DNA from: an uncultured Bacteroidota bacterium
Lineage (GTDB): Bacteria; Bacteroidota; Bacteroidia; Chitinophagales; Chitinophagaceae
Length of the DNA stretch: 64,000 bases
Reading direction: 5' to 3'
NCBI GenBank assembly: GCA_903887415.1
Contig: CAISPO010000003.1
Span: 62,001-126,000, forward strand
Program-made: the position numbers and the translations under genes
Shown here: positions 1-64,000 of the stretch, one piece after another
Numbering within the stretch: position 1 is the first letter of the stretch
Layout: each line of letters starts with the position of its first letter
Notes under the pieces: generated by a model
Database searches by the model: none
Told to the model about the DNA's origin: nothing
The model's input: the letters and a program-made list of their open reading frames with translations, nothing else

Positions 1-1319
1 TGGGGTTGCCCCCCGCCTTGCGGCCTCGGCCCCTTGTTACCCTGTTGCTGACCGCCGCCCTGCTGCGGACGTGGGCCTTTATTGCCTTGCTGTGGCCTGG
101 CTGCCTGCTCACCGCCACTTGCGTCCTGCGGACCGCGAGCTGCCTGCTGTGGTCTGCTGCCTGCATCCTGAGAACCGCCACCGCCCTTGCCGCCGCTGGA
201 TTTTTTCTTCTTTTTGTTCTTCTCCAGGTTTTTCAGCGTTATCTGCCCCACATCGTTTACATAACCCATATCCGGCTTGATACCGGCCTTGCTTTCGCGG
301 GTTTCAAGTTCTACTGGCTGCAATTCGCCCGCTTTCTGGCCTGCTTTATTTAATTTCTGGATCTCTTTTACACGCGCTATGCTTAGCGGGTACTGCTTAT
401 TATTGTCGGAATAGCTGTACCACATCAGGCTCTTGAAGATGTCCTTTTTTTGCAGTTGGGCTATTCCCTTTTCTGTTTCCAGGCGTTCGGCCTGGTCTGG
501 AAATATGGATAACGCATCCATATAGGTATCCAGCTCATAGTTGAGGCAGCATTTCAGCCTGCCGCATTGGCCGCTGAGCTTGGTCTGGTTTATGGACAAA
601 TTCTGGTAGCGGGCAGCGGTAGTATTCACAGACTTAAAATCTGTAAGCCATGTGCTACAGCAAAGCTCGCGGCCGCAGGAGCCTATCCCCCCCACTTTGC
701 CGCTTTCCTGCCGTGCTCCTATCTGCTTCATTTCCACCTTCATTTTGAAATCGGTGGCATATACCCGTATCAGTTCACGAAAATCCACACGCTGGTCGGC
801 GGTGTAGAAAAAAGTGCCCTTTTTGCTATCGGCCTGCACTTCCACTTCGCACAGCTTCATGTCCAGCTTCAGGCTGCGGGCTATTGCCCTTGAGCGGGTC
901 AGCAATTCGGGTTCGCGCTCTTTTTGTTTGGCGGCAGCTTCCAGTTCTTCCTCTGTAGCCGGGTGCAGCACACGCTTGCTCACCTCCGCTTCCTTGACGC
1001 CGTATTTTTTCAGCTGTAGTTTCACAAGCTCGCCTGTAAGGCTCACCTGGCCAATATCGTATCCACCCAATCCTTCCACGGCGAGCCAGTCGCCTTTTTC
1101 CAGCATGTAGTGGGTATTGTTCTTAAAGAATTCCTTCCGGCTGCCTTTACTAAAAGACACCTCTATTATCGGGTAAGGTTTTGCCCCATCATGCAGGGGC
1201 AGGGCATTCAGCCAGTCAAAAACGTTCAGGCGGTTACACCCGCCGGTACTGCATCCGCCATTACCTTTGCATCCGCCGGGCTTGCCATTGGCGCCCGATC
1301 CGCAACTGCCACATCCCAT
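1..1319 (-). CDS. ricT: RicT/PSP1-domain protein, C-terminus off the left edge
   Basis: PSP1-family protein (RicT, formerly YaaT), read from ATG at 1319; the frame stays open to base 1, so the stop lies outside the window. The first 28 residues are glycine rich with cysteines at 3, 6, 17, 23 and 28. The PSP1 core follows and carries the paired-cysteine motifs CGRELCCSTW and CGRLKCCLNYE. In Bacillus, RicT works in an Fe-S-containing Ric complex that affects RNase Y; Bacteroidota homologues carry the same name but their role is less clear. The visible C-terminal tail is a low-complexity Gly/Gln/Pro/Arg region with repeated NKGPRPQ units. The family assignment is firm; the role here is inferred. 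Confidence 0.88.
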   Translation of the reverse strand, partial: MGCGSCGSGANGKPGGCKGNGGCSTGGCNRLNVFDWLNALPLHDGAKPYPIIEVSFSKGSRKEFFKNNTHYMLEKGDWLAVEGLGGYDIGQVSLTGELVKLQLKKYGVKEAEVSKRVLHPATEEELEAAAKQKEREPELLTRSRAIARSLKLDMKLCEVEVQADSKKGTFFYTADQRVDFRELIRVYATDFKMKVEMKQIGARQESGKVGGIGSCGRELCCSTWLTDFKSVNTTAARYQNLSINQTKLSGQCGRLKCCLNYELDTYMDALSIFPDQAERLETEKGIAQLQKKDIFKSLMWYSYSDNNKQYPLSIARVKEIQKLNKAGQKAGELQPVELETRESKAGIKPDMGYVNDVGQITLKNLEKNKKKKKSSGGKGGGGSQDAGSRPQQAARGPQDASGGEQAARPQQGNKGPRPQQGGGQQQGNKGPRPQGGGQP

Positions 1320-1638
1320 TTAAATATGTTTATATAGAGCAAGCGCGCAAAAACTTTTTCGATTTTATATATAACAGACACCAACTATCGTTGTACCCCA
1401 CCACACAGTTTATTGCACTAACAAGCCAATTGTTAAAAAATAATTACTAACACAAACATACGCAAAAAACATGGAAATAGCTAAGCTGGTACTTTTCAGC
1501 CACTTGTATTTCTACACTGATTACTCAGTGAAAAAAGCGATTAGCACTGATATTTTTTTTAACAACCGGCCGCCCGTTCTGGCACTGTATTTTTGAGGCT
1601 AAGCGAGGAAAAAGTGTTTAAAACAAAAAAATGAAACT
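1320..1638. other. 319-bp divergent intergenic region
   Basis: This gap separates the divergent ricT and the secreted-protein gene at 1639. It holds one convincing -7 box for the rightward gene (1588-1595) and a short perfect hairpin (CACTGA/TCAGTG, 1516-1531) without a T-tract. No coding frame or RNA gene is recognisable. Confidence 0.5.
1588..1595 (+). promoter_or_regulatory. Bacteroidota -7 box, TATTTTTG
   Basis: TATTTTTG matches the TAnnTTTG -7 consensus of Bacteroidota. A start site about 5 bases downstream would give a leader of roughly 38 bases before the ATG at 1639. No clear TTTG -33 element sits at the expected spacing. Confidence 0.45.
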
Positions 1639-2739
1639 ATGAAACGGATATTAGTAATTCTCGCACTTATGACGGCAGCTTATCCTCTTTTTGCACAGGA
1701 CGATAGTATGCAAACAGGAAAAAGTCTGGATCAGATCCAGCAAGACGCCGTAAAACAGGAAGGTACCCAGCCTATAGGAAACAGCAATGGGACACAAACA
1801 ACTTGGACAAATGACCAGGGGATGAACCGCAGTAAATCATATGAAGGGTATCGCAGTCCATATTTCGACTTTAGCAATGCCGGTACATCAAAAGATATAC
1901 AAAAACTCGGTACTGATCCGGAGTTCCCATTTTTACAACATAAGGCTTCAGCCGCACAGGTTTATCAGGCCATAAAAAGGAATGCAGACAAAGACGATCA
2001 CCAGATGTCTGAATTTAACAACATCCTGATGGCAATCGGATTTGCTAACGGCGCCAAAGATGTGCAGCAGGCAAACGTTACCTCTGCCAACATACCCAGC
2101 GGCACTATGGGTAATATGGGCGATGGCACTTATGCCAGTTCTTACTCAAAGCTGGACCTCGGTGACGACGGAGTAAAGGCTTGGAAAGTTACCGGCACAT
2201 CAGGTTATGTTTATTTCCTTGCAGCATGTGGTAATGCCTTTTATCCAAATTCAAAAGGCGGTACAGCTTGTATCAATGCACCCGTTAATATAACCGCTCA
2301 GCCAGTTGAAGTTACCGCTACAGGCCAGAAGAGTGAAGTCACAGATAAAGTGTTCGTATATTACCATATGAGGAGGCACCACAAACATCCGAAATATGCT
2401 AATAGCGCTATAGCTGATGCGAACCCTTCTAAACCCTTATTGCTGAACACAACAGTAAAGACAGACGTAGTACCTGAAACCTATAAGGTAACAGTGAACG
2501 ACCAGAACCAGAACATTACCGTCTGCCCCGACTCAGCTGCAGTAGTGAATGCCAGCATCAATGTGGAAAAAATCTCAGGCTATACCGGTTATAGCAAGCC
2601 GCAAGACCAATATAAATTGATCAAAAGGCATGCATATATGAGAGCCGACAGGAAGATGAGAAAAGCAGAACGTAAAGAAGAAAAAGTAGCACGAATAACA
2701 AAGACAGAAGTAACCGTGGATGAGAAGGTGCCGATGTAA
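1639..2739 (+). CDS. Exported protein of unknown function
   Basis: I do not recognise the family. The 366-residue product begins with a clear signal peptide (KRIL, hydrophobic stretch, cleavage after LFA-Q near residue 20), so it is probably periplasmic or secreted. The mature part is polar and Gln/Asn/Ser/Thr rich, with a His/Arg-rich patch around residue 245 (MRRHHKHPKY) and a highly charged Lys/Arg/Glu C-terminus. It has no lipobox and no T9SS sorting domain that I can identify. An ATG eight bases upstream (1631) runs into a stop at once, so 1639 is the start. An intrinsic terminator follows at 2768-2800. Confidence 0.8.
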   Translation: MKRILVILALMTAAYPLFAQDDSMQTGKSLDQIQQDAVKQEGTQPIGNSNGTQTTWTNDQGMNRSKSYEGYRSPYFDFSNAGTSKDIQKLGTDPEFPFLQHKASAAQVYQAIKRNADKDDHQMSEFNNILMAIGFANGAKDVQQANVTSANIPSGTMGNMGDGTYASSYSKLDLGDDGVKAWKVTGTSGYVYFLAACGNAFYPNSKGGTACINAPVNITAQPVEVTATGQKSEVTDKVFVYYHMRRHHKHPKYANSAIADANPSKPLLLNTTVKTDVVPETYKVTVNDQNQNITVCPDSAAVVNASINVEKISGYTGYSKPQDQYKLIKRHAYMRADRKMRKAERKEEKVARITKTEVTVDEKVPM

Positions 2740-2767
2740 AATTAAAACGAGTTGAACAATTTGAAAG

Positions 2768-2800
2768 CTGCCACGAGGTGTTTATCTCGGGGCAGTTTTT
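2768..2800 (+). terminator. Intrinsic terminator after the 1639 gene
   Basis: Ten-base arms (CTGCCACGAG / CTCGGGGCAG, one mismatch) surround an 8-base loop and are followed by five T. It lies 28 bases after the stop of the exported-protein gene. Confidence 0.75.
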
Positions 2801-2805
2801 CCTAG

Positions 2806-2833
2806 GTGTGCCGCACTTGCAAGTGTGGCACAC
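2806..2833. repeat. Strong 13-bp hairpin between convergent genes
   Basis: The arms at 2806-2818 and 2821-2833 pair over 13 bases with one G-T pair and only a GC loop. There is no T-tract on either strand, so it is not a classical terminator. It lies between convergent stops and may protect or end the leftward symporter transcript. Confidence 0.5.
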
Positions 2834-2841
2834 GTATGCAA

Positions 2842-4569
2842 TTACCGCTTTCTAAAATAGCAGATAGAACTAATCACCACCACCAGCAGCGCCCCTATCA
2901 CATTCAGCCACAAGAACGACACAATATCCAGACAGTATATCAATATCACGCTGCCCTCTGCAATTAACGCTGCGATAAAAACAGTATTTCCATTCGCTCG
3001 TTTCATATAGAACGCTACAAGGAAGATGCCTAATATGGTGCCGTAGAATAGAGACCCCAATATATTTACTGCCTCTATCAGCGAGCCGAGCCGGGCAGCA
3101 AACATGGCGATGCAAATACAGAAGATACCCCAGCAAAGTGTGTGCAGCCTGCCGTAACGCAACTCTTGTTTTTCGGTGATTGTTTTCCCTGCGATTAACT
3201 GCACATCCATAAGCGAGCATGCGGTAAGCGAATTAAGTGCTGCAGATATGGAGCCCCACGATGCAAGTATGATCACTGCAAACAACAGCCCTACTACCCC
3301 CACAGGTAAGGCATTCTTTACAAAATAGAGAAAGATATAGTTGGTGTCATTCTTATCGGGTGTATAATGATGCGTGTACATCATCTCGGAAACTTTTTCA
3401 CGGTGGCGCTCTATCTGGTGCTGAACGGACGTAAACTCATAAACTGCATCGTTCACTTCTTTATCTGCCAGCAGTGAGTCTATCGCAGTATTTTGTGTGT
3501 TCCGGCTGCTATTTCCTGTTTCAGCTTTTTTCCGCACTTCAGCTAGCCGCTTTATGTTGCCTTCGTTCATGGTACGGAGCATCTGGTAATAAGCCTCTTC
3601 ACTTGCAGCAGACTCCGGTTCCTGGGTTTTATACGCATCGTATGCAGCAGTATTAAAATACACCGGTGCAGGCTGAAAACTATAAAATGCGAACACCAAT
3701 GCACCTATAAGTAAGATACAAAACTGCATAGGTATCTTCACCAGCCCATTTAGTAGCAGGCCCAGCTTACTTTCCCGGTCATCCTTGCCGGTAATATAGC
3801 GCCCCACCTGGCTCTGGTCGGTACCAAAGTAAGAGAGTGCGAGAAAAAAACCACCGATAAGGCCGCTCCAGATATTGTACTTATCCTTCCAGTCGAAGTG
3901 AGTAGTGATCACATTGAGCTTGCCGCTTTTACCCGCAATAAACAACGCATCTTTCATGCATACGCCGGGAGGCAAGCGATGCACAACCAGGAAGCCCGCA
4001 ACTGCCATTGAGCCAAGTATTATAAGAAACTGTAGCTTCTGTGTATGTGCCACAGCCTTAGCCCCACCTGCATAAGTATAGATAAGCAGCAGCCCACCCA
4101 TCACCACATTGGTGAGGTAAATATTCCACCCAAGAATAGAGGACAGAATAATAGCCGGCGCATAGATACTGATACCTGTTGACAACCCGCGCGATAACAG
4201 AAACAATGATGAGGTAAGCAGCCGCGTCTTCCGGTCAAAACGCTCCTCCAGGTATTGATAAGCAGTATATACATTCAGCCTGCGAAAAATGGGGATGAAC
4301 GTAACGCAGATCACGATCATAGCGATTGGCAGGCCAAAGTAATACTGTACAAACCGCATCCCATCAGTATATGCCTGCCCCGGCGCAGAAAGAAAGGTAA
4401 TGGCGCTGGCCTGTGTGGCCATAATGCCCAGCAGCACCACATACCACTGCATCTGTTTATCGGCCAGCAAGTAGGAGTGCGCACCACGCTGCCCCCTGCC
4501 CTTGTATAGCCCATAGGCTATCATCGTGGCAAGCGTAATGAATAGTACGATCCAGTCGAGGGTGCTCAT
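2842..4569 (-). CDS. Sodium:solute symporter (SSS family)
   Basis: Inner-membrane Na+-coupled transporter of 575 residues with many hydrophobic helices across its length. The family signatures are visible in the N-terminal part (MATQASAITFLSAPGQAY, after the second helix) and mid-protein (LSYFGTDQSQVGRY). The substrate cannot be read from the sequence; sugars, amino acids or carboxylates are all possible. The odd feature is a hydrophilic insert of about 110 residues (roughly 300-409), rich in Glu, Lys and Gln and probably partly coiled coil, between two transmembrane helices. Similar inserts are known in Bacteroidota members. The gene is followed leftward by a hairpin at 2806-2833. Confidence 0.92.
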   Translation of the reverse strand: MSTLDWIVLFITLATMIAYGLYKGRGQRGAHSYLLADKQMQWYVVLLGIMATQASAITFLSAPGQAYTDGMRFVQYYFGLPIAMIVICVTFIPIFRRLNVYTAYQYLEERFDRKTRLLTSSLFLLSRGLSTGISIYAPAIILSSILGWNIYLTNVVMGGLLLIYTYAGGAKAVAHTQKLQFLIILGSMAVAGFLVVHRLPPGVCMKDALFIAGKSGKLNVITTHFDWKDKYNIWSGLIGGFFLALSYFGTDQSQVGRYITGKDDRESKLGLLLNGLVKIPMQFCILLIGALVFAFYSFQPAPVYFNTAAYDAYKTQEPESAASEEAYYQMLRTMNEGNIKRLAEVRKKAETGNSSRNTQNTAIDSLLADKEVNDAVYEFTSVQHQIERHREKVSEMMYTHHYTPDKNDTNYIFLYFVKNALPVGVVGLLFAVIILASWGSISAALNSLTACSLMDVQLIAGKTITEKQELRYGRLHTLCWGIFCICIAMFAARLGSLIEAVNILGSLFYGTILGIFLVAFYMKRANGNTVFIAALIAEGSVILIYCLDIVSFLWLNVIGALLVVVISSICYFRKR

Positions 4570-4637
4570 TTATATTGCTCGTAAACCGTAATATACTGTA
4601 ATCTGGAAACCAAGCCTAGCAGAAACGTTAAAGATTA

Positions 4638-6182
4638 TTACAGATCTACAGGTATATCCTTCGCCTTAACACTGATGTCATGCACAATGGCATCCAGTTC
4701 ATCTGCAGTCGCATTAAAATAGCCAACCCATTTATCGAATTCTTCGGAATCCATATCTATTTCCCGGAGCACGTTCACCAGCCCCATCATTCTTGCCAGT
4801 GGCGCCCTCACCACATGCGATTGTATCCATGCTATTTCCCGTAGCTTTTTATTTTGTTCTTCAATGTCATTCAAATATTTTACGCGCTCGGTTATATCGT
4901 GGTAGTTGATGATGTATGCTTTCACACTTTCATTACGAAGAAGGTTTGTTATTGTCCCCTCTATCCATATGTAGCTCCCGTCTTTATGCAAAGAGCGATA
5001 CTGGCCGTTCAGCGGCACACCGGGCAACGCCTGTGCCCTTTTAAATAATTCTACACTACGAGGTACATCGTCGGGGTGAATAAATTCAAATATTGTTTCG
5101 TCTTTGATCTCTTCCGACGTGTACCCTCCTATACGCCCCACAGCAGCACTCTGGTAGGTAATTTTACCGTTCCTGTCAATGAGCACTATAGCATCAGTCA
5201 GGTTTTCGGTCAAAGCCCGGTGTTTCTCTTCACTTTCCCGTAATTTTTTTTCTATTGATTTCCGTTCAGTAATATCACGCGCTATAGCCAAATACCCCTG
5301 CCCCTCAAGCACCTTGGTATGCACCTCCATAGCCAGTATATTGCCGTCCTTTGTTCTCCATTGGCGTTCGGTCAGTAATGTTTTATGTTGCCGCAGGTAA
5401 TCCGTTTGCAGTGGGCGCCTTTCAATTTCATCCACTGCAAATACATCAGCGAGTTTCATTTGCAGCAACTCATCGCGTGAATAGCCAAGCACTTTACAGG
5501 CGCTGCTGTTTACTTCAATGATCTGGGTGTCCTCGTTCATCAGTAGTATTGGATCGCTGGCCTGCTCTATCAGCGAGTGGTAGCGCTCCTCCTGGTGGGT
5601 TATTTTTTCAAATGCCAGGCTGGTCTGGTGGTTGACGATATATTGCAGAACGCCCATCACAAGCGCAGCCGTTACAAAACCCAGCCAGTAGGCGATGGGA
5701 TTCTTAAAAAGCGGCGACACCGGCACCAGGCCGTTTACCTGGAGCACAAGCATGATGAGCGTGATCGAAATACAAATGCCTGCCGTTATCAGGCCGCCTC
5801 TTTTCCCAAACAATATGCCACCGGCAAATATAGCCGGCGGATAGGTCATCATTGCAGGTGTGGTTACACCGCCAGAAATAAATGCAGCCACAGTAGTCAA
5901 CGCAACACAAGTAGTGATAAAAAAATAAGCAGCAGTCGGCGAATTGCCTTTTCTGTTGACCAATAAAGTAATGGTAAAAGTTATATCCAGCGTAAGAATA
6001 ATAGTCAGATCATGTACCAGGAATGCATGGTTGATCAACATTCTGATCACAAGCAGTGTGGTAACAATGGCAGCCCACATCCAGCATAAATAATATACCA
6101 GGTAGGATCTTCGGTTTTCCCCGGTAATGCTGCTTTCTGCAGGAGCAAAGGGAAGAAAATGCTCCAGGGGAACAGGTTTCAT
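4638..6182 (-). CDS. Membrane PAS sensor with DHp-like tail, no ATPase domain
   Basis: The 514-residue protein has a multi-helix membrane module at residues 25-185, two PAS/PAC domains (about 195-310 and 315-435) and a C-terminal helical region. That region resembles a histidine-kinase H-box (QSHVVRAPLARMMG, candidate His456). The protein ends about 60 residues later, with no HATPase_c domain. It may signal as a dimer, work with a separate ATPase, or have lost phosphotransfer altogether. The PAS ligand is unknown. A TACTTTTG -7 box lies 17 bases before the ATG. Confidence 0.85.
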   Translation of the reverse strand: MKPVPLEHFLPFAPAESSITGENRRSYLVYYLCWMWAAIVTTLLVIRMLINHAFLVHDLTIILTLDITFTITLLVNRKGNSPTAAYFFITTCVALTTVAAFISGGVTTPAMMTYPPAIFAGGILFGKRGGLITAGICISITLIMLVLQVNGLVPVSPLFKNPIAYWLGFVTAALVMGVLQYIVNHQTSLAFEKITHQEERYHSLIEQASDPILLMNEDTQIIEVNSSACKVLGYSRDELLQMKLADVFAVDEIERRPLQTDYLRQHKTLLTERQWRTKDGNILAMEVHTKVLEGQGYLAIARDITERKSIEKKLRESEEKHRALTENLTDAIVLIDRNGKITYQSAAVGRIGGYTSEEIKDETIFEFIHPDDVPRSVELFKRAQALPGVPLNGQYRSLHKDGSYIWIEGTITNLLRNESVKAYIINYHDITERVKYLNDIEEQNKKLREIAWIQSHVVRAPLARMMGLVNVLREIDMDSEEFDKWVGYFNATADELDAIVHDISVKAKDIPVDL

Positions 6183-6199
6183 GAATACGATTTACGCGC

Positions 6200-6207
6200 C
6201 AAAAGTA
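6200..6207 (-). promoter_or_regulatory. -7 box TACTTTTG for the PAS sensor gene
   Basis: On the minus strand TACTTTTG matches TAnnTTTG. It sits 17 bases before the ATG of the PAS protein, giving a leader of about 12 bases. The -33 element is not clear. Confidence 0.45.
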
Positions 6208-6291
6208 TTACTTAAACATTTAAATATCAGCGCAAATCCGCCAGCTGACAATATTATTTTATCGGATTCAAATTTCAGGGTAAATCATGTA

Positions 6292-6399
6292 TCATTTGTA
6301 GTACTGTGTAAACAAATAATACAAAACGATCTGCGCGGCCAATACAACGACAACCGCTATGTACCAGCCCTTATAAGTGTGTTTTTCAGGAAGGCTCAT
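6292..6399 (-). CDS. 35-residue single-span membrane protein
   Basis: This short frame encodes a charged N-terminus (MSLPEKHTYKGWY), one hydrophobic helix (IAVVVVLAAQIVLYYLF) and a short polar end (TQYYK). The clean membrane-protein layout with aromatic borders at both membrane edges suggests a genuine small protein and not chance. It lies between the small lipoprotein gene and the PAS sensor gene on the same strand. Function unknown; it could be a small regulatory membrane subunit. Confidence 0.5.
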   Translation of the reverse strand: MSLPEKHTYKGWYIAVVVVLAAQIVLYYLFTQYYK

Positions 6400-6410
6400 A
6401 GGAGATGAAT

Positions 6411-6854
6411 TTAATTCCCACTTGTGTTATAGCTGATCACCGTATCATCCACATAATTGATACTGTAAATACCATCAGTTAGGTTGATGCTGTTTGTATT
6501 ATAGTTGTAATTCAGGGTTATTTTATGGCAGGCTGGCCCGCAATACAGGCCGGTATCATTTACAAAAACTATTGTTCCGCCTGTGGCATATTCATCTACA
6601 ATACTGAGCTTCACTCCGCCTACTTCTACAATGTCTTTATCAAGCACAGAAATAAGGAAAGAAGTATCTGGCAGGGCGTGTGTGCTATCTATGACTAGCG
6701 ACCCATTATGATAATGCCGTTGAAAAGCCGCGCTCCATGAGTGAGTGCCCACCATCCGCTGCATCCCGAACTTATCATATTGATATGGCTTCTTGCAGCC
6801 GTGTATTAAGCAGGCAGAAATAGGAAGCAGGAGGCATAAAACAGAATATCTCAT
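6411..6854 (-). CDS. Small lipoprotein of unknown function
   Basis: The 147-residue product starts at ATG 6854 with a lipoprotein signal peptide ending in LIHGC, so Cys20 would be acylated. An upstream in-frame start would add 13 residues ahead of the signal and is less likely. The mature part looks beta rich, with Cys-Gly-Pro-Ala-Cys (GLYCGPACHK) in the middle and repeated Asn/Tyr strands (LNYNYNTNSINL). It resembles short Chitinophagaceae surface lipoproteins in style, but I do not recognise a named family. Confidence 0.7.
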   Translation of the reverse strand: MRYSVLCLLLPISACLIHGCKKPYQYDKFGMQRMVGTHSWSAAFQRHYHNGSLVIDSTHALPDTSFLISVLDKDIVEVGGVKLSIVDEYATGGTIVFVNDTGLYCGPACHKITLNYNYNTNSINLTDGIYSINYVDDTVISYNTSGN

Positions 6855-6949
6855 CAGCGATAAAAATACTAATAAATCACAATCCTTAAACATAAAAAAA
6901 TCTTTGCGGTCTTTGCGATTTTTCCTTTGCGGTCTTTAAGTGAAATAAA

Positions 6950-9421
6950 CTACTTCCCCACACTCAGCATATTCATCAGCAATCTGATAGCCCCCTTGTT
7001 CCCCGCCGGTATCTGCCGGCTAAAGGATAACGAAGTATAAACATAATTACCCTTGCCCACTTTAGCATAAAGCGTGCCGCCCTCCAGCGGCTTCTCACCC
7101 TCATCGTGCATGGAGAATATTGTTTTATACTTATCATCCCACTTTGAAGCAAAGTATAATCCACGCTCCTGCACCCAGTCTGCAAAATCTGCCTGAGTTA
7201 TAACATTCGGGTAGTTCAGCAGCCGGGCTTTAGGATCCACAAAATCCATCTTCGCATCTTCTTCCGTCACTCGGTCAGACGTAATGGTGAACGGATAAGG
7301 TCCCACCTTTGTGGTTGCGAGATCTTGTGTAGTATTATACTGCATTACCAGTGTACCGCCATTCTGCACATATTCAAATAATACCGGCAGCCAGTAAGAC
7401 ATGCGTTTTTCCACATTCACCGCTCTAATGCCGGTAACAATTGCGTCATACTTTTTCAGTTTCACGGCATTGGTCAGGTCGCTTTCTTTCAGTACATCTA
7501 CTTCCATGCCCGCCAGGCGCAGGAAGGTGGGTATGTAATCCCCAGCTCCTTCTATAAAGCCTATCCGCTTAGCGGTGCATTTCCAGTTAGCACGCAACAC
7601 TTTTGCAAACGGCTCTGTAAAATACTGCAGTGAGGGTAGGTGATTGTACTGAATAAGGTGCATTGATTTCTTGTAAACCTCACCTCCGGCATTCAACTGC
7701 GCATTCAGAAAAAAATCATTGCTGCCTTCTGCCGTGAGTGCTTTTGCATCTATATGAACAGCGATAATGGTGTCTGAGGATGAGCTTAAATTAATGCCAT
7801 GTACCGACACCACAGGTTTCGGAGATTTGGTACTGGTAAGTTCCATCGTTCCATCCTTTATGTCTTTATATGCATGTAGCCTTATCTCTGCCTGTACAGA
7901 ACCATCGGGGTTAGTAATAATGAGGCCGCTGTTAAACGCTACGGTAGCGCCTGGCACTATCCGCAATTGCTCCACAACATCCCCTTTTACCGGGTCTGTT
8001 TTTTTGTAAGAGAGCGGCACGGGCAGCGAAAAGTCCACATCATTTATTCGCAGCTTCAACGTCATGTCCAGGTTGTTCGGAGTCTCCGGTAGTCCTATCA
8101 GCGTATCATTGGGAATGGAAAACATATCCTTTTCCGGATGCGGATTTGCCAGCCAGTACGGCTGTGTAAGCGGCGTACGTGCAGGAATGGAAATACTGTG
8201 CTCAAAAGTCAGCAATGAATCCATCGGCAAGGTCATATTTATTGTGGAATCACTGTTACCCCACTGTATCGTCCCCAGCGTTACCGGCATTTGCGACCGG
8301 GCAATTACATGCAATGTAAACGGAAGCGAAACACCTGCTACAGTCTGTGGCTGCTTCGCATACACCTCAGCCATAAGTCCCGTGCAATCCAGTATAACCT
8401 GGTCTATCTCTTTCAGTTTTTCTGTACGCCAGTAGTCGTCCTTCACCTGCCCTATTTTTTTGCGCACCGAGAACAATGCAGTAAGACTGCTCTCCGGCTT
8501 TTTAAAATCAAAGTAATCCGCTATTTGTTTCAGGTCTGTATCTATATCGGGCCTGCCTACCCTGCCCCAGGTCATGTCTATACCGTCAAATAAGGACGTA
8601 GAAAAACTATCACCGGCAGTTAGTTTAAAATATTCGGTCTGCACACCCGCCACGCTTGGCGTGCCAGCTCCCTGGCTCTTGTGCACACTGCGGCTGATGC
8701 CAGCTATCTCACCAGTACCAAGCCCCAATGCCGGTTCATAGTTGCCAACAGTCATTTTAAACATATCTTCACTCTGCGTACTGAAGCTGCCAAATTTATA
8801 GGCGTTAAATATCAGGCGTTTGGGCTGCCATGCATCATAATATTTTAGCTGCTCGGTGTACTGTTGCCTATCACCCGTTACTTTAAAAGCGTCGGCCGCT
8901 ATTATTGCAGAGGCCGCATGTTGCCCGTGCCCGGCCTGTGTATTAGGCGGGAAACGGCAAATAACTATATCCGGTCGGTACTTGCGCATTACCCATACGG
9001 CATCATAGGTAAGCAGGTATTTCGGCCAGTGCTTAAAGGTTTCCTCGTTCGTCTTTGAGAACCCAAAGTCTATCGCGCGGGAAAAGAACTGCTCCGCGCC
9101 ATCTATCTTGCGGGCCTCCATCAGCTCGTGGGTGCGTATCAGGCCCAGTGCATCCCCTTGCTCACTGCCCAGTATATTCTGACCGCCATCTCCCCGCGTC
9201 AGCGAAAGATAGGCTGTGCGTATGTGTTGGTCATTTACCAGCCATGCCAGCAGCTTTGTATTCTCATCGTCCGGGTGCGCAGCCACATACAGCACATTTA
9301 CCAGGTGCTGCAGTTGCTCCATTTCATGATATATTTTTTCTGAGCTTGCCGGGCGAACCTGTTGGGCATTGGTAACAGAAGCAGTTGCGGCTATTAATAA
9401 ACCGGTAAGAATTTTTCGCAT
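6950..9421 (-). CDS. PIG-L/LmbE family deacetylase with long C-terminal extension
   Basis: Probably a zinc-dependent N-acetyl sugar deacetylase acting outside the cytoplasm: residues 1-19 form a signal peptide. The LmbE domain carries the metal motif AHPDDE at 48-53 and a second His pair, HGQH, at 165-168. The domain ends near residue 260; the remaining 560 residues include beta-sandwich-like sections and a region near 600-800 that resembles a glutamine-amidotransferase-like fold (KKYDAIVTGIRAVN). Large PIG-L proteins of this layout are common in Bacteroidota. The substrate is unknown; cell-wall or glycoconjugate sugars are plausible. Confidence 0.88.
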   Translation of the reverse strand: MRKILTGLLIAATASVTNAQQVRPASSEKIYHEMEQLQHLVNVLYVAAHPDDENTKLLAWLVNDQHIRTAYLSLTRGDGGQNILGSEQGDALGLIRTHELMEARKIDGAEQFFSRAIDFGFSKTNEETFKHWPKYLLTYDAVWVMRKYRPDIVICRFPPNTQAGHGQHAASAIIAADAFKVTGDRQQYTEQLKYYDAWQPKRLIFNAYKFGSFSTQSEDMFKMTVGNYEPALGLGTGEIAGISRSVHKSQGAGTPSVAGVQTEYFKLTAGDSFSTSLFDGIDMTWGRVGRPDIDTDLKQIADYFDFKKPESSLTALFSVRKKIGQVKDDYWRTEKLKEIDQVILDCTGLMAEVYAKQPQTVAGVSLPFTLHVIARSQMPVTLGTIQWGNSDSTINMTLPMDSLLTFEHSISIPARTPLTQPYWLANPHPEKDMFSIPNDTLIGLPETPNNLDMTLKLRINDVDFSLPVPLSYKKTDPVKGDVVEQLRIVPGATVAFNSGLIITNPDGSVQAEIRLHAYKDIKDGTMELTSTKSPKPVVSVHGINLSSSSDTIIAVHIDAKALTAEGSNDFFLNAQLNAGGEVYKKSMHLIQYNHLPSLQYFTEPFAKVLRANWKCTAKRIGFIEGAGDYIPTFLRLAGMEVDVLKESDLTNAVKLKKYDAIVTGIRAVNVEKRMSYWLPVLFEYVQNGGTLVMQYNTTQDLATTKVGPYPFTITSDRVTEEDAKMDFVDPKARLLNYPNVITQADFADWVQERGLYFASKWDDKYKTIFSMHDEGEKPLEGGTLYAKVGKGNYVYTSLSFSRQIPAGNKGAIRLLMNMLSVGK

Positions 9422-9460
9422 GGAGTAAATTTATAGAAAGCACGAATATAGTATTGTTTC

Positions 9461-9501
9461 AAAAAACAAAACCGGCAATTTGACTATAGCCAAATTGCCG
9501 G
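9461..9501 (-). terminator. Intrinsic terminator of the DUF2911 gene
   Basis: Perfect 11-bp arms (CCGGCAATTTG at 9472-9482, CAAATTGCCGG at 9491-9501) are followed on the minus strand by TTTTGTTTTTT. It lies about 137 bases past the DUF2911 stop and just upstream of the PIG-L start, separating the two transcripts. Confidence 0.8.
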
Positions 9502-9637
9502 AAACTATGATAATTCTATGAAATTAGTTTACTTGCCAATCTCAAACTCGTGCTTGACGGTCTTGAAAGCGAACTACGGGCACTGCGAGCTTTGTAGCTT
9601 TGCGACAGCCATTTTTTACATCTCTGCGAGCGCCTTC

Positions 9638-10513
9638 TTATTTTTCAATATCCTGCTTGTGGCGGATAGAGTTGTTTATTTCGTCAATGAGCTTCGTGTT
9701 GTTAGCTATGTACTCAGCTTCATTTGCGGATCCTTTCGCCAGTTCCATTGATTTCTGTGCTGCTGCTATCGCTTCGTCTTTATTACCTTTCCTTCTTTCT
9801 ATACGGGCTTTCAAATACCATATATAAAATGCCTTGGGGTCCTGCTCCAGCGCTTTGTTCACATAGCTGCTGGCGATGTCTGTTTTCTGGTTCGTCTCGT
9901 AATAGTAGTTGGCCGCCTGGAAGTAAGGAAGCGGCTGAGGGTGATTTATTGCTTTGTCTATGTTAGTTTCTACAGACTCACCATTATGAGCGGTTACCGG
10001 CAGCACTACTTTAGTCTTTTCCCACATCAGTTCTATCTTGCAGGTAGTGAAAGTAATATCGCTCACCTCGATAGTGAATGTCTGTACTTCAGTTTCCATA
10101 GCTATCGACTTCACCGTAAAGCGTGCTACATCATTTTCTTTTGAATAGCCATCGGCACCCCAGTTGCCTGTTCCTGTGTTAAGTATTATGCGCCACTGGT
10201 CTTTGTCAGGCATAGAGTACATAGCATATTCGCCTGCTTTTATCTTTTGCCCTGCTATCTCTACGTCCTCACCGAACTTTATTTTGGTAGCCGCATTAGC
10301 GCCGGTGCGCCATATCTTGCCATATGGCACCACATCGCCAAATATTTTGCGCCCTCTCATGGATGGGCGACTGTAATTGATCTCGATATTAGAGATAGAG
10401 AAGTCCTGGGAAATTTTTGCTGTTGGGCTCAGCGCCGGAAGTTTCAATGAACTTTGAGCATAACCGGCAAGCGATGCTGCAACAAATAATACGGAAACGA
10501 AAAATTGTTTCAT
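9638..10513 (-). CDS. DUF2911 protein with C-terminal TPR-like helices
   Basis: A 291-residue exported protein with a signal peptide (cleavage near GYA-Q, residue 19). Residues about 25-175 form the DUF2911 domain, with the typical INYSRPSMRGRKIFG and VPYGKIWRTGANAAT segments. Residues 190-285 contain helical repeats resembling a TPR pair (KALEQDPKAFYIWYLKARIE). DUF2911 has no established biochemical function. A terminator lies at 9461-9501, and an orphan terminator upstream (10637-10670) could attenuate its leader if transcription starts farther out. Confidence 0.88.
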   Translation of the reverse strand: MKQFFVSVLFVAASLAGYAQSSLKLPALSPTAKISQDFSISNIEINYSRPSMRGRKIFGDVVPYGKIWRTGANAATKIKFGEDVEIAGQKIKAGEYAMYSMPDKDQWRIILNTGTGNWGADGYSKENDVARFTVKSIAMETEVQTFTIEVSDITFTTCKIELMWEKTKVVLPVTAHNGESVETNIDKAINHPQPLPYFQAANYYYETNQKTDIASSYVNKALEQDPKAFYIWYLKARIERRKGNKDEAIAAAQKSMELAKGSANEAEYIANNTKLIDEINNSIRHKQDIEK

Positions 10514-11034
10514 GAGCTGTTGTTTTTTGAGACCGCAAAATACGAAGTAAGTTGATAAGTTGAAATGTTCGCTGGTTATGTTTACTAATTACCAGGTCAA
10601 ATAGATGGTCTCTTTACAAAACGGCAGACCTTTCACAAAAAAAAGTCCCGACACCGCTAACGGCATCGGGAAAGGACTGAGCTTACTAACCCATCATTGT
10701 ATAGCAAATGTCCACAAAAAAATCTGTATTCTAAAATAAATATTTCAAATATGCTTTTGCGATTTTTAGAAACCCTTAACAATCCTGGCTATCATTTTTT
10801 CGTATTGTTTTTTAGGACTACATGTATATTTATTTGAACATTATTGAGCAGTCAAATATCGCAAAAAACGATTTTGACACTGCAATTTCATTTAATGTGT
10901 GCCGAATTCGGTAGCAAATGTCATCGCAAACTGACAAATAGGCGCTCGTAGAAATACAAACACGCCATAATTGCCTGTTTTTCTAAAAGGTACGCTGTTT
11001 GCAATAGTAATTTCAAACACTTAAACTAAAATTT
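10514..11034. other. 521-bp gene-free region with orphan terminator
   Basis: Between the divergent DUF2911 and Hsp20 genes there is no convincing coding frame. The region holds a leftward intrinsic terminator (10637-10670) with no gene upstream of it, and an 11-base direct repeat TAGCAAATGTC (10702-10712 and 10912-10922). The rest is A+T rich. A small RNA or long leader is possible. Confidence 0.5.
10637..10670 (-). terminator. Orphan leftward intrinsic terminator
   Basis: Read on the minus strand, CCCGATGCCG and CGGTGTCGGG pair over ten bases (two G-U pairs) around a TTAG loop, followed by AC and eight T. On the plus strand the same arms carry two mismatches, so it works only leftward. No gene lies upstream on this strand before Hsp20, which is divergent. 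It may end a small RNA or attenuate the DUF2911 leader. Confidence 0.65.
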
Positions 11035-11478
11035 ATGTACTACAAAAGAAACTATGGCGTAATGCCCCGCACCTTTGGCGGATTGATGGAAGACATGGTT
11101 CAGAATGGCTGGACAAGATTAAATGAAGAAGTAAACTCATTTGTTGCACCGGTAAATATCCAGGAAACAGAAACAAGTTACGATCTGCACCTGGTAGCTC
11201 CTGGCCTGAAAAAGGAAGATTTTAAGATAAACCTCGAAAAGGATATTTTGACGATCTCCTACCAGCACGGCGAGCAAAAGGAAGAAGATAAAGACCAACC
11301 AAAAGAAAAATGGCTGAGAAGCGAATACCGCATGAAGTCCTTCAAAAGAAGTTTTTCGCTCAACGAAAAAGTGGACGCAAGCAACATAGCCGCTAAATAT
11401 GCCGATGGTGTGCTGCTCGTAACCCTACCTAAAAAAGAGGTAAGCGAACCGGCAAAACAAGAAATTGCTGTGAACTAA
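11035..11478 (+). CDS. Hsp20/alpha-crystallin small heat-shock protein
   Basis: A 147-residue cytoplasmic ATP-independent holdase. The alpha-crystallin domain runs from about residue 36 to 135: it starts with PVNIQETETSYDLHLVAPGL and ends with the family signature ADGVLLVTLPK. The N-terminal arm is short and the C-terminal tail has no perfect I-x-I motif. Length is normal for the family. It stands alone with its own terminator at 11513-11539. No CIRCE element is visible upstream. Confidence 0.95.
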   Translation: MYYKRNYGVMPRTFGGLMEDMVQNGWTRLNEEVNSFVAPVNIQETETSYDLHLVAPGLKKEDFKINLEKDILTISYQHGEQKEEDKDQPKEKWLRSEYRMKSFKRSFSLNEKVDASNIAAKYADGVLLVTLPKKEVSEPAKQEIAVN

Positions 11479-11512
11479 GAATGTGTGCGAGAGGTGTGTG
11501 AGTAAAGAAGGA

Positions 11513-11539
11513 AAGGCGGGTAAAACCGCCTTCCTTTTT
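11513..11539 (+). terminator. Intrinsic terminator of the Hsp20 gene
   Basis: AAGGCGG (11513-11519) pairs with CCGCCTT (11526-11532) around a six-base loop, followed by CC and five T. It starts 34 bases after the Hsp20 stop. Confidence 0.8.
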
Positions 11540-11606
11540 AACTTTAAATCCTAAAAACGCTCCACTACAAAATGAGTGAAAGCACCTTTAGGGGTTTGGG
11601 GTGAAT

Positions 11607-11968
11607 AAAAAACTACAAAACCTGTAAGCCGGATCCTGTACCTCCGAAGAGGTGGCTATCATTTATCTGGGATGTTGCTCACGCAACACCTCGAGCTGCC
11701 AACCCACGCACATCGGACGAGCCGCCCTCAGGCGCACGCTTATTTGGCATTTCAGCACGCAAGGTTTACCCCTACACATTGTCGCCAATGCATACCGTAG
11801 TCTCTTACACTACTTTTTCACCCTTATCCCGCACTTGCGGGACGGTTATTTTCTGTGGCACTGTCTGTTCCCGCCAGGGCGGGACCTACCCGTTAGGTAG
11901 TGCGCTGCTCTTCGCTGTCCGGACTTTCCTCCCGCATCTGCATACGAGCGATAACCCGGTTTTGTAGC
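11607..11968 (-). ncRNA. rnpB: RNase P RNA (bacterial type A)
   Basis: The catalytic RNA of RNase P, which removes tRNA 5' leaders. On the minus strand the universal 5' element GAGGAAAGTCCGGACAGC is present near 11915-11935. The conserved ACAGAAAATA, GGGTAAACC and AGATAAATGATAGCCAC segments follow in order, and the 3' part has ACAGGATCCGGCTTAC. Helix P1 is a perfect ten-base pair between CTACAAAACC (11967-11958) and GGTTTTGTAG (11622-11613), followed by six T that serve as terminator. An overlapping rightward reading frame is only a shadow. A consensus -7 box sits just upstream. Confidence 0.96.
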
Positions 11969-11972
11969 GGGA

Positions 11973-11980
11973 CAAAGGTA
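11973..11980 (-). promoter_or_regulatory. -7 box TACCTTTG of rnpB
   Basis: TACCTTTG on the minus strand matches TAnnTTTG exactly. It ends five bases before the start of helix P1 of the RNase P RNA, so the start site predicted from it coincides with the mature 5' end. Confidence 0.65.
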
Positions 11981-12045
11981 CGGTAAAAGTTAAAGGTTAA
12001 AAGTGAAAACCAAAAAGTACCTGACATTAATCCTAATTTTACAAA

Positions 12046-12921
12046 ATGAAAAGAATCTTAGCCTTTCTTACTGCAGCAGTGACGCTGCTCGTGAATTTCA
12101 CGTCCAGCGCCCAGCAAAACAGCGACAACAAATCCCTCCTGTGGCAGATAACCGGAAAAGGCCTCGTTAAACCATCCTACCTTTTCGGCACAATGCACCA
12201 GATATGCGAAGACGATTATGTGTGGACAGATAAAATGAAAAGCAGCCTGGACGAAAGCGAGAAGGTATGCTTCGAGATGGACATGGACGACCCTGGCATG
12301 TTGATGGCCGTAACCAATGGAATGATAGACAAGAGCGGCAAAGAATTGAAAGACTACTTTACACCAGCTCAGTATAATCTTGTTAAACAATACGTTAAGG
12401 ATAGCCTGGGCATGGACATAATGATGTTTCAGAAAATGAAACCGGTGATGCTGCAAACCATGATGAGCCTGAAAGATGTGAGTTGCAAAAACTCCGTTTC
12501 CTACGAAGAGAATATTATGAAAGATGCCCAAAAGGATAATAAAGAAATATTGGGCCTGGAAGAACCTGCAGAACAACTAAAAGTGCTGGAAACCATACCA
12601 GTGGACACCATAATTACCAAACTGCTTGAAGAAATAATTCAGCACAAAAAAGAAGGTGATGAAGAATACCAGAAACTCATCCAGGCCTACAAGCAGCAGG
12701 ACATCCCGGCCCTCTATCAAATGATCACCGACTCAAAATCCCTCAACGATGACATGGGCGAGTTCCTGGATGTACGCAACAAAAAATGGATCCCCCGCAT
12801 GTCCGACAAAATGAATAAGTCATCCGTATTCTTCGCCGTAGGCGCCGGGCACCTTTGGGGTGATACTGGAGTGATAAGTCTTTTGAGGAAGGATGGATAT
12901 AAAGTGGTGCCGGTAAAATGA
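12046..12921 (+). CDS. TraB/GumN family protein
   Basis: A 291-residue exported protein (signal peptide to about residue 22) of the TraB/GumN family, related to the metalloprotease-like Tiki fold. Two family motifs are present: GTMH at residues 48-51 and VGAGHLWGDTGV near the C-terminus, which supply the conserved His and Gly residues. Between them are charged helices. Activity in bacteria is not settled; a peptidase role is inferred from Tiki homologues. It is divergent from rnpB and convergent with the DUF2442 gene, whose stop is six bases away. Confidence 0.88.
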   Translation: MKRILAFLTAAVTLLVNFTSSAQQNSDNKSLLWQITGKGLVKPSYLFGTMHQICEDDYVWTDKMKSSLDESEKVCFEMDMDDPGMLMAVTNGMIDKSGKELKDYFTPAQYNLVKQYVKDSLGMDIMMFQKMKPVMLQTMMSLKDVSCKNSVSYEENIMKDAQKDNKEILGLEEPAEQLKVLETIPVDTIITKLLEEIIQHKKEGDEEYQKLIQAYKQQDIPALYQMITDSKSLNDDMGEFLDVRNKKWIPRMSDKMNKSSVFFAVGAGHLWGDTGVISLLRKDGYKVVPVK

Positions 12922-12927
12922 CCTGGC

Positions 12928-13164
12928 TTACATGATCCCCATCAAATCAGTAAGACTATAAACCTCATCTAGTGCAAGAAACGAGAGGTTTGTACCGTCA
13001 ATAATTTCAAAATCTTTTTTCTGTTCAAACGACAATGCTTTTATGTCCTGGAACTGATCTAATGGTACAATAAAAGTACGGTCGTTGGTAAGGTGCACAA
13101 ACATGATAGAACTGTTGAGAAATTCAATGTTCCTGATTTCTGGTGTTTTTATTTCAGTTATCAT
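12928..13164 (-). CDS. DUF2442-like protein, partner of the DUF4160-like gene
   Basis: A 78-residue protein that fits the DUF2442 pattern: a short beta-rich sequence, with residues describing how a value is expressed (VHLTNDRTFIVPLDQFQDI) and a mixed C-terminus. Its start overlaps the stop of the upstream DUF4160-like gene by four bases (ATGA), so the two are translationally coupled. DUF4160 and DUF2442 genes commonly occur as such pairs and are suspected toxin-antitoxin-like modules, without an established mechanism. Confidence 0.65.
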   Translation of the reverse strand: MITEIKTPEIRNIEFLNSSIMFVHLTNDRTFIVPLDQFQDIKALSFEQKKDFEIIDGTNLSFLALDEVYSLTDLMGIM

Positions 13165-13445
13165 AACCTCACTGCTTTAACTTGTTTATTATTGTAAAAA
13201 TCATCTAATTGCGATAGCAAAATATCTTTATGCTGCAGTATAAGATTCCGTATTTCATTTAGCTCCTTTTCACTAAAATCCCCGCTCTTATTTTCATCTA
13301 GCTCTACACTTGGTTCCAACCAAAACTTACACGATCTTTTAAATCCTTTATATGCATAAGTACAATGCACATGTCTTCTCAATTCGTAAATATCAGAGCC
13401 ATATACCAGGAAAATATATCGCGCCAAAATCAACAGTTTACCCAT
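13161..13445 (-). CDS. DUF4160-like protein
   Basis: A 94-residue protein resembling DUF4160: an N-terminal strand, a His-x-His site (RRHVHCTY; normally PPHFH), a middle strand ending WLEP, and a C-terminal helix for the downstream hinge (LNEIRNLILQHKDILLSQLDDFYN). It overlaps the following DUF2442-like gene by four bases. The N-terminus is more hydrophobic than usual (GKLLILARYIFLVYGSDIY). Family assignment is by motif pattern, not by search. Confidence 0.65.
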   Translation of the reverse strand: MGKLLILARYIFLVYGSDIYELRRHVHCTYAYKGFKRSCKFWLEPSVELDENKSGDFSEKELNEIRNLILQHKDILLSQLDDFYNNKQVKAVRL

Positions 13446-13580
13446 TGCTTATGTTTCAATAATAAAGTTACTGGATTTCTCTAATAAAATTTTGGAAAGC
13501 CTAAGTAATTAGGTGCACTGTCATGTTTCGCCCTCAAGCTAAGCCCGCGAAACAAGGTCTCGCTGAATGCGGGAGGGGGT

Positions 13581-15875
13581 TTACAATTTAAACGCCGGAT
13601 AATACTGCTTTGCAATAGCCTCATACTTCACCGCCATATCCATTTTGCCCAAGCCTTTGTAAGAAAGCGCCAGGTAGGGTATATCCTTCACATCTTTTGG
13701 ATCTAGCTGCAATGCATGGGTGATTGCTTGTATGCACTGCTCATATTGCTTCATATTATAGTAGCAGTGACCCAGGTTGGAGTAGCCATTCACAAAAGTC
13801 GGATTGGCAGCGACGGCTTTGTTCAGTACTTCAAGTGCCTGCTGGTATTTTTGCTCGTAGAGGTAGGTAGCTCCGAGATTGTTTGCCGCGTTCAGATCGT
13901 TGGGATTTATTTGCAGTGCCTTAATAAACTCAGGCTCAGCAAGATTGAAACGGTTAGTGAAGTAATAAACGAGGCCGATCTGCTGGTGTATATCAGGTGT
14001 GTTCGGGTCGTAAGTCATGGCGGCATTGAAGTAAGCAAGCGCGGAGTCGTATGAATGCAGGTTCAGGTAGCAGCAACCGATATTGTATAGCGCCTGTGTA
14101 AAATCGCCCTTTATCTTTATAGCCATCAGGTAATATGGTACCGCTTCCCGCAGTCTGCCGGTGCGCATGTACACGGTACCCAGGTTGTTGGCAGCTATGG
14201 ATGAATAGTCGCTCAGCGCAATGGCCCGCTTAAAATGCATTTCGGCCGAGTCGTAGTTGGGCACCCGGAACCATGCATTGCCGGCCTCGGTATGCGCATC
14301 GGCATAGTCGGGCAGTATTGTCGTGGCTTTACTGAGATAAGCAATACTCTCCGTTAACATCTGGCGCTGCTTTGCGGTATCTTTCTCCAGGGGGTATTCG
14401 TTTTCTATCAGGTCATTGCCCAGGTAGTAATTGAGCCGGCCATCATTCGGCGCCTTATCCGCATCTGCCTTATACAGTGAAAGGTTAGTACGCCAGTCGG
14501 AATTGCGGGCCATGGTAAGCACGGAGAAAATAAGGCATACCGGTACCATCACCGCCATCAGCTTCATATTTTTCAGCAACGCCGGATAAGTGATCTCTCC
14601 CCTTACCACCCATTTTTCTACTGCCAGGGCTACCAGCCAGCAAAAACCAGCCGATGCAAAAAACGTAAAGCGCTCTCCTAGCTGCGCACCCATCAGGAAA
14701 AATACATTGGTAAACAGTGCCATGGTAGCCAGGAAGTACAGCATACCAAATGCCCAGGGATCTTTCTGGTTTTTGATAAACCGGTATAGCCCGAAGAAGC
14801 CAGCGAATAAGTAGATAGCCAGCGAAAGCAGCACCCAAATATTACCAAAACCAACAAAAGGGATACTATTGTAACAATAATCGCAATTGAGCGGGTACGG
14901 AAGTATAAGCAGCTTTATATACATGCCCAGGCCCAATATGGCGGTAGCAAAACGCATAGCAACGCTCGGCGGCCCATAAGTGTGCCCCCCATATACAGAA
15001 GTGGAAAGCGCATTATCTATGAATTCCACCGCACTTGTGCTGGCTCCGTAATCACTTAATATTTTACCACGGATAATAAGGTATATACCTGCCGCAATAC
15101 CCGCCCCCACCGTCATTAGTGAGGCGTGCATAATCGTCTTCTTTTTATCTTCATTTTTCTGGTAAAAGAAAAATACTAACGGGATAATGAACAGGAACGT
15201 GATAACCGTTTCTTTCGACAGGAACGACAGGAATATCATCACCACTCCGGCTAGTAACTGCCATATCTTGCCGCTTTTCTGGTAGGCTAAGAATACATTC
15301 ATAGCTGCAAACGCAAAGAAAAAGCACAATATCTCGTCCAGGCTCTTGATATTGGCCACCACCTCGGTATGTATGGGGTGTAACGCAAACAGTACCGAGG
15401 CAATAAACGCAACACCCGTTCGCTTACGGTCGAAGAGCTTATCCAGGAACAGGAACAGCAGGATAACACAGCCCGCAAAAAAAACAACATTAAAGAAATG
15501 GCTTGCTCCTGGTTTATCTCCGAATATCCGATACTCCACCGCAAACACGGTCAACGACAAAGGCCGGTAGTTCTCATTCTTTAGATAAGCAAATCCTTTA
15601 AGGCGGGGCGTTCTGAGCAATTCGGGTATGCCCTTAAACCCTTGGGTTACAATTGAGTTCTTGGAAAGCACCATAGAATCATCCAGCACGTAACCATTCC
15701 ATAAAGTATTAAAGTAAACCGCAAACGACAGTATGGCCAGTATAAAACATAGCTTGGTGGTGACCGAAAACGATTTTCTCTCCGTGGTTTGCGGCTTGTT
15801 ATCTTCTGCCTTACTTGCTACTACAGGTTTGGGCGCAACCTTCGCTACAGGTTGTTTGTTTGGTTTCTTTGCCAT
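13581..15875 (-). CDS. Membrane glycosyltransferase-like protein with C-terminal TPRs
   Basis: A 764-residue membrane protein of the GT-C/TMTC layout. A Lys/Pro-rich cytoplasmic N-terminus is followed by a first helix and a conserved loop with the acidic pair NGYVLDDS (Asp65-Asp66). About ten hydrophobic helices extend to residue 465, and at least seven TPR units cover residues 500-755. In the family the Asp pair in the first extracytoplasmic loop belongs to the active site of O-mannosyltransferases using a lipid-linked sugar. The acceptor here is unknown; protein O-glycosylation is a reasonable inference for Bacteroidota. Confidence 0.85.
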   Translation of the reverse strand: MAKKPNKQPVAKVAPKPVVASKAEDNKPQTTERKSFSVTTKLCFILAILSFAVYFNTLWNGYVLDDSMVLSKNSIVTQGFKGIPELLRTPRLKGFAYLKNENYRPLSLTVFAVEYRIFGDKPGASHFFNVVFFAGCVILLFLFLDKLFDRKRTGVAFIASVLFALHPIHTEVVANIKSLDEILCFFFAFAAMNVFLAYQKSGKIWQLLAGVVMIFLSFLSKETVITFLFIIPLVFFFYQKNEDKKKTIMHASLMTVGAGIAAGIYLIIRGKILSDYGASTSAVEFIDNALSTSVYGGHTYGPPSVAMRFATAILGLGMYIKLLILPYPLNCDYCYNSIPFVGFGNIWVLLSLAIYLFAGFFGLYRFIKNQKDPWAFGMLYFLATMALFTNVFFLMGAQLGERFTFFASAGFCWLVALAVEKWVVRGEITYPALLKNMKLMAVMVPVCLIFSVLTMARNSDWRTNLSLYKADADKAPNDGRLNYYLGNDLIENEYPLEKDTAKQRQMLTESIAYLSKATTILPDYADAHTEAGNAWFRVPNYDSAEMHFKRAIALSDYSSIAANNLGTVYMRTGRLREAVPYYLMAIKIKGDFTQALYNIGCCYLNLHSYDSALAYFNAAMTYDPNTPDIHQQIGLVYYFTNRFNLAEPEFIKALQINPNDLNAANNLGATYLYEQKYQQALEVLNKAVAANPTFVNGYSNLGHCYYNMKQYEQCIQAITHALQLDPKDVKDIPYLALSYKGLGKMDMAVKYEAIAKQYYPAFKL

Positions 15876-16073
15876 GTATTTTTATTACCCGATAAAGATA
15901 ATAATTAACGGTAAACACCCAACAAACCGAAAACGCGCAATAAGGGACCATCACCGGTTGAAGAGCATTCTCCACAATAATCAATGCTATTACCCCAACG
16001 GCTGTTGTATTGCAAGCACAACTATACCCAATTGGCACGATTTTAGCAGCACTTCTTAAATAAAGCCATACAA

Positions 16074-16325
16074 ATGAAAAAGACTACCTGCGCGCTTATC
16101 ATTGTTGCAATCAGTATTATTACCTGCTACTCTTGTTCAAAGATCGGCCCCACGGGTATTTATAACTGCGTCTGCAATTACGAACTGAATGGCATTTATT
16201 ATACCAATGATACCCAGGCTACTTTCCCCAGGCAGTCTGAGGGTGTTTCCCAAACCGAATGTATAGACGATGGCGTCAGCCTCAGCACCAGTGGCGCAAA
16301 GCAGGTCAACTGCGTGACAAAATAG
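16074..16325 (+). CDS. Small cysteine-rich putative lipoprotein
   Basis: An 83-residue exported protein whose signal peptide ends at a CYSC sequence (candidate lipidated Cys21). The mature part holds cysteines in an alternating arrangement (NCVCNYE, TECIDD, VNCVTK), suggesting disulfides. No family recognised; short Cys-containing lipoproteins of this kind are frequent in Chitinophagales. It sits alone, 86 bases before uvrC. Confidence 0.6.
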   Translation: MKKTTCALIIVAISIITCYSCSKIGPTGIYNCVCNYELNGIYYTNDTQATFPRQSEGVSQTECIDDGVSLSTSGAKQVNCVTK

Positions 16326-16397
16326 CGATAACACTTTCTTATTTTTTTGCACCCTTGAAAACACACGGAGGGAAATTGCGCCTTTGCGCGAAACCCT

Positions 16398-16405
16398 TAA
16401 TTTTG
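16398..16405 (+). promoter_or_regulatory. -7 box TAATTTTG directly before uvrC
   Basis: TAATTTTG fits TAnnTTTG, and a TTG lies 19 bases upstream (16376-16378). Only six bases separate the box from the ATG at 16412, so the predicted start site is at or next to the start codon: a leaderless or nearly leaderless mRNA. Confidence 0.5.
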
Positions 16406-16411
16406 CGGGCA

Positions 16412-18226
16412 ATGACCCGCGAAGAATTTTCTAAAATAGTTCAATCCATACCGCACCAGCCGGGCTGTTATAAATACTACAGCAAGGAGAATGAGCTACT
16501 CTATGTAGGCAAGGCCAAAGATCTGCGCAAGCGCGTCTCTTCCTACTTCAACAAAACCGTTGACAACTTCAAGACCCGAAAGCTCGTCTATCTTATCAGC
16601 TCGCTTGATTTCACTGTCACCGACTCTGAGCATGATGCATTCCTGCTGGAGAATTCGCTGATAAAGCATTACCAGCCGCGCTTTAATATCTCGCTCAAGG
16701 ACGATAAATCGTATCCCTTTATCGTTATCAAGAAAGAGCCCTTCCCCCGCGTGTTCTTCACTCGCCGGGTTATCAGAGATGGTTCGGAGTATCTCGGCCC
16801 CTTTACCGGACTCGGGCGTGTAAAAGAGCTACTGGAACTAATAAAACAAAACATCCCACTTCGTACCTGCAACCTCAACCTCACCGACTACAACATAAAA
16901 CGCGGCAAATTCAAAGTGTGCCTGGAGTATCACCTGGGCAACTGCAAGGGCCCCTGCCAGGGTTTCCAGGCAGAGGAAGATTACAAGGAAAACCTCCAGC
17001 AGGTGCGTCATGTGCTCAAGGGCAATATAGGCGATGTAATAAAACATCTCAAGGGCGAAATGACTGCCTACGCCGGTGATATGCAATTCGAGCGGGCTCA
17101 GATCGTAAAAAAGAAAATAGAATCACTCCATAGCTACCAGGCCAAAAGCACTGTGGTAAATCCCCGCCTGGACAGTTTGGATGTTGCTTCCATAGTTCAG
17201 GACGAGCACCACTTCTATATCAACTACATGATGATCACTGCCGGCAGCGTCATCCACTCCAATACTATACAGATAGAGAAGTACATTGAGGAGGAAGAAG
17301 ACAGCGATGTGTTGTCCCTGGCGTTGGACAACCTCATGGAGCGCTACCAAAGCCTTGCCCGGGAGATCATTGTACCCGTACCGGTTGATGTTACGGACAC
17401 CGCCATAAAAGTCACCATACCCAAGGCCGGCGACAAAAAGCAACTCCTCGACCTCAGCCTCAAGAACGCTGAGATATTCATGCAGGACATGCGCAAGAAA
17501 AGCACCCTGCTCCTCACGGAGAAGACTCGTGAAAACAATATGCAGACACTTGAAGAGCTACAGGAAGCCCTTCAACTATCAGAGCTGCCGCTGCACATTG
17601 AATGTTTCGATAACTCCAACTTCCAGGGCGCCTATCCCGTGGCGGCCATGGTGTGCTTCAGGAACGGACTACCAGCAAATAAAGAGTACCGCCACTACCA
17701 CATTAAGACCGTGAAGGGCATCAACGACTTCGCCTCTATGAGCGAGGTCGTCTATCGCCGCTACAAGCGCCTTATGGACGAACAGCAGCCGTTACCTCAG
17801 CTCGTAATAATTGACGGCGGTAAGGGCCAGCTCAGCTCAGCTATGGAGAGCATTGAACGCCTCGGCCTCACCGGCCGTATGACTCTGGTGGGGCTTGCCA
17901 AGCGCGAGGAATCGCTCTTCTTCCCCAACGATACCGAGCCACTGCAATTATCGTTCTCCACCCCCGCCCACCTGCTCATCCGCCGCATCCGCGACGAGGT
18001 ACACCGCTTCGGCATCACCTTCCACCGCCAGGTACGCAGCAAGGGCACCATAAAGAACGAGCTTGAAGACATCCCCGGCATTGGCGAAAGCACAGCCACC
18101 CTGCTCCTCAAGGAATTCCGCTCTGTAAAAAATATCAAAACCCTCACAGAGCGCGAACTCACCCGCGTGATCGGGGCATCGAAAGCGAGAGTGGTGTGGA
18201 GTTATTTTAATCCGTCTGAACCTTGA
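16412..18226 (+). CDS. uvrC: Excinuclease ABC subunit C
   Basis: UvrC makes the dual incisions of nucleotide excision repair after UvrA/UvrB recognise the lesion. The 604-residue protein has the N-terminal GIY-YIG nuclease (PGCYKYY at the start, LLYVGKAKDLRKRVSSYF), the cysteine-containing middle (CLEYHLGNCKGPCQG), a UVR helix, the RNase H-like second nuclease (ECFDNSNFQG, IDGGKGQL, LAKREE) and C-terminal HhH motifs (DIPGIGESTATLLLKEF). Start: ATG 16412 precedes the GIY-YIG domain directly; a longer upstream frame has no homologous content. Length is typical. Confidence 0.97.
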   Translation: MTREEFSKIVQSIPHQPGCYKYYSKENELLYVGKAKDLRKRVSSYFNKTVDNFKTRKLVYLISSLDFTVTDSEHDAFLLENSLIKHYQPRFNISLKDDKSYPFIVIKKEPFPRVFFTRRVIRDGSEYLGPFTGLGRVKELLELIKQNIPLRTCNLNLTDYNIKRGKFKVCLEYHLGNCKGPCQGFQAEEDYKENLQQVRHVLKGNIGDVIKHLKGEMTAYAGDMQFERAQIVKKKIESLHSYQAKSTVVNPRLDSLDVASIVQDEHHFYINYMMITAGSVIHSNTIQIEKYIEEEEDSDVLSLALDNLMERYQSLAREIIVPVPVDVTDTAIKVTIPKAGDKKQLLDLSLKNAEIFMQDMRKKSTLLLTEKTRENNMQTLEELQEALQLSELPLHIECFDNSNFQGAYPVAAMVCFRNGLPANKEYRHYHIKTVKGINDFASMSEVVYRRYKRLMDEQQPLPQLVIIDGGKGQLSSAMESIERLGLTGRMTLVGLAKREESLFFPNDTEPLQLSFSTPAHLLIRRIRDEVHRFGITFHRQVRSKGTIKNELEDIPGIGESTATLLLKEFRSVKNIKTLTERELTRVIGASKARVVWSYFNPSEP

Positions 18227-18354
18227 TTCATAGGATTAAAAGATTTTCTTGATTTTACTCGATTTTCTTGCCGAAGTGCGAGGCATTTGTACTCGCTGGC
18301 TAAGCTAAATGAGTGGTCGTCCGAAGCCTACCTTTACCCGAGGCCTCGCCAATT

Positions 18355-19758
18355 TTACTTATCCTTGTCTTTCAGATCATCGATCATTTTTGATATTTCC
18401 TCGTTATCCGCCTTTAATTCATCATCGTAGGCATCGGTATTTTCATCTATTTTCTTGTAAAGCAGTTTATAAATTTTTTTTCGCAACTGGCAGTAGGCGA
18501 TCAACTTCTTGTTTTTTTCTTTAAACTTATCTGGCAGATTTATTTTACTTAGATCATTGAGAATTTGTATGTCCTCGTCCCAATAATAAATACCTCGCTC
18601 CGCTATGTTGTACAACATGTCCTCCTTCGGCCCGCTGGGGTTCATATTATACACCTCCAGCGCCATCGATTCCATCTCCACAAAACTTTTCATTTTCTTT
18701 TCATATACAACAAGGTTATTAGGCAGGCTGACTAACGTAATAAATGCGGTAACAAAAACCGCCGCCGAGAGTATGGAGATCACCGGTGCCTGCTGCGGCA
18801 AAGTATCGCGCCGTGCCAGGCCGGCAAAGTATGCATAGCCAATTATAACGCCGCTGATCAATCCTCCAATGTGGGCTGCGTTATCTGTATTCCCTTTTAT
18901 GCCATACAGTAGGTTATAGACTATGAATACCGATATATTTTTAAGCAGTGCATTGCGGGTGCTAGATTCTATATGCTTGGTGGTAAGCATCGCTAGAAAT
19001 ACTCCAAACAATCCAAATATTGCCCCTGAAGCGCCTACGCCCACCGAAAACTCATGCATAGTGATGCTCATCAGGCTGGCACACACGCCGGACAGCAAAT
19101 AAGCGGCCGTATATCTGACCCGGCCCAGCAAGGGCTCCAGGTACATGCCGATATACAACAATGCATACATATTCATCAGCAGGTGGATGATCCCTGCGTG
19201 CAGGAACATAGACGTTATCAGCCTCCACCATTGCCCGGACATGGTAAGCCCTCTGAAATCACCGCCCCAGGCCAGTAAACTCTGCGTTTCAGGGTTGATA
19301 AATGAAACCCCGGAAACTACCATGCAAAGAAAAACGAAGACGTTGATATATATAAGCACAGGTGTTACCAGGTATGCTTTGGAGGGTATCAGCGCCTTCA
19401 GTATGTCCGCTGCCCCCGCCTGTACCTTTCTCTCCATCTCCCGGTTCTGTTCGATAACAGTCGCTATAGCGTCTGCAAAAAGCCGGGCATTATTGTAGTT
19501 CTGGTTCTCGGCCCATCTGATCTCGTCAACACTCCTGCTGTGAAAAAACAGAGCGCTGCCGTCTCTGCGTATGGTAATGCACTCACCGAGCGAGCTTTTA
19601 TCGCCCGGCGTCTGGCACATTATCTCATTTTCCGACAAAGAGGCGATTTGCCAACCCAGATGCTCTGCAGCGCGCCTTGCGGAGTCTATATATTTTTCAG
19701 GTACAGCACCATTTAGCTCCAGTTGTTCGCTATACTCAGGTTGCGGGTTCAGGTTCAT
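18355..19758 (-). CDS. Rhomboid family intramembrane serine protease
   Basis: A 467-residue membrane protein. A cytoplasmic domain of about 125 residues precedes the rhomboid core (about 130-345), with the catalytic Ser254 in GASGAIFGLFG and His296 in AAHIGG. The HLLMNM segment supplies the oxyanion residues. A long polar, helical C-terminus (370-467), rich in Lys, Asp and Glu, follows. The N-terminal and C-terminal extensions are of unknown role. The ATG at 19758 is chosen; an in-frame TTG 24 bases upstream is less likely. Confidence 0.92.
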   Translation of the reverse strand: MNLNPQPEYSEQLELNGAVPEKYIDSARRAAEHLGWQIASLSENEIMCQTPGDKSSLGECITIRRDGSALFFHSRSVDEIRWAENQNYNNARLFADAIATVIEQNREMERKVQAGAADILKALIPSKAYLVTPVLIYINVFVFLCMVVSGVSFINPETQSLLAWGGDFRGLTMSGQWWRLITSMFLHAGIIHLLMNMYALLYIGMYLEPLLGRVRYTAAYLLSGVCASLMSITMHEFSVGVGASGAIFGLFGVFLAMLTTKHIESSTRNALLKNISVFIVYNLLYGIKGNTDNAAHIGGLISGVIIGYAYFAGLARRDTLPQQAPVISILSAAVFVTAFITLVSLPNNLVVYEKKMKSFVEMESMALEVYNMNPSGPKEDMLYNIAERGIYYWDEDIQILNDLSKINLPDKFKEKNKKLIAYCQLRKKIYKLLYKKIDENTDAYDDELKADNEEISKMIDDLKDKDK

Positions 19759-19915
19759 GCAATTAAATTTGAGTGGCAACAATTATATGCGCTCAAAATA
19801 ATAACAAATACTCAATATTTAATACACAACAACAAAATGTTTGGCGTATGTATTGTCCATACTATGGGCGGCCCAATCCGCCCTTCGAAAAACAAGACAC
19901 CCACGCACGAGATCC

Positions 19916-20581
19916 ATGTCCATGCGCAACACAGGAAAAATAGGATTATCCGACTACGGGAACTGGTTTCCTGGCAACCACCGCCGGAGCGGCAAATGGC
20001 GTAGGCTAATAGAAAACACACTGAAATTTCCTGCAATTTCCTATTTTGTTCACCCAATCAAGCCTGTGGAAGAACAAACCGAACCCAGTATATTCGAAGA
20101 AATCCACGACCCGTTCGCGGTGCGCAGAAAATACATGGCGCCTAAGTGGATCCGCTTTTTTGCGTGGGTGTTTGCTATTCTTTGCCCGCTGCAACTCCTG
20201 TTCTCCGTGAGCGTTATTATGCTCAGGAGCCTGAACGCACTGCCTCAATTCTTCCCGCGCAGGGCTGGCTCAGTGGTCACGCTCTGGGACCTGGTGACTA
20301 TTGGCTCCATCGTTATTAGAGGAACCGCCGCAATAGGCCTGCTCAAAGAAAAGGACTGGGCTATGAAACTATGTATTGCCAATGGCTTCCTTGGCATTGC
20401 CATATGTATCTACTCATTGGTCATGTTCCCATGGACAGTTACCGTTTACAATGGTTCATTCACCACCACCCATTACTACTTGATCATTGATCTGCTCATC
20501 CTAATACCCTACCTGGTAAATGTGGTTAGAATAAGGAAAGACTGGGAGGAGAATAGATATGCGACGCAGCAGGGGATGTGA
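19916..20581 (+). CDS. Four-helix membrane protein of unknown function
   Basis: A 221-residue protein with a polar, basic N-terminus of about 75 residues followed by four hydrophobic helices (FFAWVFAILCPLQLLFSVSV, a short one near ATIGSIVIRGTAAIGLL, CIANGFLGIAICIYSLVMF, LIIDLLILIPYLVNVV). I recognise no family. The start is uncertain: ATG at 19916 and 19922 are both possible, and ATG at 20132 would keep only the membrane part. It stands between the divergent rhomboid gene and the broken region that follows. Confidence 0.6.
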   Translation: MSMRNTGKIGLSDYGNWFPGNHRRSGKWRRLIENTLKFPAISYFVHPIKPVEEQTEPSIFEEIHDPFAVRRKYMAPKWIRFFAWVFAILCPLQLLFSVSVIMLRSLNALPQFFPRRAGSVVTLWDLVTIGSIVIRGTAAIGLLKEKDWAMKLCIANGFLGIAICIYSLVMFPWTVTVYNGSFTTTHYYLIIDLLILIPYLVNVVRIRKDWEENRYATQQGM

Positions 20582-20704
20582 TAGGTCCGCTGATTGTCGG
20601 CTGCAAATGGGTGATTGCAAATTGGAGGAGCAAAAGTCGTTGTTCGATCAATAAGCGATATGGTGATAAGTTTGTGTCCCTAATAAAAACCACGTGTTCT
20701 GATA

Positions 20705-21164
20705 CTAAATATTACCGCTATCTAGTTTGTCTTTTAACCGGAGCAATGTTTTATCCCTGACTGTACCACAAGAAAAAATATTGCTTTTGAAATCTGTTGT
20801 GATCACCCGCAAACTGCTTGGCCCGCGCCCATATGAAGCAAAAACCAGTTCCTTTATATCCACGCGCCGATATACCTTTGTGGTATGCATAAATGTAATC
20901 AAGTTTCTGCACTCAATTGAAAAAGCTCCATGCCCATAATCGCTCAAAAATAAGAACGAGATAACAGTTAGGCGGATATCTCACAACTGCCTCGGAGCAG
21001 AACCCAATCTTCAGATCGGCGTACCGGTAACTATATTCAAATGGCATGATTTTGTTAGTATCAATAACATCATGGAAACATATAGAGTAATATTCAGCAA
21101 CAATATACCCATTTACGCTATTCCATTTGGCGGCGATGAAAAAACAAAAGAGCTGCTGCATCAC
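20705..21164 (-). pseudogene. Possible frameshifted gene (two overlapping leftward fragments)
   Basis: Two leftward frames overlap by 35 bases: an N-terminal one (20913-21164, 83 codons) and a C-terminal one (20705-20947, 80 codons). The downstream half reads like a real beta-rich protein (TKVYRRVDIKELVFASYGRG, RVITTDFKSNIF). Joined by a single frameshift near 20945 they would give about 150 residues. The rightward remnant in the same place competes with this reading, so at most one is right in the overlap. Function unknown. Confidence 0.3.
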
Positions 21165-21271
21165 GTAATGGCAAAAAGCAGATAACGTGGCTGGCTGTAG
21201 ATGGCTTTGATGAGCAGGACAGCATTAATGTAGCCCTTGATATGATGCGGCTGCTAAGAAGATTTTTATAA
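20940..21271 (+). pseudogene. Rightward coding remnant with a frame break in an A-run
   Basis: From 20940 a rightward frame stays open to the TAA at 21183-21185, including a possible start at ATG 21072 (METYRVIFSNNIPIYAIPFG). One base earlier in phase the sequence continues as KKQITWLAVDGFDEQDSI and ends RLLRRFL at 21271. Adding one A to the five-A run at 21173-21177 would join them. This could be a pseudogene, an assembly error at a homopolymer, or, less likely, a frameshift site. I do not recognise the product. Confidence 0.3.
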
Positions 21272-21336
21272 CCGTATCATTTCGCCATGGCAATCTCATA
21301 GGAAAAACTTCACCGAAACCCAGTTCTTGAAAACCG

Positions 21337-21963
21337 TTAAAAATGCCATTCCTGCCGCCACCTCATCAGGATGTAATCCTCAAGTGACGTTATTTGATCT
21401 TCCGGATTTTCAGTGTTGTGTGCAGCGTGTTGATAGGATGCCTGCGCCGATGGATTCAATAGCTTTCGTTCACGTATATGATTGTGATTGCAATAATGGG
21501 CTACAGGGTTCCATAGATGCCGCCAAAACGCTTCAGTCACGCCCCTCGTTAAATAAACATTCATAATTGACGGATGAGTGCGCAACAACTGAACAATATT
21601 GACATAAGAAAGGTCATCGAAATTATGGATGATCGCATTATCAGAAAAACCGCCCAGCATCTTATTATGTTCAGCATTAGCTGGGTCTGCATCATCTACT
21701 GAGCTGATGATATCCGTAAGAGCGATCTGCTTATCATGGCAGAATTGCTTCCATTCCGCGGCAGTAGCATTGATAAGCGATCCGTCACCATAGAGCCTGG
21801 GTAAAATATCCCAGAAATAGTCGCCGGCTGTTCGCCCGTAAAACCACTCTGCACTATTGCTAGCAGGCCAGGCCGGATTGAACGTGCCCACAATAAGGGT
21901 TTCAGGCACGAAATCAAGCCGGTCAAGATTCAGGTAGCTAAGGAATTTGTGTGTGCAGGCCAT
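21337..21963 (-). CDS. Uracil-DNA-glycosylase-like fold protein
   Basis: A 208-residue cytoplasmic protein whose N-terminal motifs resemble the uracil-DNA glycosylase/MUG superfamily: VGTFNPAWP at residues 25-33, then WFYGR at 40-44 and a phenylalanine/tryptophan pair (YFWDIL), with TDII later (IALTDIISS). DNA-base excision is a family-level inference only; specificity is unknown. The ATG at 21963 is chosen because the longer frame to 21990 runs into the tRNA-Asn terminator hairpin. The gene is 50 bases from the tRNA 3' end. Confidence 0.65.
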   Translation of the reverse strand: MACTHKFLSYLNLDRLDFVPETLIVGTFNPAWPASNSAEWFYGRTAGDYFWDILPRLYGDGSLINATAAEWKQFCHDKQIALTDIISSVDDADPANAEHNKMLGGFSDNAIIHNFDDLSYVNIVQLLRTHPSIMNVYLTRGVTEAFWRHLWNPVAHYCNHNHIRERKLLNPSAQASYQHAAHNTENPEDQITSLEDYILMRWRQEWHF

Positions 21964-21970
21964 TGTGCTT

Positions 21971-22004
21971 AAAAAAAGACAGCCCAACATATAGTTGGAC
22001 TGTC
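21971..22004 (-). terminator. Intrinsic terminator of tRNA-Asn
   Basis: On the minus strand GACAGTCCAAC pairs with GTTGGGCTGTC (11 bases, one G-U) around a five-base loop, followed directly by seven T. It starts nine bases after the tRNA 3' end and stops just ahead of the next start codon at 21963. Confidence 0.85.
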
Positions 22005-22012
22005 AATCTCTG

Positions 22013-22086
22013 CTCTCCCTTCTGGACTTGAACCAGAGACCCTCTGATTAACAGTCAGATGCTCTAACCAACTGAGCTAAGGAAGA
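22013..22086 (-). tRNA. tRNA-Asn (anticodon GTT)
   Basis: A 74-base cloverleaf on the minus strand. Acceptor TCTTCCT pairs with AGGGAGA, the D-arm is AGCTCAGTTGGTTAGAGC, the anticodon loop is CTGTTAA (anticodon GTT), and the T-arm is TCTGGTTCAAGTCCAGA. The discriminator is G and CCA is not encoded. It has its own promoter (22107-22137) and terminator. Confidence 0.97.
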
Positions 22087-22106
22087 GTTTGGTTATTTTG
22101 GGATTG

Positions 22107-22137
22107 CAAAAATAAGCAGTTTCCAGCTTAAAGCAAA
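22107..22137 (-). promoter_or_regulatory. Full-consensus promoter of tRNA-Asn
   Basis: On the minus strand TTTG (22137-22134) and TATTTTTG (22114-22107) are separated by exactly 19 bases. This is the best match in the window to the Bacteroidota TTTG-N19-TAnnTTTG promoter. The box ends 20 bases before the tRNA. Confidence 0.8.
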
Positions 22138-22190
22138 ACTTTTTCTTCTCGTAAAGCAAAATATTTTTTGTTTTTAAGCATCCGCCTATG

Positions 22191-24161
22191 CTAGCGTATC
22201 AGCATCACATCCCCCTTCTGGAAGCCGTTTTTGCCAAACCGGTCCGTAAAACTGATCTCCCAGAAATAAGTGCCTATTTCGCATTTCTTATTTCCGAAAG
22301 TACCATCCCAGCCTGTTTCGAGCGACGTGGAATTATATACACGCTCACCCCACCTGTCAAATACTCTGAAGTAATTAAGTCTCCGGTACCCAACCGCTAT
22401 TGGCCGGAAATAGTCATTCAGACCATCGCCGTTGGGCGTAAAGCCGGTGGGCATTACCAACTCAGAATTCGCAACAACCGTCACTGATATCGTGTCATAG
22501 CCGGAACATCCGTAGGCACTTGATATATGCACTATATATGCAAAATGCCCGGTATCAGGATAAGTACCAACAGGGTCATAAACAGACGTATCATTCAGGT
22601 TGTTAGGCGGCGACCAGCTATATTTTATGCCGCCTTGGGCATCAAATAGTATCTGCTCGCCCTTCACTATAATGGTATCGTTTCCCGCAAATGGCATAAA
22701 AGACTCCACTATGACCTGCCTGATAGCAGTATCAATGCAATGTTTTGCATTTTCTGAAATAAGTATAACATTAAAGGTACCCCCATACTGATAACTATGT
22801 ACTGGGTCCTGATCAGAAGATGTGGCGCCATCGCCAAAATCCCATAGCCAGCTTGTAATAGGTTTTATGGTCGTCTCAGATTGGTCTGTAAACCTGATAA
22901 TATCTCCCGGGCATTGATTACCAGTATCCGCAAATGCCGCATGGAATTTGGGGTAAATCTTCACAAGCCTTTTAATGCTATCCGGGCACGTTGAGCCCGG
23001 ATTGACAACCAGCCTTACGGTAAATGTACCGGTATCCGGATAAGTAAAAGTTGGTTCAAAATCATTGGAGGTATCACCTGTAGCCCCCGGTACTCCAAAA
23101 TCCCAATGATACTGGAAGCCGCCTGTACTGGTATTTACAAAGTGCACAGTATAGTCTGAACAATCTATTATGTAAGTATTAAAATCAGTGGAATATTGGG
23201 GTATATCTGCTACTACCGCCTTTGAACAACTGGTAACTACAAACTGGAACTCCCTTCTAATGGTGTTTATCATTACCCCCGCCCGCCACTCATGGCAGCA
23301 AACAGTGATAAGGAAGCGTCCGATACGATTGGGTGTACCTGTAATAATACCTGTCACAGGGTCTATTTGTATTATCGGAAATCCCGGCAGGGATGTCTGT
23401 GATGTATATGGTGCAAGGTATTTTACAGTATCATAGTAATATGGGGACGGCAGGTCGGGTGGCACAGGGCCTGGCTTGCTGTTAACGCCATATATCGCAG
23501 GATTGGCTCCTTCAGAGGCTGCACAAAAAGCATAACTTAGCGAATCGCCATCCGCATCAGATGCCGAATGATTATAGTATAACGGATTGTTTAGGCATAT
23601 TATCTGGGGTGGATAGTTATTGAATACAGCGCTGTTATTTACCATTGGTGATGCTGGTATCACGCAAAAATATGTTGCCCCATCCCCCGCCGGGTTAATC
23701 ACATTTACAACAGATGCATTTCGGCAGCACCGCTGGTACGAGACAACGTAGCCCGATGCATTGGAATGCAGGTAATAGGTTTTCAGAAATGTTTTTTTAA
23801 TAAGGCAGGTAGCCGGCACATTCGAAATACAGGCATTGCTGAAGTTCGGCGGTACGGTGACCCAAGATCCAGATGGTACCGCGGCATTGTAAGTGCCTGC
23901 AATATTTGTATCAAGCTCTATAACATTGCCCAAGCCATCAAATACACCTATATATGCAGGATTGTCCTCGGCGATTGCCTCTGGACTCCCGGTCAGGCAG
24001 TCTTCATATATGCTAAGGCTTATCTGGTATTTGTGGAAGATCGATGATAAGACAACTGTATCTCCAAGGTATTTATAGGTCACTTCGCCACCCACAATAT
24101 GAGATGCCATCGCCTTGCAGAAGGAAAACAACAGTAATGTGTATAGCAGAAACTTTTTCAT
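22191..24161 (-). CDS. PKD-domain protein with T9SS type B (gliding-type) sorting domain
   Basis: A 656-residue exported protein. The signal peptide covers about 1-19; the N-terminal part has many Cys and Tyr residues, two PKD-like domains follow (YHWDFG near 350 and WLWDFGDGATSSDQDP near 440), and the C-terminal 90 residues form the gliding motility-associated type B sorting domain (VMPTGFTPNGDGLNDYFRPI, RVFDRWGERVYNS). It is therefore likely delivered by the type IX secretion system to the surface or medium and acts as an adhesin-like protein. It is a tandem paralogue of the next gene; the two 3' ends are nearly identical. Confidence 0.93.
   Translation of the reverse strand: MKKFLLYTLLLFSFCKAMASHIVGGEVTYKYLGDTVVLSSIFHKYQISLSIYEDCLTGSPEAIAEDNPAYIGVFDGLGNVIELDTNIAGTYNAAVPSGSWVTVPPNFSNACISNVPATCLIKKTFLKTYYLHSNASGYVVSYQRCCRNASVVNVINPAGDGATYFCVIPASPMVNNSAVFNNYPPQIICLNNPLYYNHSASDADGDSLSYAFCAASEGANPAIYGVNSKPGPVPPDLPSPYYYDTVKYLAPYTSQTSLPGFPIIQIDPVTGIITGTPNRIGRFLITVCCHEWRAGVMINTIRREFQFVVTSCSKAVVADIPQYSTDFNTYIIDCSDYTVHFVNTSTGGFQYHWDFGVPGATGDTSNDFEPTFTYPDTGTFTVRLVVNPGSTCPDSIKRLVKIYPKFHAAFADTGNQCPGDIIRFTDQSETTIKPITSWLWDFGDGATSSDQDPVHSYQYGGTFNVILISENAKHCIDTAIRQVIVESFMPFAGNDTIIVKGEQILFDAQGGIKYSWSPPNNLNDTSVYDPVGTYPDTGHFAYIVHISSAYGCSGYDTISVTVVANSELVMPTGFTPNGDGLNDYFRPIAVGYRRLNYFRVFDRWGERVYNSTSLETGWDGTFGNKKCEIGTYFWEISFTDRFGKNGFQKGDVMLIR
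22195..22454. repeat. Near-identical repeat, copy 1 (3' end of adhesin gene)
   Basis: About 260 bases at the 3' end of this gene match 24192-24451 with only a few base changes, far closer than the rest of the two genes. The repeat covers the T9SS sorting domain. Confidence 0.8.
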
Positions 24162-24187
24162 GCTGTCCCGTGTGCTTGGCCACTATA

Positions 24188-26137
24188 TCACCGTATCAGC
24201 GTCACATCCCCCTTCTGGAAGCCGTTTTTGCCAAACCGGTCCGTAAAACTGATCTCCCAGAAATAAGTGCCTATTTCGCATTTCTTATTTCCGAAAGTAC
24301 CATCCCAGCCTGTTTCAAGCGAAGTAGAATTATATACACGCTCACCCCACCTGTCAAATACTCTGAAGTAATTAAGGCTCCGGTACCCGACCGCTATTGG
24401 CCGGAAATAGTCGTTCAGACCATCGCCGTTGGGCGTAAAGCCGGTGGGCACTACAAATTCGGAATGCCCTACTACAGTAACCTTTATGGTATCATCGCCC
24501 GAGCAGCCAAATTTGCTGACCACGTGCACCATATATACAAAATGCCCCGTATCAGGGTAAGTGCCCAGCGGGTTATAAATGGAGGTATCGCTCAGGTTGG
24601 TAGGCGGCGACCAGGCGTATTGTATGCCACCCTGCGCATCAAATAAAATGTCCTCACCCTTTACTATTATGGTGTCATTGCCGGCAAAGGGAATGAATGT
24701 TTCCAAGATCACTTGCCTTACGGCAGTATCTACACAATTTTTTATGTTCTTGGACACAAGAATAACATTGAAGGTACCACCATACTGATAACTATGAACC
24801 GGGTTCTGATCAGATGAGCTGCTGCCGTCACCGAAGTTCCACTCCCAGCTAGTGATCGGTTTTATCGTGGCTGTTGACTGGTCAATAAAACTGATAGGCG
24901 CGCCGGGGCACTGCCTCCCGCTGTCTGCGAATGCGGCATAGAATTTAGGATATATTTTCACCAGCCGCTTGATGCTGTCCGGGCACGTGGTACCAGGGTT
25001 TACTACCAGTTGTACAGTGAAGGTACCGGTATCGGGATACGTAAATGTAGGCTCAAAATCATCTGAAGTATCACTGGCTGTTCCTGCAACGCCAAAGTCC
25101 CAGTGATAGGCAAACCCGCCTGAGCTGGTATTCACGAAGTGTACGGTATAGTCGGTGCAATCCACAATATAGGTATTGAAGTCAGTGGAATACTGGGGAA
25201 TATCGGCAACCACTACCTTAGAGCAATCAGTAACAACAAACTGAAATTCCCTTTTGATCGTATTAATAAGCGCTCCGTCACGGTATTCATTGCAATAAAC
25301 AGTTACCAGGAAACGGCCAATACGGTTTGGTGTGCCCGTTATCACCCCGGTGACCGGATTGATGACGATCGGTGGGAAACCGGTCATTGGCGCACGCGAA
25401 GAATATGGAGGAATGTAAGTCACCGTATCATTTAAGTTGGGATAGTAAGGTACTGGCTTAATGTCTGCATCGGTAGCCCCCAGCAATGCTGGGCAGAAAC
25501 CATAGCTAAGGGAATCGCCATCAGCGTCTGTTGCTGAGTTATCATAGTACATTGGGTTATTGAGGCAAATGATCTGCGGTGGATAATATTTAAATACAGC
25601 GCTATTGTTATGTACGTTAGTTGGCGGTATGAAACAATAGTAAGTGGCCCCTTCGTCGCCGGGATTGTTTACATTGAGTATGCTGGCATTCCTGCAGCAG
25701 CGCTCGTAAGAAACAACATAGCCGCGCGAATTGGAAGGCAACGCATATTCCTTTACAAATGTCTTTTTCAGCAGGCAGGTGGCAGGTATGTTGCTCACAC
25801 AATTATTGCTGAAGTTAATAGGAACATTAACGTAAGGAATAACATAATTGATCGCCTTATAACCTGTATCAATTTCAAAGATGGCCCCGGTCGTTGCATC
25901 AAAAACCCCCAGGTAGGCAGGGTTGTCTTCGGCTATCGCCTCTGGCTGGCCATTCAGGCAGTCTTCATAAATACTCAGGCTCACCCGATATCTATGCAGC
26001 ACAACCCCACTGGAGCCTGCGGTGCTGTCACCCAGGTAAACATAAGTAACTTCGCCGCCGACAATGTGGGAGCCGCTCGCCTTGAATACAGAAAGCGAGC
26101 AAAGAAAAAGTAGTATAGTGAATAGCCTGCTATTCAT
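24188..26137 (-). CDS. PKD-domain protein with T9SS type B sorting domain, paralogue
   Basis: A 649-residue exported protein with the same plan as the gene downstream: signal peptide (to about residue 22), Cys-rich N-terminal region (KTFVKEYALPSNSRGYVVSY and RCCRNASI), PKD-like sections (YHWDFGVAG, WEWNFGDGSSSSDQNP) and the type B sorting domain (VVPTGFTPNGDGLNDYF). The N-terminal part has diverged while the last 260 bases have not, which points to gene conversion or strong constraint. The 26-bp gap before the next gene suggests one transcript. Confidence 0.93.
   Translation of the reverse strand: MNSRLFTILLFLCSLSVFKASGSHIVGGEVTYVYLGDSTAGSSGVVLHRYRVSLSIYEDCLNGQPEAIAEDNPAYLGVFDATTGAIFEIDTGYKAINYVIPYVNVPINFSNNCVSNIPATCLLKKTFVKEYALPSNSRGYVVSYERCCRNASILNVNNPGDEGATYYCFIPPTNVHNNSAVFKYYPPQIICLNNPMYYDNSATDADGDSLSYGFCPALLGATDADIKPVPYYPNLNDTVTYIPPYSSRAPMTGFPPIVINPVTGVITGTPNRIGRFLVTVYCNEYRDGALINTIKREFQFVVTDCSKVVVADIPQYSTDFNTYIVDCTDYTVHFVNTSSGGFAYHWDFGVAGTASDTSDDFEPTFTYPDTGTFTVQLVVNPGTTCPDSIKRLVKIYPKFYAAFADSGRQCPGAPISFIDQSTATIKPITSWEWNFGDGSSSSDQNPVHSYQYGGTFNVILVSKNIKNCVDTAVRQVILETFIPFAGNDTIIVKGEDILFDAQGGIQYAWSPPTNLSDTSIYNPLGTYPDTGHFVYMVHVVSKFGCSGDDTIKVTVVGHSEFVVPTGFTPNGDGLNDYFRPIAVGYRSLNYFRVFDRWGERVYNSTSLETGWDGTFGNKKCEIGTYFWEISFTDRFGKNGFQKGDVTLIR
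24192..24451. repeat. Near-identical repeat, copy 2
   Basis: This matches 22195-22454 at the 3' end of the tandem paralogue. The two copies lie about 2 kb apart in the same orientation, so recombination between them would delete one adhesin gene. Confidence 0.8.
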
Positions 26138-26943
26138 TTTGATCGTGGGTTATAGCAATAATTTGCAAACTCTTTTAAGTCGGCTTCTAGCTTTTTGGGC
26201 GACTCCACCATGCTCATATGCCCGCAATTACGATAAAAAGATACAAAATTAATATTAGATTTATCACATTGCTCTAATATTTTTTTATAATATATCACAT
26301 TATCGTCCATCCCTATGATCCATTGTACCGGAAAGTGAGCTTTTTCCAGCACAAAAACATGGTCGCGGCGCGCTATCATTGCCTCGTAAAAATTGATAAG
26401 GCTGCGTTCATCCATCTTCAGCGCTTCGTCAACCTGCTCTTTGACAGCCTGGACGTTAGATTGTTTAAAAGATTCTGAAAAAAGGTTTGGTATCATCTGG
26501 CTAATAAACGCATTTTTACCCCCGTTTCGTATCAGTTCTATTGCTTTCAATCTCGTTTTCTTCTTCTCCTCGTCATCAGCCACAGGGGTGGAATGAACCA
26601 GCGAAAGCCCAGCCACCATCGCCGGGTACAAACCTGCGAAAGCAAAAGCTGCATAACCGCCCATCGAGTGCCCGGCAATTAAGGTCTTATCGATCCCTTC
26701 ATTGTCTAATATGGTTTTCACACACACTGCCATGTCTGCAATGCTGGTTTCCCGCTCCAGGGCGCTATTGCCGCTGCCGGGGAGATCGGGGATGATCAAT
26801 GTAAAGGAAGCGCACAATTCGTGCCAGATATTTTGCTACAGTGTACCACTCTCCGGGAACCCATGCAGCAGAACAATAGCTGGGCCGGCACCCATTTTAC
26901 GATAATACACATGTGCAGAAACGGGGGTTTTTATTTCAGGCAT
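26134..26943 (-). pseudogene. Alpha/beta hydrolase interrupted by an in-frame TAG
   Basis: From ATG 26943 the frame encodes an alpha/beta hydrolase N-terminus (VLLHGFPESGTL) and stops at TAG 26836-26838. In the same frame it continues at once as QNIWHELCASFTLIIPDLPG, with nucleophile AGHSMGG, acid GMDDNV and histidine CGHMSM. All catalytic elements are present, so only the amber codon breaks it. The usual family sequence has Trp here (TGG to TAG is one base). Whether a 227-residue remainder from ATG 26817 is made is doubtful, as it would lack the HGFPES oxyanion segment. The start overlaps the upstream DUF4105 gene by eight bases. Confidence 0.8.
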
Positions 26944-28129
26944 ACGTGGCTGTGTTTGTTTTAGAACGCTTATAAATCGTACCAAAAACGAAAAGCAGTG
27001 CAAGCAACAAAGGTGCAAACTCAGGCAGCAGCAATCCTTGTATTTTGCATACATGAAGGAAAAAAGAGACAAAGATGAGCAGCATGGCTATCACAGCATA
27101 TCTGCCTTTTCCTTTTGGATTAAAAAACGCGATAAAAATATTCAGCGGCAGGCACCAGAGAATATTGAAATTATTAGCACAGCCCTGGTGGTCAGTAGCG
27201 AACCACATTACCAGTATCAGGCATCCCAATAAGCCGGTAACAACCAGGAGCAGAGTGCTCATGATCTTGCCCAGCAGTTTCAGTTTCTTTACAGTAAGCC
27301 CTGCAATAGTAAGTAGGGCAATGCCCAGGGTAAGCAATAAGGCATAGTTTAGCCCACCTTGTGCTGGCTGGCTGCCTGGCAGGATCAAAACCGGGGCAGT
27401 AGCTATCTTACGCCCGCTGACCGTGCTTCCTCCTACCCCATCCCGCAGATAATCCGGGAGAAACATGATGTCCGCATTGGTCATTGGCTTATCTATGCGG
27501 CTGCCTAGTAAAATATTCACACCAAGCCGGGTCCAGTAATCTCTATAAAAATAGACATTAATGATGTCCCGGAATGTAAGCCGCTTGCCCTCTGGTAGCG
27601 CCTGCCCAAAGTGAAATGCTTTGCCAAATACCTGTGGTTTTGGGAAGATGTCGCGGATGCGGGTGGCGCAGTTATCAAAAAAGAAATCGTACTTGTAATA
27701 TTTATTCTCGTTTTCTGCATTCCATTGCAGAAAATCATAAATGTGCTCCCTTTGTTTCCAGTCCAAAAGCAATTCCTGCTCTTCCACACTTCTTTTTGCC
27801 TGCACATATTCCTGCATGAATTCATTGAAAGTCATTACAGACAGGCAGTAATTGAGCTTGCCTTTCATAAATTGCATCTCGAAATCCGGCCCAAACTCAA
27901 AGGTGCCATAGTTGAATACCACGTCAGTATGGTTGGGCGTATCAATAACGCGTACCGCGGTATGGCCAAACACTTCCCATACTTCTTCATCGCCCGGCCC
28001 GCAGGTGAGCAGGCTTATGCGCAAATGGTCGCCTGCATGTTGCTGCACAATGTTACCAGCATCTGTTTGCGCAAATGCACCAAAATGAGCTGCAAGAGCA
28101 ACGAGGAGTATGCAAAACTTTTTTAGCAT
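26936..28129 (-). CDS. DUF4105 membrane protein
   Basis: A 397-residue exported/membrane protein. The signal peptide (to about 20) is followed by the DUF4105 domain (about 35-240), which has the features GDEEVWEVFGHTAVRVID and YDFFFDNCATRIRDIF; the conserved His and Cys resemble a papain-like or NlpC-like arrangement, but no function is established. The C-terminal third has five hydrophobic helices. Its stop overlaps the start of the broken hydrolase gene by eight bases, so the pair was an operon. Confidence 0.85.
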   Translation of the reverse strand: MLKKFCILLVALAAHFGAFAQTDAGNIVQQHAGDHLRISLLTCGPGDEEVWEVFGHTAVRVIDTPNHTDVVFNYGTFEFGPDFEMQFMKGKLNYCLSVMTFNEFMQEYVQAKRSVEEQELLLDWKQREHIYDFLQWNAENENKYYKYDFFFDNCATRIRDIFPKPQVFGKAFHFGQALPEGKRLTFRDIINVYFYRDYWTRLGVNILLGSRIDKPMTNADIMFLPDYLRDGVGGSTVSGRKIATAPVLILPGSQPAQGGLNYALLLTLGIALLTIAGLTVKKLKLLGKIMSTLLLVVTGLLGCLILVMWFATDHQGCANNFNILWCLPLNIFIAFFNPKGKGRYAVIAMLLIFVSFFLHVCKIQGLLLPEFAPLLLALLFVFGTIYKRSKTNTATYA

Positions 28130-28143
28130 GGTACAAAATAACG

Positions 28144-28171
28144 AAAGGCTGCCTTAATTAAGGCAGCCTTT
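28144..28171 (-). terminator. Terminator hairpin of the sdhCAB operon
   Basis: A perfect 12-base stem (AAAGGCTGCCTT / AAGGCAGCCTTT, loop AATT) lies 26 bases past the sdhB stop. Its T-run is short on the minus strand (CGTTATTTTG), but the stem itself is exceptionally strong. Confidence 0.7.
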
Positions 28172-28197
28172 ACAATAAAATATTGCTTTTAGTACTA

Positions 28198-28965
28198 TTA
28201 ATCCTTGCTTCCGGAGAAAACCGCACCGATGTACTCGCGGTTCAAACGGGCAATATTTTCAAGGGAAATCCCTTTAGGACATTCCGCCTCACATGCACCA
28301 ATGTTGGTACAACTACCGAAACCTTCCGTATCCATCTGGTGGATCATATTGGTAGCACGGGTCTTACGCTCAGGGTCTCCCTGTGGCAACAGAGCCAGGT
28401 GCGATACTTTAGCCGAAACGAAGAGCATGGCTGAGGTATTAGGACAAGCGGCAACGCATGCACCGCAACCAATACAAGTAGCAGCAGCAAAAGATTCATC
28501 TGCTTTTTGCTTGTCAATCGGCAACGCATTTGCATCCTGGGCATTACCTGTGTTTACAGAGATATAACCACCTGCAGCTATAATACGGTCGAAAGCAGAC
28601 CTGTCAACTACTAAGTCCCTGATAACCGGGAATGAATTGGCACGCCATGGCTCAACAACTATCGTATCGCCATCTTTGTACTCGCGCATGTGGAGCTGGC
28701 AGGTAGTAGTCTCGTGCCATGGGCCGTGCGCGCGGCCGTTGATGTACATGCTGCACATACCACAGATCCCCTCTCGGCAATCATGGTCGAATGCAACAGG
28801 CTCCTTGCCCTCAGCTACCAGTTTTTCATTAAGCACATCAAACATCTCCAGGAAAGACATCTCGGACGAAATATCACTCACCTTGAATGTTTCAAAATGG
28901 CCTTTAAAATCCTTGCTTTTTTGCCGCCACACCTTCAGGGTGAGGTTCATTTTATAGTGTTCCAT
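28198..28965 (-). CDS. sdhB: Succinate dehydrogenase/fumarate reductase iron-sulfur subunit
   Basis: SdhB carries electrons from SdhA to the membrane quinone site. The 255-residue protein has the [2Fe-2S] cluster motif [10 protein letters not shown] (residues about 64-73, plus the later Cys of TTCQLH) and the C-terminal pair of clusters [13 protein letters not shown] and [15 protein letters not shown]. The serine/cysteine pattern is normal. The likely start is ATG 28965, or ATG 28950 five codons in. It follows sdhA with a 45-base spacer containing repeats of CAATTTGACAATT. Confidence 0.96.
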
Positions 28966-29010
28966 ACCTTTTCAATTTGACAATTCGACAATTTGACAAT
29001 TAGCGAATGG

Positions 29011-30987
29011 TTATTTATAACTGCGTGCACTCGTATGCACTACTTCGTAATTGAGCGGTTCTTTGTGCAGTTCATATTGGCTATCACCCTTATATTCCCA
29101 TGCCGCTACATACATGTATTTTTCATCATCGCGGAGGGCTTCTCCGTCTTCAGTCTGGTACTCCTCGCGGAAGTGGCCGCCGCAGCTTTCATTGCGCTGC
29201 AGGGCGTCTATGCACATTAGTTCTCCCAGCTCCAGGAAGTCAGCTACCCTACCTGCTTTGTCCAGCTCGGGGTTGAACGACTTCACTTCACCCGGTATGC
29301 GCACATTAGCCCAGAATTCTTTTCTTAATGCCTTTATTTCCTCAATTGCTTCTGTGAGTCCTTTTGCATTGCGCCCCATGCCGCATTTGTCCCACATGAT
29401 CTTGCCCAGGCGTTTATGGAAACTCTCCACGCTTTCCTTTCCCTTGATATTCATCATGCGCTCTATGCGGTCATTTACATCCTTCTCAGCCTGCACGAAT
29501 GCCGGGTGATCCGTGGGTATCGCTTTAGTACGGATATCGTCCGCAAGGTTATTACCCAGCGTATATGGCACTACAAAGTAACCATCGGCCAACCCCTGCA
29601 TCAACGCCGAAGCACCCAGACGGTTAGCGCCGTGGTCGCTGAAGTTTGCTTCGCCTAAGGCATAGAGGCCTGGCACATTGGTCATCAGCTCATAGTCAAC
29701 CCACAAACCGCCCATGGTATAGTGCACTGCAGGATAAATACGCATAGGCACCTGGTAAGGATCCTCACCAGTGATCTTTGCATACATATCAAACAGGTTG
29801 CCGTACTTTTCCTTCACAACCGCAACCCCTAATTTATAAACCGTTGCTTTATCCGCATTTGCAATACCCTGCTTGCGTACTTCCACATGGCCGTAGCGCT
29901 CAAAAGCCGAAGCGAAATCCAGGTAAACTGCCATTTTAGACGAGCCTACTCCATAACCTGCGTCACAGCGCTCCTTAGCCGCGCGGCTAGCCACGTCACG
30001 GGGCACCAGGTTACCAAATGCAGGATACCTTCTTTCCAGGTAGTAATCACGCTCTTCTTCCGGTATATCAAATGGCTTGCGTTTGTCGTCTTTTTGTTTG
30101 GGCACCCATATCCGCCCGTCATTGCGCAGCGACTCAGACATCAGCGTCAGCTTCGATTGATGATCTCCACTCACAGGGATGCAGGTAGGGTGAATCTGCG
30201 TGAAACAAGGATTACCAAAATAAGCGCCCTGCTTGTGTGCTTTCCATGCAGCAGTAACATTACTGCCCATAGCGTTCGTGGAGAGATAGAATACATTACC
30301 ATAACCACCCGTACACAACAGCACTGCATGGCCAAAATGGCGCTCCAACTCACCGGTCACCAGGTTGCGGGCTATAATGCCGCGTGCCTTACCATCTATC
30401 TTCACCACCTCAAGCATCTCATGGCGGGAATACATATCCACATTACCCAGGGATATCTGGCGTTCCAGGCCCTGGTAAGCGCCTATCAGTAATTGCTGAC
30501 CAGTTTGGCCGGCAGCGTAAAATGTACGCTGCACCTGGGTACCACCAAAAGACCGGTTACTAAGCAGTCCGCCATATTCACGGGCAAAGGGAACGCCCTG
30601 TGCCACGCATTGGTCTATAATGTTCGCACTTACTTCGGCAAGGCGATAGACATTTCCCTCACGGGCGCGGTAGTCACCCCCCTTGATAGTATCGTAAAAC
30701 AGGCGGTAAGTGCTGTCGCCATCGTTCTGGTAGTTCTTTGCGGCGTTGATACCTCCTTGTGCCGCAATAGAATGCGCGCGGCGGGGACTGTCCTGAAAAC
30801 AAAATGCTTTTACTTTATAGCCCATCTCCCCGAGAGAAGCCGCAGCAGAAGCGCCGGCAAGGCCCGTGCCCACTACTATGACCTCTATCTGGCGTTTGTT
30901 TGCCGGATTTACCAGCTTACAGGTGGACTTATATGTTTTCCATTTGGACTCTAACGGACCGGCTGGTATTTTAGAATTTAGTTCCAT
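29011..30987 (-). CDS. sdhA: Succinate dehydrogenase/fumarate reductase flavoprotein subunit
   Basis: SdhA oxidises succinate at a covalently bound FAD. The 658-residue protein begins with the Rossmann motif ([21 protein letters not shown]), has the FAD-linking histidine in [18 protein letters not shown], and keeps the catalytic region ([42 protein letters not shown]). It is slightly longer than the Proteobacterial form, as is usual for the class with a single cytochrome b subunit. The order sdhC-sdhA-sdhB is the Bacteroidota arrangement. Confidence 0.97.
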
Positions 30988-31061
30988 AAACTTGATACTT
31001 ATTCTTGAATGCTTAATATGCTGATCTGACTACTTGGATTTTGGAATTTTATTTTTGGAAT

Positions 31062-31730
31062 TTACGACACCCAATGCATATAAAAAGAAACAGGCATCAA
31101 AGCAAATATCACAGGAACAACAATGGAGAATGCCACACCTATCGTCTTTATCATGCCTTTGTACTTGTGCGTGCCGAGGCCCAAGGTCTGGAAGGCGCTG
31201 TAAAACCCATGTAGCAGGTGCCAGCCCAGGGCAATACAACCGAGCACGTAAACAACTACCACCCATGTAGTCTGGAATTCATCGCGCATCATAGCATAAA
31301 GATCCAGTTCCCCGCTGCCGAAAGTCATCGAATAACGGTTAGGCCCCCAGAACTTGGAAAGGTGCAGAATAAGGAACAACAACACAAGTGTACCGAGCAG
31401 CGCCATGGAACGGCTGTACCAGGGGCTGGTTTTGTTACCCGCACTCACGGCATATCCCACACTTCTCCGCGACCGGTTCTTAGCCCAAAGCAATAACCCC
31501 TGCACAATATGAAGTATCAAAAAAGCAAACAGGCCGATCTCCACGGTACGGATCACAAAATTAGTCCCCATAAAATGGGCCGCCTCTTTAAAACGGGTAC
31601 CCCCATCCTGGTAAAATATCTGGGCATTGATGTAACAATGGACAAGGAGGAAGGTAATAAGAAATAATCCGGTGAGAGACATTTGCAATTTCTTACCAAT
31701 AGAAGTGCTGAAAGATTGTTTCCAGTTCAT
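31062..31730 (-). CDS. sdhC: Succinate dehydrogenase cytochrome b subunit
   Basis: The membrane anchor of complex II: 222 residues with five hydrophobic helices and histidines placed for two b hemes (LLVHCYINAQIF, LILHIVQGLLLW, LILHLSKFWG, HLLHGFYSAFQTLGLGTHKYKG). This is the B-type anchor, one subunit with two hemes and no SdhD. It is the first gene of the operon and has a TAnnTTTG promoter box 44 bases upstream. Confidence 0.95.
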   Translation of the reverse strand: MNWKQSFSTSIGKKLQMSLTGLFLITFLLVHCYINAQIFYQDGGTRFKEAAHFMGTNFVIRTVEIGLFAFLILHIVQGLLLWAKNRSRRSVGYAVSAGNKTSPWYSRSMALLGTLVLLFLILHLSKFWGPNRYSMTFGSGELDLYAMMRDEFQTTWVVVVYVLGCIALGWHLLHGFYSAFQTLGLGTHKYKGMIKTIGVAFSIVVPVIFALMPVSFYMHWVS

Positions 31731-31774
31731 AAGATCCGGCTGTATTTAAAATGTAATTTTTTTGGAATGCGGTG

Positions 31775-31805
31775 CAAAGATAATCTAAAAGCGGAAACGC
31801 CTAAA
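31775..31805 (-). promoter_or_regulatory. Promoter of sdhCAB (TATCTTTG)
   Basis: TATCTTTG (31782-31775, minus strand) fits the -7 consensus, and TTTA (31805-31802) lies exactly 19 bases upstream in the -33 position. The predicted start gives a leader of about 40 bases before sdhC. Confidence 0.6.
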
Positions 31806-31860
31806 CAGCTTTTGCACAGTTTATTAACCGTGACCGTTTATTGAATTATTTAGAATGCCA

Positions 31861-31868
31861 TATCTTTG
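31861..31868 (+). promoter_or_regulatory. -7 box TATCTTTG of the RelB/RelE-type module
   Basis: A rightward TATCTTTG lies 49 bases before the antitoxin ATG, with TTG at 31841-31843 (17 bases upstream). The box is divergent from the sdhC promoter. Confidence 0.5.
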
Positions 31869-31917
31869 TTACGGCAGGCGGTTACCCTTGCGAACATATT
31901 AGTAAAAGACGATCAAC

Positions 31918-32124
31918 ATGATAAATAAGAATCAATTCATTACCGATGCAGGCGGGAGGAAAGTAGCGGTTATCCTTAACATGAAGGATTATGAAAAAAT
32001 GTTGGAGGAATTGGATGAATACAACTGCATCAAGGCCTATGACAAAGCCAAAGCGCGAAAACAAGAGTTTATTCCGGCCGCAGATGTTTTTAAGACCATT
32101 GAGCAAAAACGGAAACAAAACTGA
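31918..32124 (+). CDS. RelB/Phd-type antitoxin
   Basis: A 68-residue antitoxin-like protein. The N-terminal half fits the Phd/YefM-type DNA-binding fold (FITDAGGRKVAVILNMKDYEKMLEELDE), and the C-terminal half is a charged helical tail (KAYDKAKARKQEFIPAADVF) that would wrap the toxin. Its TGA overlaps the toxin ATG by one base (TGATG), the usual coupling for such modules. Autorepression of its own promoter is expected for the family. Confidence 0.8.
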   Translation: MINKNQFITDAGGRKVAVILNMKDYEKMLEELDEYNCIKAYDKAKARKQEFIPAADVFKTIEQKRKQN

Positions 32125-32375
32125 TGTACCGGTTACTAATTGAAAAGCAGGTAGAAAAACAACTGGAGAAAATACCACCGCCTGACTATACGCGGGTAAA
32201 AAGTACCATCCTTAATTTGGCTTCAAATCCTCGGCCTGTAGGCTATAAAAAACTTAAAGGAAGGATAGGATATCGGATAAAACAAGGAGACTACAGAATA
32301 ATCTATGATATTAATGATCATGTATTAACAGTGCTTATTCTTGCAGCAGGTCATAGAAAAGATATCTATGAATAA
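32124..32375 (+). CDS. RelE/ParE-family toxin
   Basis: An 83-residue toxin-like protein with the RelE/ParE layout: N-terminal helix (YRLLIEKQVEKQLEKIPPPDYTRVKSTI), a short loop (LASNPRPVGYKKLKGRIG) and the C-terminal strands YRIKQGDYRIIYDINDHVLTVLIL ending AAGHRKDIYE. Family members cleave ribosome-bound mRNA (RelE) or poison gyrase (ParE); which applies here is not clear, though the GDYRIIYDI and HRKDIYE pieces fit RelE better. Confidence 0.85.
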   Translation: MYRLLIEKQVEKQLEKIPPPDYTRVKSTILNLASNPRPVGYKKLKGRIGYRIKQGDYRIIYDINDHVLTVLILAAGHRKDIYE

Positions 32376-32513
32376 TTAGGCAATAAATTTCAAGGATGCT
32401 AATTCGATACCGCCGACAAAATATTTACACCACTGTAGCGTTTACAATTTATCAAACTCCTCACTTTGCACATCATGAGGAAAACCCTGTTACAGAGGCT
32501 GGTTGTTTTTAAT

Positions 32514-32521
32514 TACATTTG
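32514..32521 (+). promoter_or_regulatory. -7 box TACATTTG of the ExbB gene
   Basis: TACATTTG matches the consensus and ends 18 bases before ATG 32540. It overlaps the in-frame TTG at 32519, which therefore cannot be the translation start. No good -33 element. Confidence 0.55.
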
Positions 32522-32539
32522 TTTACCCAAATTTCATAC

Positions 32540-33265
32540 ATGCATATATTTAATGTTTTGCTGCTCCAGGCTACTGCCACAGTTCCAACTGCCGTAACGG
32601 ATAGCGCCGCAAAAGCAGCGGCCGCCGCAGCCGCTGCGGTACCCGTAGAAAAAATATCCCTGTTTCACCTTCTAATGGAGGGCGGCGCATTGATGATACC
32701 GCTGCTCCTTTGCTCCCTGATACTGGTGTATGTGTTTTATGATCGTTTTATGGCGATACGCAAAGCATCGGTTATAGACCCTTCGTTGATGGCGCGTATT
32801 AAAGATCAATTGGAGGCTGGCAATAAAGAAAAAGCAATTGCCACTTGCAAGAGTGTGAACACCCCGGTAGCACGTGTAATTGAAAAAGGAGTTAGCCGCA
32901 TGGGTAAACCAATAGATTACATAGAAAAATCTATGGAGAACACCGGCAGGCTGGAAGTATATCAACTGGAAAAGAATTTATCCGTTCTTTCTACGATCGC
33001 GGGCATTGCACCAATATTTGGTTTCCTTGGCACCATCGCCGGTATGATCATCCTTTTCTTCAATGTGCAGCACCAGGGATTTTCGCTGGAGACTATTGCG
33101 GGTGGTATCTATACAAAGATGGTAACCTCAGCAACTGGCCTTATTATAGGTTTACTGGCATATATGAGCTATGCTTATCTGAATACACAAGTGGGCAAAA
33201 ATGTTAATCGTATAGAAGCTGCGTCTGCCGAATTTCTGGATTTTATACAGGATACCACTAACTAA
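32540..33265 (+). CDS. exbB: MotA/TolQ/ExbB proton channel protein
   Basis: A 241-residue inner-membrane protein that, with ExbD, couples the proton gradient to TonB-dependent transport or similar work. It has an N-terminal helix, an Ala-rich stretch (AKAAAAAAAAVP) and the MotA/TolQ/ExbB core with helices near residues 40-60, 145-170 and 195-215. Core elements (GIAPIFGFLGTIAGMIILF, IYTKMVTSATGLIIGLLAY) are intact. The ATG at 32540 is preferred to an upstream TTG inside the promoter. The next gene starts nine bases after its stop. Confidence 0.92.
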   Translation: MHIFNVLLLQATATVPTAVTDSAAKAAAAAAAAVPVEKISLFHLLMEGGALMIPLLLCSLILVYVFYDRFMAIRKASVIDPSLMARIKDQLEAGNKEKAIATCKSVNTPVARVIEKGVSRMGKPIDYIEKSMENTGRLEVYQLEKNLSVLSTIAGIAPIFGFLGTIAGMIILFFNVQHQGFSLETIAGGIYTKMVTSATGLIIGLLAYMSYAYLNTQVGKNVNRIEAASAEFLDFIQDTTN

Positions 33266-33274
33266 GAACCTAAG

Positions 33275-33679
33275 ATGCAAATAAAAAGACGTTTACCACA
33301 TGATCCGCAAGGACATTCATCTGCACTGAATGACATTTTGTTCATTCTGCTGCTGTTCTTTCTTATTATTTCCACACTTGCCAATCCTAATGTGGTAAAG
33401 CTGAGCATACCCAAAGCCAAGAGCGATACAAAGGCCAAACAAACCGTCGTTGTTTCTATTAATGACAAGCAGGAATTCTTTGTGGGTACCCGCCCGGTGG
33501 TCCTCGATTCGCTAAAACCTTTTATTTCCAGCGCCATAGCAAAATCGCAGGACGCAGAACCTACCGTGGTTATCAATGCTGATAAGCAGGCAACAGCTGA
33601 TAATATTGTAGCCGTGATGCGTGCCGCACACGAGCTAAATCTTAAAACCGTTCTGGCAGTAGAAAATAACAGCCGCTAA
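33275..33679 (+). CDS. exbD: ExbD/TolR biopolymer transport protein
   Basis: A 134-residue partner of ExbB, with one transmembrane helix (about 20-40) that contains the essential aspartate (LNDILFILLLFF) and a periplasmic domain ending ELNLKTVLAV. Bacteroidota often have several ExbD copies, whereas only one is here. The gene overlaps the metalloprotease start by one base (TAATG), so the three genes form an operon. Confidence 0.92.
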   Translation: MQIKRRLPHDPQGHSSALNDILFILLLFFLIISTLANPNVVKLSIPKAKSDTKAKQTVVVSINDKQEFFVGTRPVVLDSLKPFISSAIAKSQDAEPTVVINADKQATADNIVAVMRAAHELNLKTVLAVENNSR

Positions 33680-34482
33680 TGTTCTTAAAAGAATATCGTA
33701 TGATAGTTGTGGCGGCGATATTAGTTCTCGCTAATATCTTTTGGTACGTCCGGCATCGCCGCCAACAAAAGAAGCTTGCAGAAACGGTCCTTCCCTCCAA
33801 TGCCACGCAACTGCTCACTGAAAACGTACCTTTTTACAATAAACTGAGTGATAAAGACAAGGCCCTATTTGAGGCTAGGATAAAGGATTTCCTTGCCCAT
33901 ACTACTGTTCGTGGCGTAGAAGTGGAAGTAGATGACCTCGACCGGATACTCATAGCATCCGGTGCCATAATGCTCATCTTTTCTTTCCCGGATTGGAAGT
34001 ACAATAACATATCAGAAATACTACTGTACCCCAGCTCGTTTGACCGCCAATTCAGCCAGGATGCCCCGGAACGTAATGTGCTGGGCATGGTGGGAGACGG
34101 CGCCATGCATCGCGAGATGATCTTATCCAAAAGATCCTTGCGGGCATCATTTTCGAATCCGGCAGACGGAGAAAACACCGTACTCCATGAATTTGCCCAC
34201 CTTATCGACAAGGCCGATGGAGCGACTGATGGTATACCTGAGTACCTGTTATCAAAGCCGCAGGTGCTGCCGTGGATAAGCCTTGTACGTGAGACGATCA
34301 ATCAAATGAGGGCAAGCGGACATTCAGACATTGATCTGTACGGCGCAACAAACGAAACAGAATTCTTCGCGGTTATCACCGAATATTTCTTCGAGCAGCC
34401 TGGCAAACTGAAAGAACACCACCCGGAGCTATTTTCCATGCTGGAGCAAATGTTCCATCCGCAGGCTGCACCGAAGAACTAA
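33679..34482 (+). CDS. Zinc-dependent peptidase, MtfA-like
   Basis: A 267-residue protein of the M90 (MtfA) family with a single N-terminal membrane helix (MIVVAAILVLANIFWYV). The zinc site HEFAH is at residues 170-174, with the third ligand likely Glu in NETEFFAVITEYFFEQ. In E. coli, MtfA binds and inactivates the Mlc repressor; there is no evidence for the same partner here. Its placement behind ExbB/ExbD with a one-base overlap suggests cotranscription, but no functional link is established. Confidence 0.88.
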   Translation: MFLKEYRMIVVAAILVLANIFWYVRHRRQQKKLAETVLPSNATQLLTENVPFYNKLSDKDKALFEARIKDFLAHTTVRGVEVEVDDLDRILIASGAIMLIFSFPDWKYNNISEILLYPSSFDRQFSQDAPERNVLGMVGDGAMHREMILSKRSLRASFSNPADGENTVLHEFAHLIDKADGATDGIPEYLLSKPQVLPWISLVRETINQMRASGHSDIDLYGATNETEFFAVITEYFFEQPGKLKEHHPELFSMLEQMFHPQAAPKN

Positions 34483-34501
34483 TTTTTACTACTTTTCGGC
34501 A

Positions 34502-35833
34502 ATGAGCATAAAGCCCCGTCTTAGCCGTTTTGATCTGACCATGATCGTAATAAGCCTGGTCATAGGAATGGGCATTTTCAAAACACCAAGCGTAGTGGCA
34601 CTGAAGGCCGGCAACGTATGGCTGTTCTTTGGTGCCTGGATATTTGGCGGCATCGTTAGTCTCTGCGGTGCGCTTACTTTCGCAGAGATCGGCGCCAGGT
34701 ATCCCAATGCAGGTGGGTTTTACAAAACGCTTTCTTTTTGCTATCACCCTGCCCTGGCATTCATGGTGGAATGGGTGCTTGCCCTGGCAAACATCGCCTC
34801 CATAGCAGCAGTGGCGCTCATCGGCTCGGAGTATATTAATCCCATACTGATGCCGCCCAGCCTGCAGAACGATACCGGAATAAAGATCATCACTATTTCT
34901 TCAGTGCTCATATTATATGTGGTCAACTACCTCGGCATAAAGATGAGTGCACGCTTTCAAAACCTGCTGACGATCTTCAAGGTCACAATGATCATTTTGC
35001 TCTGCGCTGCTGTCTTCAAGCATGATGTACCTCCCGCAATTACCACAGTCATTCCCCAAAGCAAAAATATCATCACTGCATTCGGCTTGTGCCTGATCCC
35101 TGTTTTCTTTACCTATACCGGCTACGCACTCACCATTAACTTCGGCGCCGATATCTTGAATGCCAAACGCAATATTCCCCGTGCCATCTTCTGGGGCATA
35201 GGCACCGTCATCGTGTTATACATGGCTATAAATTTCGCTTACTACAAAGTGTTGGGTTTCGGCGGATTGCAACAGACTGATGTCCTGGCTGCGAAGATGG
35301 CGGGAATCGTGTTTGGCGAAATGGGCTATAAGATCACATCATTGCTGATGTTCTTATCAGTGATGGCCTATACCAACGTCTATATACTATCTAACCCCCG
35401 CGTTTTCTATGCAATGGCAGAAGATGGTGTATTGCCTAAGATATTTGAGCGGGTAAATCCCAAAACGCAGGTGCAGGAATTTTGCATGACCGTATATGTT
35501 GCAGCTATCCTTGTACTTCTGTTCTGCGCCGGCTCATTCTCGGCACTGCTGAGCTATACTATGTTCTTTAACACCATCGGCATTACACTTGGGGCAATCG
35601 CCATTTTCATACTACGCAAAAAGACGAAAGAACTGGATGGCACTGGCATCTTCACTATCCGCTGGTATCCGATCGTGCCATTGGTTTTTATTGCTGCCTA
35701 TATTTTTGTAACGATCAGTATATTCGTTGACAACCCGCAGGCATGCTTTGTGTGCCTTGGTGCGTTTGCCGTAGGATTGATTATTTACTACGCTGCAACC
35801 CGTCACACTGACATTACAACCAACAACGCATAG
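34502..35833 (+). CDS. APC-family amino acid permease
   Basis: A 443-residue inner-membrane transporter with 12 predicted helices and the APC signatures at the N-terminus (LVIGMGIFKTPSVVALKAG, FGGIVSLCGALTFAEIGARYPNAGGFY). The substrate cannot be read, but an amino acid or polyamine is typical. The stop overlaps the convergent DUF3667 gene by 31 bases (35803-35833). Confidence 0.92.
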   Translation: MSIKPRLSRFDLTMIVISLVIGMGIFKTPSVVALKAGNVWLFFGAWIFGGIVSLCGALTFAEIGARYPNAGGFYKTLSFCYHPALAFMVEWVLALANIASIAAVALIGSEYINPILMPPSLQNDTGIKIITISSVLILYVVNYLGIKMSARFQNLLTIFKVTMIILLCAAVFKHDVPPAITTVIPQSKNIITAFGLCLIPVFFTYTGYALTINFGADILNAKRNIPRAIFWGIGTVIVLYMAINFAYYKVLGFGGLQQTDVLAAKMAGIVFGEMGYKITSLLMFLSVMAYTNVYILSNPRVFYAMAEDGVLPKIFERVNPKTQVQEFCMTVYVAAILVLLFCAGSFSALLSYTMFFNTIGITLGAIAIFILRKKTKELDGTGIFTIRWYPIVPLVFIAAYIFVTISIFVDNPQACFVCLGAFAVGLIIYYAATRHTDITTNNA

Positions 35834-36660
35834 ATAAGCATGATCACTCCAAGCAGTATGGCATAGCTGATGCCCAATACAAACGTATTAAGAACGGCTC
35901 GTCCCCATTTCGCGCCGTATGCATTGTGCATGGCACGTACCATGTAGTATCCGCTCACAACAAACGTAATGGCATACAGCCACGCTTGCACCCCTTTTGG
36001 AAAAGGGAAGTTCTCAAATACGGAAATAGAAAACCAGAAAGAATGATAGTGCAAAGCAAAAATAGCATGGTCCACAAAAAAGGTATTCTTGCGCCTGATG
36101 AACAACAGCTTCAAAATCAGCGCCATCACGGGTATCATGAAAAAGAATATCTTAGGCAGATTATGGGCGATGGTCTCGTTTAGAAATTCGTTGTAATCGC
36201 CATGCTTTTGCTCGATCTTCCTGAATTTACTGGTTACGTATTGGTCAAATTTGGAACCGGTTGCTACTGTCAACGAATTCGTCCGCGCCTGTCCTGCTGC
36301 AACGGTATCTATTCCTGATTTACGCTCATTGAAATCAACCAATTTCGGCTTCGAAGCCATACTCAACGCCAGCAAAAAGTAAACAGCGCTTATAAAAATG
36401 TAAAGAGATACAGGAGGTATATAACGCATTCGCTGCTTATTCCAATAGGCTACCGTGAGCTTTCCGGGGCTAAACCATAGCGCCTTCATAGTTTGCCAGA
36501 ACTTGGAATCGTAGTGAAAATAATGGCCGATAAAGTGCGTTACCAACCCCCAAAACGTCTCTTTATGCAAGTGCGTCTCCTGCCCGCATTGCGAACAATA
36601 GTTACCGTTTGCATGATGCCCGCAGTTCGGGCATACTATTGTTCCTTCGTTGTGCGACAT
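35803..36660 (-). CDS. DUF3667 membrane protein with N-terminal zinc ribbon
   Basis: A 285-residue protein. The N-terminus carries a zinc ribbon (CPNCGHHANGNYCSQCGQE), followed by the DUF3667 segment (TFWGLVTHFIGHYFHYDSKF, LWFSPGKLTVAYWNKQRMRYIPP) and four to five membrane helices. Function unknown; common in Bacteroidota. ATG 36660 is chosen: it precedes the zinc ribbon, and a perfect TATATTTG promoter box lies only four bases before it, implying a leaderless mRNA. It is convergent with the permease. Confidence 0.88.
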   Translation of the reverse strand: MSHNEGTIVCPNCGHHANGNYCSQCGQETHLHKETFWGLVTHFIGHYFHYDSKFWQTMKALWFSPGKLTVAYWNKQRMRYIPPVSLYIFISAVYFLLALSMASKPKLVDFNERKSGIDTVAAGQARTNSLTVATGSKFDQYVTSKFRKIEQKHGDYNEFLNETIAHNLPKIFFFMIPVMALILKLLFIRRKNTFFVDHAIFALHYHSFWFSISVFENFPFPKGVQAWLYAITFVVSGYYMVRAMHNAYGAKWGRAVLNTFVLGISYAILLGVIMLIYALLVVMSV

Positions 36661-36664
36661 AGGC

Positions 36665-36672
36665 CAAATATA
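36665..36672 (-). promoter_or_regulatory. -7 box TATATTTG directly before the DUF3667 gene
   Basis: TATATTTG on the minus strand, then GCCT and ATG. The predicted start site falls on the start codon. Confidence 0.55.
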
Positions 36673-36691
36673 GAGCGAAAAGAATGCAATT

Positions 36692-38197
36692 TTATATCCC
36701 GTACACCTGCTTATACTTATCCTGTATATACCGAATAAAAAATGAAGGGTCGAGCTTCTGCCCGGTGATGCGCTCACAAAGCTCTTCAGAAGTATAGCGC
36801 CGCCCATGTACGTGTACCTTTTCCCTAAGCCATTGCAGGAACTCTTTTAGTGCTCCAACAGCCACTTGATCAAGCAGCGTAGGAATATCTTTTTGCACCT
36901 GGGCGTAAAATTGCGCGGCATAAAAGCTACCCAAGGTATAGGTAGGGAAATAACCAAAGCTCCCATGACTCCAATGCACGTCCTGCAACACTCCCGACTT
37001 ATCATCCGGCGGACTGATGCCCAGATACTGCTGATATAGTTCGTTCCACCGTGCACGCAGGTCCTTCACTTCCAATGAGCCTTCTATCAGTTGCTTTTCG
37101 ATCTCATAACGGATCATTACATGAAAGTGATAGGTCACCTCATCTGCTTCCGTACGTATCAGAGACGGCTCTACTTTGTTGGCAGCTTTGAAAAAGGCTT
37201 CAACGGTTATATCTGCGAGTTGTTCGGGGAAACCGGCTTGTAGCTTTGGATAAAAGAACTTCCAGAAATCAAGCCCCCGCCCTATGCAGTTCTCCCAAAT
37301 GCGGGATTGCGATTCATGAATACCCAGCGATGCAGGCGAGCCGAGTGGCTGGCCATACTGGTCTTCCGGCAGACCCTGCTCATAAAGGCCATGGCCGCAC
37401 TCATGTATGCAGCTCCACAACATCGAAGCATAATTGTTTTCGTCCACCCGTGTAGTAACCCGCACATCCGATGGTGCAAATGAGGTTGTAAACGGATGTT
37501 CAGAATAATCCTGCCTGCCGGCATCAAAGTCAAACCCCATCTGCGTCATCACGTCAATGGCAAAATCCCATTGCTCTTGCTTCGGGAAATGCCGGTCAAA
37601 AAATGAGTCATCTACCTGGGGGGCTGCCTTTATCTTTGCAAGTATTGGAGGTAACTGCTCCCTGATACCGGCAAATACCGGGTCGAGCAGCGCAACCGTA
37701 ATATCTTTTTCATAGTCGTCCAGCAACGCGTCATATGGGTGCACCTTATAGCCATACATTTCTGCCTGTTTGCGTTTTAGGCTTACCATCGTTGTTAACG
37801 ATGGGGCGAAAATGCTAAAATCGTTTTTATTCCTCGCTTCTATCCAGGCATTAAAACACTCGCTTGTTTGCTTAGTCAACTCTTCAACAAAGTCAGGTGT
37901 GAGTTTTTTATTTTTTTCATAATCCTCAAGACTTAAACGGGCATTGCTCTGCTCTGCATCAGCCATATCCTCCCTGGTTGACAGTTCTTTCAATAGCTGC
38001 TCCAGTTTATCGCTGGTAAGCACTTCATGCGCCAGTCCGGCAAGGGTGGACAGTTGCCTACCTCTTGCCTCACCCCCTTTGGGCGGCATATACGTTTCCT
38101 GGTCCCAGCCGAGTACGGCTGATGCGTTATTAATATCTGCGGCCTTTTGCATCAGATCGCTGTAAGCTACGAATAGTTGCTGTGTGGTTTCTGTCAT
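36692..38197 (-). CDS. M32 family metallocarboxypeptidase
   Basis: A cytoplasmic zinc carboxypeptidase of 501 residues (thermostable carboxypeptidase Taq type), removing C-terminal residues from peptides. The active site HECGH is at 265-269, followed by the substrate-recognition motifs GIHESQSR and the M32-specific segment SLIRTEADEVTYHFHVMIRYE. The ATG at 38197 fits the family N-terminus; a longer frame to 38251 overlaps the neighbouring gene. Confidence 0.95.
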   Translation of the reverse strand: MTETTQQLFVAYSDLMQKAADINNASAVLGWDQETYMPPKGGEARGRQLSTLAGLAHEVLTSDKLEQLLKELSTREDMADAEQSNARLSLEDYEKNKKLTPDFVEELTKQTSECFNAWIEARNKNDFSIFAPSLTTMVSLKRKQAEMYGYKVHPYDALLDDYEKDITVALLDPVFAGIREQLPPILAKIKAAPQVDDSFFDRHFPKQEQWDFAIDVMTQMGFDFDAGRQDYSEHPFTTSFAPSDVRVTTRVDENNYASMLWSCIHECGHGLYEQGLPEDQYGQPLGSPASLGIHESQSRIWENCIGRGLDFWKFFYPKLQAGFPEQLADITVEAFFKAANKVEPSLIRTEADEVTYHFHVMIRYEIEKQLIEGSLEVKDLRARWNELYQQYLGISPPDDKSGVLQDVHWSHGSFGYFPTYTLGSFYAAQFYAQVQKDIPTLLDQVAVGALKEFLQWLREKVHVHGRRYTSEELCERITGQKLDPSFFIRYIQDKYKQVYGI

Positions 38198-38207
38198 AAT
38201 TGTGTAC

Positions 38208-39323
38208 TTATCTCTGTAAGAAAATATCCTTCGATCTGTCAAATAATTCACCTGTTACATTCGCAGCAACCGGATCCTTTTGGGCATAATTCACGGCCTT
38301 AAAGGTAAACCCGTTTTTCGGCGTATGGAGATACCTTATCAGCGAAAACGAGCTTATAAACAAAACAGCCCCACCCAGCAACATCGCCATTTCCGGTGCC
38401 ATAATGGAATGGTAATAGCGGAACGTAAGCACAGCAACTGCAATAAGCGGGATACCTACGCGAATGAGGGTAATGTTTTTATTACGAATACCACAAGCAA
38501 TGTAAACGAAAGGAACAATGAAAGTCCATGCCCAGAAAAACCAGCCAAGCGGCAACGGGTCCTGCGGCCTGAGCCCTAGGTTGAACATGTCATCACTCAG
38601 CTCCCTCACCATGTAGTAATTTCCGGAACCGAACATCACCAGCAGCGAGACAATACGCACACAATGCAGGCAAGTGCGATAAAGCAGAAATGAATGGTTG
38701 CTAATCATTCTTGCGGAAACAAAATAGGCCAACCCGGAAAACAATATCATTAAAAAAGGAATCGCGATTCGTGCCAATGCATCCGCCTGCTTGCAGCAGT
38801 AAAATACCACGCAAAAGAATGCTAGTGTTGCAGCTATACTGAGTACCGAATCTGCAAAACGCAATGCGAGGGCACCGCAAACTACAAAATAAAGTAAGCT
38901 AAGTGTAATGCCTGACTGTGCGCCATGTTCAAAACTCTCGGTCATTCCACCACAGATCAAGCAGGCCGCCATCCATATCAGGATATTGTCAACGCCAGAA
39001 TTGTAATGATGCCTGGATCTCACCAACAGTTCCACGCCGAAATAACATGCGCCTCCAAAGAGCACGATAAAAAAAGAAAATGCAGAACTACCAAAAATCC
39101 CAAACTTAGCCGCCATCAGCCCCGTAACGAAGCTATTTACTACGATCAGTGTCAGTATGGCAAAACCTGCCCTAACAAAATAGTTAGGAGTATAAAACCC
39201 CACACTTTTGCTTCTGAAAATAGCGTCATAGGCTTCCTGGGTAATACAGCCCTCATGCAAAGCCTCTTCAGCTTGCTTTCGCACATAAATGTTGCGCAAC
39301 CAATCGTTATTGTATGCGATCAT
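38208..39323 (-). CDS. Multi-pass membrane protein beside a DUF2157 gene
   Basis: A 371-residue protein with a polar N-terminal segment of about 45 residues and about ten hydrophobic helices. Its N-terminal helix-turn pattern (EEALHEGCITQEAYDAIFRS) resembles the DUF2157 start, and it overlaps the upstream DUF2157 gene by 17 bases, so it is probably a diverged paralogue or partner in one operon. No enzyme motif seen. Confidence 0.75.
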   Translation of the reverse strand: MIAYNNDWLRNIYVRKQAEEALHEGCITQEAYDAIFRSKSVGFYTPNYFVRAGFAILTLIVVNSFVTGLMAAKFGIFGSSAFSFFIVLFGGACYFGVELLVRSRHHYNSGVDNILIWMAACLICGGMTESFEHGAQSGITLSLLYFVVCGALALRFADSVLSIAATLAFFCVVFYCCKQADALARIAIPFLMILFSGLAYFVSARMISNHSFLLYRTCLHCVRIVSLLVMFGSGNYYMVRELSDDMFNLGLRPQDPLPLGWFFWAWTFIVPFVYIACGIRNKNITLIRVGIPLIAVAVLTFRYYHSIMAPEMAMLLGGAVLFISSFSLIRYLHTPKNGFTFKAVNYAQKDPVAANVTGELFDRSKDIFLQR

Positions 39324-40299
39324 TTTTTTTCAGTTGCCGGTTAAAATGAATAAGAAGAAATACGAGCCCTATTGCAGAGCCCATGAAATACATCATCATA
39401 AAATAAACCACCAATTCTCCCGAATTTCTCATTTTGAACAGCAAATCCACCACAACGAAACTAACGCCAAAGTAGCCATACAACACGGAACATACCAGGA
39501 AATAAAAAGACCCATTGGCAATCGCGCTCAACATGCGAAATGCTGCAACTGCACCAAGTACAACAAACCAGATAAAGTACCACTCATGAAAGCGAAACAT
39601 GGCTGCAATCAGCGAAATAAACAGAACATGCACACCGAAATTTGCATAAACCGAAGCAAAATGCGCCTTGATATTAAACCTGCCGGATAACCAGCTCAGC
39701 ACATGCAGCAGCCCACCCAGAATTACTCCGTTGACTATGATGTTCTCATTACTCGAATCAAACGCCCTGGCAAGCTTCAGTGGCGCCACAGCAATGCCCA
39801 TCCACGCCCCCAGATTTGTGATGGCCATACTGAGGACACCTTTGTGATCGAAAAAGTAAGCACAGTAGAACAGGAACAGCATTGGGATGAAAGTAGCAAG
39901 CCCCCACTGCATGCCAAACACGTGATATTGGTATTGCAGATAACCGACAAACGCCAGCATAAGCAGGCAACCCAGCAAGAGAATATAGTCAAACCAAAGA
40001 TTTGGCGATGCGGATTGCAGCGGTGTATAAGCTGGGGATACCTTGAAACAATAACCTAAACAAACTGCAGCAAGTATGCCCGCCAGTGTTACCAGCGTAG
40101 CATGGCCTATAGTGTCGATGTTTTTATAGAGCAATATGCCGAGGCCTGTAGTAAACAGCAAAATACTAAAGTAAACAAGCGTCCGGAGGTCCCAGTGAAC
40201 AGATACGGGCTTGTCTTTTTCACGTGCTTTTATTGCATCCAGTGAATCACTGTCTATTAATTCTTCCTTCTGCAAACGTTCAAAAACAGATATATCCAT
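39307..40299 (-). CDS. DUF2157 membrane protein
   Basis: A 330-residue integral membrane protein. The N-terminal 40 residues form the DUF2157 signature helix (FERLQKEELIDSDSLDAIKA, then KPVSVHWDLRTLVYFSILLF), followed by eight or more hydrophobic helices. The family has no known function. ATG 40299 is used; the first codon of the longer frame is TTG. Cotranscribed with the overlapping gene downstream. Confidence 0.85.
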   Translation of the reverse strand: MDISVFERLQKEELIDSDSLDAIKAREKDKPVSVHWDLRTLVYFSILLFTTGLGILLYKNIDTIGHATLVTLAGILAAVCLGYCFKVSPAYTPLQSASPNLWFDYILLLGCLLMLAFVGYLQYQYHVFGMQWGLATFIPMLFLFYCAYFFDHKGVLSMAITNLGAWMGIAVAPLKLARAFDSSNENIIVNGVILGGLLHVLSWLSGRFNIKAHFASVYANFGVHVLFISLIAAMFRFHEWYFIWFVVLGAVAAFRMLSAIANGSFYFLVCSVLYGYFGVSFVVVDLLFKMRNSGELVVYFMMMYFMGSAIGLVFLLIHFNRQLKKNDRIQ

Positions 40300-40402
40300 C
40301 AGTTTCAATAACTATTACTAATAGTTGAATAGCTCTTGCTAATATACTTCGTTTTTTACAGGCATGAAATTTTAGCAGCAATTATGCGGAAATATTTGAA
40401 TT

Positions 40403-41371
40403 ATGCTCGTGAGATACCGTTGGATTATTATTAGCTTGTTGATTGGATTGAATGTCTCCGCGCAGGAAATTGATAATGCTACTTCCTACAAAAATATAAA
40501 CACCGATAGCTATGTTCGATTCAGTCTTGACAACGACTATTTTTCGGGAAGGGACCAGCAATATACCGAGGGTGCAAATCTGGAGGTATGCAATCCGGCA
40601 TTAAAGAAAAACCCGCTTACCTGGTTACTCATAAACCCGCATTATACTCACACACGGTATGGTTTAGGACTCGAACAGGCCGGTTATACGCCAGACAATC
40701 TCCATATCGAAAATCAAAACCGCGACCGGCCATATGCCGGCACGCTGTTTTTTAAAACGTTTCTATTGGCAACTGATACCGTAAATAAACAACGGTGGTC
40801 AACAACATTAAGCACTGGTGTCATCGGCAAAATTGCATTTGGCGACGAAATACAGGACGAAGCGCACAGGTTACTGCATAATGTGGTGCCGCCCGGATGG
40901 GAGTACCAAATAGCCGATGACATGATCCTTAACTACCAGGTAGATTATGAGAAACAACTGCTGGCGTTTCGCAACATCCTTTCGTTCGAAGGTGATGCAT
41001 CGGCAAGGGCTGGAACATTAAACGACAAGGCCAGCATAGGGGTAACTGCTTTGGCAGGCTATTTCGAGTCTCCATTCGCACAGATCTATCGGAAAACCGG
41101 CAAATTCCACTTGTACATGTACGACCGCCCCGAGCTGGACATTATTGGTTATGATGCAACATTGGAAGGCGGCGTATTTAACCACACCAGCCCCTACACA
41201 ATTTCCCCTGCGGATATTAACCGCACCGTCTTCATCAACCGTGTGGGCTGGGTGGCATCATACAAAAGAGTAACACTGGAATACTTTCAGTGTTATACCA
41301 GCAGGGAGCTAGGCTCCGGCCCGAAAAATAATAAATGGGGAGGGATACAGATTGCGGTGGCTTTAAGATAG
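40403..41371 (+). CDS. LpxR-family lipid A deacylase-like protein
   Basis: A 322-residue exported outer-membrane barrel with a signal peptide (cleavage near VSA-Q, residue 21). It has the LpxR-type features RFSLDNDYFSGRDQQYTEG near the start, with the conserved Asn-Asp, and RDRPYAG at the first turn. LpxR removes the 3'-acyloxyacyl group of lipid A. Whether it acts on this organism's lipid A is inferred. It ends two bases from the convergent ABC-F gene. Confidence 0.82.
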   Translation: MLVRYRWIIISLLIGLNVSAQEIDNATSYKNINTDSYVRFSLDNDYFSGRDQQYTEGANLEVCNPALKKNPLTWLLINPHYTHTRYGLGLEQAGYTPDNLHIENQNRDRPYAGTLFFKTFLLATDTVNKQRWSTTLSTGVIGKIAFGDEIQDEAHRLLHNVVPPGWEYQIADDMILNYQVDYEKQLLAFRNILSFEGDASARAGTLNDKASIGVTALAGYFESPFAQIYRKTGKFHLYMYDRPELDIIGYDATLEGGVFNHTSPYTISPADINRTVFINRVGWVASYKRVTLEYFQCYTSRELGSGPKNNKWGGIQIAVALR

Positions 41372-41373
41372 GA

Positions 41374-43326
41374 TCAACCCAGCTTCTCCTCCAGCTCCAT
41401 AATCAGCTCAAACGATTTATCATACTCTTTATTCAACTGCATGAGTCTCGCGCTATGCTGGCGATACTGCTCATCCACCTTTAGAAATTCCTGCTGGTTT
41501 TTGTAAAAATCAGGATCTCCCAGTTTGGCTTCTAATGCAGCAACATCCTGTTTCAGCTTATTTATGTCTTCCTCCTGCTTTGCAAATAATTTTTGTTGTT
41601 TCTGTAGCTCCTTCTTTAGCGCATTGAGCTGGTCGTTGCTGATGTTATTTTTGGGTTTCTCTTCCTTCTTAGGTGTTGGCGCTACTGTCTTCGCAGCCGG
41701 TGTTGCTGCGGCCTGCTCACGTTTCAGCTTGTCCTGCCGCCATACCGCCCATTCATCATACGGGCCATTAAATTCATTGATCTTCCCATCTTCAATATTC
41801 CATATCTTATTTGCAGTTCTGCTGATAAAATAACGGTCATGCGATACAATTATAAGCGTACCTGTATATTTATTCAGCGCTTCTATCAGCATCTCCACCG
41901 ACTGCATATCCAGGTGGTTGGTAGGCTCATCCAGCAGCAGGAAGTTACCTTTTGCCGCAATTACCTTAGCCAGCGCTACCCTCGCCTTCTCCCCACCCGA
42001 AAGTACTTTTATCTTCTTAAAAACATCGTCGCCGCTAAACAGGAAACACCCTAGTAATTGCCTCAGCTCGAGCTCATTTTTCCCGCTGCCGCATAGTTTC
42101 ATTTCTTCCAGTACCTCATGCTCCACGGTCAATGCTTCAAGCTGGTGCTGTGCATAAAAGCTCTCTTCTACGTTATGCCCCCACTTACGGTCGCCCTCAA
42201 ATGATTCCTGCCCGGTTATAATGCGCAGCAAAGTTGACTTACCCTTACCATTGGCGCCTATCAATGCTATCTTATCACCGCGGAGTATTTCTGCACTTGC
42301 ACCATCCAGTATGGTCAGGTCACCGTATTTTTTGGTAATATCTTTCAGCTCACATATTATTTTGCCCGGCTGCGTGCCTACAGAGAAGTTGATATTCATA
42401 GTAGGCATACTGCTGTCCGGCGCCTCTATCACATCCAGTTTATCCAGCCGCTTGATGGCACTCTGTGCAGCGGCGGCCTTCGTCGCTTTCGCCCTGAATC
42501 GTTCAATAAAACGCTCCTGCTGTTTTATATAATCCTGCTGGTTCTCAAACGCACGTTGCTGCAATACCATGCGCTCCTCCTTCTCCTTTTGGAAGAAGGT
42601 GTAGTTGCCACTGTATTGATGCAGATCGCGCTGCCAGACTTCTACAATTTTCGTCACCATCCGGTCCAGGAAATAACGGTCATGCGATACAATAACCACA
42701 CTGCCCGGATAGCTGATCAGGTAGCGCTCCAGCCATTCTATCGATGGCAGGTCAAGGTGGTTGGTAGGCTCATCCAGCAACAGTAATTCCGGTTGTTGCA
42801 GCATCATTTTCGCCAGCAGCACACGCATACGCCATCCACCGCTGAACTGATCATATGGGCGTTGCAGGTCAGCAGTTGAAAATCCAAGCCCTTCCAGCAC
42901 TTCCGCTGTACGGTGTTCCATTTCATAACCACCCGCTACTTCAAAGTCATGCAACGCATGACTGTAATCGTCGAGCAGGTCCGCATCTTCCGGTGCGGCT
43001 TCCAGTTCCTTCAGTATTTTTTCCAGTTGTTTTTCTACTTCATGAGCTTTTTCAAAAGCCTGCATGCCCACTTTAAGTATAGATTCGCTGGTGGAAAAAC
43101 TCAATAGGTCCTGGTTGAAGAAACCAAGAGACACGTCCTTCGGTTTATTTATCACCCCACTCTCTACGCTATAAGCGCCAGTCATTAACCTTAATAAAGT
43201 GGATTTTCCCACGCCATTACTGCCTACAAGGCCTATACGCTCCCCTGTTCCTATCTGCCAGCTCGCATCTTCAAGAATAGCCCTTGCCCCGAATGAAAAT
43301 GTAATATTTTGTAATGAGATCAACAT
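41374..43326 (-). CDS. ABC-F family ATPase
   Basis: A soluble translation-associated ATPase of 650 residues. Two ATP-binding halves have Walker A motifs GSNGVGKSTL and GANGKGKSTL, signatures FSGGWRMRV and LSGGEKARV, and DEPTNHLD in both. The linker (about 240-300) is Lys/Gln/Glu rich. A C-terminal coiled coil of about 70 residues (KKELQKQQKLFAKQ) marks the Uup/YheS-like ABC-F group. ATG 43326 starts the ABC sequence; the -7 box is seven bases upstream. Confidence 0.95.
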   Translation of the reverse strand: MLISLQNITFSFGARAILEDASWQIGTGERIGLVGSNGVGKSTLLRLMTGAYSVESGVINKPKDVSLGFFNQDLLSFSTSESILKVGMQAFEKAHEVEKQLEKILKELEAAPEDADLLDDYSHALHDFEVAGGYEMEHRTAEVLEGLGFSTADLQRPYDQFSGGWRMRVLLAKMMLQQPELLLLDEPTNHLDLPSIEWLERYLISYPGSVVIVSHDRYFLDRMVTKIVEVWQRDLHQYSGNYTFFQKEKEERMVLQQRAFENQQDYIKQQERFIERFRAKATKAAAAQSAIKRLDKLDVIEAPDSSMPTMNINFSVGTQPGKIICELKDITKKYGDLTILDGASAEILRGDKIALIGANGKGKSTLLRIITGQESFEGDRKWGHNVEESFYAQHQLEALTVEHEVLEEMKLCGSGKNELELRQLLGCFLFSGDDVFKKIKVLSGGEKARVALAKVIAAKGNFLLLDEPTNHLDMQSVEMLIEALNKYTGTLIIVSHDRYFISRTANKIWNIEDGKINEFNGPYDEWAVWRQDKLKREQAAATPAAKTVAPTPKKEEKPKNNISNDQLNALKKELQKQQKLFAKQEEDINKLKQDVAALEAKLGDPDFYKNQQEFLKVDEQYRQHSARLMQLNKEYDKSFELIMELEEKLG

Positions 43327-43333
43327 AAGTGCG

Positions 43334-43341
43334 CAAAGGTA
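43334..43341 (-). promoter_or_regulatory. -7 box TACCTTTG just before the ABC-F gene
   Basis: TACCTTTG on the minus strand followed by seven bases and ATG. The predicted transcript would have almost no leader. No -33 element recognised. Confidence 0.5.
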
Positions 43342-43481
43342 AGGCAAAAGCCAAAATGGCTCTTGTTTTTAACATAGAATTGTCCGTGACATAATTAACA
43401 AAAAAAGGACACCCACATTATTCAAAAGAATTTATGCCGTTTCAAAAAAAATTACTGTTATTTACCTTCTTAACGGCGATA

Positions 43482-44732
43482 CTAAAATTGTTCGATGGAA
43501 GTAAACACTTTGTAGGGCGAATAAGCGGGATCCGGTGTATTGGTGCTTACAGATAGTATAGTACCGTTATCATAAAATATTCTATACGGGTAACCTATCG
43601 TATTTATCGTTTTGGTGAGCTGGTACGTATTCATTGTATAAGACTGTATTGCCTTTCCGTTGCTCCCTGCATATATAAGTTGGTTTGTACTGTCAAAGTC
43701 AAACGACATAAATGAGCTTCCGTTACTAGGCAAAGACGAAACATAAGTGCGATTCTTAGTCAGGATCACCCCATTTGGAGCATTGATAAAATAATTACCA
43801 TCGGGGAAAATTTCAAAGCTTTCAAAAGAAAATGTATAGTTCAGATATGCAAATTGCTGCAAGACCCAGTGCCCGGTATTATCGAATTGGCAATAATAGG
43901 GGTCGCCGTAGTACGTAATTCCCAACACCTCAGAATTACTCCCGGGTACAAATTTTATCCGAACGTTATCAATACTGTTTTGAATTGATATTTGGGTTTT
44001 GGAACTGCGATCATAGCATAAAATGGTATTCCTGGCACTGTTATCTGTGGTAGTGATAAATAGTTTACCATTGTTGTAAGCAACGCTGAATACCTCTGCC
44101 CCCATATTGATCTGGTCTGCCAGGGCTAAAGTAGTAGCGTCATAAATAAAAAGCCATCCGTCCGCACGCGACACATATAGCTCCTTGGTACCACTAAATG
44201 TACCAAGGGCACAGTAGCCTAACTTTACTCCTGTTGCAATTTGCTTTATGACTTTTTTGCTTTGCACATCATAGATAGCAATATCCCCAGTGGCGCTGTA
44301 TAGGTACAACTGCCGGCTGTCTCTATCATACAGTGCATCCATCGGGATGATGTCTGTAAAATTAAGGTCAGTCCTGCTAACCATTTCCTTATTACTAAAA
44401 ACTGTCCCCGGGTATGAGTATAGTGAAAGAGCTGACTTAACGTAGTACTGAACATAGCTCGCTAAAGGCAAGGTGTCAATATAGGAATTGGTCTCTTTAT
44501 TAACGGTAATAGTAACTGCAGACTGAGTATCGGTAGTATCGGTGATCCTCACAATAACATATGTATTCAAGAGGCTATTGTTCAGCTTAGACCAGTTAAG
44601 TGTAACGAGGTTTCCTGATACCTTGGGGGCAAACAAAGTAATTTGATTGGCATCACGGCTATTTTTTTTACAGGAAATGAAGCACGATGATACGATAAGC
44701 GTGATTACAAACAGTTTTATATTCATATTCAA
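43482..44732 (-). CDS. Lipoprotein with FnIII-like and beta-propeller-like region
   Basis: A 416-residue surface or periplasmic lipoprotein. The signal peptide ends at the lipobox FISC (Cys21), followed by a Lys-rich tether. Residues about 35-115 look like a fibronectin III domain (KVSGNLVTLNWSKLNN). The rest has repeated blades with YLYSATGDIAIYDVQS and ELYVSRADGWLFIYDATT, like a YncE/WD40-type propeller. The partner is unknown. It begins five bases after the stop of the exported-protein gene split by the insertion element, so the element could stop its transcription. Confidence 0.8.
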   Translation of the reverse strand: MNMNIKLFVITLIVSSCFISCKKNSRDANQITLFAPKVSGNLVTLNWSKLNNSLLNTYVIVRITDTTDTQSAVTITVNKETNSYIDTLPLASYVQYYVKSALSLYSYPGTVFSNKEMVSRTDLNFTDIIPMDALYDRDSRQLYLYSATGDIAIYDVQSKKVIKQIATGVKLGYCALGTFSGTKELYVSRADGWLFIYDATTLALADQINMGAEVFSVAYNNGKLFITTTDNSARNTILCYDRSSKTQISIQNSIDNVRIKFVPGSNSEVLGITYYGDPYYCQFDNTGHWVLQQFAYLNYTFSFESFEIFPDGNYFINAPNGVILTKNRTYVSSLPSNGSSFMSFDFDSTNQLIYAGSNGKAIQSYTMNTYQLTKTINTIGYPYRIFYDNGTILSVSTNTPDPAYSPYKVFTSIEQF

Positions 44733-44737
44733 ACCGC

Positions 44738-45220
44738 CTATTTTCTTGCAAACATGGAACTATTGATACCGATCCCTAATACCAAACTTACACCGGTATA
44801 ATTAGACTCTACACTGGTTAAAAATGACATTATCTTGCCATCTCCTATAAAGCCAAAAGAAATATTCGGCCTGAAATCATCCGACCCGGCTCCCGGATAA
44901 TAAGTACCGGAATAACTATAGTATGCACTCGCCTCCGTTTGCTGCCGGATTGTTCCAATTCCAATATATGCCCTGGTCTGAAAACTGCCCATTTTTGCTA
45001 TACGATGTCCTATGCCAAGATTATATTCTGTAGTTTTGGTCGTGGGATAATATGCTGACGGTGCACTTTGTTTCCCGGCTTCCACCATACACAACACAGT
45101 AAAGTTGTTGCTGCTGATTGCCAGTGTGCCTCCGCTCATAGTAGTTCCAGTCGTATTGATAACGTACATCCCAGATATCGTAAGCTCGTTGGCTTTAGGC
45201 GGTGTTTCTGTAGTTGCTTG
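44738..45220 (-). pseudogene. 3' part of exported-protein gene split by the insertion element
   Basis: Codons 23-179 of a small exported, possibly outer-membrane, protein. Its 5' part is at 48542-48606. Excising 45221-48541 and one 8-base duplication joins the halves in frame as LAQATTETPPKANE. The mature protein is 159 residues, rich in Gly/Ser/Thr/Tyr with alternating hydrophobic stretches (NISFGFIGDGKIMSFL, GVSLVLGIGIN), consistent with a beta-rich barrel. Family not recognised. The internal frame from ATG 45235 begins inside the element and has no signal. Confidence 0.85.
45213..45220. repeat. Target-site duplication, left copy (GTTGCTTG)
   Basis: GTTGCTTG here and again at 48542-48549 flank the element immediately outside its inverted repeats. 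Eight bases is the duplication length reported for IS1595-family elements. Confidence 0.85.
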
Positions 45221-45244
45221 GGTAACAATACCCACTTACACGCA
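45221..45244. repeat. Left terminal inverted repeat of the element
   Basis: Begins GGTAACAATACCCAC and matches the inverse of 48518-48541 at 22 of 24 positions; weaker A/T-rich similarity continues inward. Confidence 0.88.
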
Positions 45245-45284
45245 TATCAAAAATAAATTGAATTTTAACCGAAAACAGGACGTT

Positions 45285-45434
45285 TTACGGTTTCTTATTC
45301 TTAGCGACATTATTCGCTCTGTGCTTTACAGCGGCCTTAATAATATCCATGAACGTACCATTAACTACAAGCCTATCCTCGTAATGGTCGGGGCGATTTG
45401 ATTGAGGCTTTTCTTTTTTAGCGGCTTTTGCCAT
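45285..45434 (-). CDS. 49-residue conserved-looking passenger protein
   Basis: A small leftward gene in the element. Its basic N-terminus (AKAAKKEKPQSNRPDHYEDR) is followed by LVVNGTFMDIIKAAVKH and a basic end. Short proteins with an N-terminal NRPDHY and a central NGTFxD(I/L)(I/F)KA are familiar to me from Bacteroidota genomes, often near mobile DNA, but I cannot verify this without a search. Divergent from the next gene; the two starts are 20 bases apart. Confidence 0.6.
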   Translation of the reverse strand: MAKAAKKEKPQSNRPDHYEDRLVVNGTFMDIIKAAVKHRANNVAKNKKP

Positions 45435-45454
45435 AACACAAAAATACAAAATTT

Positions 45455-45628
45455 ATGACTACTGAAAGTAAAAAAATACAGACTATCGACAATGTTGAAT
45501 TGCAAAAAGCATGGGACGCTTTGTGGGAATTTGCAAACAATGAAATAGATTCCGAACATAGGATTGACCGAAATTCATTTATTGAGATAGGAAAGGAATT
45601 GTTTGAAATAAAAATTAAGAATAGTTAA
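45455..45628 (+). CDS. 57-residue passenger protein, unknown
   Basis: A rightward frame of 57 residues, acidic and helical (VELQKAWDALWEFANNEIDS), starting at ATG 45455. It is divergent from the 49-residue gene and 25 bases ahead of the HEPN gene. No family recognised. The composition is protein-like, so it is probably a real small gene. Confidence 0.5.
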   Translation: MTTESKKIQTIDNVELQKAWDALWEFANNEIDSEHRIDRNSFIEIGKELFEIKIKNS

Positions 45629-45653
45629 TTATATTCGTCCTAAAAGCATTAGG

Positions 45654-46697
45654 ATGAATGTATGTATTCTCATTAATACGAGTTGTTTTTTTCTGCAACC
45701 GTCATCGGAAGGTAAAATAGTTGCCATCCCCCTCCCATTTATTACTGTTACAAATGACCAAGCCTTAAGAGATACAGAAATTTACTCTAAAGATATTTTA
45801 GTGCGCATAGGCTTGATGGCTACGACGCAAAAATATGACTTCGCGTATTCTTTTTTAAACAGTCCAGATTATATCACAGAGGAAAATTTTAATGAGATAG
45901 CTAGGTCAATTTATACGAACTTAAATTATCGGGTGATAGCATTTGAGGAGTTTTTAAATTATTTATGGTTTGTAAAAGATAATAGCGTAAGCGGTAGTTT
46001 AGCTTTAGCATACGCAGAAGAAAATATAAGAACATTAGCATCGTTGCAAAACAATAGAATATGCACAATGTCAGACGGAAAGCGCAGAGACGTGTATTTT
46101 TCGCGGGCTGATATGGAAACGGTATTTAAGATATACGATAAAGCAAATGATATATTTCCTAAAACAACCGTTGGCGAGGTCATTACACCAATTGAATATG
46201 ATGAAAACAATAAAATAAAAACAACTATTATCAAGGCGGATATTAGCACTAAACAGTATAGCGATTTTAATAGAGTACAAAGGGCTTTGTCTCTCCTATC
46301 AATATTAAGAAGCGTAGCATTTTTGCCTTACAAGCTCTCCTTATATATCCCTATTTTGGAAAGTTTATTTTCTCCCAGCGACGGGGAACTTACATTCAAA
46401 GTGTCACAAAGGGTTGCTTTTTATATTGGGGAAGATATGACGGAAAAGAAATTAATTTTTGAACAAGTAAAGCGAGTGTATGAAATCAGGTCAAGATACC
46501 TTCATGGTCAGCCTTTTGAAAAGAAGTCTCTAAAATTAGATTTTGCTGTTGAATCAAAAAACATGGATGGGATATTAAGGAGGGTATTAACAAAGGTAAT
46601 TCTCTATGATTATGCAGTTTTCATAGGTAAAAGCATAGAAGAGTATTTAAATAATTTGGTTTTTAAAGAGGATATATTTTGGCGGATTGTAGAATAA
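45654..46697 (+). CDS. ApeA-like HEPN-domain protein, passenger gene
   Basis: A 347-residue protein. The N-terminal two-thirds is an unrecognised alpha/beta domain. The C-terminal region (about 205-335) has the HEPN layout, with the R-x4-H motif at Arg279-His284 (EIRSRYLHG). HEPN domains with this motif are metal-independent RNases in several defence and toxin systems (RnlA, ApeA, Cas-associated). Its target and trigger are unknown, and it could be part of a defence cargo. A+T rich codon use differs from the surrounding host genes. Confidence 0.75.
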   Translation: MNVCILINTSCFFLQPSSEGKIVAIPLPFITVTNDQALRDTEIYSKDILVRIGLMATTQKYDFAYSFLNSPDYITEENFNEIARSIYTNLNYRVIAFEEFLNYLWFVKDNSVSGSLALAYAEENIRTLASLQNNRICTMSDGKRRDVYFSRADMETVFKIYDKANDIFPKTTVGEVITPIEYDENNKIKTTIIKADISTKQYSDFNRVQRALSLLSILRSVAFLPYKLSLYIPILESLFSPSDGELTFKVSQRVAFYIGEDMTEKKLIFEQVKRVYEIRSRYLHGQPFEKKSLKLDFAVESKNMDGILRRVLTKVILYDYAVFIGKSIEEYLNNLVFKEDIFWRIVE

Positions 46698-46824
46698 TTT
46701 ATTGGGTTACCTTTTATCATTTCGGGTATAAATAAAGCAAATAAATATTCCAAAATAATCACAAAATAAGTAGATTTAGCACGCAATTTTGTAGTACATT
46801 TACTGTAGCAAACTACTTAGCAAA

Positions 46825-47835
46825 ATGAACTTCAATTTCAAGACAATATCAGAATTTAACGACTACTTTAAGGACGAAAAGACTTGTTACGAATACCTTG
46901 AAAGCCAAGTGTGGCAAGGTGTTCCCGTATGTCCACATTGCGCTACTGCTAAGAAACCATACAAGGTAAAAGCGCGTGGCAAGTTCCAAGATATACCTTC
47001 TTACAGGTGTTCTGAGAGGGCTTGCGGCTTGCCTTTCACAGTTCGCACAGATAGTATTTTTGAAGGTAGCAAAGTAGAACTTCGCAAATGGTTACAGGCT
47101 GCGTATGAAATAACAATTAGCAAAAAGGGCATCAGTTCTTATGAACTTGCAACCCGCATCGGGGTAAGTCAGAAAACCGGATGGTTCATAAACCATCGTT
47201 TACGCGCTATGCTCACAGAAACTAATCCTGAAATATTAAGCGGTACGATAGAGGTTGACGAAACTTTCGTGGGTGGGCTTGAAAAGAATAAGCACGTAAG
47301 CAAGAAGGTAAAACGCTCTCCAATCAGCCGCACACTTGATGAAAAGATAGTAACGCCCAAAACGGTTGTATTGGGCTTGCTGCAAAGGGATGGCAAGGTT
47401 CGCAGCTTTGTAGTACCTAATACGCAGGGTGTAACCCTTAACCCCGTTATGAGGGCAAACGTGGAGACGAACTCACGTATCATAAGCGATGGATGGGTTC
47501 CATACAAGGAACTGCAAAACGATTACAGCCACGTTAGCGTTAAGGGTGTTATTGGTAGCTATATTACTTACGGCGACCAGCATACTAACAATATCGAGGG
47601 CTACTGGAGCATATTGAAGCGTGGTATTATCGGCACATTTCACTATGTAAGCCCACAGCATTTGCAACGTTACTGCAATGAGTTTGACCACCGCTACAAT
47701 AACCGCCTACAGCCCATAGATGCAAGGTTTGCTGAAAGTGTAAAGCAATTCGCAGGGGTAAGGTTGAAGTATAGGGAACTGACACCCAACCAGCCGGAGC
47801 CGCACAGGAAATTAAGATACAATAAAGCAAAATAA
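46825..47835 (+). CDS. IS1595-family transposase (ISXO2-like)
   Basis: A 336-residue transposase. It has an N-terminal zinc ribbon (Cys36, Cys39 and Cys62, Cys67), a helix-turn-helix-like region (ISSYELATRIGVSQKTGWFI) and the DDE-type core: Asp145 in IEVDETFVGG, Asp222 in RIISDGWVPY, and NNIEGYWSILKRG (Asn255/256, Glu258, Lys265). All catalytic residues are present and the frame is intact, so the element may still be active. A strong terminator follows at 47841-47863. Confidence 0.93.
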   Translation: MNFNFKTISEFNDYFKDEKTCYEYLESQVWQGVPVCPHCATAKKPYKVKARGKFQDIPSYRCSERACGLPFTVRTDSIFEGSKVELRKWLQAAYEITISKKGISSYELATRIGVSQKTGWFINHRLRAMLTETNPEILSGTIEVDETFVGGLEKNKHVSKKVKRSPISRTLDEKIVTPKTVVLGLLQRDGKVRSFVVPNTQGVTLNPVMRANVETNSRIISDGWVPYKELQNDYSHVSVKGVIGSYITYGDQHTNNIEGYWSILKRGIIGTFHYVSPQHLQRYCNEFDHRYNNRLQPIDARFAESVKQFAGVRLKYRELTPNQPEPHRKLRYNKAK

Positions 47836-47840
47836 ATTTG

Positions 47841-47863
47841 GGCTGCATTTTGCAGCCTTTTTT
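47841..47863 (+). terminator. Terminator of the transposase gene
   Basis: GGCTGCA and TGCAGCC pair around a TTT loop and are followed directly by six T. Confidence 0.85.
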
Positions 47864-47910
47864 ATTACTTTTATTTTTATTACGCATTAAAAACATAAAT
47901 TAACACATAT

Positions 47911-48147
47911 ATGACAAGCTCTGAAATTATTATCATTGTTGCAGCGGTGACTTTTATAGTATTGGTTTTCCTTTTACTTAGAGAAGTAAATTGTTGGTAT
48001 TGGAAAATCAATGAAAGAATTTTTTTGCAAAAAGAAACTAATGTATTATTAAGGCAAATAGCTATTAAGTTAGGTGCTGTCGATGAAGTAAAAAAAGATG
48101 AAAATCATGTTAAGGGCATTATATCTTTCTTTAAGGATAAAGAATAA
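47911..48147 (+). CDS. Small membrane protein in the element
   Basis: A 78-residue protein with one N-terminal hydrophobic helix (IIIIVAAVTFIVLVFLLL) and a polar, partly charged C-terminus (KLGAVDEVKKDENHVKGIIS). No family recognised. It lies between the transposase and the last small gene, within the insertion. Confidence 0.55.
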   Translation: MTSSEIIIIVAAVTFIVLVFLLLREVNCWYWKINERIFLQKETNVLLRQIAIKLGAVDEVKKDENHVKGIISFFKDKE

Positions 48148-48188
48148 AGGGTATTGCTATTAACTATGTTTTTGTACCAAAGGATGAA

Positions 48189-48209
48189 GGATGCAATCGC
48201 AGCCTTTTT
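48189..48209 (+). terminator. Weak terminator after the 78-residue gene
   Basis: GGATGC and GCAGCC pair with one mismatch around an AATC loop and are followed by five T. It supports the later start of the next gene at 48232. Confidence 0.5.
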
Positions 48210-48231
48210 ATTATCTTCGATTAAAAATTAT

Positions 48232-48501
48232 ATGGAAGCTAAAACAAAATTTATTCAGAAACTTGCAGATACCTTAGTAAAAAAGGGTAAGCAAATGAAG
48301 TATGCTGAACTCGCAAATGAACTTAATAAAAAAGGCTTTTTAACTACTCGCGGATATTCTTTTAATGTTGGTGGTAGGGGTATTGCCAAACTTGTATCTG
48401 CTGTTTGGTATAGATTAGATGAGCAAGGACTAACTGGTGATAGGAATAATGTTGAAGTGTCTTTTACGGACGAAAATGGCCAATTACCGCATTATCAATA
48501 A
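48232..48501 (+). CDS. Possible DNA-binding passenger protein, 89 residues
   Basis: A basic protein of 89 residues starting at ATG 48232, after the preceding terminator. Segments such as MKYAELANELNKKGFLTTRG and FNVGGRGIAKLVSAVWYRLD resemble the DNA-binding linker of serine recombinases, which suggests a small winged-helix DNA-binding protein. This is inferred from pattern only. The stop lies 16 bases before the right inverted repeat. Confidence 0.5.
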   Translation: MEAKTKFIQKLADTLVKKGKQMKYAELANELNKKGFLTTRGYSFNVGGRGIAKLVSAVWYRLDEQGLTGDRNNVEVSFTDENGQLPHYQ

Positions 48502-48517
48502 AATTTATATTTACGTC

Positions 48518-48541
48518 TGCGTGTAACTGGGTATTGTTGCC
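48518..48541. repeat. Right terminal inverted repeat of the element
   Basis: Inverse of the left end with two mismatches; ends in TGTTGCC followed by the target duplication. Confidence 0.88.
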
Positions 48542-48606
48542 GTTGCTTGCGCTAACGCATTCATTTTCAACGCTAATACAACGATTCCTATAAATAGTCT
48601 TTTCAT
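48542..48606 (-). pseudogene. 5' part of the split exported-protein gene
   Basis: ATG 48606 begins a signal peptide (KRLFIGIVVLALKMNALAQA) that is cut after 21 codons and two bases by the element. It joins 45212 leftward to give a 179-residue protein. The right target duplication (48542-48549) is included. Confidence 0.85.
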
Positions 48607-48727
48607 TTGCCGAAAATATAACTAAACGATAAATTATTCAAATTTTTATTTTTACGTATTTGACGATCTCCTTAAATGGGATCCATGCATCACAGAAATG
48701 TGGCTGCAGTTTCCCGTTGCATTCCCC

Positions 48728-48735
48728 TACTTTTG
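48728..48735 (+). promoter_or_regulatory. -7 box TACTTTTG of the DUF3347 gene
   Basis: TACTTTTG matches TAnnTTTG and ends 18 bases before ATG 48754, supporting that start over an ATG at 48676. Confidence 0.55.
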
Positions 48736-48753
48736 CAAAGAAATTTTACGCTC

Positions 48754-49350
48754 ATGAGGCTTCTACATATCACTTTTTTAGCCGGATTGCTGGGAATCGC
48801 AGGTTGCAACAGCACCTCAACCACATCCAACACCAGCAGTACTGATAGTGTCAAAACAAAACTAACAGTAACTGCAGCTCCCATACAAAGCAAGCTGAAC
48901 GATACCGGCACTCAGATGCTGATGTCAGTAGTTGAAAAATATTATGTGCTCAAGAATGCCTTGGTCGCAACAAAAGCAGACAACGCCAATGCCGCAGCGG
49001 CAGCACTTGCTGCTACAACCGATAGCTTCCGCTCCTACGTTCAAAAAGACAACTCCGGCGTTGCCTTAAAACCATACCTCGATACAATAATCACCCAAAG
49101 CAAGATCGCTTCATCTCTGAAAGACGAATCGTGCGAAAAACAACGGCTTGCTTTCGGCCCGCTTTCCAGCTCGATGTTCGGCCTGCTCAAGGCTGCTGAT
49201 TTAAAGAACGCACACATTTACCAGGAATACTGCCCCATGGCATTCAACGAAAAAGGAGCTCACTGGTTGAGTGATGACAGCTATATTAAAAATCCCTACT
49301 TCGGGAAGAAAATGCTGGAGTGTGGTGAAGTAACTGATGTTTTGAAATAG
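48754..49350 (+). CDS. DUF3347 lipoprotein
   Basis: A 198-residue lipoprotein with lipobox LGIAGC (Cys18). The DUF3347 domain spans about residues 50-185 (EKYYVLKNALVATKADN) and the conserved end IYQEYCPMAFNEKGAHWLSD with NPYFGKKMLECGEV. The Cys, Met and His residues at this end recall heavy-metal-efflux adaptor proteins, to which DUF3347 is linked, but no metal function is shown here. Start at ATG 48754 from the promoter position. Confidence 0.88.
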   Translation: MRLLHITFLAGLLGIAGCNSTSTTSNTSSTDSVKTKLTVTAAPIQSKLNDTGTQMLMSVVEKYYVLKNALVATKADNANAAAAALAATTDSFRSYVQKDNSGVALKPYLDTIITQSKIASSLKDESCEKQRLAFGPLSSSMFGLLKAADLKNAHIYQEYCPMAFNEKGAHWLSDDSYIKNPYFGKKMLECGEVTDVLK

Positions 49351-49403
49351 CAAAGACAAACAGCTTTAGACTTTCTGCTTTAGATTTTAGACTCCTTCAA
49401 CCA

Positions 49404-51755
49404 ATGTTAAACCTCGGCCGCCCCCTTTCCATTTGTTTATTCATACTTGCGCTACCTACACTCTTGCTTGCGCAAAAAGTATCGCTCAGCGGCTACATGC
49501 GCGATGCACAAACGGGTGAGTCTATCATATCTGGCACCATCTATCTTAAGGAAGCCGACCTGGCCGTACAAACGAATACTTATGGTTTCTACTCTGCTTC
49601 GGTAAAGCCGGGTGAATATACGGTCACCTATTCTTACGTGGGTTATAAAGCGATCACTCAGACAATGAACCTGATCGCTAACAAATCGTTCACTGCCGAG
49701 ATGCAAAGCTCTACGCAACTGAAAGAAGTGGAAGTAACAGCAGGCCGCAAGGACGAGAATGTGAAAAATGCCGAGATGGGCACGGTCACATTGTCTATGG
49801 CTCAGATCAAAACACTGCCGGTACTCTTTGGCGAAGTTGACTTGCTGAAATCGCTGCAACTATTGCCGGGTGTGCAATCCGCAGGTGAGGGCAGCTCGGG
49901 ATTCTATGTGCGTGGCGGTGGCCCAGACCAGAACCTGGTGCTGCTTGATGATGCTCCGATCTATAACACCGGGCACCTCTTCGGTTTCTTTTCGGTATTC
50001 AATTCAGATGCGATAAAAGATGTAACACTTATAAAAGGTGGCGCACCGGCAAACTATGGCGGCAGGCTTTCATCGGTAGTAGATGTATCAATGAAGGAAG
50101 GAAACATGAAAGAATATCATGCCGAAGGCGGTATAGGCCTTATCGCGTCCCGGCTTGTGCTGGAGGGGCCGATAAAGAAAAATAAAGGATCCTTCATGCT
50201 TGCAGGCCGGCGTACATATATTGATGCACTGGCACGGCCTTTCTCCAGTAAACTCAAAAACATCGGCTACTATTTTTATGATCTTAACCTTAAAGCAAAT
50301 TATAAGCTGGGCAATAAAGACCGCGTTTACTTAAGCGGCTACATGGGGCTTGACAAATTCGAGTTCCAGAACCCCACAGGAACATTTAAGGCTAACATAC
50401 CCTGGGGCAATAAAACAGCTACCGCACGATGGAACCACCAGTTCACCGATAAGCTCTTTTTAAATACAACGCTTGTTTACAACGACTATAATTTTGCTTC
50501 TAATTTCAGCGAAAATACATTTGGCATAAAGATAGCTTCCGGCATAACAGATTACAGCGCAAAGAGCGATCTAGATTATTACACCAATTTCAATCACCAT
50601 TTTAAAGCAGGCATTGTTTACACCCATCATAAGTTTGTGCCTAACCAGATCTCCGGAGTGGCCGATAGCATAAAGCTGGACCCGAATAATGCCTTCATAA
50701 AATACGCACACGAAGCCGGCGCATATATACTCGATGATTTTGAGCCCACTAAATGGTGGAAAATAAACCTGGGCCTCCGGTACTCCTGGTTCGGTCAGAT
50801 CGGCCCATACACCGCTTACGACTATGATGCGAACGGCAAACTTACAGACAGCACACACTATAGCACAGGCCAGCTCGTAAAAGCGTACGGCGGCTGGGAG
50901 CCACGTTTCAATATGCGCTTCTCTTTAAATGACAATTCATCACTAAAAACAAGTATCTCGAAAACCTACCAATATGTTGACCTGGTAACTAACAACGGGA
51001 CTACTCTGCCCACCGATGTATGGGTGCCCAGCACATACATCGTGAAACCACAAATTGCATGGCAGTACTCTACTGGCTACTTCCGCAACTTTATGGACAA
51101 CATGGTGGAAACCTCCATTGAAGTGTATTACAAGGACATGAAAAATCAGGTGCAGTACAAGGATGATTATGTGCCCAATGTTACCCAGGACCCTGAATTG
51201 TCTTATGTGTTCGGTACCGGCACTGCTTATGGCGCTGAGTTTTTTGTGAATAAAACGAGGGGCAAATTCACCGGATGGATAGGATATACCTTGTCATGGA
51301 CTTACGATAAATTTCCAGACCTTAATAATGGCAACCCCTTTCCGGCAAAGTATGACCGCAGGCATGATATCTCGGTGGTAGGCACTTGCACGCTCAGCAA
51401 AAAATGGGTGTTCTCCAGTGTGTTTATTTATGGTTCCGGCAATGCTATCACCCTGCCCACTGCTTATTATTTCATTGACGGAAACATACAGGAATTATTC
51501 AGTAAAGTAAATGCATACCGGCTGCCTGCTTACGACCGCCTGGATATTGCCGCAACCTATACACCGCAGCACTCAAAGCCGCGCAAATGGCAGGGAAGCT
51601 GGACTTTTTCTATTTACAACGTATATGACCGGCACAATCCTTACTTCCTTTATGTGGACAACGAAGGGACGGTAACAAAAGGGATAACTGTGAAAGTGTA
51701 TGAAGTATATATACTGCCTATATTGCCGAGTATAACGTACAATTTTAAATTTTAA
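49404..51755 (+). CDS. TonB-dependent receptor
   Basis: A 783-residue outer-membrane receptor. After the signal peptide (about 1-23) a carboxypeptidase-regulatory-like domain runs to residue 108 (SGYMRDAQTGESIISGTIYL), then the plug (LLPGVQSAGEGSSGFYVRGGGPDQNLVLLDDAPIYN) and the beta-barrel to the C-terminus, ending in a terminal Phe (SITYNFKF), as outer-membrane proteins do. The substrate is unknown; there is no SusD partner beside it. The 3' end overlaps the convergent gene by 11 bases. Confidence 0.95.
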   Translation: MLNLGRPLSICLFILALPTLLLAQKVSLSGYMRDAQTGESIISGTIYLKEADLAVQTNTYGFYSASVKPGEYTVTYSYVGYKAITQTMNLIANKSFTAEMQSSTQLKEVEVTAGRKDENVKNAEMGTVTLSMAQIKTLPVLFGEVDLLKSLQLLPGVQSAGEGSSGFYVRGGGPDQNLVLLDDAPIYNTGHLFGFFSVFNSDAIKDVTLIKGGAPANYGGRLSSVVDVSMKEGNMKEYHAEGGIGLIASRLVLEGPIKKNKGSFMLAGRRTYIDALARPFSSKLKNIGYYFYDLNLKANYKLGNKDRVYLSGYMGLDKFEFQNPTGTFKANIPWGNKTATARWNHQFTDKLFLNTTLVYNDYNFASNFSENTFGIKIASGITDYSAKSDLDYYTNFNHHFKAGIVYTHHKFVPNQISGVADSIKLDPNNAFIKYAHEAGAYILDDFEPTKWWKINLGLRYSWFGQIGPYTAYDYDANGKLTDSTHYSTGQLVKAYGGWEPRFNMRFSLNDNSSLKTSISKTYQYVDLVTNNGTTLPTDVWVPSTYIVKPQIAWQYSTGYFRNFMDNMVETSIEVYYKDMKNQVQYKDDYVPNVTQDPELSYVFGTGTAYGAEFFVNKTRGKFTGWIGYTLSWTYDKFPDLNNGNPFPAKYDRRHDISVVGTCTLSKKWVFSSVFIYGSGNAITLPTAYYFIDGNIQELFSKVNAYRLPAYDRLDIAATYTPQHSKPRKWQGSWTFSIYNVYDRHNPYFLYVDNEGTVTKGITVKVYEVYILPILPSITYNFKF

Positions 51756-52359
51756 CGGGAACAGCGGCAGGCAATGTTTTGCTTTGTTCGATAGCCAGTT
51801 TGCGCCACGCGCTGGTCATTTCATTGAATAGTGGTATAGCTTCGCCTGCTCCCATATCAAAGAACCGCTGGACACCAAGGTTGATAGATAATATTTTCAC
51901 GATCTCTTTAGCTTTTTTACTTTCTCCAACCATTATCAATTGGATCTCTTCATGGCCAAAAAGGGGCCTCAATAATCTCTCATAGCCCCTGGTGCCGAAC
52001 ACCTTCACAATATGCGCGGCGCCGGTAATGGCTTTTATTGCACATACGGTTGATACCTGGCTTTCAGAATCAGTATGAACATTCGAAGTGCAGTCAACAA
52101 TAACTTTCCTTCTTACATCCCCTAGCCAGTATGCTACTTCCCGCACATCTTTTGGAGGAGTTGTAATTACAATAAGGTCGCCGGCAGCCGCAGCCTCTTC
52201 AATACTGCATGCGTATAGGTTATCATATTCCGCGAGCTCATTGCTGATACCTGTAGTATCGCTGTCAAGCCATGCCATCAATACTACGTGTCCTCCATGT
52301 AGATAACGTCTGGCATAAGCCTCCGCAATAGCTCCTGTGCCAATCAAAGCAATCTTCAT
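51745..52359 (-). CDS. NAD(P)-binding oxidoreductase-like protein (F420-dependent type)
   Basis: A 204-residue protein starting at ATG 52359 with a Rossmann motif MKIALIGTGAIAEAYARRY. The arrangement fits the NADP oxidoreductase coenzyme F420-dependent domain family (pfam F420_oxidored): a dinucleotide loop, VITTPPKDVREV, and HIVKVFG. The substrate is unknown. A longer frame to 52422 adds 21 residues before the nucleotide motif and is less likely. Convergent with the TonB receptor. Confidence 0.75.
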   Translation of the reverse strand: MKIALIGTGAIAEAYARRYLHGGHVVLMAWLDSDTTGISNELAEYDNLYACSIEEAAAAGDLIVITTPPKDVREVAYWLGDVRRKVIVDCTSNVHTDSESQVSTVCAIKAITGAAHIVKVFGTRGYERLLRPLFGHEEIQLIMVGESKKAKEIVKILSINLGVQRFFDMGAGEAIPLFNEMTSAWRKLAIEQSKTLPAAVPVKI

Positions 52360-52825
52360 CGAAACAAATGTTCTGTATCCCATATCGTTGTTATTTAAAC
52401 AAACAAAAAAATCAAGAATCAACTTGTTTCATGGGATAGAGGGCAGGAATTCCATTCATTAAACCGCATGTATGGACATACAAGTTAACGATACTGCAAC
52501 TGTTTTCAATGGTAATTGTGGTGAAGATGAAAAATGTGGTGGTGTAGGAGTTGTTACAAATTTCTATACTTTTTTTAACAATATCACGATATATTTTGCC
52601 AAACTAATCACGTTAAAAAAATTACTTTCTTTTAGAAAAGTAAACTGTTGAACAGCCCACTCCTATATATCTTCCATTATATAATTACAGTAAATAAAAT
52701 GTTTTCGAAATAGAAAAGTTAAGTATTTTAGAGTTTGTAGTGTTGAAGATTTGTACTTGTGGATCTTTGGGGATCGCTTTCGATTATTGCTCACCAGGAT
52801 TTTTTCAAAAGAAAAACATAGACAA
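52360..52825. other. 466-bp region upstream of the GltD-like gene
   Basis: Mostly A+T rich. It holds a near-palindrome TTACTTT/AAAGTAA (52622-52643) that could bind a regulator, and a weak frame of 59 residues (52472-52651) with Cys-rich GNCGEDEKCGG that I do not trust. A near-consensus GATCTTTG box lies at 52761-52768. Confidence 0.4.
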
Positions 52826-54616
52826 TTGAAACCAACAAACATCAAAGACCCGGAGTACTTCCATAAAGTGGTAGATTGCCAGTACGCATGTCCTGCACAC
52901 ACACCGGTTCCTGAATACATAAGGCTTATTGCCCGCGAAAAATATACGGAGGCATACATGGTCAACTGGGAATCGAATGTATTCCCGGGCATCCTGGGCC
53001 GAACATGCGACCGGCCCTGTGAGCCCGCATGTCGCCGTGGGCGCGTAGAAGAAGAACCAGTCGCGATTTGCCGCCTTAAGCGTGTGGCTGCCGATAACAA
53101 AGGAGATGTAAAACAACACATGCCAAAAGGGCCTTTCACCCCCAATGGTAAAAAGATAGCGCTGGTAGGCGCAGGCCCGGCCGCACTCACTGTGGCCCGC
53201 GATCTGGCTCCACTCGGCTATGAGATCCATTTGTATGACGAACAGAAAGCAGGCGGCGGTTTCATGCGCAGCCAGATCCCATCTTTCCGCTTGCCGGAAT
53301 CCGTGCTTGACGAAGAAGTAAATTATATCCTCGACCTCGGTATCAACAAACATTTCAATCATTATGTTTCCAGCCTAAAAGAACTGCTCGCTAAGGACTA
53401 CGATGCAGTATTTGTAGGTTCCGGCGCACCACAAGGCCGCGACTTGCCGGACATGGCAGGAAGGCAGGAAGGTGCTGCTAATATTCATATAGGCATTAAC
53501 TGGCTGGCGAATGTTGCTTTCGAGCACATCAATAAAATAGGTAAAAAGGTCATAGTGCTGGGCGGTGGTAATACAGCTATGGACTGCTGCCGCACCGCGC
53601 GCAGGCTGGGTGGTGAGCACGTGAAAGTCATTGTGCGCAGCCCCTTTGCTGAGATGAAAGCATCTCCTTGGGAGAAAGAAGATGCTATTCATGAAGATAT
53701 TCCGATCATAGATAATCACGTGCCCAAATCATTTGTGATCGAAAATGGGAAATTAAAAGGCATGACTTTTGAAAAAGTACATGCTGTTTACGATGATAAA
53801 GGAAAAAGAAAGCTGGTACCAACCGGCGATGCGGATGTGTTCTTTGAAGCGGATGATGTGCTGGTAGCCATAGGCCAGGAAAACAGTTTTCCCTGGATAG
53901 AGCGTGATCTGGGGATAGACTTTGATAAATGGAACATGCCTATTGTTGATCCTGCTACTTTTGTATCAACCAACAAACGAGTCTTCTTTGGCGGCGATGC
54001 TGCGTTCGGGCCCAAGAATGTGATCACAGCTGTGGCCCATGGCCACCAGGCTGCCATCTCTATACACATGAATTGCATGGGCGAAGATATGGCTCAACGC
54101 CCTGCTCCTTTTACAAACTTGCTGAGCCAGAAAATGGGCATTCATGAGTGGAGCTATGATAGTGAAGTAGTTACCGACCTTCGCTATGCAGTGCCCCATG
54201 CCGACAAAACACTTACACTTACAAACCGCAAAAAAGAAGTTGAGCTGGGTTTTGATGTGCCCACAGGTTTTAAGGAAGCTGAACGCTGCCTGAATTGCGA
54301 TGTACAAACCGTTTTCACAGAAAGCAAGTGCATAGAGTGCGATGCCTGCATGGACATCTGCCCTACATCATGTATTACCTTCACAGTAAACGAAGATGAG
54401 ACAGATCTCCGTGCACACCTTAAAGTACAGGCAACAAACCTTACACAAGACCTCTATGTATCAGACACTTTGCCAACAAAGCGCGTGATGGTAAAGGACG
54501 AAGATGTGTGCCTGCATTGCGGATTATGCGCTGAGCGTTGCCCAACTTCGGCATGGGATATGCAGCAGTTCCTATACAAGGTTACAAAGGCGGAACACGC
54601 TTGCCAGCATCATTAG
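52826..54616 (+). CDS. GltD-like FAD/NAD(P) protein fused to a 2[4Fe-4S] ferredoxin
   Basis: A protein of about 596 residues. The N-terminus has the Fe-S motif of glutamate synthase small subunits (CQYACPAHTPVPEY, CDRPCEPACRRG), followed by the FAD site (ALVGAGPAALTVARDLA) and the NADPH site (IVLGGGNTAMDCCRTARRLGG). The C-terminus has a ferredoxin part with two clusters (CIECDACMDICPTSC and CLHCGLCAERCPTSA). No ATG is available near the conserved start; TTG 52826 is preferred over an upstream TTG (52751). It precedes the 2-oxoacid oxidoreductase genes and probably links them to NAD(P)H. Confidence 0.88.
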   Translation: MKPTNIKDPEYFHKVVDCQYACPAHTPVPEYIRLIAREKYTEAYMVNWESNVFPGILGRTCDRPCEPACRRGRVEEEPVAICRLKRVAADNKGDVKQHMPKGPFTPNGKKIALVGAGPAALTVARDLAPLGYEIHLYDEQKAGGGFMRSQIPSFRLPESVLDEEVNYILDLGINKHFNHYVSSLKELLAKDYDAVFVGSGAPQGRDLPDMAGRQEGAANIHIGINWLANVAFEHINKIGKKVIVLGGGNTAMDCCRTARRLGGEHVKVIVRSPFAEMKASPWEKEDAIHEDIPIIDNHVPKSFVIENGKLKGMTFEKVHAVYDDKGKRKLVPTGDADVFFEADDVLVAIGQENSFPWIERDLGIDFDKWNMPIVDPATFVSTNKRVFFGGDAAFGPKNVITAVAHGHQAAISIHMNCMGEDMAQRPAPFTNLLSQKMGIHEWSYDSEVVTDLRYAVPHADKTLTLTNRKKEVELGFDVPTGFKEAERCLNCDVQTVFTESKCIECDACMDICPTSCITFTVNEDETDLRAHLKVQATNLTQDLYVSDTLPTKRVMVKDEDVCLHCGLCAERCPTSAWDMQQFLYKVTKAEHACQHH

Positions 54617-54683
54617 CAGAGCATATTTTGTTAATGCAATAACCAAAAAGTAATCACTTTATATAAGTCATAAAGCAAAGTAC

Positions 54684-56516
54684 ATGTCATCAACAAGTCA
54701 TAGCAAGATTAACGATTTTGTGGTCCGGTTTGCTAACGTGAATGGTACAGGGTCTGCCAGTGCCAATTTCCTTTTCACAAAGTCTGTATTCAGGATGGGT
54801 ATTCCGGTAACACCAAAGAATATCTTCCCGTCGAATATACAGGGCCTGCCTACATGGTACGAAGTCCGTATCAGCGAAAAAGGCTATCTGGGCCGCAGGG
54901 AAGGCGTAGATCTGATGGTAGCAATGAATCCTCAGAGCATGGAGGGAGATGTAGCTATAGTAAAGACAGGTGGCTACTTTCTGTATGATAGCACCAAGCC
55001 GCTGCATGCCAACTATATTCGAGACGATATAAACTACCTCGGCATTCCGCTGATGGAAATGTGCAACCGCGAATACACCGACCCACGCCAGCGCCAGTTG
55101 TTCAAAAACATCATTTACGTTGGTGCGCTGTCTGCTTTGTTCGAGATAGAGTTCGCAGTGTTAGAGAAACTGATCGCAGAACAATTTCCCGGAAAAGAGC
55201 AACTAATACCGCCAAACATAAAGGCGCTGAAAATGGGAGTTGATTATGTACAGGCCAACTTCAAGTTCCCGCTGGACATTCGTGTAGAGCGCCGCGACCT
55301 GGTAAAAGATGCCATAATGATCGACGGCAATTCAGCCTGTGGCCTGGGCGCTGTGTATGCCGGCGCAACTGTAGCTGCCTGGTATCCTATTACGCCATCT
55401 ACTTCTGTAGTAGAAGCATTCAGTGACTATGCCGCTGAATACCGCACAGACAAAGAAACAGGTAAACGCAATGTGGCAATAGTACAAGCAGAAGATGAAC
55501 TCGCAGCTATTGGCATGGTGATAGGTGCCAACTGGAATGGCGCTCGTTCATTTACTGCTACCAGCGGCCCGGGAGTATCATTGATGAATGAGTTCCTTGG
55601 ACTCGCCTACTTTGCCGAAATACCTGCTGTGCTTATAGATGTACAGCGCACCGGTCCTTCCACAGGCATGCCTACCCGTACACAGCAATCAGACGTATTG
55701 GAAGCTGCGTACGCCTCTCATGGCGACACCAAGCATGTGCTGTTATTCCCATCTACTCCAAAAGAGTGTTTTGAAATGACCGCCGACGCATTCGACCTTG
55801 CGGAAGAGCTACAGACGCCCGTTATAGTAATGACCGACCTTGACCTCGGCATGAACGACCACGTCTCCCCGCCACTGGAGTGGGACGACAAACGAGTTTA
55901 CAAAAGAGGCAAAGTGCTCACTGCCGAAGACCTCGATAAAATGCAAAGATTCGGGCGGTATCTTGATGTTGACAACGACGGCATCACCTACCGCACATAT
56001 CCCGGCACCCACCCTACCAAGGGCTCGTTCTTTACACGCGGCACTTCGCGCGATGAATATGCAGCCTATACTGAGGATGGAGGCGCCTACCATCGCAATA
56101 TGGACCGCCTCATAAAGAAATGGAATACTGCTAAAAATATGGTGCATGCGCCGCAGCTTTACCAGGAAAAAAGCACGCGTAGTACCGGGGTTGTATTCTT
56201 CGGCACGTCACAGTACGCCGCAGAGGAAGCGATCGAATTGCTGAAAGCCGAGGGCATTGAAATGGATGCACTCCGTATCAAGTCATTCCCTTTCAATCAA
56301 ACCGTGGTGGACTTTGTCAATGATCATGAACATGTGTTCGTGATAGAGCAAAACCGCGACGCTCAGATGAGGAGCCTTATGATGATAGAATTTAGCGCCA
56401 ACCCTGCCAAACTGGTATCAGTGCTCAACTACGATGGCATGCCCATAACAGCCGACAACATCCTAAAACAGGTGTCTCAAAAATTATTACTCAGCCAGGA
56501 AAAAACCACAGCTTAA
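54684..56516 (+). CDS. korA: 2-oxoacid:ferredoxin oxidoreductase, alpha subunit (with gamma domain)
   Basis: The larger subunit (610 residues) of a CoA- and ferredoxin-dependent 2-oxoacid decarboxylase. It is a fusion of the gamma domain (about 1-190) with the pyrimidine-binding alpha domain (ACGLGAVYAGATVAAWYPITPST, then AEDELAAIGMVIGANWNGARS and TATSGPGVSLMNEF). Most likely a 2-oxoglutarate oxidoreductase; the substrate is not proven. It starts 67 bases after the GltD-like gene, and the beta subunit starts two bases after its stop. Confidence 0.93.
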   Translation: MSSTSHSKINDFVVRFANVNGTGSASANFLFTKSVFRMGIPVTPKNIFPSNIQGLPTWYEVRISEKGYLGRREGVDLMVAMNPQSMEGDVAIVKTGGYFLYDSTKPLHANYIRDDINYLGIPLMEMCNREYTDPRQRQLFKNIIYVGALSALFEIEFAVLEKLIAEQFPGKEQLIPPNIKALKMGVDYVQANFKFPLDIRVERRDLVKDAIMIDGNSACGLGAVYAGATVAAWYPITPSTSVVEAFSDYAAEYRTDKETGKRNVAIVQAEDELAAIGMVIGANWNGARSFTATSGPGVSLMNEFLGLAYFAEIPAVLIDVQRTGPSTGMPTRTQQSDVLEAAYASHGDTKHVLLFPSTPKECFEMTADAFDLAEELQTPVIVMTDLDLGMNDHVSPPLEWDDKRVYKRGKVLTAEDLDKMQRFGRYLDVDNDGITYRTYPGTHPTKGSFFTRGTSRDEYAAYTEDGGAYHRNMDRLIKKWNTAKNMVHAPQLYQEKSTRSTGVVFFGTSQYAAEEAIELLKAEGIEMDALRIKSFPFNQTVVDFVNDHEHVFVIEQNRDAQMRSLMMIEFSANPAKLVSVLNYDGMPITADNILKQVSQKLLLSQEKTTA

Positions 56517-56518
56517 AA

Positions 56519-57571
56519 ATGACCTACATACGTCCGAAATTTCGCCACCCGGGATTACCAAAAAATGAATTAGGTTATACACTTGCCCAGTACGAGGGAG
56601 CGCTCTCTACGCTCTGTGCCGGCTGCGGCCACGACTCCATAAGCGCAGGTATCATACAGGCTGCTTTTGATTTGAACATCCAGCCGCATAAGCTGGCAAA
56701 GCTCTCGGGCATAGGCTGTTCATCAAAGACACCTACTTACTTCCTGAGCAACTCTCATGGGTTCAACTCCGTTCATGGGCGTATGCCATCGGTAGCCACC
56801 GGTGCTAACCTTGCCAACCGTGACCTCACTTACTTCGGCGTATCGGGTGATGGTGATACTGCTTCAATTGGTATGGGGCAGTTCGTACATGTCATCCGTC
56901 GCAACCTGAACATGACCTACATCGTTATGAACAATGGCTGCTACGGCCTTACCAAGGGCCAGGACTCGGCTACAGCAGATGCGGGATCAAAGAACAAATC
57001 GGGCCATGTAAACCTGTTTGAGTCTATAGACCTGGCCAGCCTGGCTATAGAGCTTGGTGCATCGTTTGTAGCCCAGAGCTTCTCCGGCGATAAGGAGCAG
57101 CTTGTGCCCCTGATCCGTGAAGCGATGAAACATCCCGGCTTTGCTTTTATCAATGTTATCTCACCTTGCGTCACGTTCAATAATAATGTGGGCTCCACCA
57201 AATCGTACGACTATGTACGCGAACACATAGAAGGCACCGGCACCAAGGACTTCGTGCCGATGATGAAAGAGATCACCACCAAGTATGCGGAAGGCACGGT
57301 GCAGGGAGTAAAAATGCACGATGGCAGCGACCTGCAACTCCACAAACTGGCCAACGAGTGGAACCCCGAAGACCGCATCTCTGCTATCAATGCGGTAAAG
57401 ACCGCATCCGCAAAACACGAGATCCTCACCGGGCTCCTATTCATAGACCGCAACACCAAAGACCTTCACCACCTGATTCAAACTGCTGAGACACCGCTCA
57501 ACCAACTTGGAGAAAATGTGCTTTGCCCGGGCAATGAAGTGTTGAAGGATATTAATGCGGGATTGAGGTAG
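56519..57571 (+). CDS. korB: 2-oxoacid:ferredoxin oxidoreductase, beta subunit
   Basis: A 350-residue ThDP-binding subunit. It has LCAGCGHDSIS near the N-terminus, the ThDP/Mg site GDGDTASIGMGQFVH followed by NMTYIVMNNGCYGLTKGQ, and ISPCVTFNN. With the alpha subunit it forms the complete enzyme, which can make succinyl-CoA with reduced ferredoxin. Together with the fused GltD-like protein it could close an oxidative TCA step under low ferredoxin/NAD potential. Confidence 0.95.
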   Translation: MTYIRPKFRHPGLPKNELGYTLAQYEGALSTLCAGCGHDSISAGIIQAAFDLNIQPHKLAKLSGIGCSSKTPTYFLSNSHGFNSVHGRMPSVATGANLANRDLTYFGVSGDGDTASIGMGQFVHVIRRNLNMTYIVMNNGCYGLTKGQDSATADAGSKNKSGHVNLFESIDLASLAIELGASFVAQSFSGDKEQLVPLIREAMKHPGFAFINVISPCVTFNNNVGSTKSYDYVREHIEGTGTKDFVPMMKEITTKYAEGTVQGVKMHDGSDLQLHKLANEWNPEDRISAINAVKTASAKHEILTGLLFIDRNTKDLHHLIQTAETPLNQLGENVLCPGNEVLKDINAGLR

Positions 57572-57641
57572 AAATAGGATTAGCGCTTCTGAGAGTGTTA
57601 ATCCTGTTACAGTATGTTCGCAGTTTGATGAAAACTCAGGA

Positions 57642-58631
57642 TCAATATGCCCACCTGATATAAGAAGCTCCCCACGTAAACCCGCCGCCAAAAGCAGCCA
57701 GTACCAGATTATCTCCTTTCTTCAGTTTAGATTCCCATTCCCACAGGCAAAGCGGTAACGTGCCGTTTGTCGTATTGCCATAGCGCTCAATGTTCACCAT
57801 CACCTTTTCAGCAGGCAGGTTCATGCGCTCGGAGGTTGCGTTGATAATGCGTTTATTGGCCTGGTGCGGCACCAGCCAGTCCACCGTTTCAGCAGTCAGG
57901 TTGTTGCGCGTCATTATGTCGGCGGCTACATCGGCCATGTTTTTCACGGCAAACTTGAATACCGCCTGCCCCTCTTGGTAAACATAATGCTCTTTGTTCA
58001 TCACTGTCTCCAGTGTTGCCGGCTTCACAGAGCCACCCGCTTTCTGGTGCAGGAACACCCGACCGCTGCCATCAGTGCGCAATACCGAATCCAGGAGGCC
58101 ATAGCCGTCTGTATTGGGCTCCAGCAGCACACAGCCAGCGCCATCACCAAAAATGATAGACGTTTTACGGTCTTCGTAATTCATTATCGAGCTCATCTTA
58201 TCCACCCCGATAACGATCACTTTTTTATGCCGTCCTGTTTCTATGAATTGTGAGCCGATGGTAAGCGCAAACAAAAATCCACTGCATGCGGCGCTCACGT
58301 CATATCCCCAGGCCTTGGTCATACCGGCCTTGTCGCATATTACATTAGCCGTCGCGGGAAACTGCATATCCGGGGTAGTTGTGGCACAGATCACCATTTC
58401 TATTTCCTTTGGGTCTATCCCCTTCTTTTCGAGCAGGTTTTGCACTGCGGCCACAGCCATATCACTGCTACCCTTCCCCTCACCTTTCAGTATCCTTCTT
58501 TCCTTTATGCCTGTTCTCGATTGTATCCATTCATCGGTGGTATCCATCATCGTTTCCAGTTCCGCGTTCGTGAGTACATATTCAGGAACATATCCGCCCA
58601 CTGCTGTTATGGCAGCATGAATTTTCTGCAT
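57642..58631 (-). CDS. fabH: 3-oxoacyl-ACP synthase III
   Basis: FabH starts fatty-acid synthesis by condensing an acyl-CoA primer with malonyl-ACP. The 329-residue protein has the catalytic Cys116 (VSAACSGFLFAL), His in VDWLVPHQANKRI and Asn in NTTNGTLPLCLWE. Branched-chain primers are typical for Bacteroidota but not shown here. fabG lies upstream on the same strand with a 120-base gap and an own -7 box. Confidence 0.95.
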   Translation of the reverse strand: MQKIHAAITAVGGYVPEYVLTNAELETMMDTTDEWIQSRTGIKERRILKGEGKGSSDMAVAAVQNLLEKKGIDPKEIEMVICATTTPDMQFPATANVICDKAGMTKAWGYDVSAACSGFLFALTIGSQFIETGRHKKVIVIGVDKMSSIMNYEDRKTSIIFGDGAGCVLLEPNTDGYGLLDSVLRTDGSGRVFLHQKAGGSVKPATLETVMNKEHYVYQEGQAVFKFAVKNMADVAADIMTRNNLTAETVDWLVPHQANKRIINATSERMNLPAEKVMVNIERYGNTTNGTLPLCLWEWESKLKKGDNLVLAAFGGGFTWGASYIRWAY

Positions 58632-58650
58632 TTATAAAAATTTAAAAGAG

Positions 58651-58658
58651 CAAAATTA
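58651..58658 (-). promoter_or_regulatory. -7 box TAATTTTG of fabH
   Basis: TAATTTTG on the minus strand fits the consensus, 19 bases before the fabH ATG. A TTTG lies 16 bases upstream, shorter than the ideal 19. Confidence 0.5.
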
Positions 58659-58751
58659 AAGTAAATTCAAAAATCAAATTCCAAAAAACCAAATCACTAT
58701 ATCCAAAGCGTCCGGTATCTGTTTCCCGGCAGGCATTGCCAAATTGTCGAA

Positions 58752-59498
58752 TTAAGTACTCATCCCCCCACAGATACTCAGCACCTGCCCGGTCATATAC
58801 TTACTCATATCACTCGCCAGGAACAGCGCTGCATCGGCCACTTCCTCCGGCTTGCCAAAACGGCCCAGTGGTATTTTCTCAAACCATTTTTCGGCGCCGC
58901 CATCTTTCAGGTAGTGCGTCATATCTGTTTCTATAAAGCCCGGCGCGATGGCATTGCAGCGTATGTTGCGGCTGCCTATTTCCTGCGCTATGCTCTTGGT
59001 AAACCCTATTATGCCCGCCTTGCTTGCCGCATAAGCGCTCTGCCCGCCGTTGCCTTTCACTCCTACTATAGAGCTGAGGTTTATAATGCTGCCAGAACGG
59101 CTCTTCATCATGGGCCTTATTACCTGCTTGGTGAGGTTATATACGCTTTTCAGGTTGGCCTGCATTACCGCGTCCCATTGCTCCGGCGTAAGGCGCAGCA
59201 GCAGGTTGTCGCGGCTGATGCCGGCATTGTTCACACATATATCTATTGTACCGAACTCTTTCGCTACATCGTTGGCCAGTTGCTCTGCGGCTTTATAATC
59301 GCCCGCATCGCTCTTGTACCCTTTGGCTTTTATACCCATTGCTGTGAGCCTTTCTTCCAGCGCTTTTGCACGCTCTTCAGACGACAAATAAGTAAATGCT
59401 ATACTGGCACCGTGCTCAGCAAATTTTACGGCTATTGCCTCTCCTATTCCCCTGCTGGCGCCGGTCACCAGCGCCACCTTATTTTCAAGCAGTTTCAT
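58752..59498 (-). CDS. fabG: 3-oxoacyl-ACP reductase
   Basis: A 248-residue SDR enzyme reducing 3-oxoacyl-ACP with NADPH. It has the cofactor motif VTGASRGIGEAIA, the NNAG (CVNNAGISRD), and the catalytic set Ser (NLSSIVGVKG), Tyr-x3-Lys (SAYAASKAGI). The C-terminal IAPGFIETDMT and FLASDMSKYMTGQVLSICGG are typical. It precedes fabH on the same strand. Confidence 0.95.
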   Translation of the reverse strand: MKLLENKVALVTGASRGIGEAIAVKFAEHGASIAFTYLSSEERAKALEERLTAMGIKAKGYKSDAGDYKAAEQLANDVAKEFGTIDICVNNAGISRDNLLLRLTPEQWDAVMQANLKSVYNLTKQVIRPMMKSRSGSIINLSSIVGVKGNGGQSAYAASKAGIIGFTKSIAQEIGSRNIRCNAIAPGFIETDMTHYLKDGGAEKWFEKIPLGRFGKPEEVADAALFLASDMSKYMTGQVLSICGGMST

Positions 59499-59589
59499 TA
59501 TCCTAAAATTTGGAGTGCTAAAGTAGTGATTGCAGGCGATAACTGGTAATTACATATTAACAAAAAGCCTGAAGAACAGCTAAAAGGCT

Positions 59590-60405
59590 TTATTTGAGTT
59601 TCAAAAAATCTTTCACATCTTTTATATACTTCGCACCAAAAGTTTTGCCTGATAAAACGAAAATACCCTCCAGGTGCCCGCCATCATAGGCGATGAGCTT
59701 GCGGTTAGCATGCCGGGATACCATGATCTTACAATCATTCAGCGGCGTATTTTCATCTTTCGTTCCGGAAAATACAAGTATTGGGATATTAATATTATCG
59801 AGAAAACCTTTACACTCTTTAGCACCATTCGGAACAACAAAAGTCCTGCCTGTTATCTTCCGTAACCGTTCCTGCATTACAATGGGATCACATACAAAGC
59901 TATCCCCTATAAGATAATCGAAAGGAGTTTCCACATATGCAAAAGCGGCAACCACTGTACCCATAGAAAGTGCGCGTACACCAACTTTGTAACCTTTAAA
60001 TTCGCTCTTCGCATATTTTACCGCGCTTTCCAGGTCCATAGCAAATTCATTATAGTAAAGCTGGTTAGTATCCAGCGCAAACGGGCTGCTATGGCCAAAT
60101 CCGCGGTAATCGAAGGTGATTACCGTAAAACCTGCCTGCACGAAATAATAACACTGCTCCACCCAATACGACATATTCATTGCATCTCCGTAAGCAACGA
60201 TCATCACTGTTTTGTTGTCTTTCTTCTTGTCGGGCCGCATCACCCACGTGTTGATCTTGTAATTATCGATTGTAGTTAGTTGTAGTTCTACATACTTCAT
60301 CCCCAGCGAATCAGGGGTAACGATGTAATCACTTTTAGGCTTCATCGCATAGCCTTGAAATACGAATATCAGTAAGGCTGCAAGCAGTGTGTATTTTCGG
60401 TTCAT
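59590..60405 (-). CDS. Exported alpha/beta hydrolase
   Basis: A 271-residue protein with a signal peptide (about 1-20) and an alpha/beta hydrolase fold: FDYRGFGHSSPF near the oxyanion loop, a nucleophile serine in RALSMGT (Ala replaces the first Gly of GxSxG), the acid in GTKDENTPL and the histidine in DGGHLEG. Substrate unknown. It follows fabG with a 91-base gap. Confidence 0.85.
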   Translation of the reverse strand: MNRKYTLLAALLIFVFQGYAMKPKSDYIVTPDSLGMKYVELQLTTIDNYKINTWVMRPDKKKDNKTVMIVAYGDAMNMSYWVEQCYYFVQAGFTVITFDYRGFGHSSPFALDTNQLYYNEFAMDLESAVKYAKSEFKGYKVGVRALSMGTVVAAFAYVETPFDYLIGDSFVCDPIVMQERLRKITGRTFVVPNGAKECKGFLDNINIPILVFSGTKDENTPLNDCKIMVSRHANRKLIAYDGGHLEGIFVLSGKTFGAKYIKDVKDFLKLK

Positions 60406-60494
60406 ATGGAGGAGTTAAGCCGTGAAAATAGTCCGCAGGCACCTAACCTGCACATCCATTAACGTTATTTAACGCGATTATCCTTTAGCGCCAG

Positions 60495-60992
60495 CTACTT
60501 TTTATAGCTATCAGGGTTCAACGCCAGTGGCGACCACTGCCTTAAAAATTCGGCCACTTTCTTTGGGCTATGCCCCTGCCCTTCTTCCAGGTAGCCGGAG
60601 TTTTGGGTGTGCAGCTTGTTTCCCTTCCCATCTAGCACCACGAACACTGGAAAACCAAACCGCTGCGGATAGCCCAGGCTTTCCAGCACTTTCAGATTCT
60701 TGTTCTCCGGGCTATAATTAACATGAACCACCACATAATTACTATCAATGATCCCTTTCAGCGTAGCATCTGTGGTCACAAGCGTATTGAACCGCCGGCA
60801 CCATACGCACCAGTTGCCGCCCACCTGCAGCAGCACATGTTTGTTTTCCTTACCCGCTTTTGCAACCGCTGTACGAATATCTGCAAATGCATCTGCTTTG
60901 GGATCATAGATGTGAACATCAGTAGCTTCCTGTGCTTTTGCAGCAATAGAAAATACAGCCAGAAATAAAAACGGAGTCAGTAAGTAGCGCAT
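60495..60992 (-). CDS. Exported thioredoxin-family protein
   Basis: A 165-residue protein with signal peptide (to about residue 20) and the thioredoxin active site WCVWC (Cys62, Cys65), followed by the cis-Pro segment (FPVFVVLDGKG). It probably reduces or isomerises disulfides in the periplasm. ATG 60992 is preferred: a TACATTTG promoter box is four bases upstream, so a longer frame to 61037 is unlikely. Confidence 0.88.
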   Translation of the reverse strand: MRYLLTPFLFLAVFSIAAKAQEATDVHIYDPKADAFADIRTAVAKAGKENKHVLLQVGGNWCVWCRRFNTLVTTDATLKGIIDSNYVVVHVNYSPENKNLKVLESLGYPQRFGFPVFVVLDGKGNKLHTQNSGYLEEGQGHSPKKVAEFLRQWSPLALNPDSYKK

Positions 60993-60996
60993 ACTA

Positions 60997-61004
60997 CAAA
61001 TGTA
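60997..61004 (-). promoter_or_regulatory. -7 box TACATTTG directly before the thioredoxin gene
   Basis: TACATTTG on the minus strand, then TAGT and ATG. The predicted transcript would be leaderless. Confidence 0.5.
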
Positions 61005-61054
61005 AAAAATAAACGATAATCTGGAATTGCTCCCCACTTTTGTACCTTAGTTAA

Positions 61055-62692
61055 ATGCCAGAAAAAAAGGGCGCAACTACATGCATTAACCTTTTACCCA
61101 TGCCAAACCTATCTACATCCTTTCTGAAGACAAGATGGCCATTACTTCTTGTTTTGCTCGTTTTTGTTTGTTGCAAAATATCGCAACTGCATTATCCATT
61201 CTATGTTGACGAAGCTTGGGTTTACGCACCGGCCGTTAAAGCAATGGCCTCGCATGGCCCGAGCCTCATGCCGGGCTCCATTTCGCCGGAACTGTCGCGC
61301 GGGCACCCACTGATGTTTCATTTTTTAGGCGCATTATGGATAGACCTGTTTGGATCGTCCCATCTGTCTATGCATTCGTTTCCATTGTTCCTATCTATAC
61401 TATTCCTTATTGTACTGTTCGAGTGTTGCATGCAGCTCTTCGGGCATAGAGAAGCAGTAGTTGCTTTACTGCTGGTTTCGACCCGTGTTATCTTTTTTGT
61501 GAATTCCTCCTTCGTTTACCCGGAAATAATGCTTGCCTTGTTTGCGTTTTTAAGTCTTTATTGTTATTCCCGGGACTATTTCCTGCTCACGGCCATTATG
61601 CTGTTTATGCTTTTTTTTACAAAAGAAGGAGGTCTTCTGTTCGGCGCTGTGATAGGGATTGATGCGTTTGTCTCTTTGTTTCGGAAAAACGAAAGCATAG
61701 GCCGGCGTTTGACCAGGTCAGCGGCTGTGCTGGTGCCTGTATGCCTCATCGGGCTCTTCTTTGTGCTCCAAAAAGCAACACTGGGGTGGTATATACTGAC
61801 GGAACATGCCAACATGATCCAACCAAATTGGAATTCCTATTACCTAATGTTCAAAACCGGGCTATACTGGACCTTTCGTGGCGATCACGCAATGTATGTG
61901 CTGGTCTGTTTTATCATTATGCTTTCCGTCATTCCCACGGTTAAATTTAAGAACATACGTTACCTGTTTTTGATCCCGCCTGCTATTGTTGTGTATGCAC
62001 AGGCACAAATGACCGCTACCGGAGTACAGGGCAGTGTCGTTTGGATGGCTTTCTTCATCCTGCTTTTTACGATCCCTGTGCACTACCTGCTGCAACTTAG
62101 AAGAACTTTAAATGCATCGGCGCAGAAGTTTATTATGCTCATGTCCATTTGTGTCGTAATTTTTGTTCTGTATTCTTCGCTCACTCAGATCGCATACCGG
62201 TACATGATCGTGTGTATAGTGTTTACCATGGTCTTCCTGGCTGTGTGTATTACTACGTTCATCGCCACTGAGATCAAACCGGTTTTTTACATGGCCATCT
62301 GTGGTATCCTGCTCATAGGCGCCTATGGATTTTATTCTAATGACCGGGCTGAGGATACACAACTCGGGGCTTTCGGAACGATGAACATTGAGCTGCACGA
62401 ATTTTCTTACCTCGAAAAGGAACACGCATACGACAAAGATATCGCATTCGCATGCACGTGGGAACTGCTGCGGCTAACAGATACCACGCAAGGATTTCTG
62501 AGTTCCTCACGTACTTTTACGCATCTGCATCGCTTCCCTGTAACACCTGCCACCGAATATGCGATGTTTGGCAATTGTTGCGACTGCGACCCAGGCGATT
62601 ATCAGCGCATGATTAAGGACACATCCTTTCATCGGGTATTTGCAATGAAAGATCGCAGAATGTGGGTAGAAATCTATAAGCGCAACAGATAA
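61055..62692 (+). CDS. GT39-like membrane glycosyltransferase
   Basis: A 545-residue protein with about 11 helices and a first extracytoplasmic loop containing FYVDEAWVY (Asp52-Glu53), as in GT-C family 39 (PMT/ArnT-like) enzymes. It would transfer a sugar from a lipid carrier to a protein or lipid acceptor. The acceptor is unknown. ATG 61055 is used; ATG 61100 is possible. An unusual Cys-rich patch is near the C-terminus (GNCCDCDPG). Confidence 0.82.
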   Translation: MPEKKGATTCINLLPMPNLSTSFLKTRWPLLLVLLVFVCCKISQLHYPFYVDEAWVYAPAVKAMASHGPSLMPGSISPELSRGHPLMFHFLGALWIDLFGSSHLSMHSFPLFLSILFLIVLFECCMQLFGHREAVVALLLVSTRVIFFVNSSFVYPEIMLALFAFLSLYCYSRDYFLLTAIMLFMLFFTKEGGLLFGAVIGIDAFVSLFRKNESIGRRLTRSAAVLVPVCLIGLFFVLQKATLGWYILTEHANMIQPNWNSYYLMFKTGLYWTFRGDHAMYVLVCFIIMLSVIPTVKFKNIRYLFLIPPAIVVYAQAQMTATGVQGSVVWMAFFILLFTIPVHYLLQLRRTLNASAQKFIMLMSICVVIFVLYSSLTQIAYRYMIVCIVFTMVFLAVCITTFIATEIKPVFYMAICGILLIGAYGFYSNDRAEDTQLGAFGTMNIELHEFSYLEKEHAYDKDIAFACTWELLRLTDTTQGFLSSSRTFTHLHRFPVTPATEYAMFGNCCDCDPGDYQRMIKDTSFHRVFAMKDRRMWVEIYKRNR

Positions 62693-62762
62693 CAAAGCCC
62701 GATGCGTTCTTGATTCACATCCGGTGGCATTGTGAGCGAAAAGCAGTTATGCCCACCCACTG

Positions 62763-63188
62763 TTACATCCCGCCACCAGGCTGCAAAATGCTTATGCGGT
62801 TATCCTCCGGGTCCATGCAGGATATCCAAAGGCCTACACCGGGTATCATCATTGGCTCCATGCTTTGCTGGCCTTTTTCGTCCATAGCGCCCAGCATCTT
62901 GCCGCCGCCTGCAGTTACGGCCTTCATTGCCGCCTGTATATCCTGCACAGAGATCACAACTGAAGGCGCATGCGACAGCGGGCTTTCCATTTTTTGATAA
63001 AAGCCCCCGTTAATAGTTCCCGGTGTCTTCACCATACCTTTTTCATCGGTGTCTGCGGTCTGGGCAACCACATAGTTGCCCATTTCGGCGCCTAATTGCT
63101 GCATCTTCCATCCGAAAGCAGATTCATAAAATTTCTTCATGCGCTCCCGGTCGAAATAGCCCATTTCAAAATGCACAACTGGATTCAT
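62763..63188 (-). CDS. VOC-family protein (glyoxalase-like fold)
   Basis: A 141-residue protein with the two-module VOC pattern: MNPVVHFEMGYFDRERMKKF and the second half PSVVISVQDIQAAMKAVTAGGGK ending CMDPEDNRISILQ. Metal ligands of a glyoxalase are only partly present, so a binding or ring-cleavage role is unproven. ATG 63188 fits; a longer frame to 63287 has no matching content. Confidence 0.88.
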   Translation of the reverse strand: MNPVVHFEMGYFDRERMKKFYESAFGWKMQQLGAEMGNYVVAQTADTDEKGMVKTPGTINGGFYQKMESPLSHAPSVVISVQDIQAAMKAVTAGGGKMLGAMDEKGQQSMEPMMIPGVGLWISCMDPEDNRISILQPGGGM

Positions 63189-63688
63189 AACTGTATATTT
63201 TATTGGTGAGTTTTTATTTGAAATAAAGATAAGGAAGAGTTGATGAGTTGCAAAAATTGAACAGTTTCGTTCAAAATAAAATTGCACAGTTTTTTGTTGG
63301 CTATCAATGACCTATGCTTTGAAAATTGCACACTGGCCCGTTTATGTGAAGTTTTTTTGTCGCCTTGCCCGACTGAAATCCTCATTATCCGGCTCTCATT
63401 ATTTTTTCTTTCTTTTGCTTCGCCAAAAGAAAGAAACAAAGAAAAGGCGATTTTTTTCCAAAGGCTCCGCCGGAAAAAAATAGCTCTACTCTGTTATCGC
63501 AGTTCACCAATCACCTGTATGGCGCTGGTTTTGAGTCTCCACATTACTGTTATTATTCACCATCAATCGTGTCAACTAATTTCATCAATTGAGCTACTCA
63601 ATCGTGTCACGACCCAAAAAGGCGCCATCATATCCTCAACAACTGTGCTACTATGTTTGCCAGTGTGTGAAATAAACTAACCCGTTAG
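63189..63688. other. 500-bp region with inverted repeats
   Basis: No gene seen. Two hairpins occur at 63405-63436 and 63451-63480, the direct repeat CAATCGTGTCA occurs twice (about 63566 and 63599), and the rest is A+T rich. Confidence 0.5.
63405..63436. repeat. 13-bp perfect inverted repeat (TTTCTTTCTTTTG)
   Basis: Arms 63405-63417 and 63424-63436 pair perfectly around CTTCGC. A second stem (TTTTTTTCC/GGAAAAAAA, 63451-63480) follows at once. Repeats of the CTTTCTTTTG...CAAAAGAAAG kind are common between genes in this phylum. Confidence 0.55.
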
Positions 63689-64000
63689 CTAAGCTGCGGC
63701 TTTTGAGCGGGCGAGTCGGCGGCGCTGGGCGCGGTTAAGATGTTTTTCATTTTTGGGAAGAGCTATGGATGGCCGATGTGGAACCTGCCGGGCTTCATTT
63801 GGGTTTACTGATTTTTTACTTGCCGCTGGTGCGACACCTGGCTCCATGTATTGATTTGGGAGATCGTTTTCGTGATCACCGGCCTGATCTGGATTTTCGG
63901 CCCAACAGCGGAGGTCTTCGAGGTCGAGTTGCGCTTCTATATTGTTTTCTTCCGTTGGTGTTGCAGGAACTTGCTCTTTCGTTTTTGCAGGGGCGAATTG
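63689..64000 (-). CDS. C-terminal part of an unknown protein, start off the right edge
   Basis: An open leftward frame of 103 residues that runs off the window to a stop at 63689-63691. It starts within a Pro/Thr/Glu-rich linker (KEQVPATPTEENN) and ends in a strongly basic tail (KHLNRAQRRRLARSKAAA). I do not recognise it. The basic tail suggests nucleic-acid binding. It is supported by an uninterrupted frame with normal codon use. Confidence 0.5.
   Translation of the reverse strand, partial: QFAPAKTKEQVPATPTEENNIEAQLDLEDLRCWAENPDQAGDHENDLPNQYMEPGVAPAASKKSVNPNEARQVPHRPSIALPKNEKHLNRAQRRRLARSKAAA

Follow-up and report, generated by a model that had tools for sequence, protein, structure and literature searches.

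An apparently intact IS1595-family transporter insertion sequence with a HEPN-like passenger gene in a Bacteroidota genome

Annotation of an insertion sequence usually stops at the transposase and the two ends, and members of the IS1595 family generate target duplications of 8 bp. The term transporter IS (tIS), used in part of PMC3129680, denotes elements whose single pair of ends also encloses passenger genes that have nothing to do with transposition. Two mobilizable transporter IS of the IS1595 family, MTnSag1 (tISSag10) and tISCpe8, appear in parts of PMC5704250, where the title of a cited work connects tISCpe8 with lincomycin resistance. The element described here lies in a window of 64,000 nucleotides (the whole stretch of DNA that was analysed) from an uncultured Bacteroidota bacterium. 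It resembles these two, as far as they are portrayed in those parts of PMC5704250, in its IS1595-type DDE transposase, inverted repeats of about 25 bp and passengers inside one pair of ends, but differs from them in having a tiny gene, sm1, and a pair of genes encoding p57 and a HEPN-like protein. In the window element neither mobilisation nor resistance genes were recognised. Toxin-antitoxin passengers have been described in Tn3-family transposons, for example TnSod9 with a HEPN/MNT system (in part of PMC7157771). According to the same part, TnSod9 is likewise a DDE transposon in which a HEPN-type gene is accompanied by a small partner, but it belongs to another transposon family, has a resolvase, and the partner is an MNT nucleotidyltransferase. 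No such nucleotidyltransferase adjoins the HEPN-like gene in the window, where the best Pfam match of p57, DUF7200 (E=0.038), falls below cut-off. Overall, we consider it likely that the locus is an intact IS1595 transporter IS that combines sm1 as a core gene with a p57-HEPN toxin-antitoxin or abortive-infection module and two further passengers, tm78 and p90.

The element is 3,321 bp long (45221-48541) and is bounded by inverted repeats, with an exact duplication of 8 bp on the outside. The left terminal inverted repeat (45221..45244, + strand) matches the right one (48518..48541, - strand) at 22 of 24 positions, and GTTGCTTG is found outside both, at 45213..45220 and 48542..48549. A first-pass annotation had placed the boundaries here, and they were recovered from the sequence itself, by a repeat search and by checking every exact 8-bp duplication that surrounds the transposase for accompanying inverted repeats, where the GTTGCTTG pair was the best (22/24) and the runner-up reached 13/24. 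Joined with one copy of the duplication, the flanks form a single uninterrupted ORF of 179 aa that opens with a signal-peptide-like segment, which identifies this as a real insertion. The insertion disrupted a secreted-protein gene on the - strand, leaving its 3′ part at 44738..45220 and its 5′ part, with the start codon and the signal-peptide-like segment, at 48550..48606, both recognised from the stop-free translation of the joined flanks. This is the only full-length copy of the element in its own genome. An empty-site search over 35 genomes gave a match in that genome only, and none of the 34 other genomes searched in the genus contained a match to the flanking DNA. Between the ends lie five further ORFs besides the transposase, the number given in the first-pass annotation. 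The GC content of p57, the HEPN-like gene, tm78 and p90 is 0.28-0.35, that of sm1 0.415, that of the transposase gene 0.441 and that of the flanks 0.44.

The transposase gene (46825..47835, + strand) is an ORF encoding a 336-aa protein with a zinc ribbon and a DDE domain. All of its family matches exceed the curated cut-offs, namely DDE_Tnp_IS1595 (PF12762; E=1.4e-35, 123 bits, cut-off 27), the N-terminal Zn_ribbon_IS1595 (PF12760; E=1.7e-9, 37.9 bits, cut-off 25.4) and the NCBIfam model NF033547 (E=1.9e-50, 171.7 bits, cut-off 75), which bears out the family assignment made at first pass. The element is therefore of a known kind, the passenger-carrying transporter IS. D145, D222, E258 and K265 are invariant across the seven transposases aligned, and presumably include the catalytic residues of the DD(N/E)K type. 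The 8-bp duplication and terminal inverted repeats are those of an IS1595 element, and between the ends lie four passengers that do not serve transposition (p57, the HEPN-like gene, tm78 and p90), so that the claim of such a duplication together with passenger genes also held. The transposase frame, the ends and the target duplication are all intact, as apparently is the window element as a whole, a transporter IS that belongs to the IS1595 family and resides in the genome of a member of the Bacteroidota. Relatives of the transposase occur in plasmids (148 records, each below 60% identity). A terminator-like hairpin followed by a T run lies 3′ of the transposase gene (47840..47865, + strand; seen by consensus scan only).

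The gene closest to the left tip, sm1 (45285..45434, - strand), is an ORF of a recurrent family that encodes a 49-aa basic protein, reads outward and has its stop 64 bp from the tip. We compared 44 bounded elements, the window element and 43 relatives, and 28 of them contain the sm1 family. It lies near one tip and reads outward in 27 of these 28, and in 21 of the 28 the stop is 42-83 bp away from the tip, while the other genes vary. When loci were fetched by the transposase alone, sm1 was present in 11 of 13 new non-duplicate loci from named genomes and in two of three from viral contigs; a query of viral contigs with sm1 by itself led to two loci, each a transposase-bearing element bounded by repeats. 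Codon positions in sm1 vary in the pattern typical of a constrained protein. Because sm1 is common to most of the related elements whatever their other genes, it looks like element machinery and not cargo, and judging from the sequence comparisons the element probably has in it a second core gene. Its conservation and position suggest that it may be a DNA-binding helper or regulator at the left end. No matching family was found for sm1, tblastn against plasmids and phages gave no match at the E limits used, and the structure model consists of a basic tail and one helix only (mean pLDDT 71.5).

An alternative is that sm1 is cargo as well, a small DNA-binding or antitoxin-like hitch-hiker without a role in transposition. 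We consider this unlikely, given its tip-proximal, outward orientation, its near-constant distance from the tip and a 701-bp element (L112) that lacks a transposase but still has sm1. The alternative draws on the absence of sm1 from 16 of the 44 bounded elements, which means that it is not needed family-wide, and on searches of the genus, in which 10 of 27 sm1 hits had no transposase found nearby. Eleven of those 27 are sequences that make up the search profile; the other 16 comprise five with a transposase nearby, L112 and the ten just mentioned, four of which still end in an IS1595-like tip. Distances between transposases and between sm1 proteins bear on both sides, since they correlate overall (r=0.69 over 25 elements, 0/5000 permutations) but not among the 16 closest elements only (r=0.09, 810/5000 permutations).

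The main passengers are the gene for p57, a 57-aa protein (45455..45628, + strand), and the gene for a 347-aa HEPN-like protein (45654..46697, + strand), the former recognised as an ORF whose homologues adjoin a HEPN-like gene in three other loci (L058, L126 and L127), the latter from its ORF, motif conservation and a structure model. A 14-pair hairpin (45630..45662, + strand) covers the HEPN-like start codon, and a 71-nt stretch there has a folding z of -5.41. The two genes are paired beside an IS1595 transposase in four loci, with gaps of 25-34 nt, and thus recur as a pair; in two of the four (L058 and L126) the element ends were not found. All seven of the other strong HEPN-like homologues are without a transposase and without p57. 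Homologues of the HEPN-like protein occur in three viral contigs, and tblastn of the window protein against phages gave no match at the E limits used.

The name HEPN, taken over from the first-pass annotation, finds its support in published sequence criteria, while no Pfam, NCBIfam or PADLOC family matches the window protein, which hits only phrog_28161, a PHROG without assigned function (E=2.5e-4). The part of a HEPN survey that sets out the criteria (PMC3710099) names Rx4-6H, a polar residue after the R and often an Ex3[KR] motif. In the 347-aa protein the motif reads R279-S-x3-H284 (Rx4H), and all 11 homologues agree at R279, S280, H284 and G285; E245 is kept in 10 of the 11 and K or R at 249 in 9. 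The model predicts a helix at 262-283, a loop and a helix at 290-317, and the motif straddles the junction of the first helix with the loop, the position required in that part of the survey (PMC3710099). Judged by the same part, the protein is like ApeA-type HEPN proteins in its layout, an N-terminal part with strands followed by a helical C-terminal part that holds Rx4-6H. The N-terminal part is about 200 aa here and about 300 aa in the ApeA type, and the protein is unlike that type in that HEPN_Apea has no match in its own genome and PADLOC none in the window protein. Another reading is that this is some other helical protein that keeps R-S-x3-H-G, with p57 a small regulator and the pair serving another passenger function. 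Although the invariant residues and the placement of the motif make this somewhat improbable, it accords with the missing family and fold matches. Confidence in the model is low overall (mean pLDDT 64.8), Foldseek against PDB and BFVD gave nothing significant and no match below E=0.2, and a sequence search of PDB gave one match at E=0.99. None of the 11 homologues matched a HEPN family in Pfam with hits admitted to E=10, and comparison by hhalign with a single, marginal member of HEPN_Apea was negative (E=0.36). In PADLOC, L126 had a weak match to CasR (E=0.03).

Read as HEPN-like, the protein may have a toxin or anti-phage role. It could be an RNase that is checked by p57, by the start-codon hairpin or by both, and p57 and the HEPN-like gene would then form a toxin-antitoxin or abortive-infection module. 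Such a pair might be retained through phage protection of the host, or by making loss of the element costly.

To the right of the transposase lie tm78 (47911..48147, + strand), an ORF for a 78-aa protein with a hydrophobic N-terminal stretch that matches phrog_28494, a PHROG without assigned function (E=1.1e-9), and p90 (48232..48501, + strand), an ORF for an 89-aa protein whose matches are weak only and far below cut-offs (DpdK E=0.011, CcrB E=0.038; in PADLOC, DpdK E=0.032). At the E limits used, tblastn gave no match for tm78 in phages or for p90 in plasmids. Neither recurred in the other elements compared, and nothing therefore supports a partnership with the HEPN-like protein; both are passengers, perhaps recent. 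Of the module proposed at first pass, a HEPN protein with small partners, p57 thus remains, while sm1, tm78 and p90 fall away, and the suggested comparison of cargo between elements separates a common sm1 and a recurring p57-HEPN pair from tm78 and p90. The variation of most passengers among elements, tm78 and p90 included, would also be expected if the cargo were random DNA caught between two ends without selection, but this is quite improbable, as four loci whose transposases have diverged keep the p57-HEPN pair at its short spacing, reading frames survive intact at 26-39% identity, and domains of defence or toxin-antitoxin type occur in 9 of 30 scanned passengers of sister elements, in a hand-picked sample. 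Several relatives bear PIN, Panacea, restriction-modification or GmrSD domains.

Five relatives bear a tRNA gene upstream of the transposase; one cultured carrier of such an element is Chitinophagaceae bacterium LGM1 (CP075895, locus L085). More tentatively, and with less than even confidence, a large set of IS1595 elements in Bacteroidota might be a two-component transposon, made of transposase and sm1, that shuttles single defence or toxin modules, also into phages. The window element would then be the shuttle for a new ApeA-like HEPN pair, and the tRNA of some members perhaps supports or regulates the transposase or offsets tRNA-cutting cargo. A tiny unannotated gene at nearly the same place in many elements makes a role of sm1 in transposition directly testable by genetics, and the defence-like passengers raise the possibility that defence and toxin modules travel between Bacteroidota chromosomes and phages on small IS1595 elements, a route that may have been overlooked. 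Listed titles and abstract openings on IS1595, with Siguier 2009, reportedly the founding paper of the family, covered as a citation, revealed no sm1-like gene and no tRNA genes in IS1595 elements. As a separate observation, a tRNA relic upstream of the window transposase was sought by ARAGORN in the window and by Rfam in the element, with none found; the two Rfam matches in the element were at chance level and below thresholds.

The transposase would act on GG[T/C]AAC...TTACACGC ends, and an exact-pattern scan of viral contigs with an end consensus gave no match. A weak copy (7/9) of the inner end motif TTACACGCA, found by motif scan, lies upstream of the transposase gene (46777..46785, + strand) and has no significance in the window element taken alone. 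Most close relatives have sites like the inner end motif ahead of the transposase gene, and these might provide feedback control.

Inverted repeats of 24 bp (45221-45244 and 48518-48541), matching at 22 of 24 positions, and identical 8-bp target-site duplications, GTTGCTTG (45213-45220 and 48542-48549), bound the window element, as the first-pass annotation had claimed and as both the sequence and a repeat scan confirmed. In that scan, which looked for exact 8-bp duplications plus inverted repeats around the transposase, the next best pair matched at 13/24. The claim of an intact zinc-ribbon IS1595 transposase (46825-47835, plus strand) was also borne out, with scores above the cut-offs of the IS1595 catalytic and zinc-ribbon models. 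Joining the flanks with a single duplication copy restores a 179-aa frame without a stop and with a signal-peptide-like start, indicating insertion into a gene for a secreted protein. Its own genome contains no other full-length copy of the element. GC content is 0.28-0.35 for the genes p57, HEPN-like, tm78 and p90, 0.415 for sm1, 0.441 for the transposase, and 0.438 and 0.446 for the flanks.

Passenger-carrying IS1595 elements have already been described as transporter IS (PMC3129680 and PMC5704250), and the window element likewise carries passengers; elements of the Tn3 family can have toxin-antitoxin passengers, including one of the HEPN/MNT type (PMC7157771). In the literature searched, which did not extend to the founding IS1595 paper, no mention turned up of terminal sm1, of the p57-HEPN pair or of tRNA genes in IS1595 elements.

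Transposase matches were present in 34 of 99 genomes. Wider stretches were extracted for 40 places, and 19 further loci came from named genomes, six of them duplicates (L079, L081, L084, L089, L090 and L094, equal to L057, L058, L060, L061, L059 and L049). The term bounded was reserved for elements whose ends match at 16/24 or better and are flanked by an exact 8-bp duplication (lowest kept, 17 in L072; in L083, which has two 24/24 end pairs, the second was used); there were 44 of these with the window. Loci with no such pair are outside the counts (L042, L045, L047, L049, L051, L056, L058, L062, L067, L071, L077, L080, L087, L088, L092, L095, L126, the sm1 loci L113-L121 and others). The bounded set is not a random sample, since a search with the HEPN-like protein brought in L127, one with sm1 brought in L112, and viral contigs supplied L135-L137 and L161. 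Its members span 1.6-5.7 kb, except the 701-bp L112, so carrying more than a transposase is usual among them. The window's own genome holds more IS1595 elements on contigs C71 (L037), C59 (L040), C46 (L039), C39 (L038) and C44 (L122); the four bounded ones among these carry different cargo, the L040 transposase frame is short (198 aa), and the copy on C44 shows decay.

The gene sm1 (45285-45434, minus strand), previously counted as cargo, probably does not fit that description. A profile of the 49-aa protein found its family in 28 of 44 bounded elements (27/43 before L161 was added), in 27 of the 28 no more than 375 bp from a tip and reading toward it. The stop codon lies 42-83 bp from the tip in 21 and 149-375 bp in six; the exception, in L072, is a weak internal match (E=2e-5). 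Every bounded element whose transposase is at least 53% identical to the window's has sm1, and in the 16 lacking it this identity is below 46%. Since many sm1 sequences went into building the profile, independent counts weigh more. A first profile of 15 rows detected sm1 in 11 of the 13 non-duplicate named-genome loci found by transposase alone, the others being L092 and L077, the latter on a contig with 701 bp of sequence ahead of the match; among viral-contig loci found by transposase, two of three had it. Searching 35 genus genomes with sm1 gave 27 matches in 14 genomes, 11 of them profile rows; of the other 16, five were near a transposase, one was the bounded L112, which lacks a transposase, and ten had no transposase found, although four of these (L117-L120) retain an IS1595-like tip at the end. 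Across 395 genomes of the phylum there were 10 matches in six genomes, four of them profile rows, with three others adjoining an IS1595 transposase or fragment, one being L112, and two adjoining none. Viral contigs searched by sm1 alone yielded two loci, both repeat-bounded with a transposase.

Differences between pairs of sm1 genes by codon position (0.35, 0.25 and 0.63) fit a constrained protein. Distances of sm1 and transposase correlate over 25 elements (r=0.69, 0/5000 permutations); among the 16 closest the correlation disappears (r=0.09, 810/5000). The predicted model is one helix with a basic tail, and a Pfam scan of 18 members returned a single match (E=0.08). From these sequence comparisons, we infer that sm1 is a putative second core gene of the element, probably encoding a DNA-binding helper or regulator.

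Several single elements are worth recording. L112:5693-6393 (own genome, contig C13) is 701 bp long and lacks a transposase, with ends matching at 23/24, an exact 8-bp duplication and sm1; the half that bears sm1 shares 88% identity with the corresponding end of L064, a full element. IS1595 elements with sm1 lie within viral contigs at L135:1389-7103, L136:4885-8764 and L161:1052-6409, the first carrying a 980-aa protein that resembles, by look, a restriction-modification enzyme. Among elements without sm1, five (L038, L041, L066, L068, L070) have, close to a tip, a different small basic ORF that reads outward, and four (L039, L053, L054, L074) have a 122-138-aa protein after the transposase with a similar F-D-x-I/L stretch near its end; the ORFs of these nine are possible equivalents of sm1.

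Comparing cargo across related elements upheld part of the proposed module of a HEPN protein with small partners: p57 (45455..45628, plus strand) recurs beside the 347-aa HEPN-like gene (45654..46697, plus strand), whereas tm78 (47911..48147) and p90 (48232..48501) were absent from the other elements compared. The pair is found in the window, L058, L126 and L127, with gaps of 25, 34, 31 and 33 nt. Of the last three, L127 is bounded and carries sm1. At L058 a transposase, sm1 and a single end are present, and the pair is inverted relative to transposase and sm1 compared with the window; at L126 the transposase lies about 2 kb upstream, and neither end was found. HEPN-like proteins occurred in 16 of 294 family genomes. 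Strong matches (E 5e-41 or better) numbered ten; besides the window, L126 and L127 they comprise seven places that lack both transposase and p57 (six weaker places are outside this count). When these genomes were searched with a profile of the four p57 copies, the three profile members they contain were recovered, and the remaining matches were marginal (E 0.008-0.05), mostly inside longer frames. Eleven HEPN-like homologues searched against the phylum matched in 6 of 395 genomes, strongly in the own genome and weakly in five. Homologues also occur in three viral contigs, where neighbours resemble, by look, integrase, endolysin or tail genes, and outside IS in the chromosomal loci L130 and L131, where the neighbouring genes resemble, by look, restriction or abortive-infection proteins.

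According to a HEPN survey (PMC3710099), Rx4-6H ends helix 3, its R is followed by a polar residue, and Ex3[KR] is often present as well. In all 11 homologues R279, S280, H284 and G285 are invariant, E245 is kept in ten and K/R at 249 in nine, and the predicted model places the R279/H284 motif at the end of helix 262-283. Counting against a HEPN assignment, the window protein was unrecognised by Pfam, NCBIfam, PADLOC, PDB-sequence and fold searches, did not match one marginal HEPN_Apea member on comparison, and had one PHROG match (phrog_28161, unknown function, E=2.5e-4). A 14-pair hairpin (45630-45662, z=-5.41) spans its start codon and could control translation; the three other IS-linked copies have weaker, non-significant start-codon hairpins (z -1.38, -1.26 and -0.85), and nothing similar is seen in two copies outside IS.

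A Pfam scan covered 30 proteins from relatives, namely 28 of 69 cargo ORFs with a length of 140 aa or more, plus two others. Nine had domains occurring in defence or toxin-antitoxin systems: PIN (L059), DUF433 (L037), RelA_SpoT (L080), SocA_Panacea (L082, L072 and L081, the last a gene that may lie outside the element), N6_Mtase (L063, L087) and GmrSD (L093). DUF433 and RelA_SpoT are linked to toxin modules. Three more were HEPN-like homologues themselves, and the rest had KilA-N, P63C, acetyltransferase, weak matches or none. The 28 ORFs were hand-picked with an eye to their appearance, so the result is suggestive and does not amount to an unbiased test of enrichment.

In 12 of 14 close elements, an inner end motif noticed through alignment, TTACACGCA, has a copy of 7/9 or better, in either orientation, located 39-65 bp ahead of the transposase start; the exceptions are L061 and L037. 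The combined p=3.4e-9 is rough because the background windows come from the same elements and overlap. The window copy (46777-46785, 7/9) is not significant alone, and using each element's own 13-mer as query gave a mixed outcome, with no signal in the window. These sites are likely to serve feedback control of the transposase.

Leaving the window element aside, ARAGORN identified tRNA genes within five of the 43 bounded elements (L043:3139-3210, L060:2746-2819, L061:4801-4873, L085:4809-4881 and L086:4813-4886), amounting to five in 147.5 kb of element versus none in 311 kb of flank (p=0.0034); L061, L085 and L086 resemble each other and are therefore not independent cases. Each of the five is upstream of the transposase, shares its strand and scores above the Rfam threshold. 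A sixth, L042:5984-6056, is about 105 bp upstream of a transposase whose element ends were not found. Five of the six anticodons are for serine and one is for arginine. A tRNA-Ser usually has a long arm; the serine genes here have short bodies and no long arm, and in three the predicted fold may contain an 8-nt anticodon loop.
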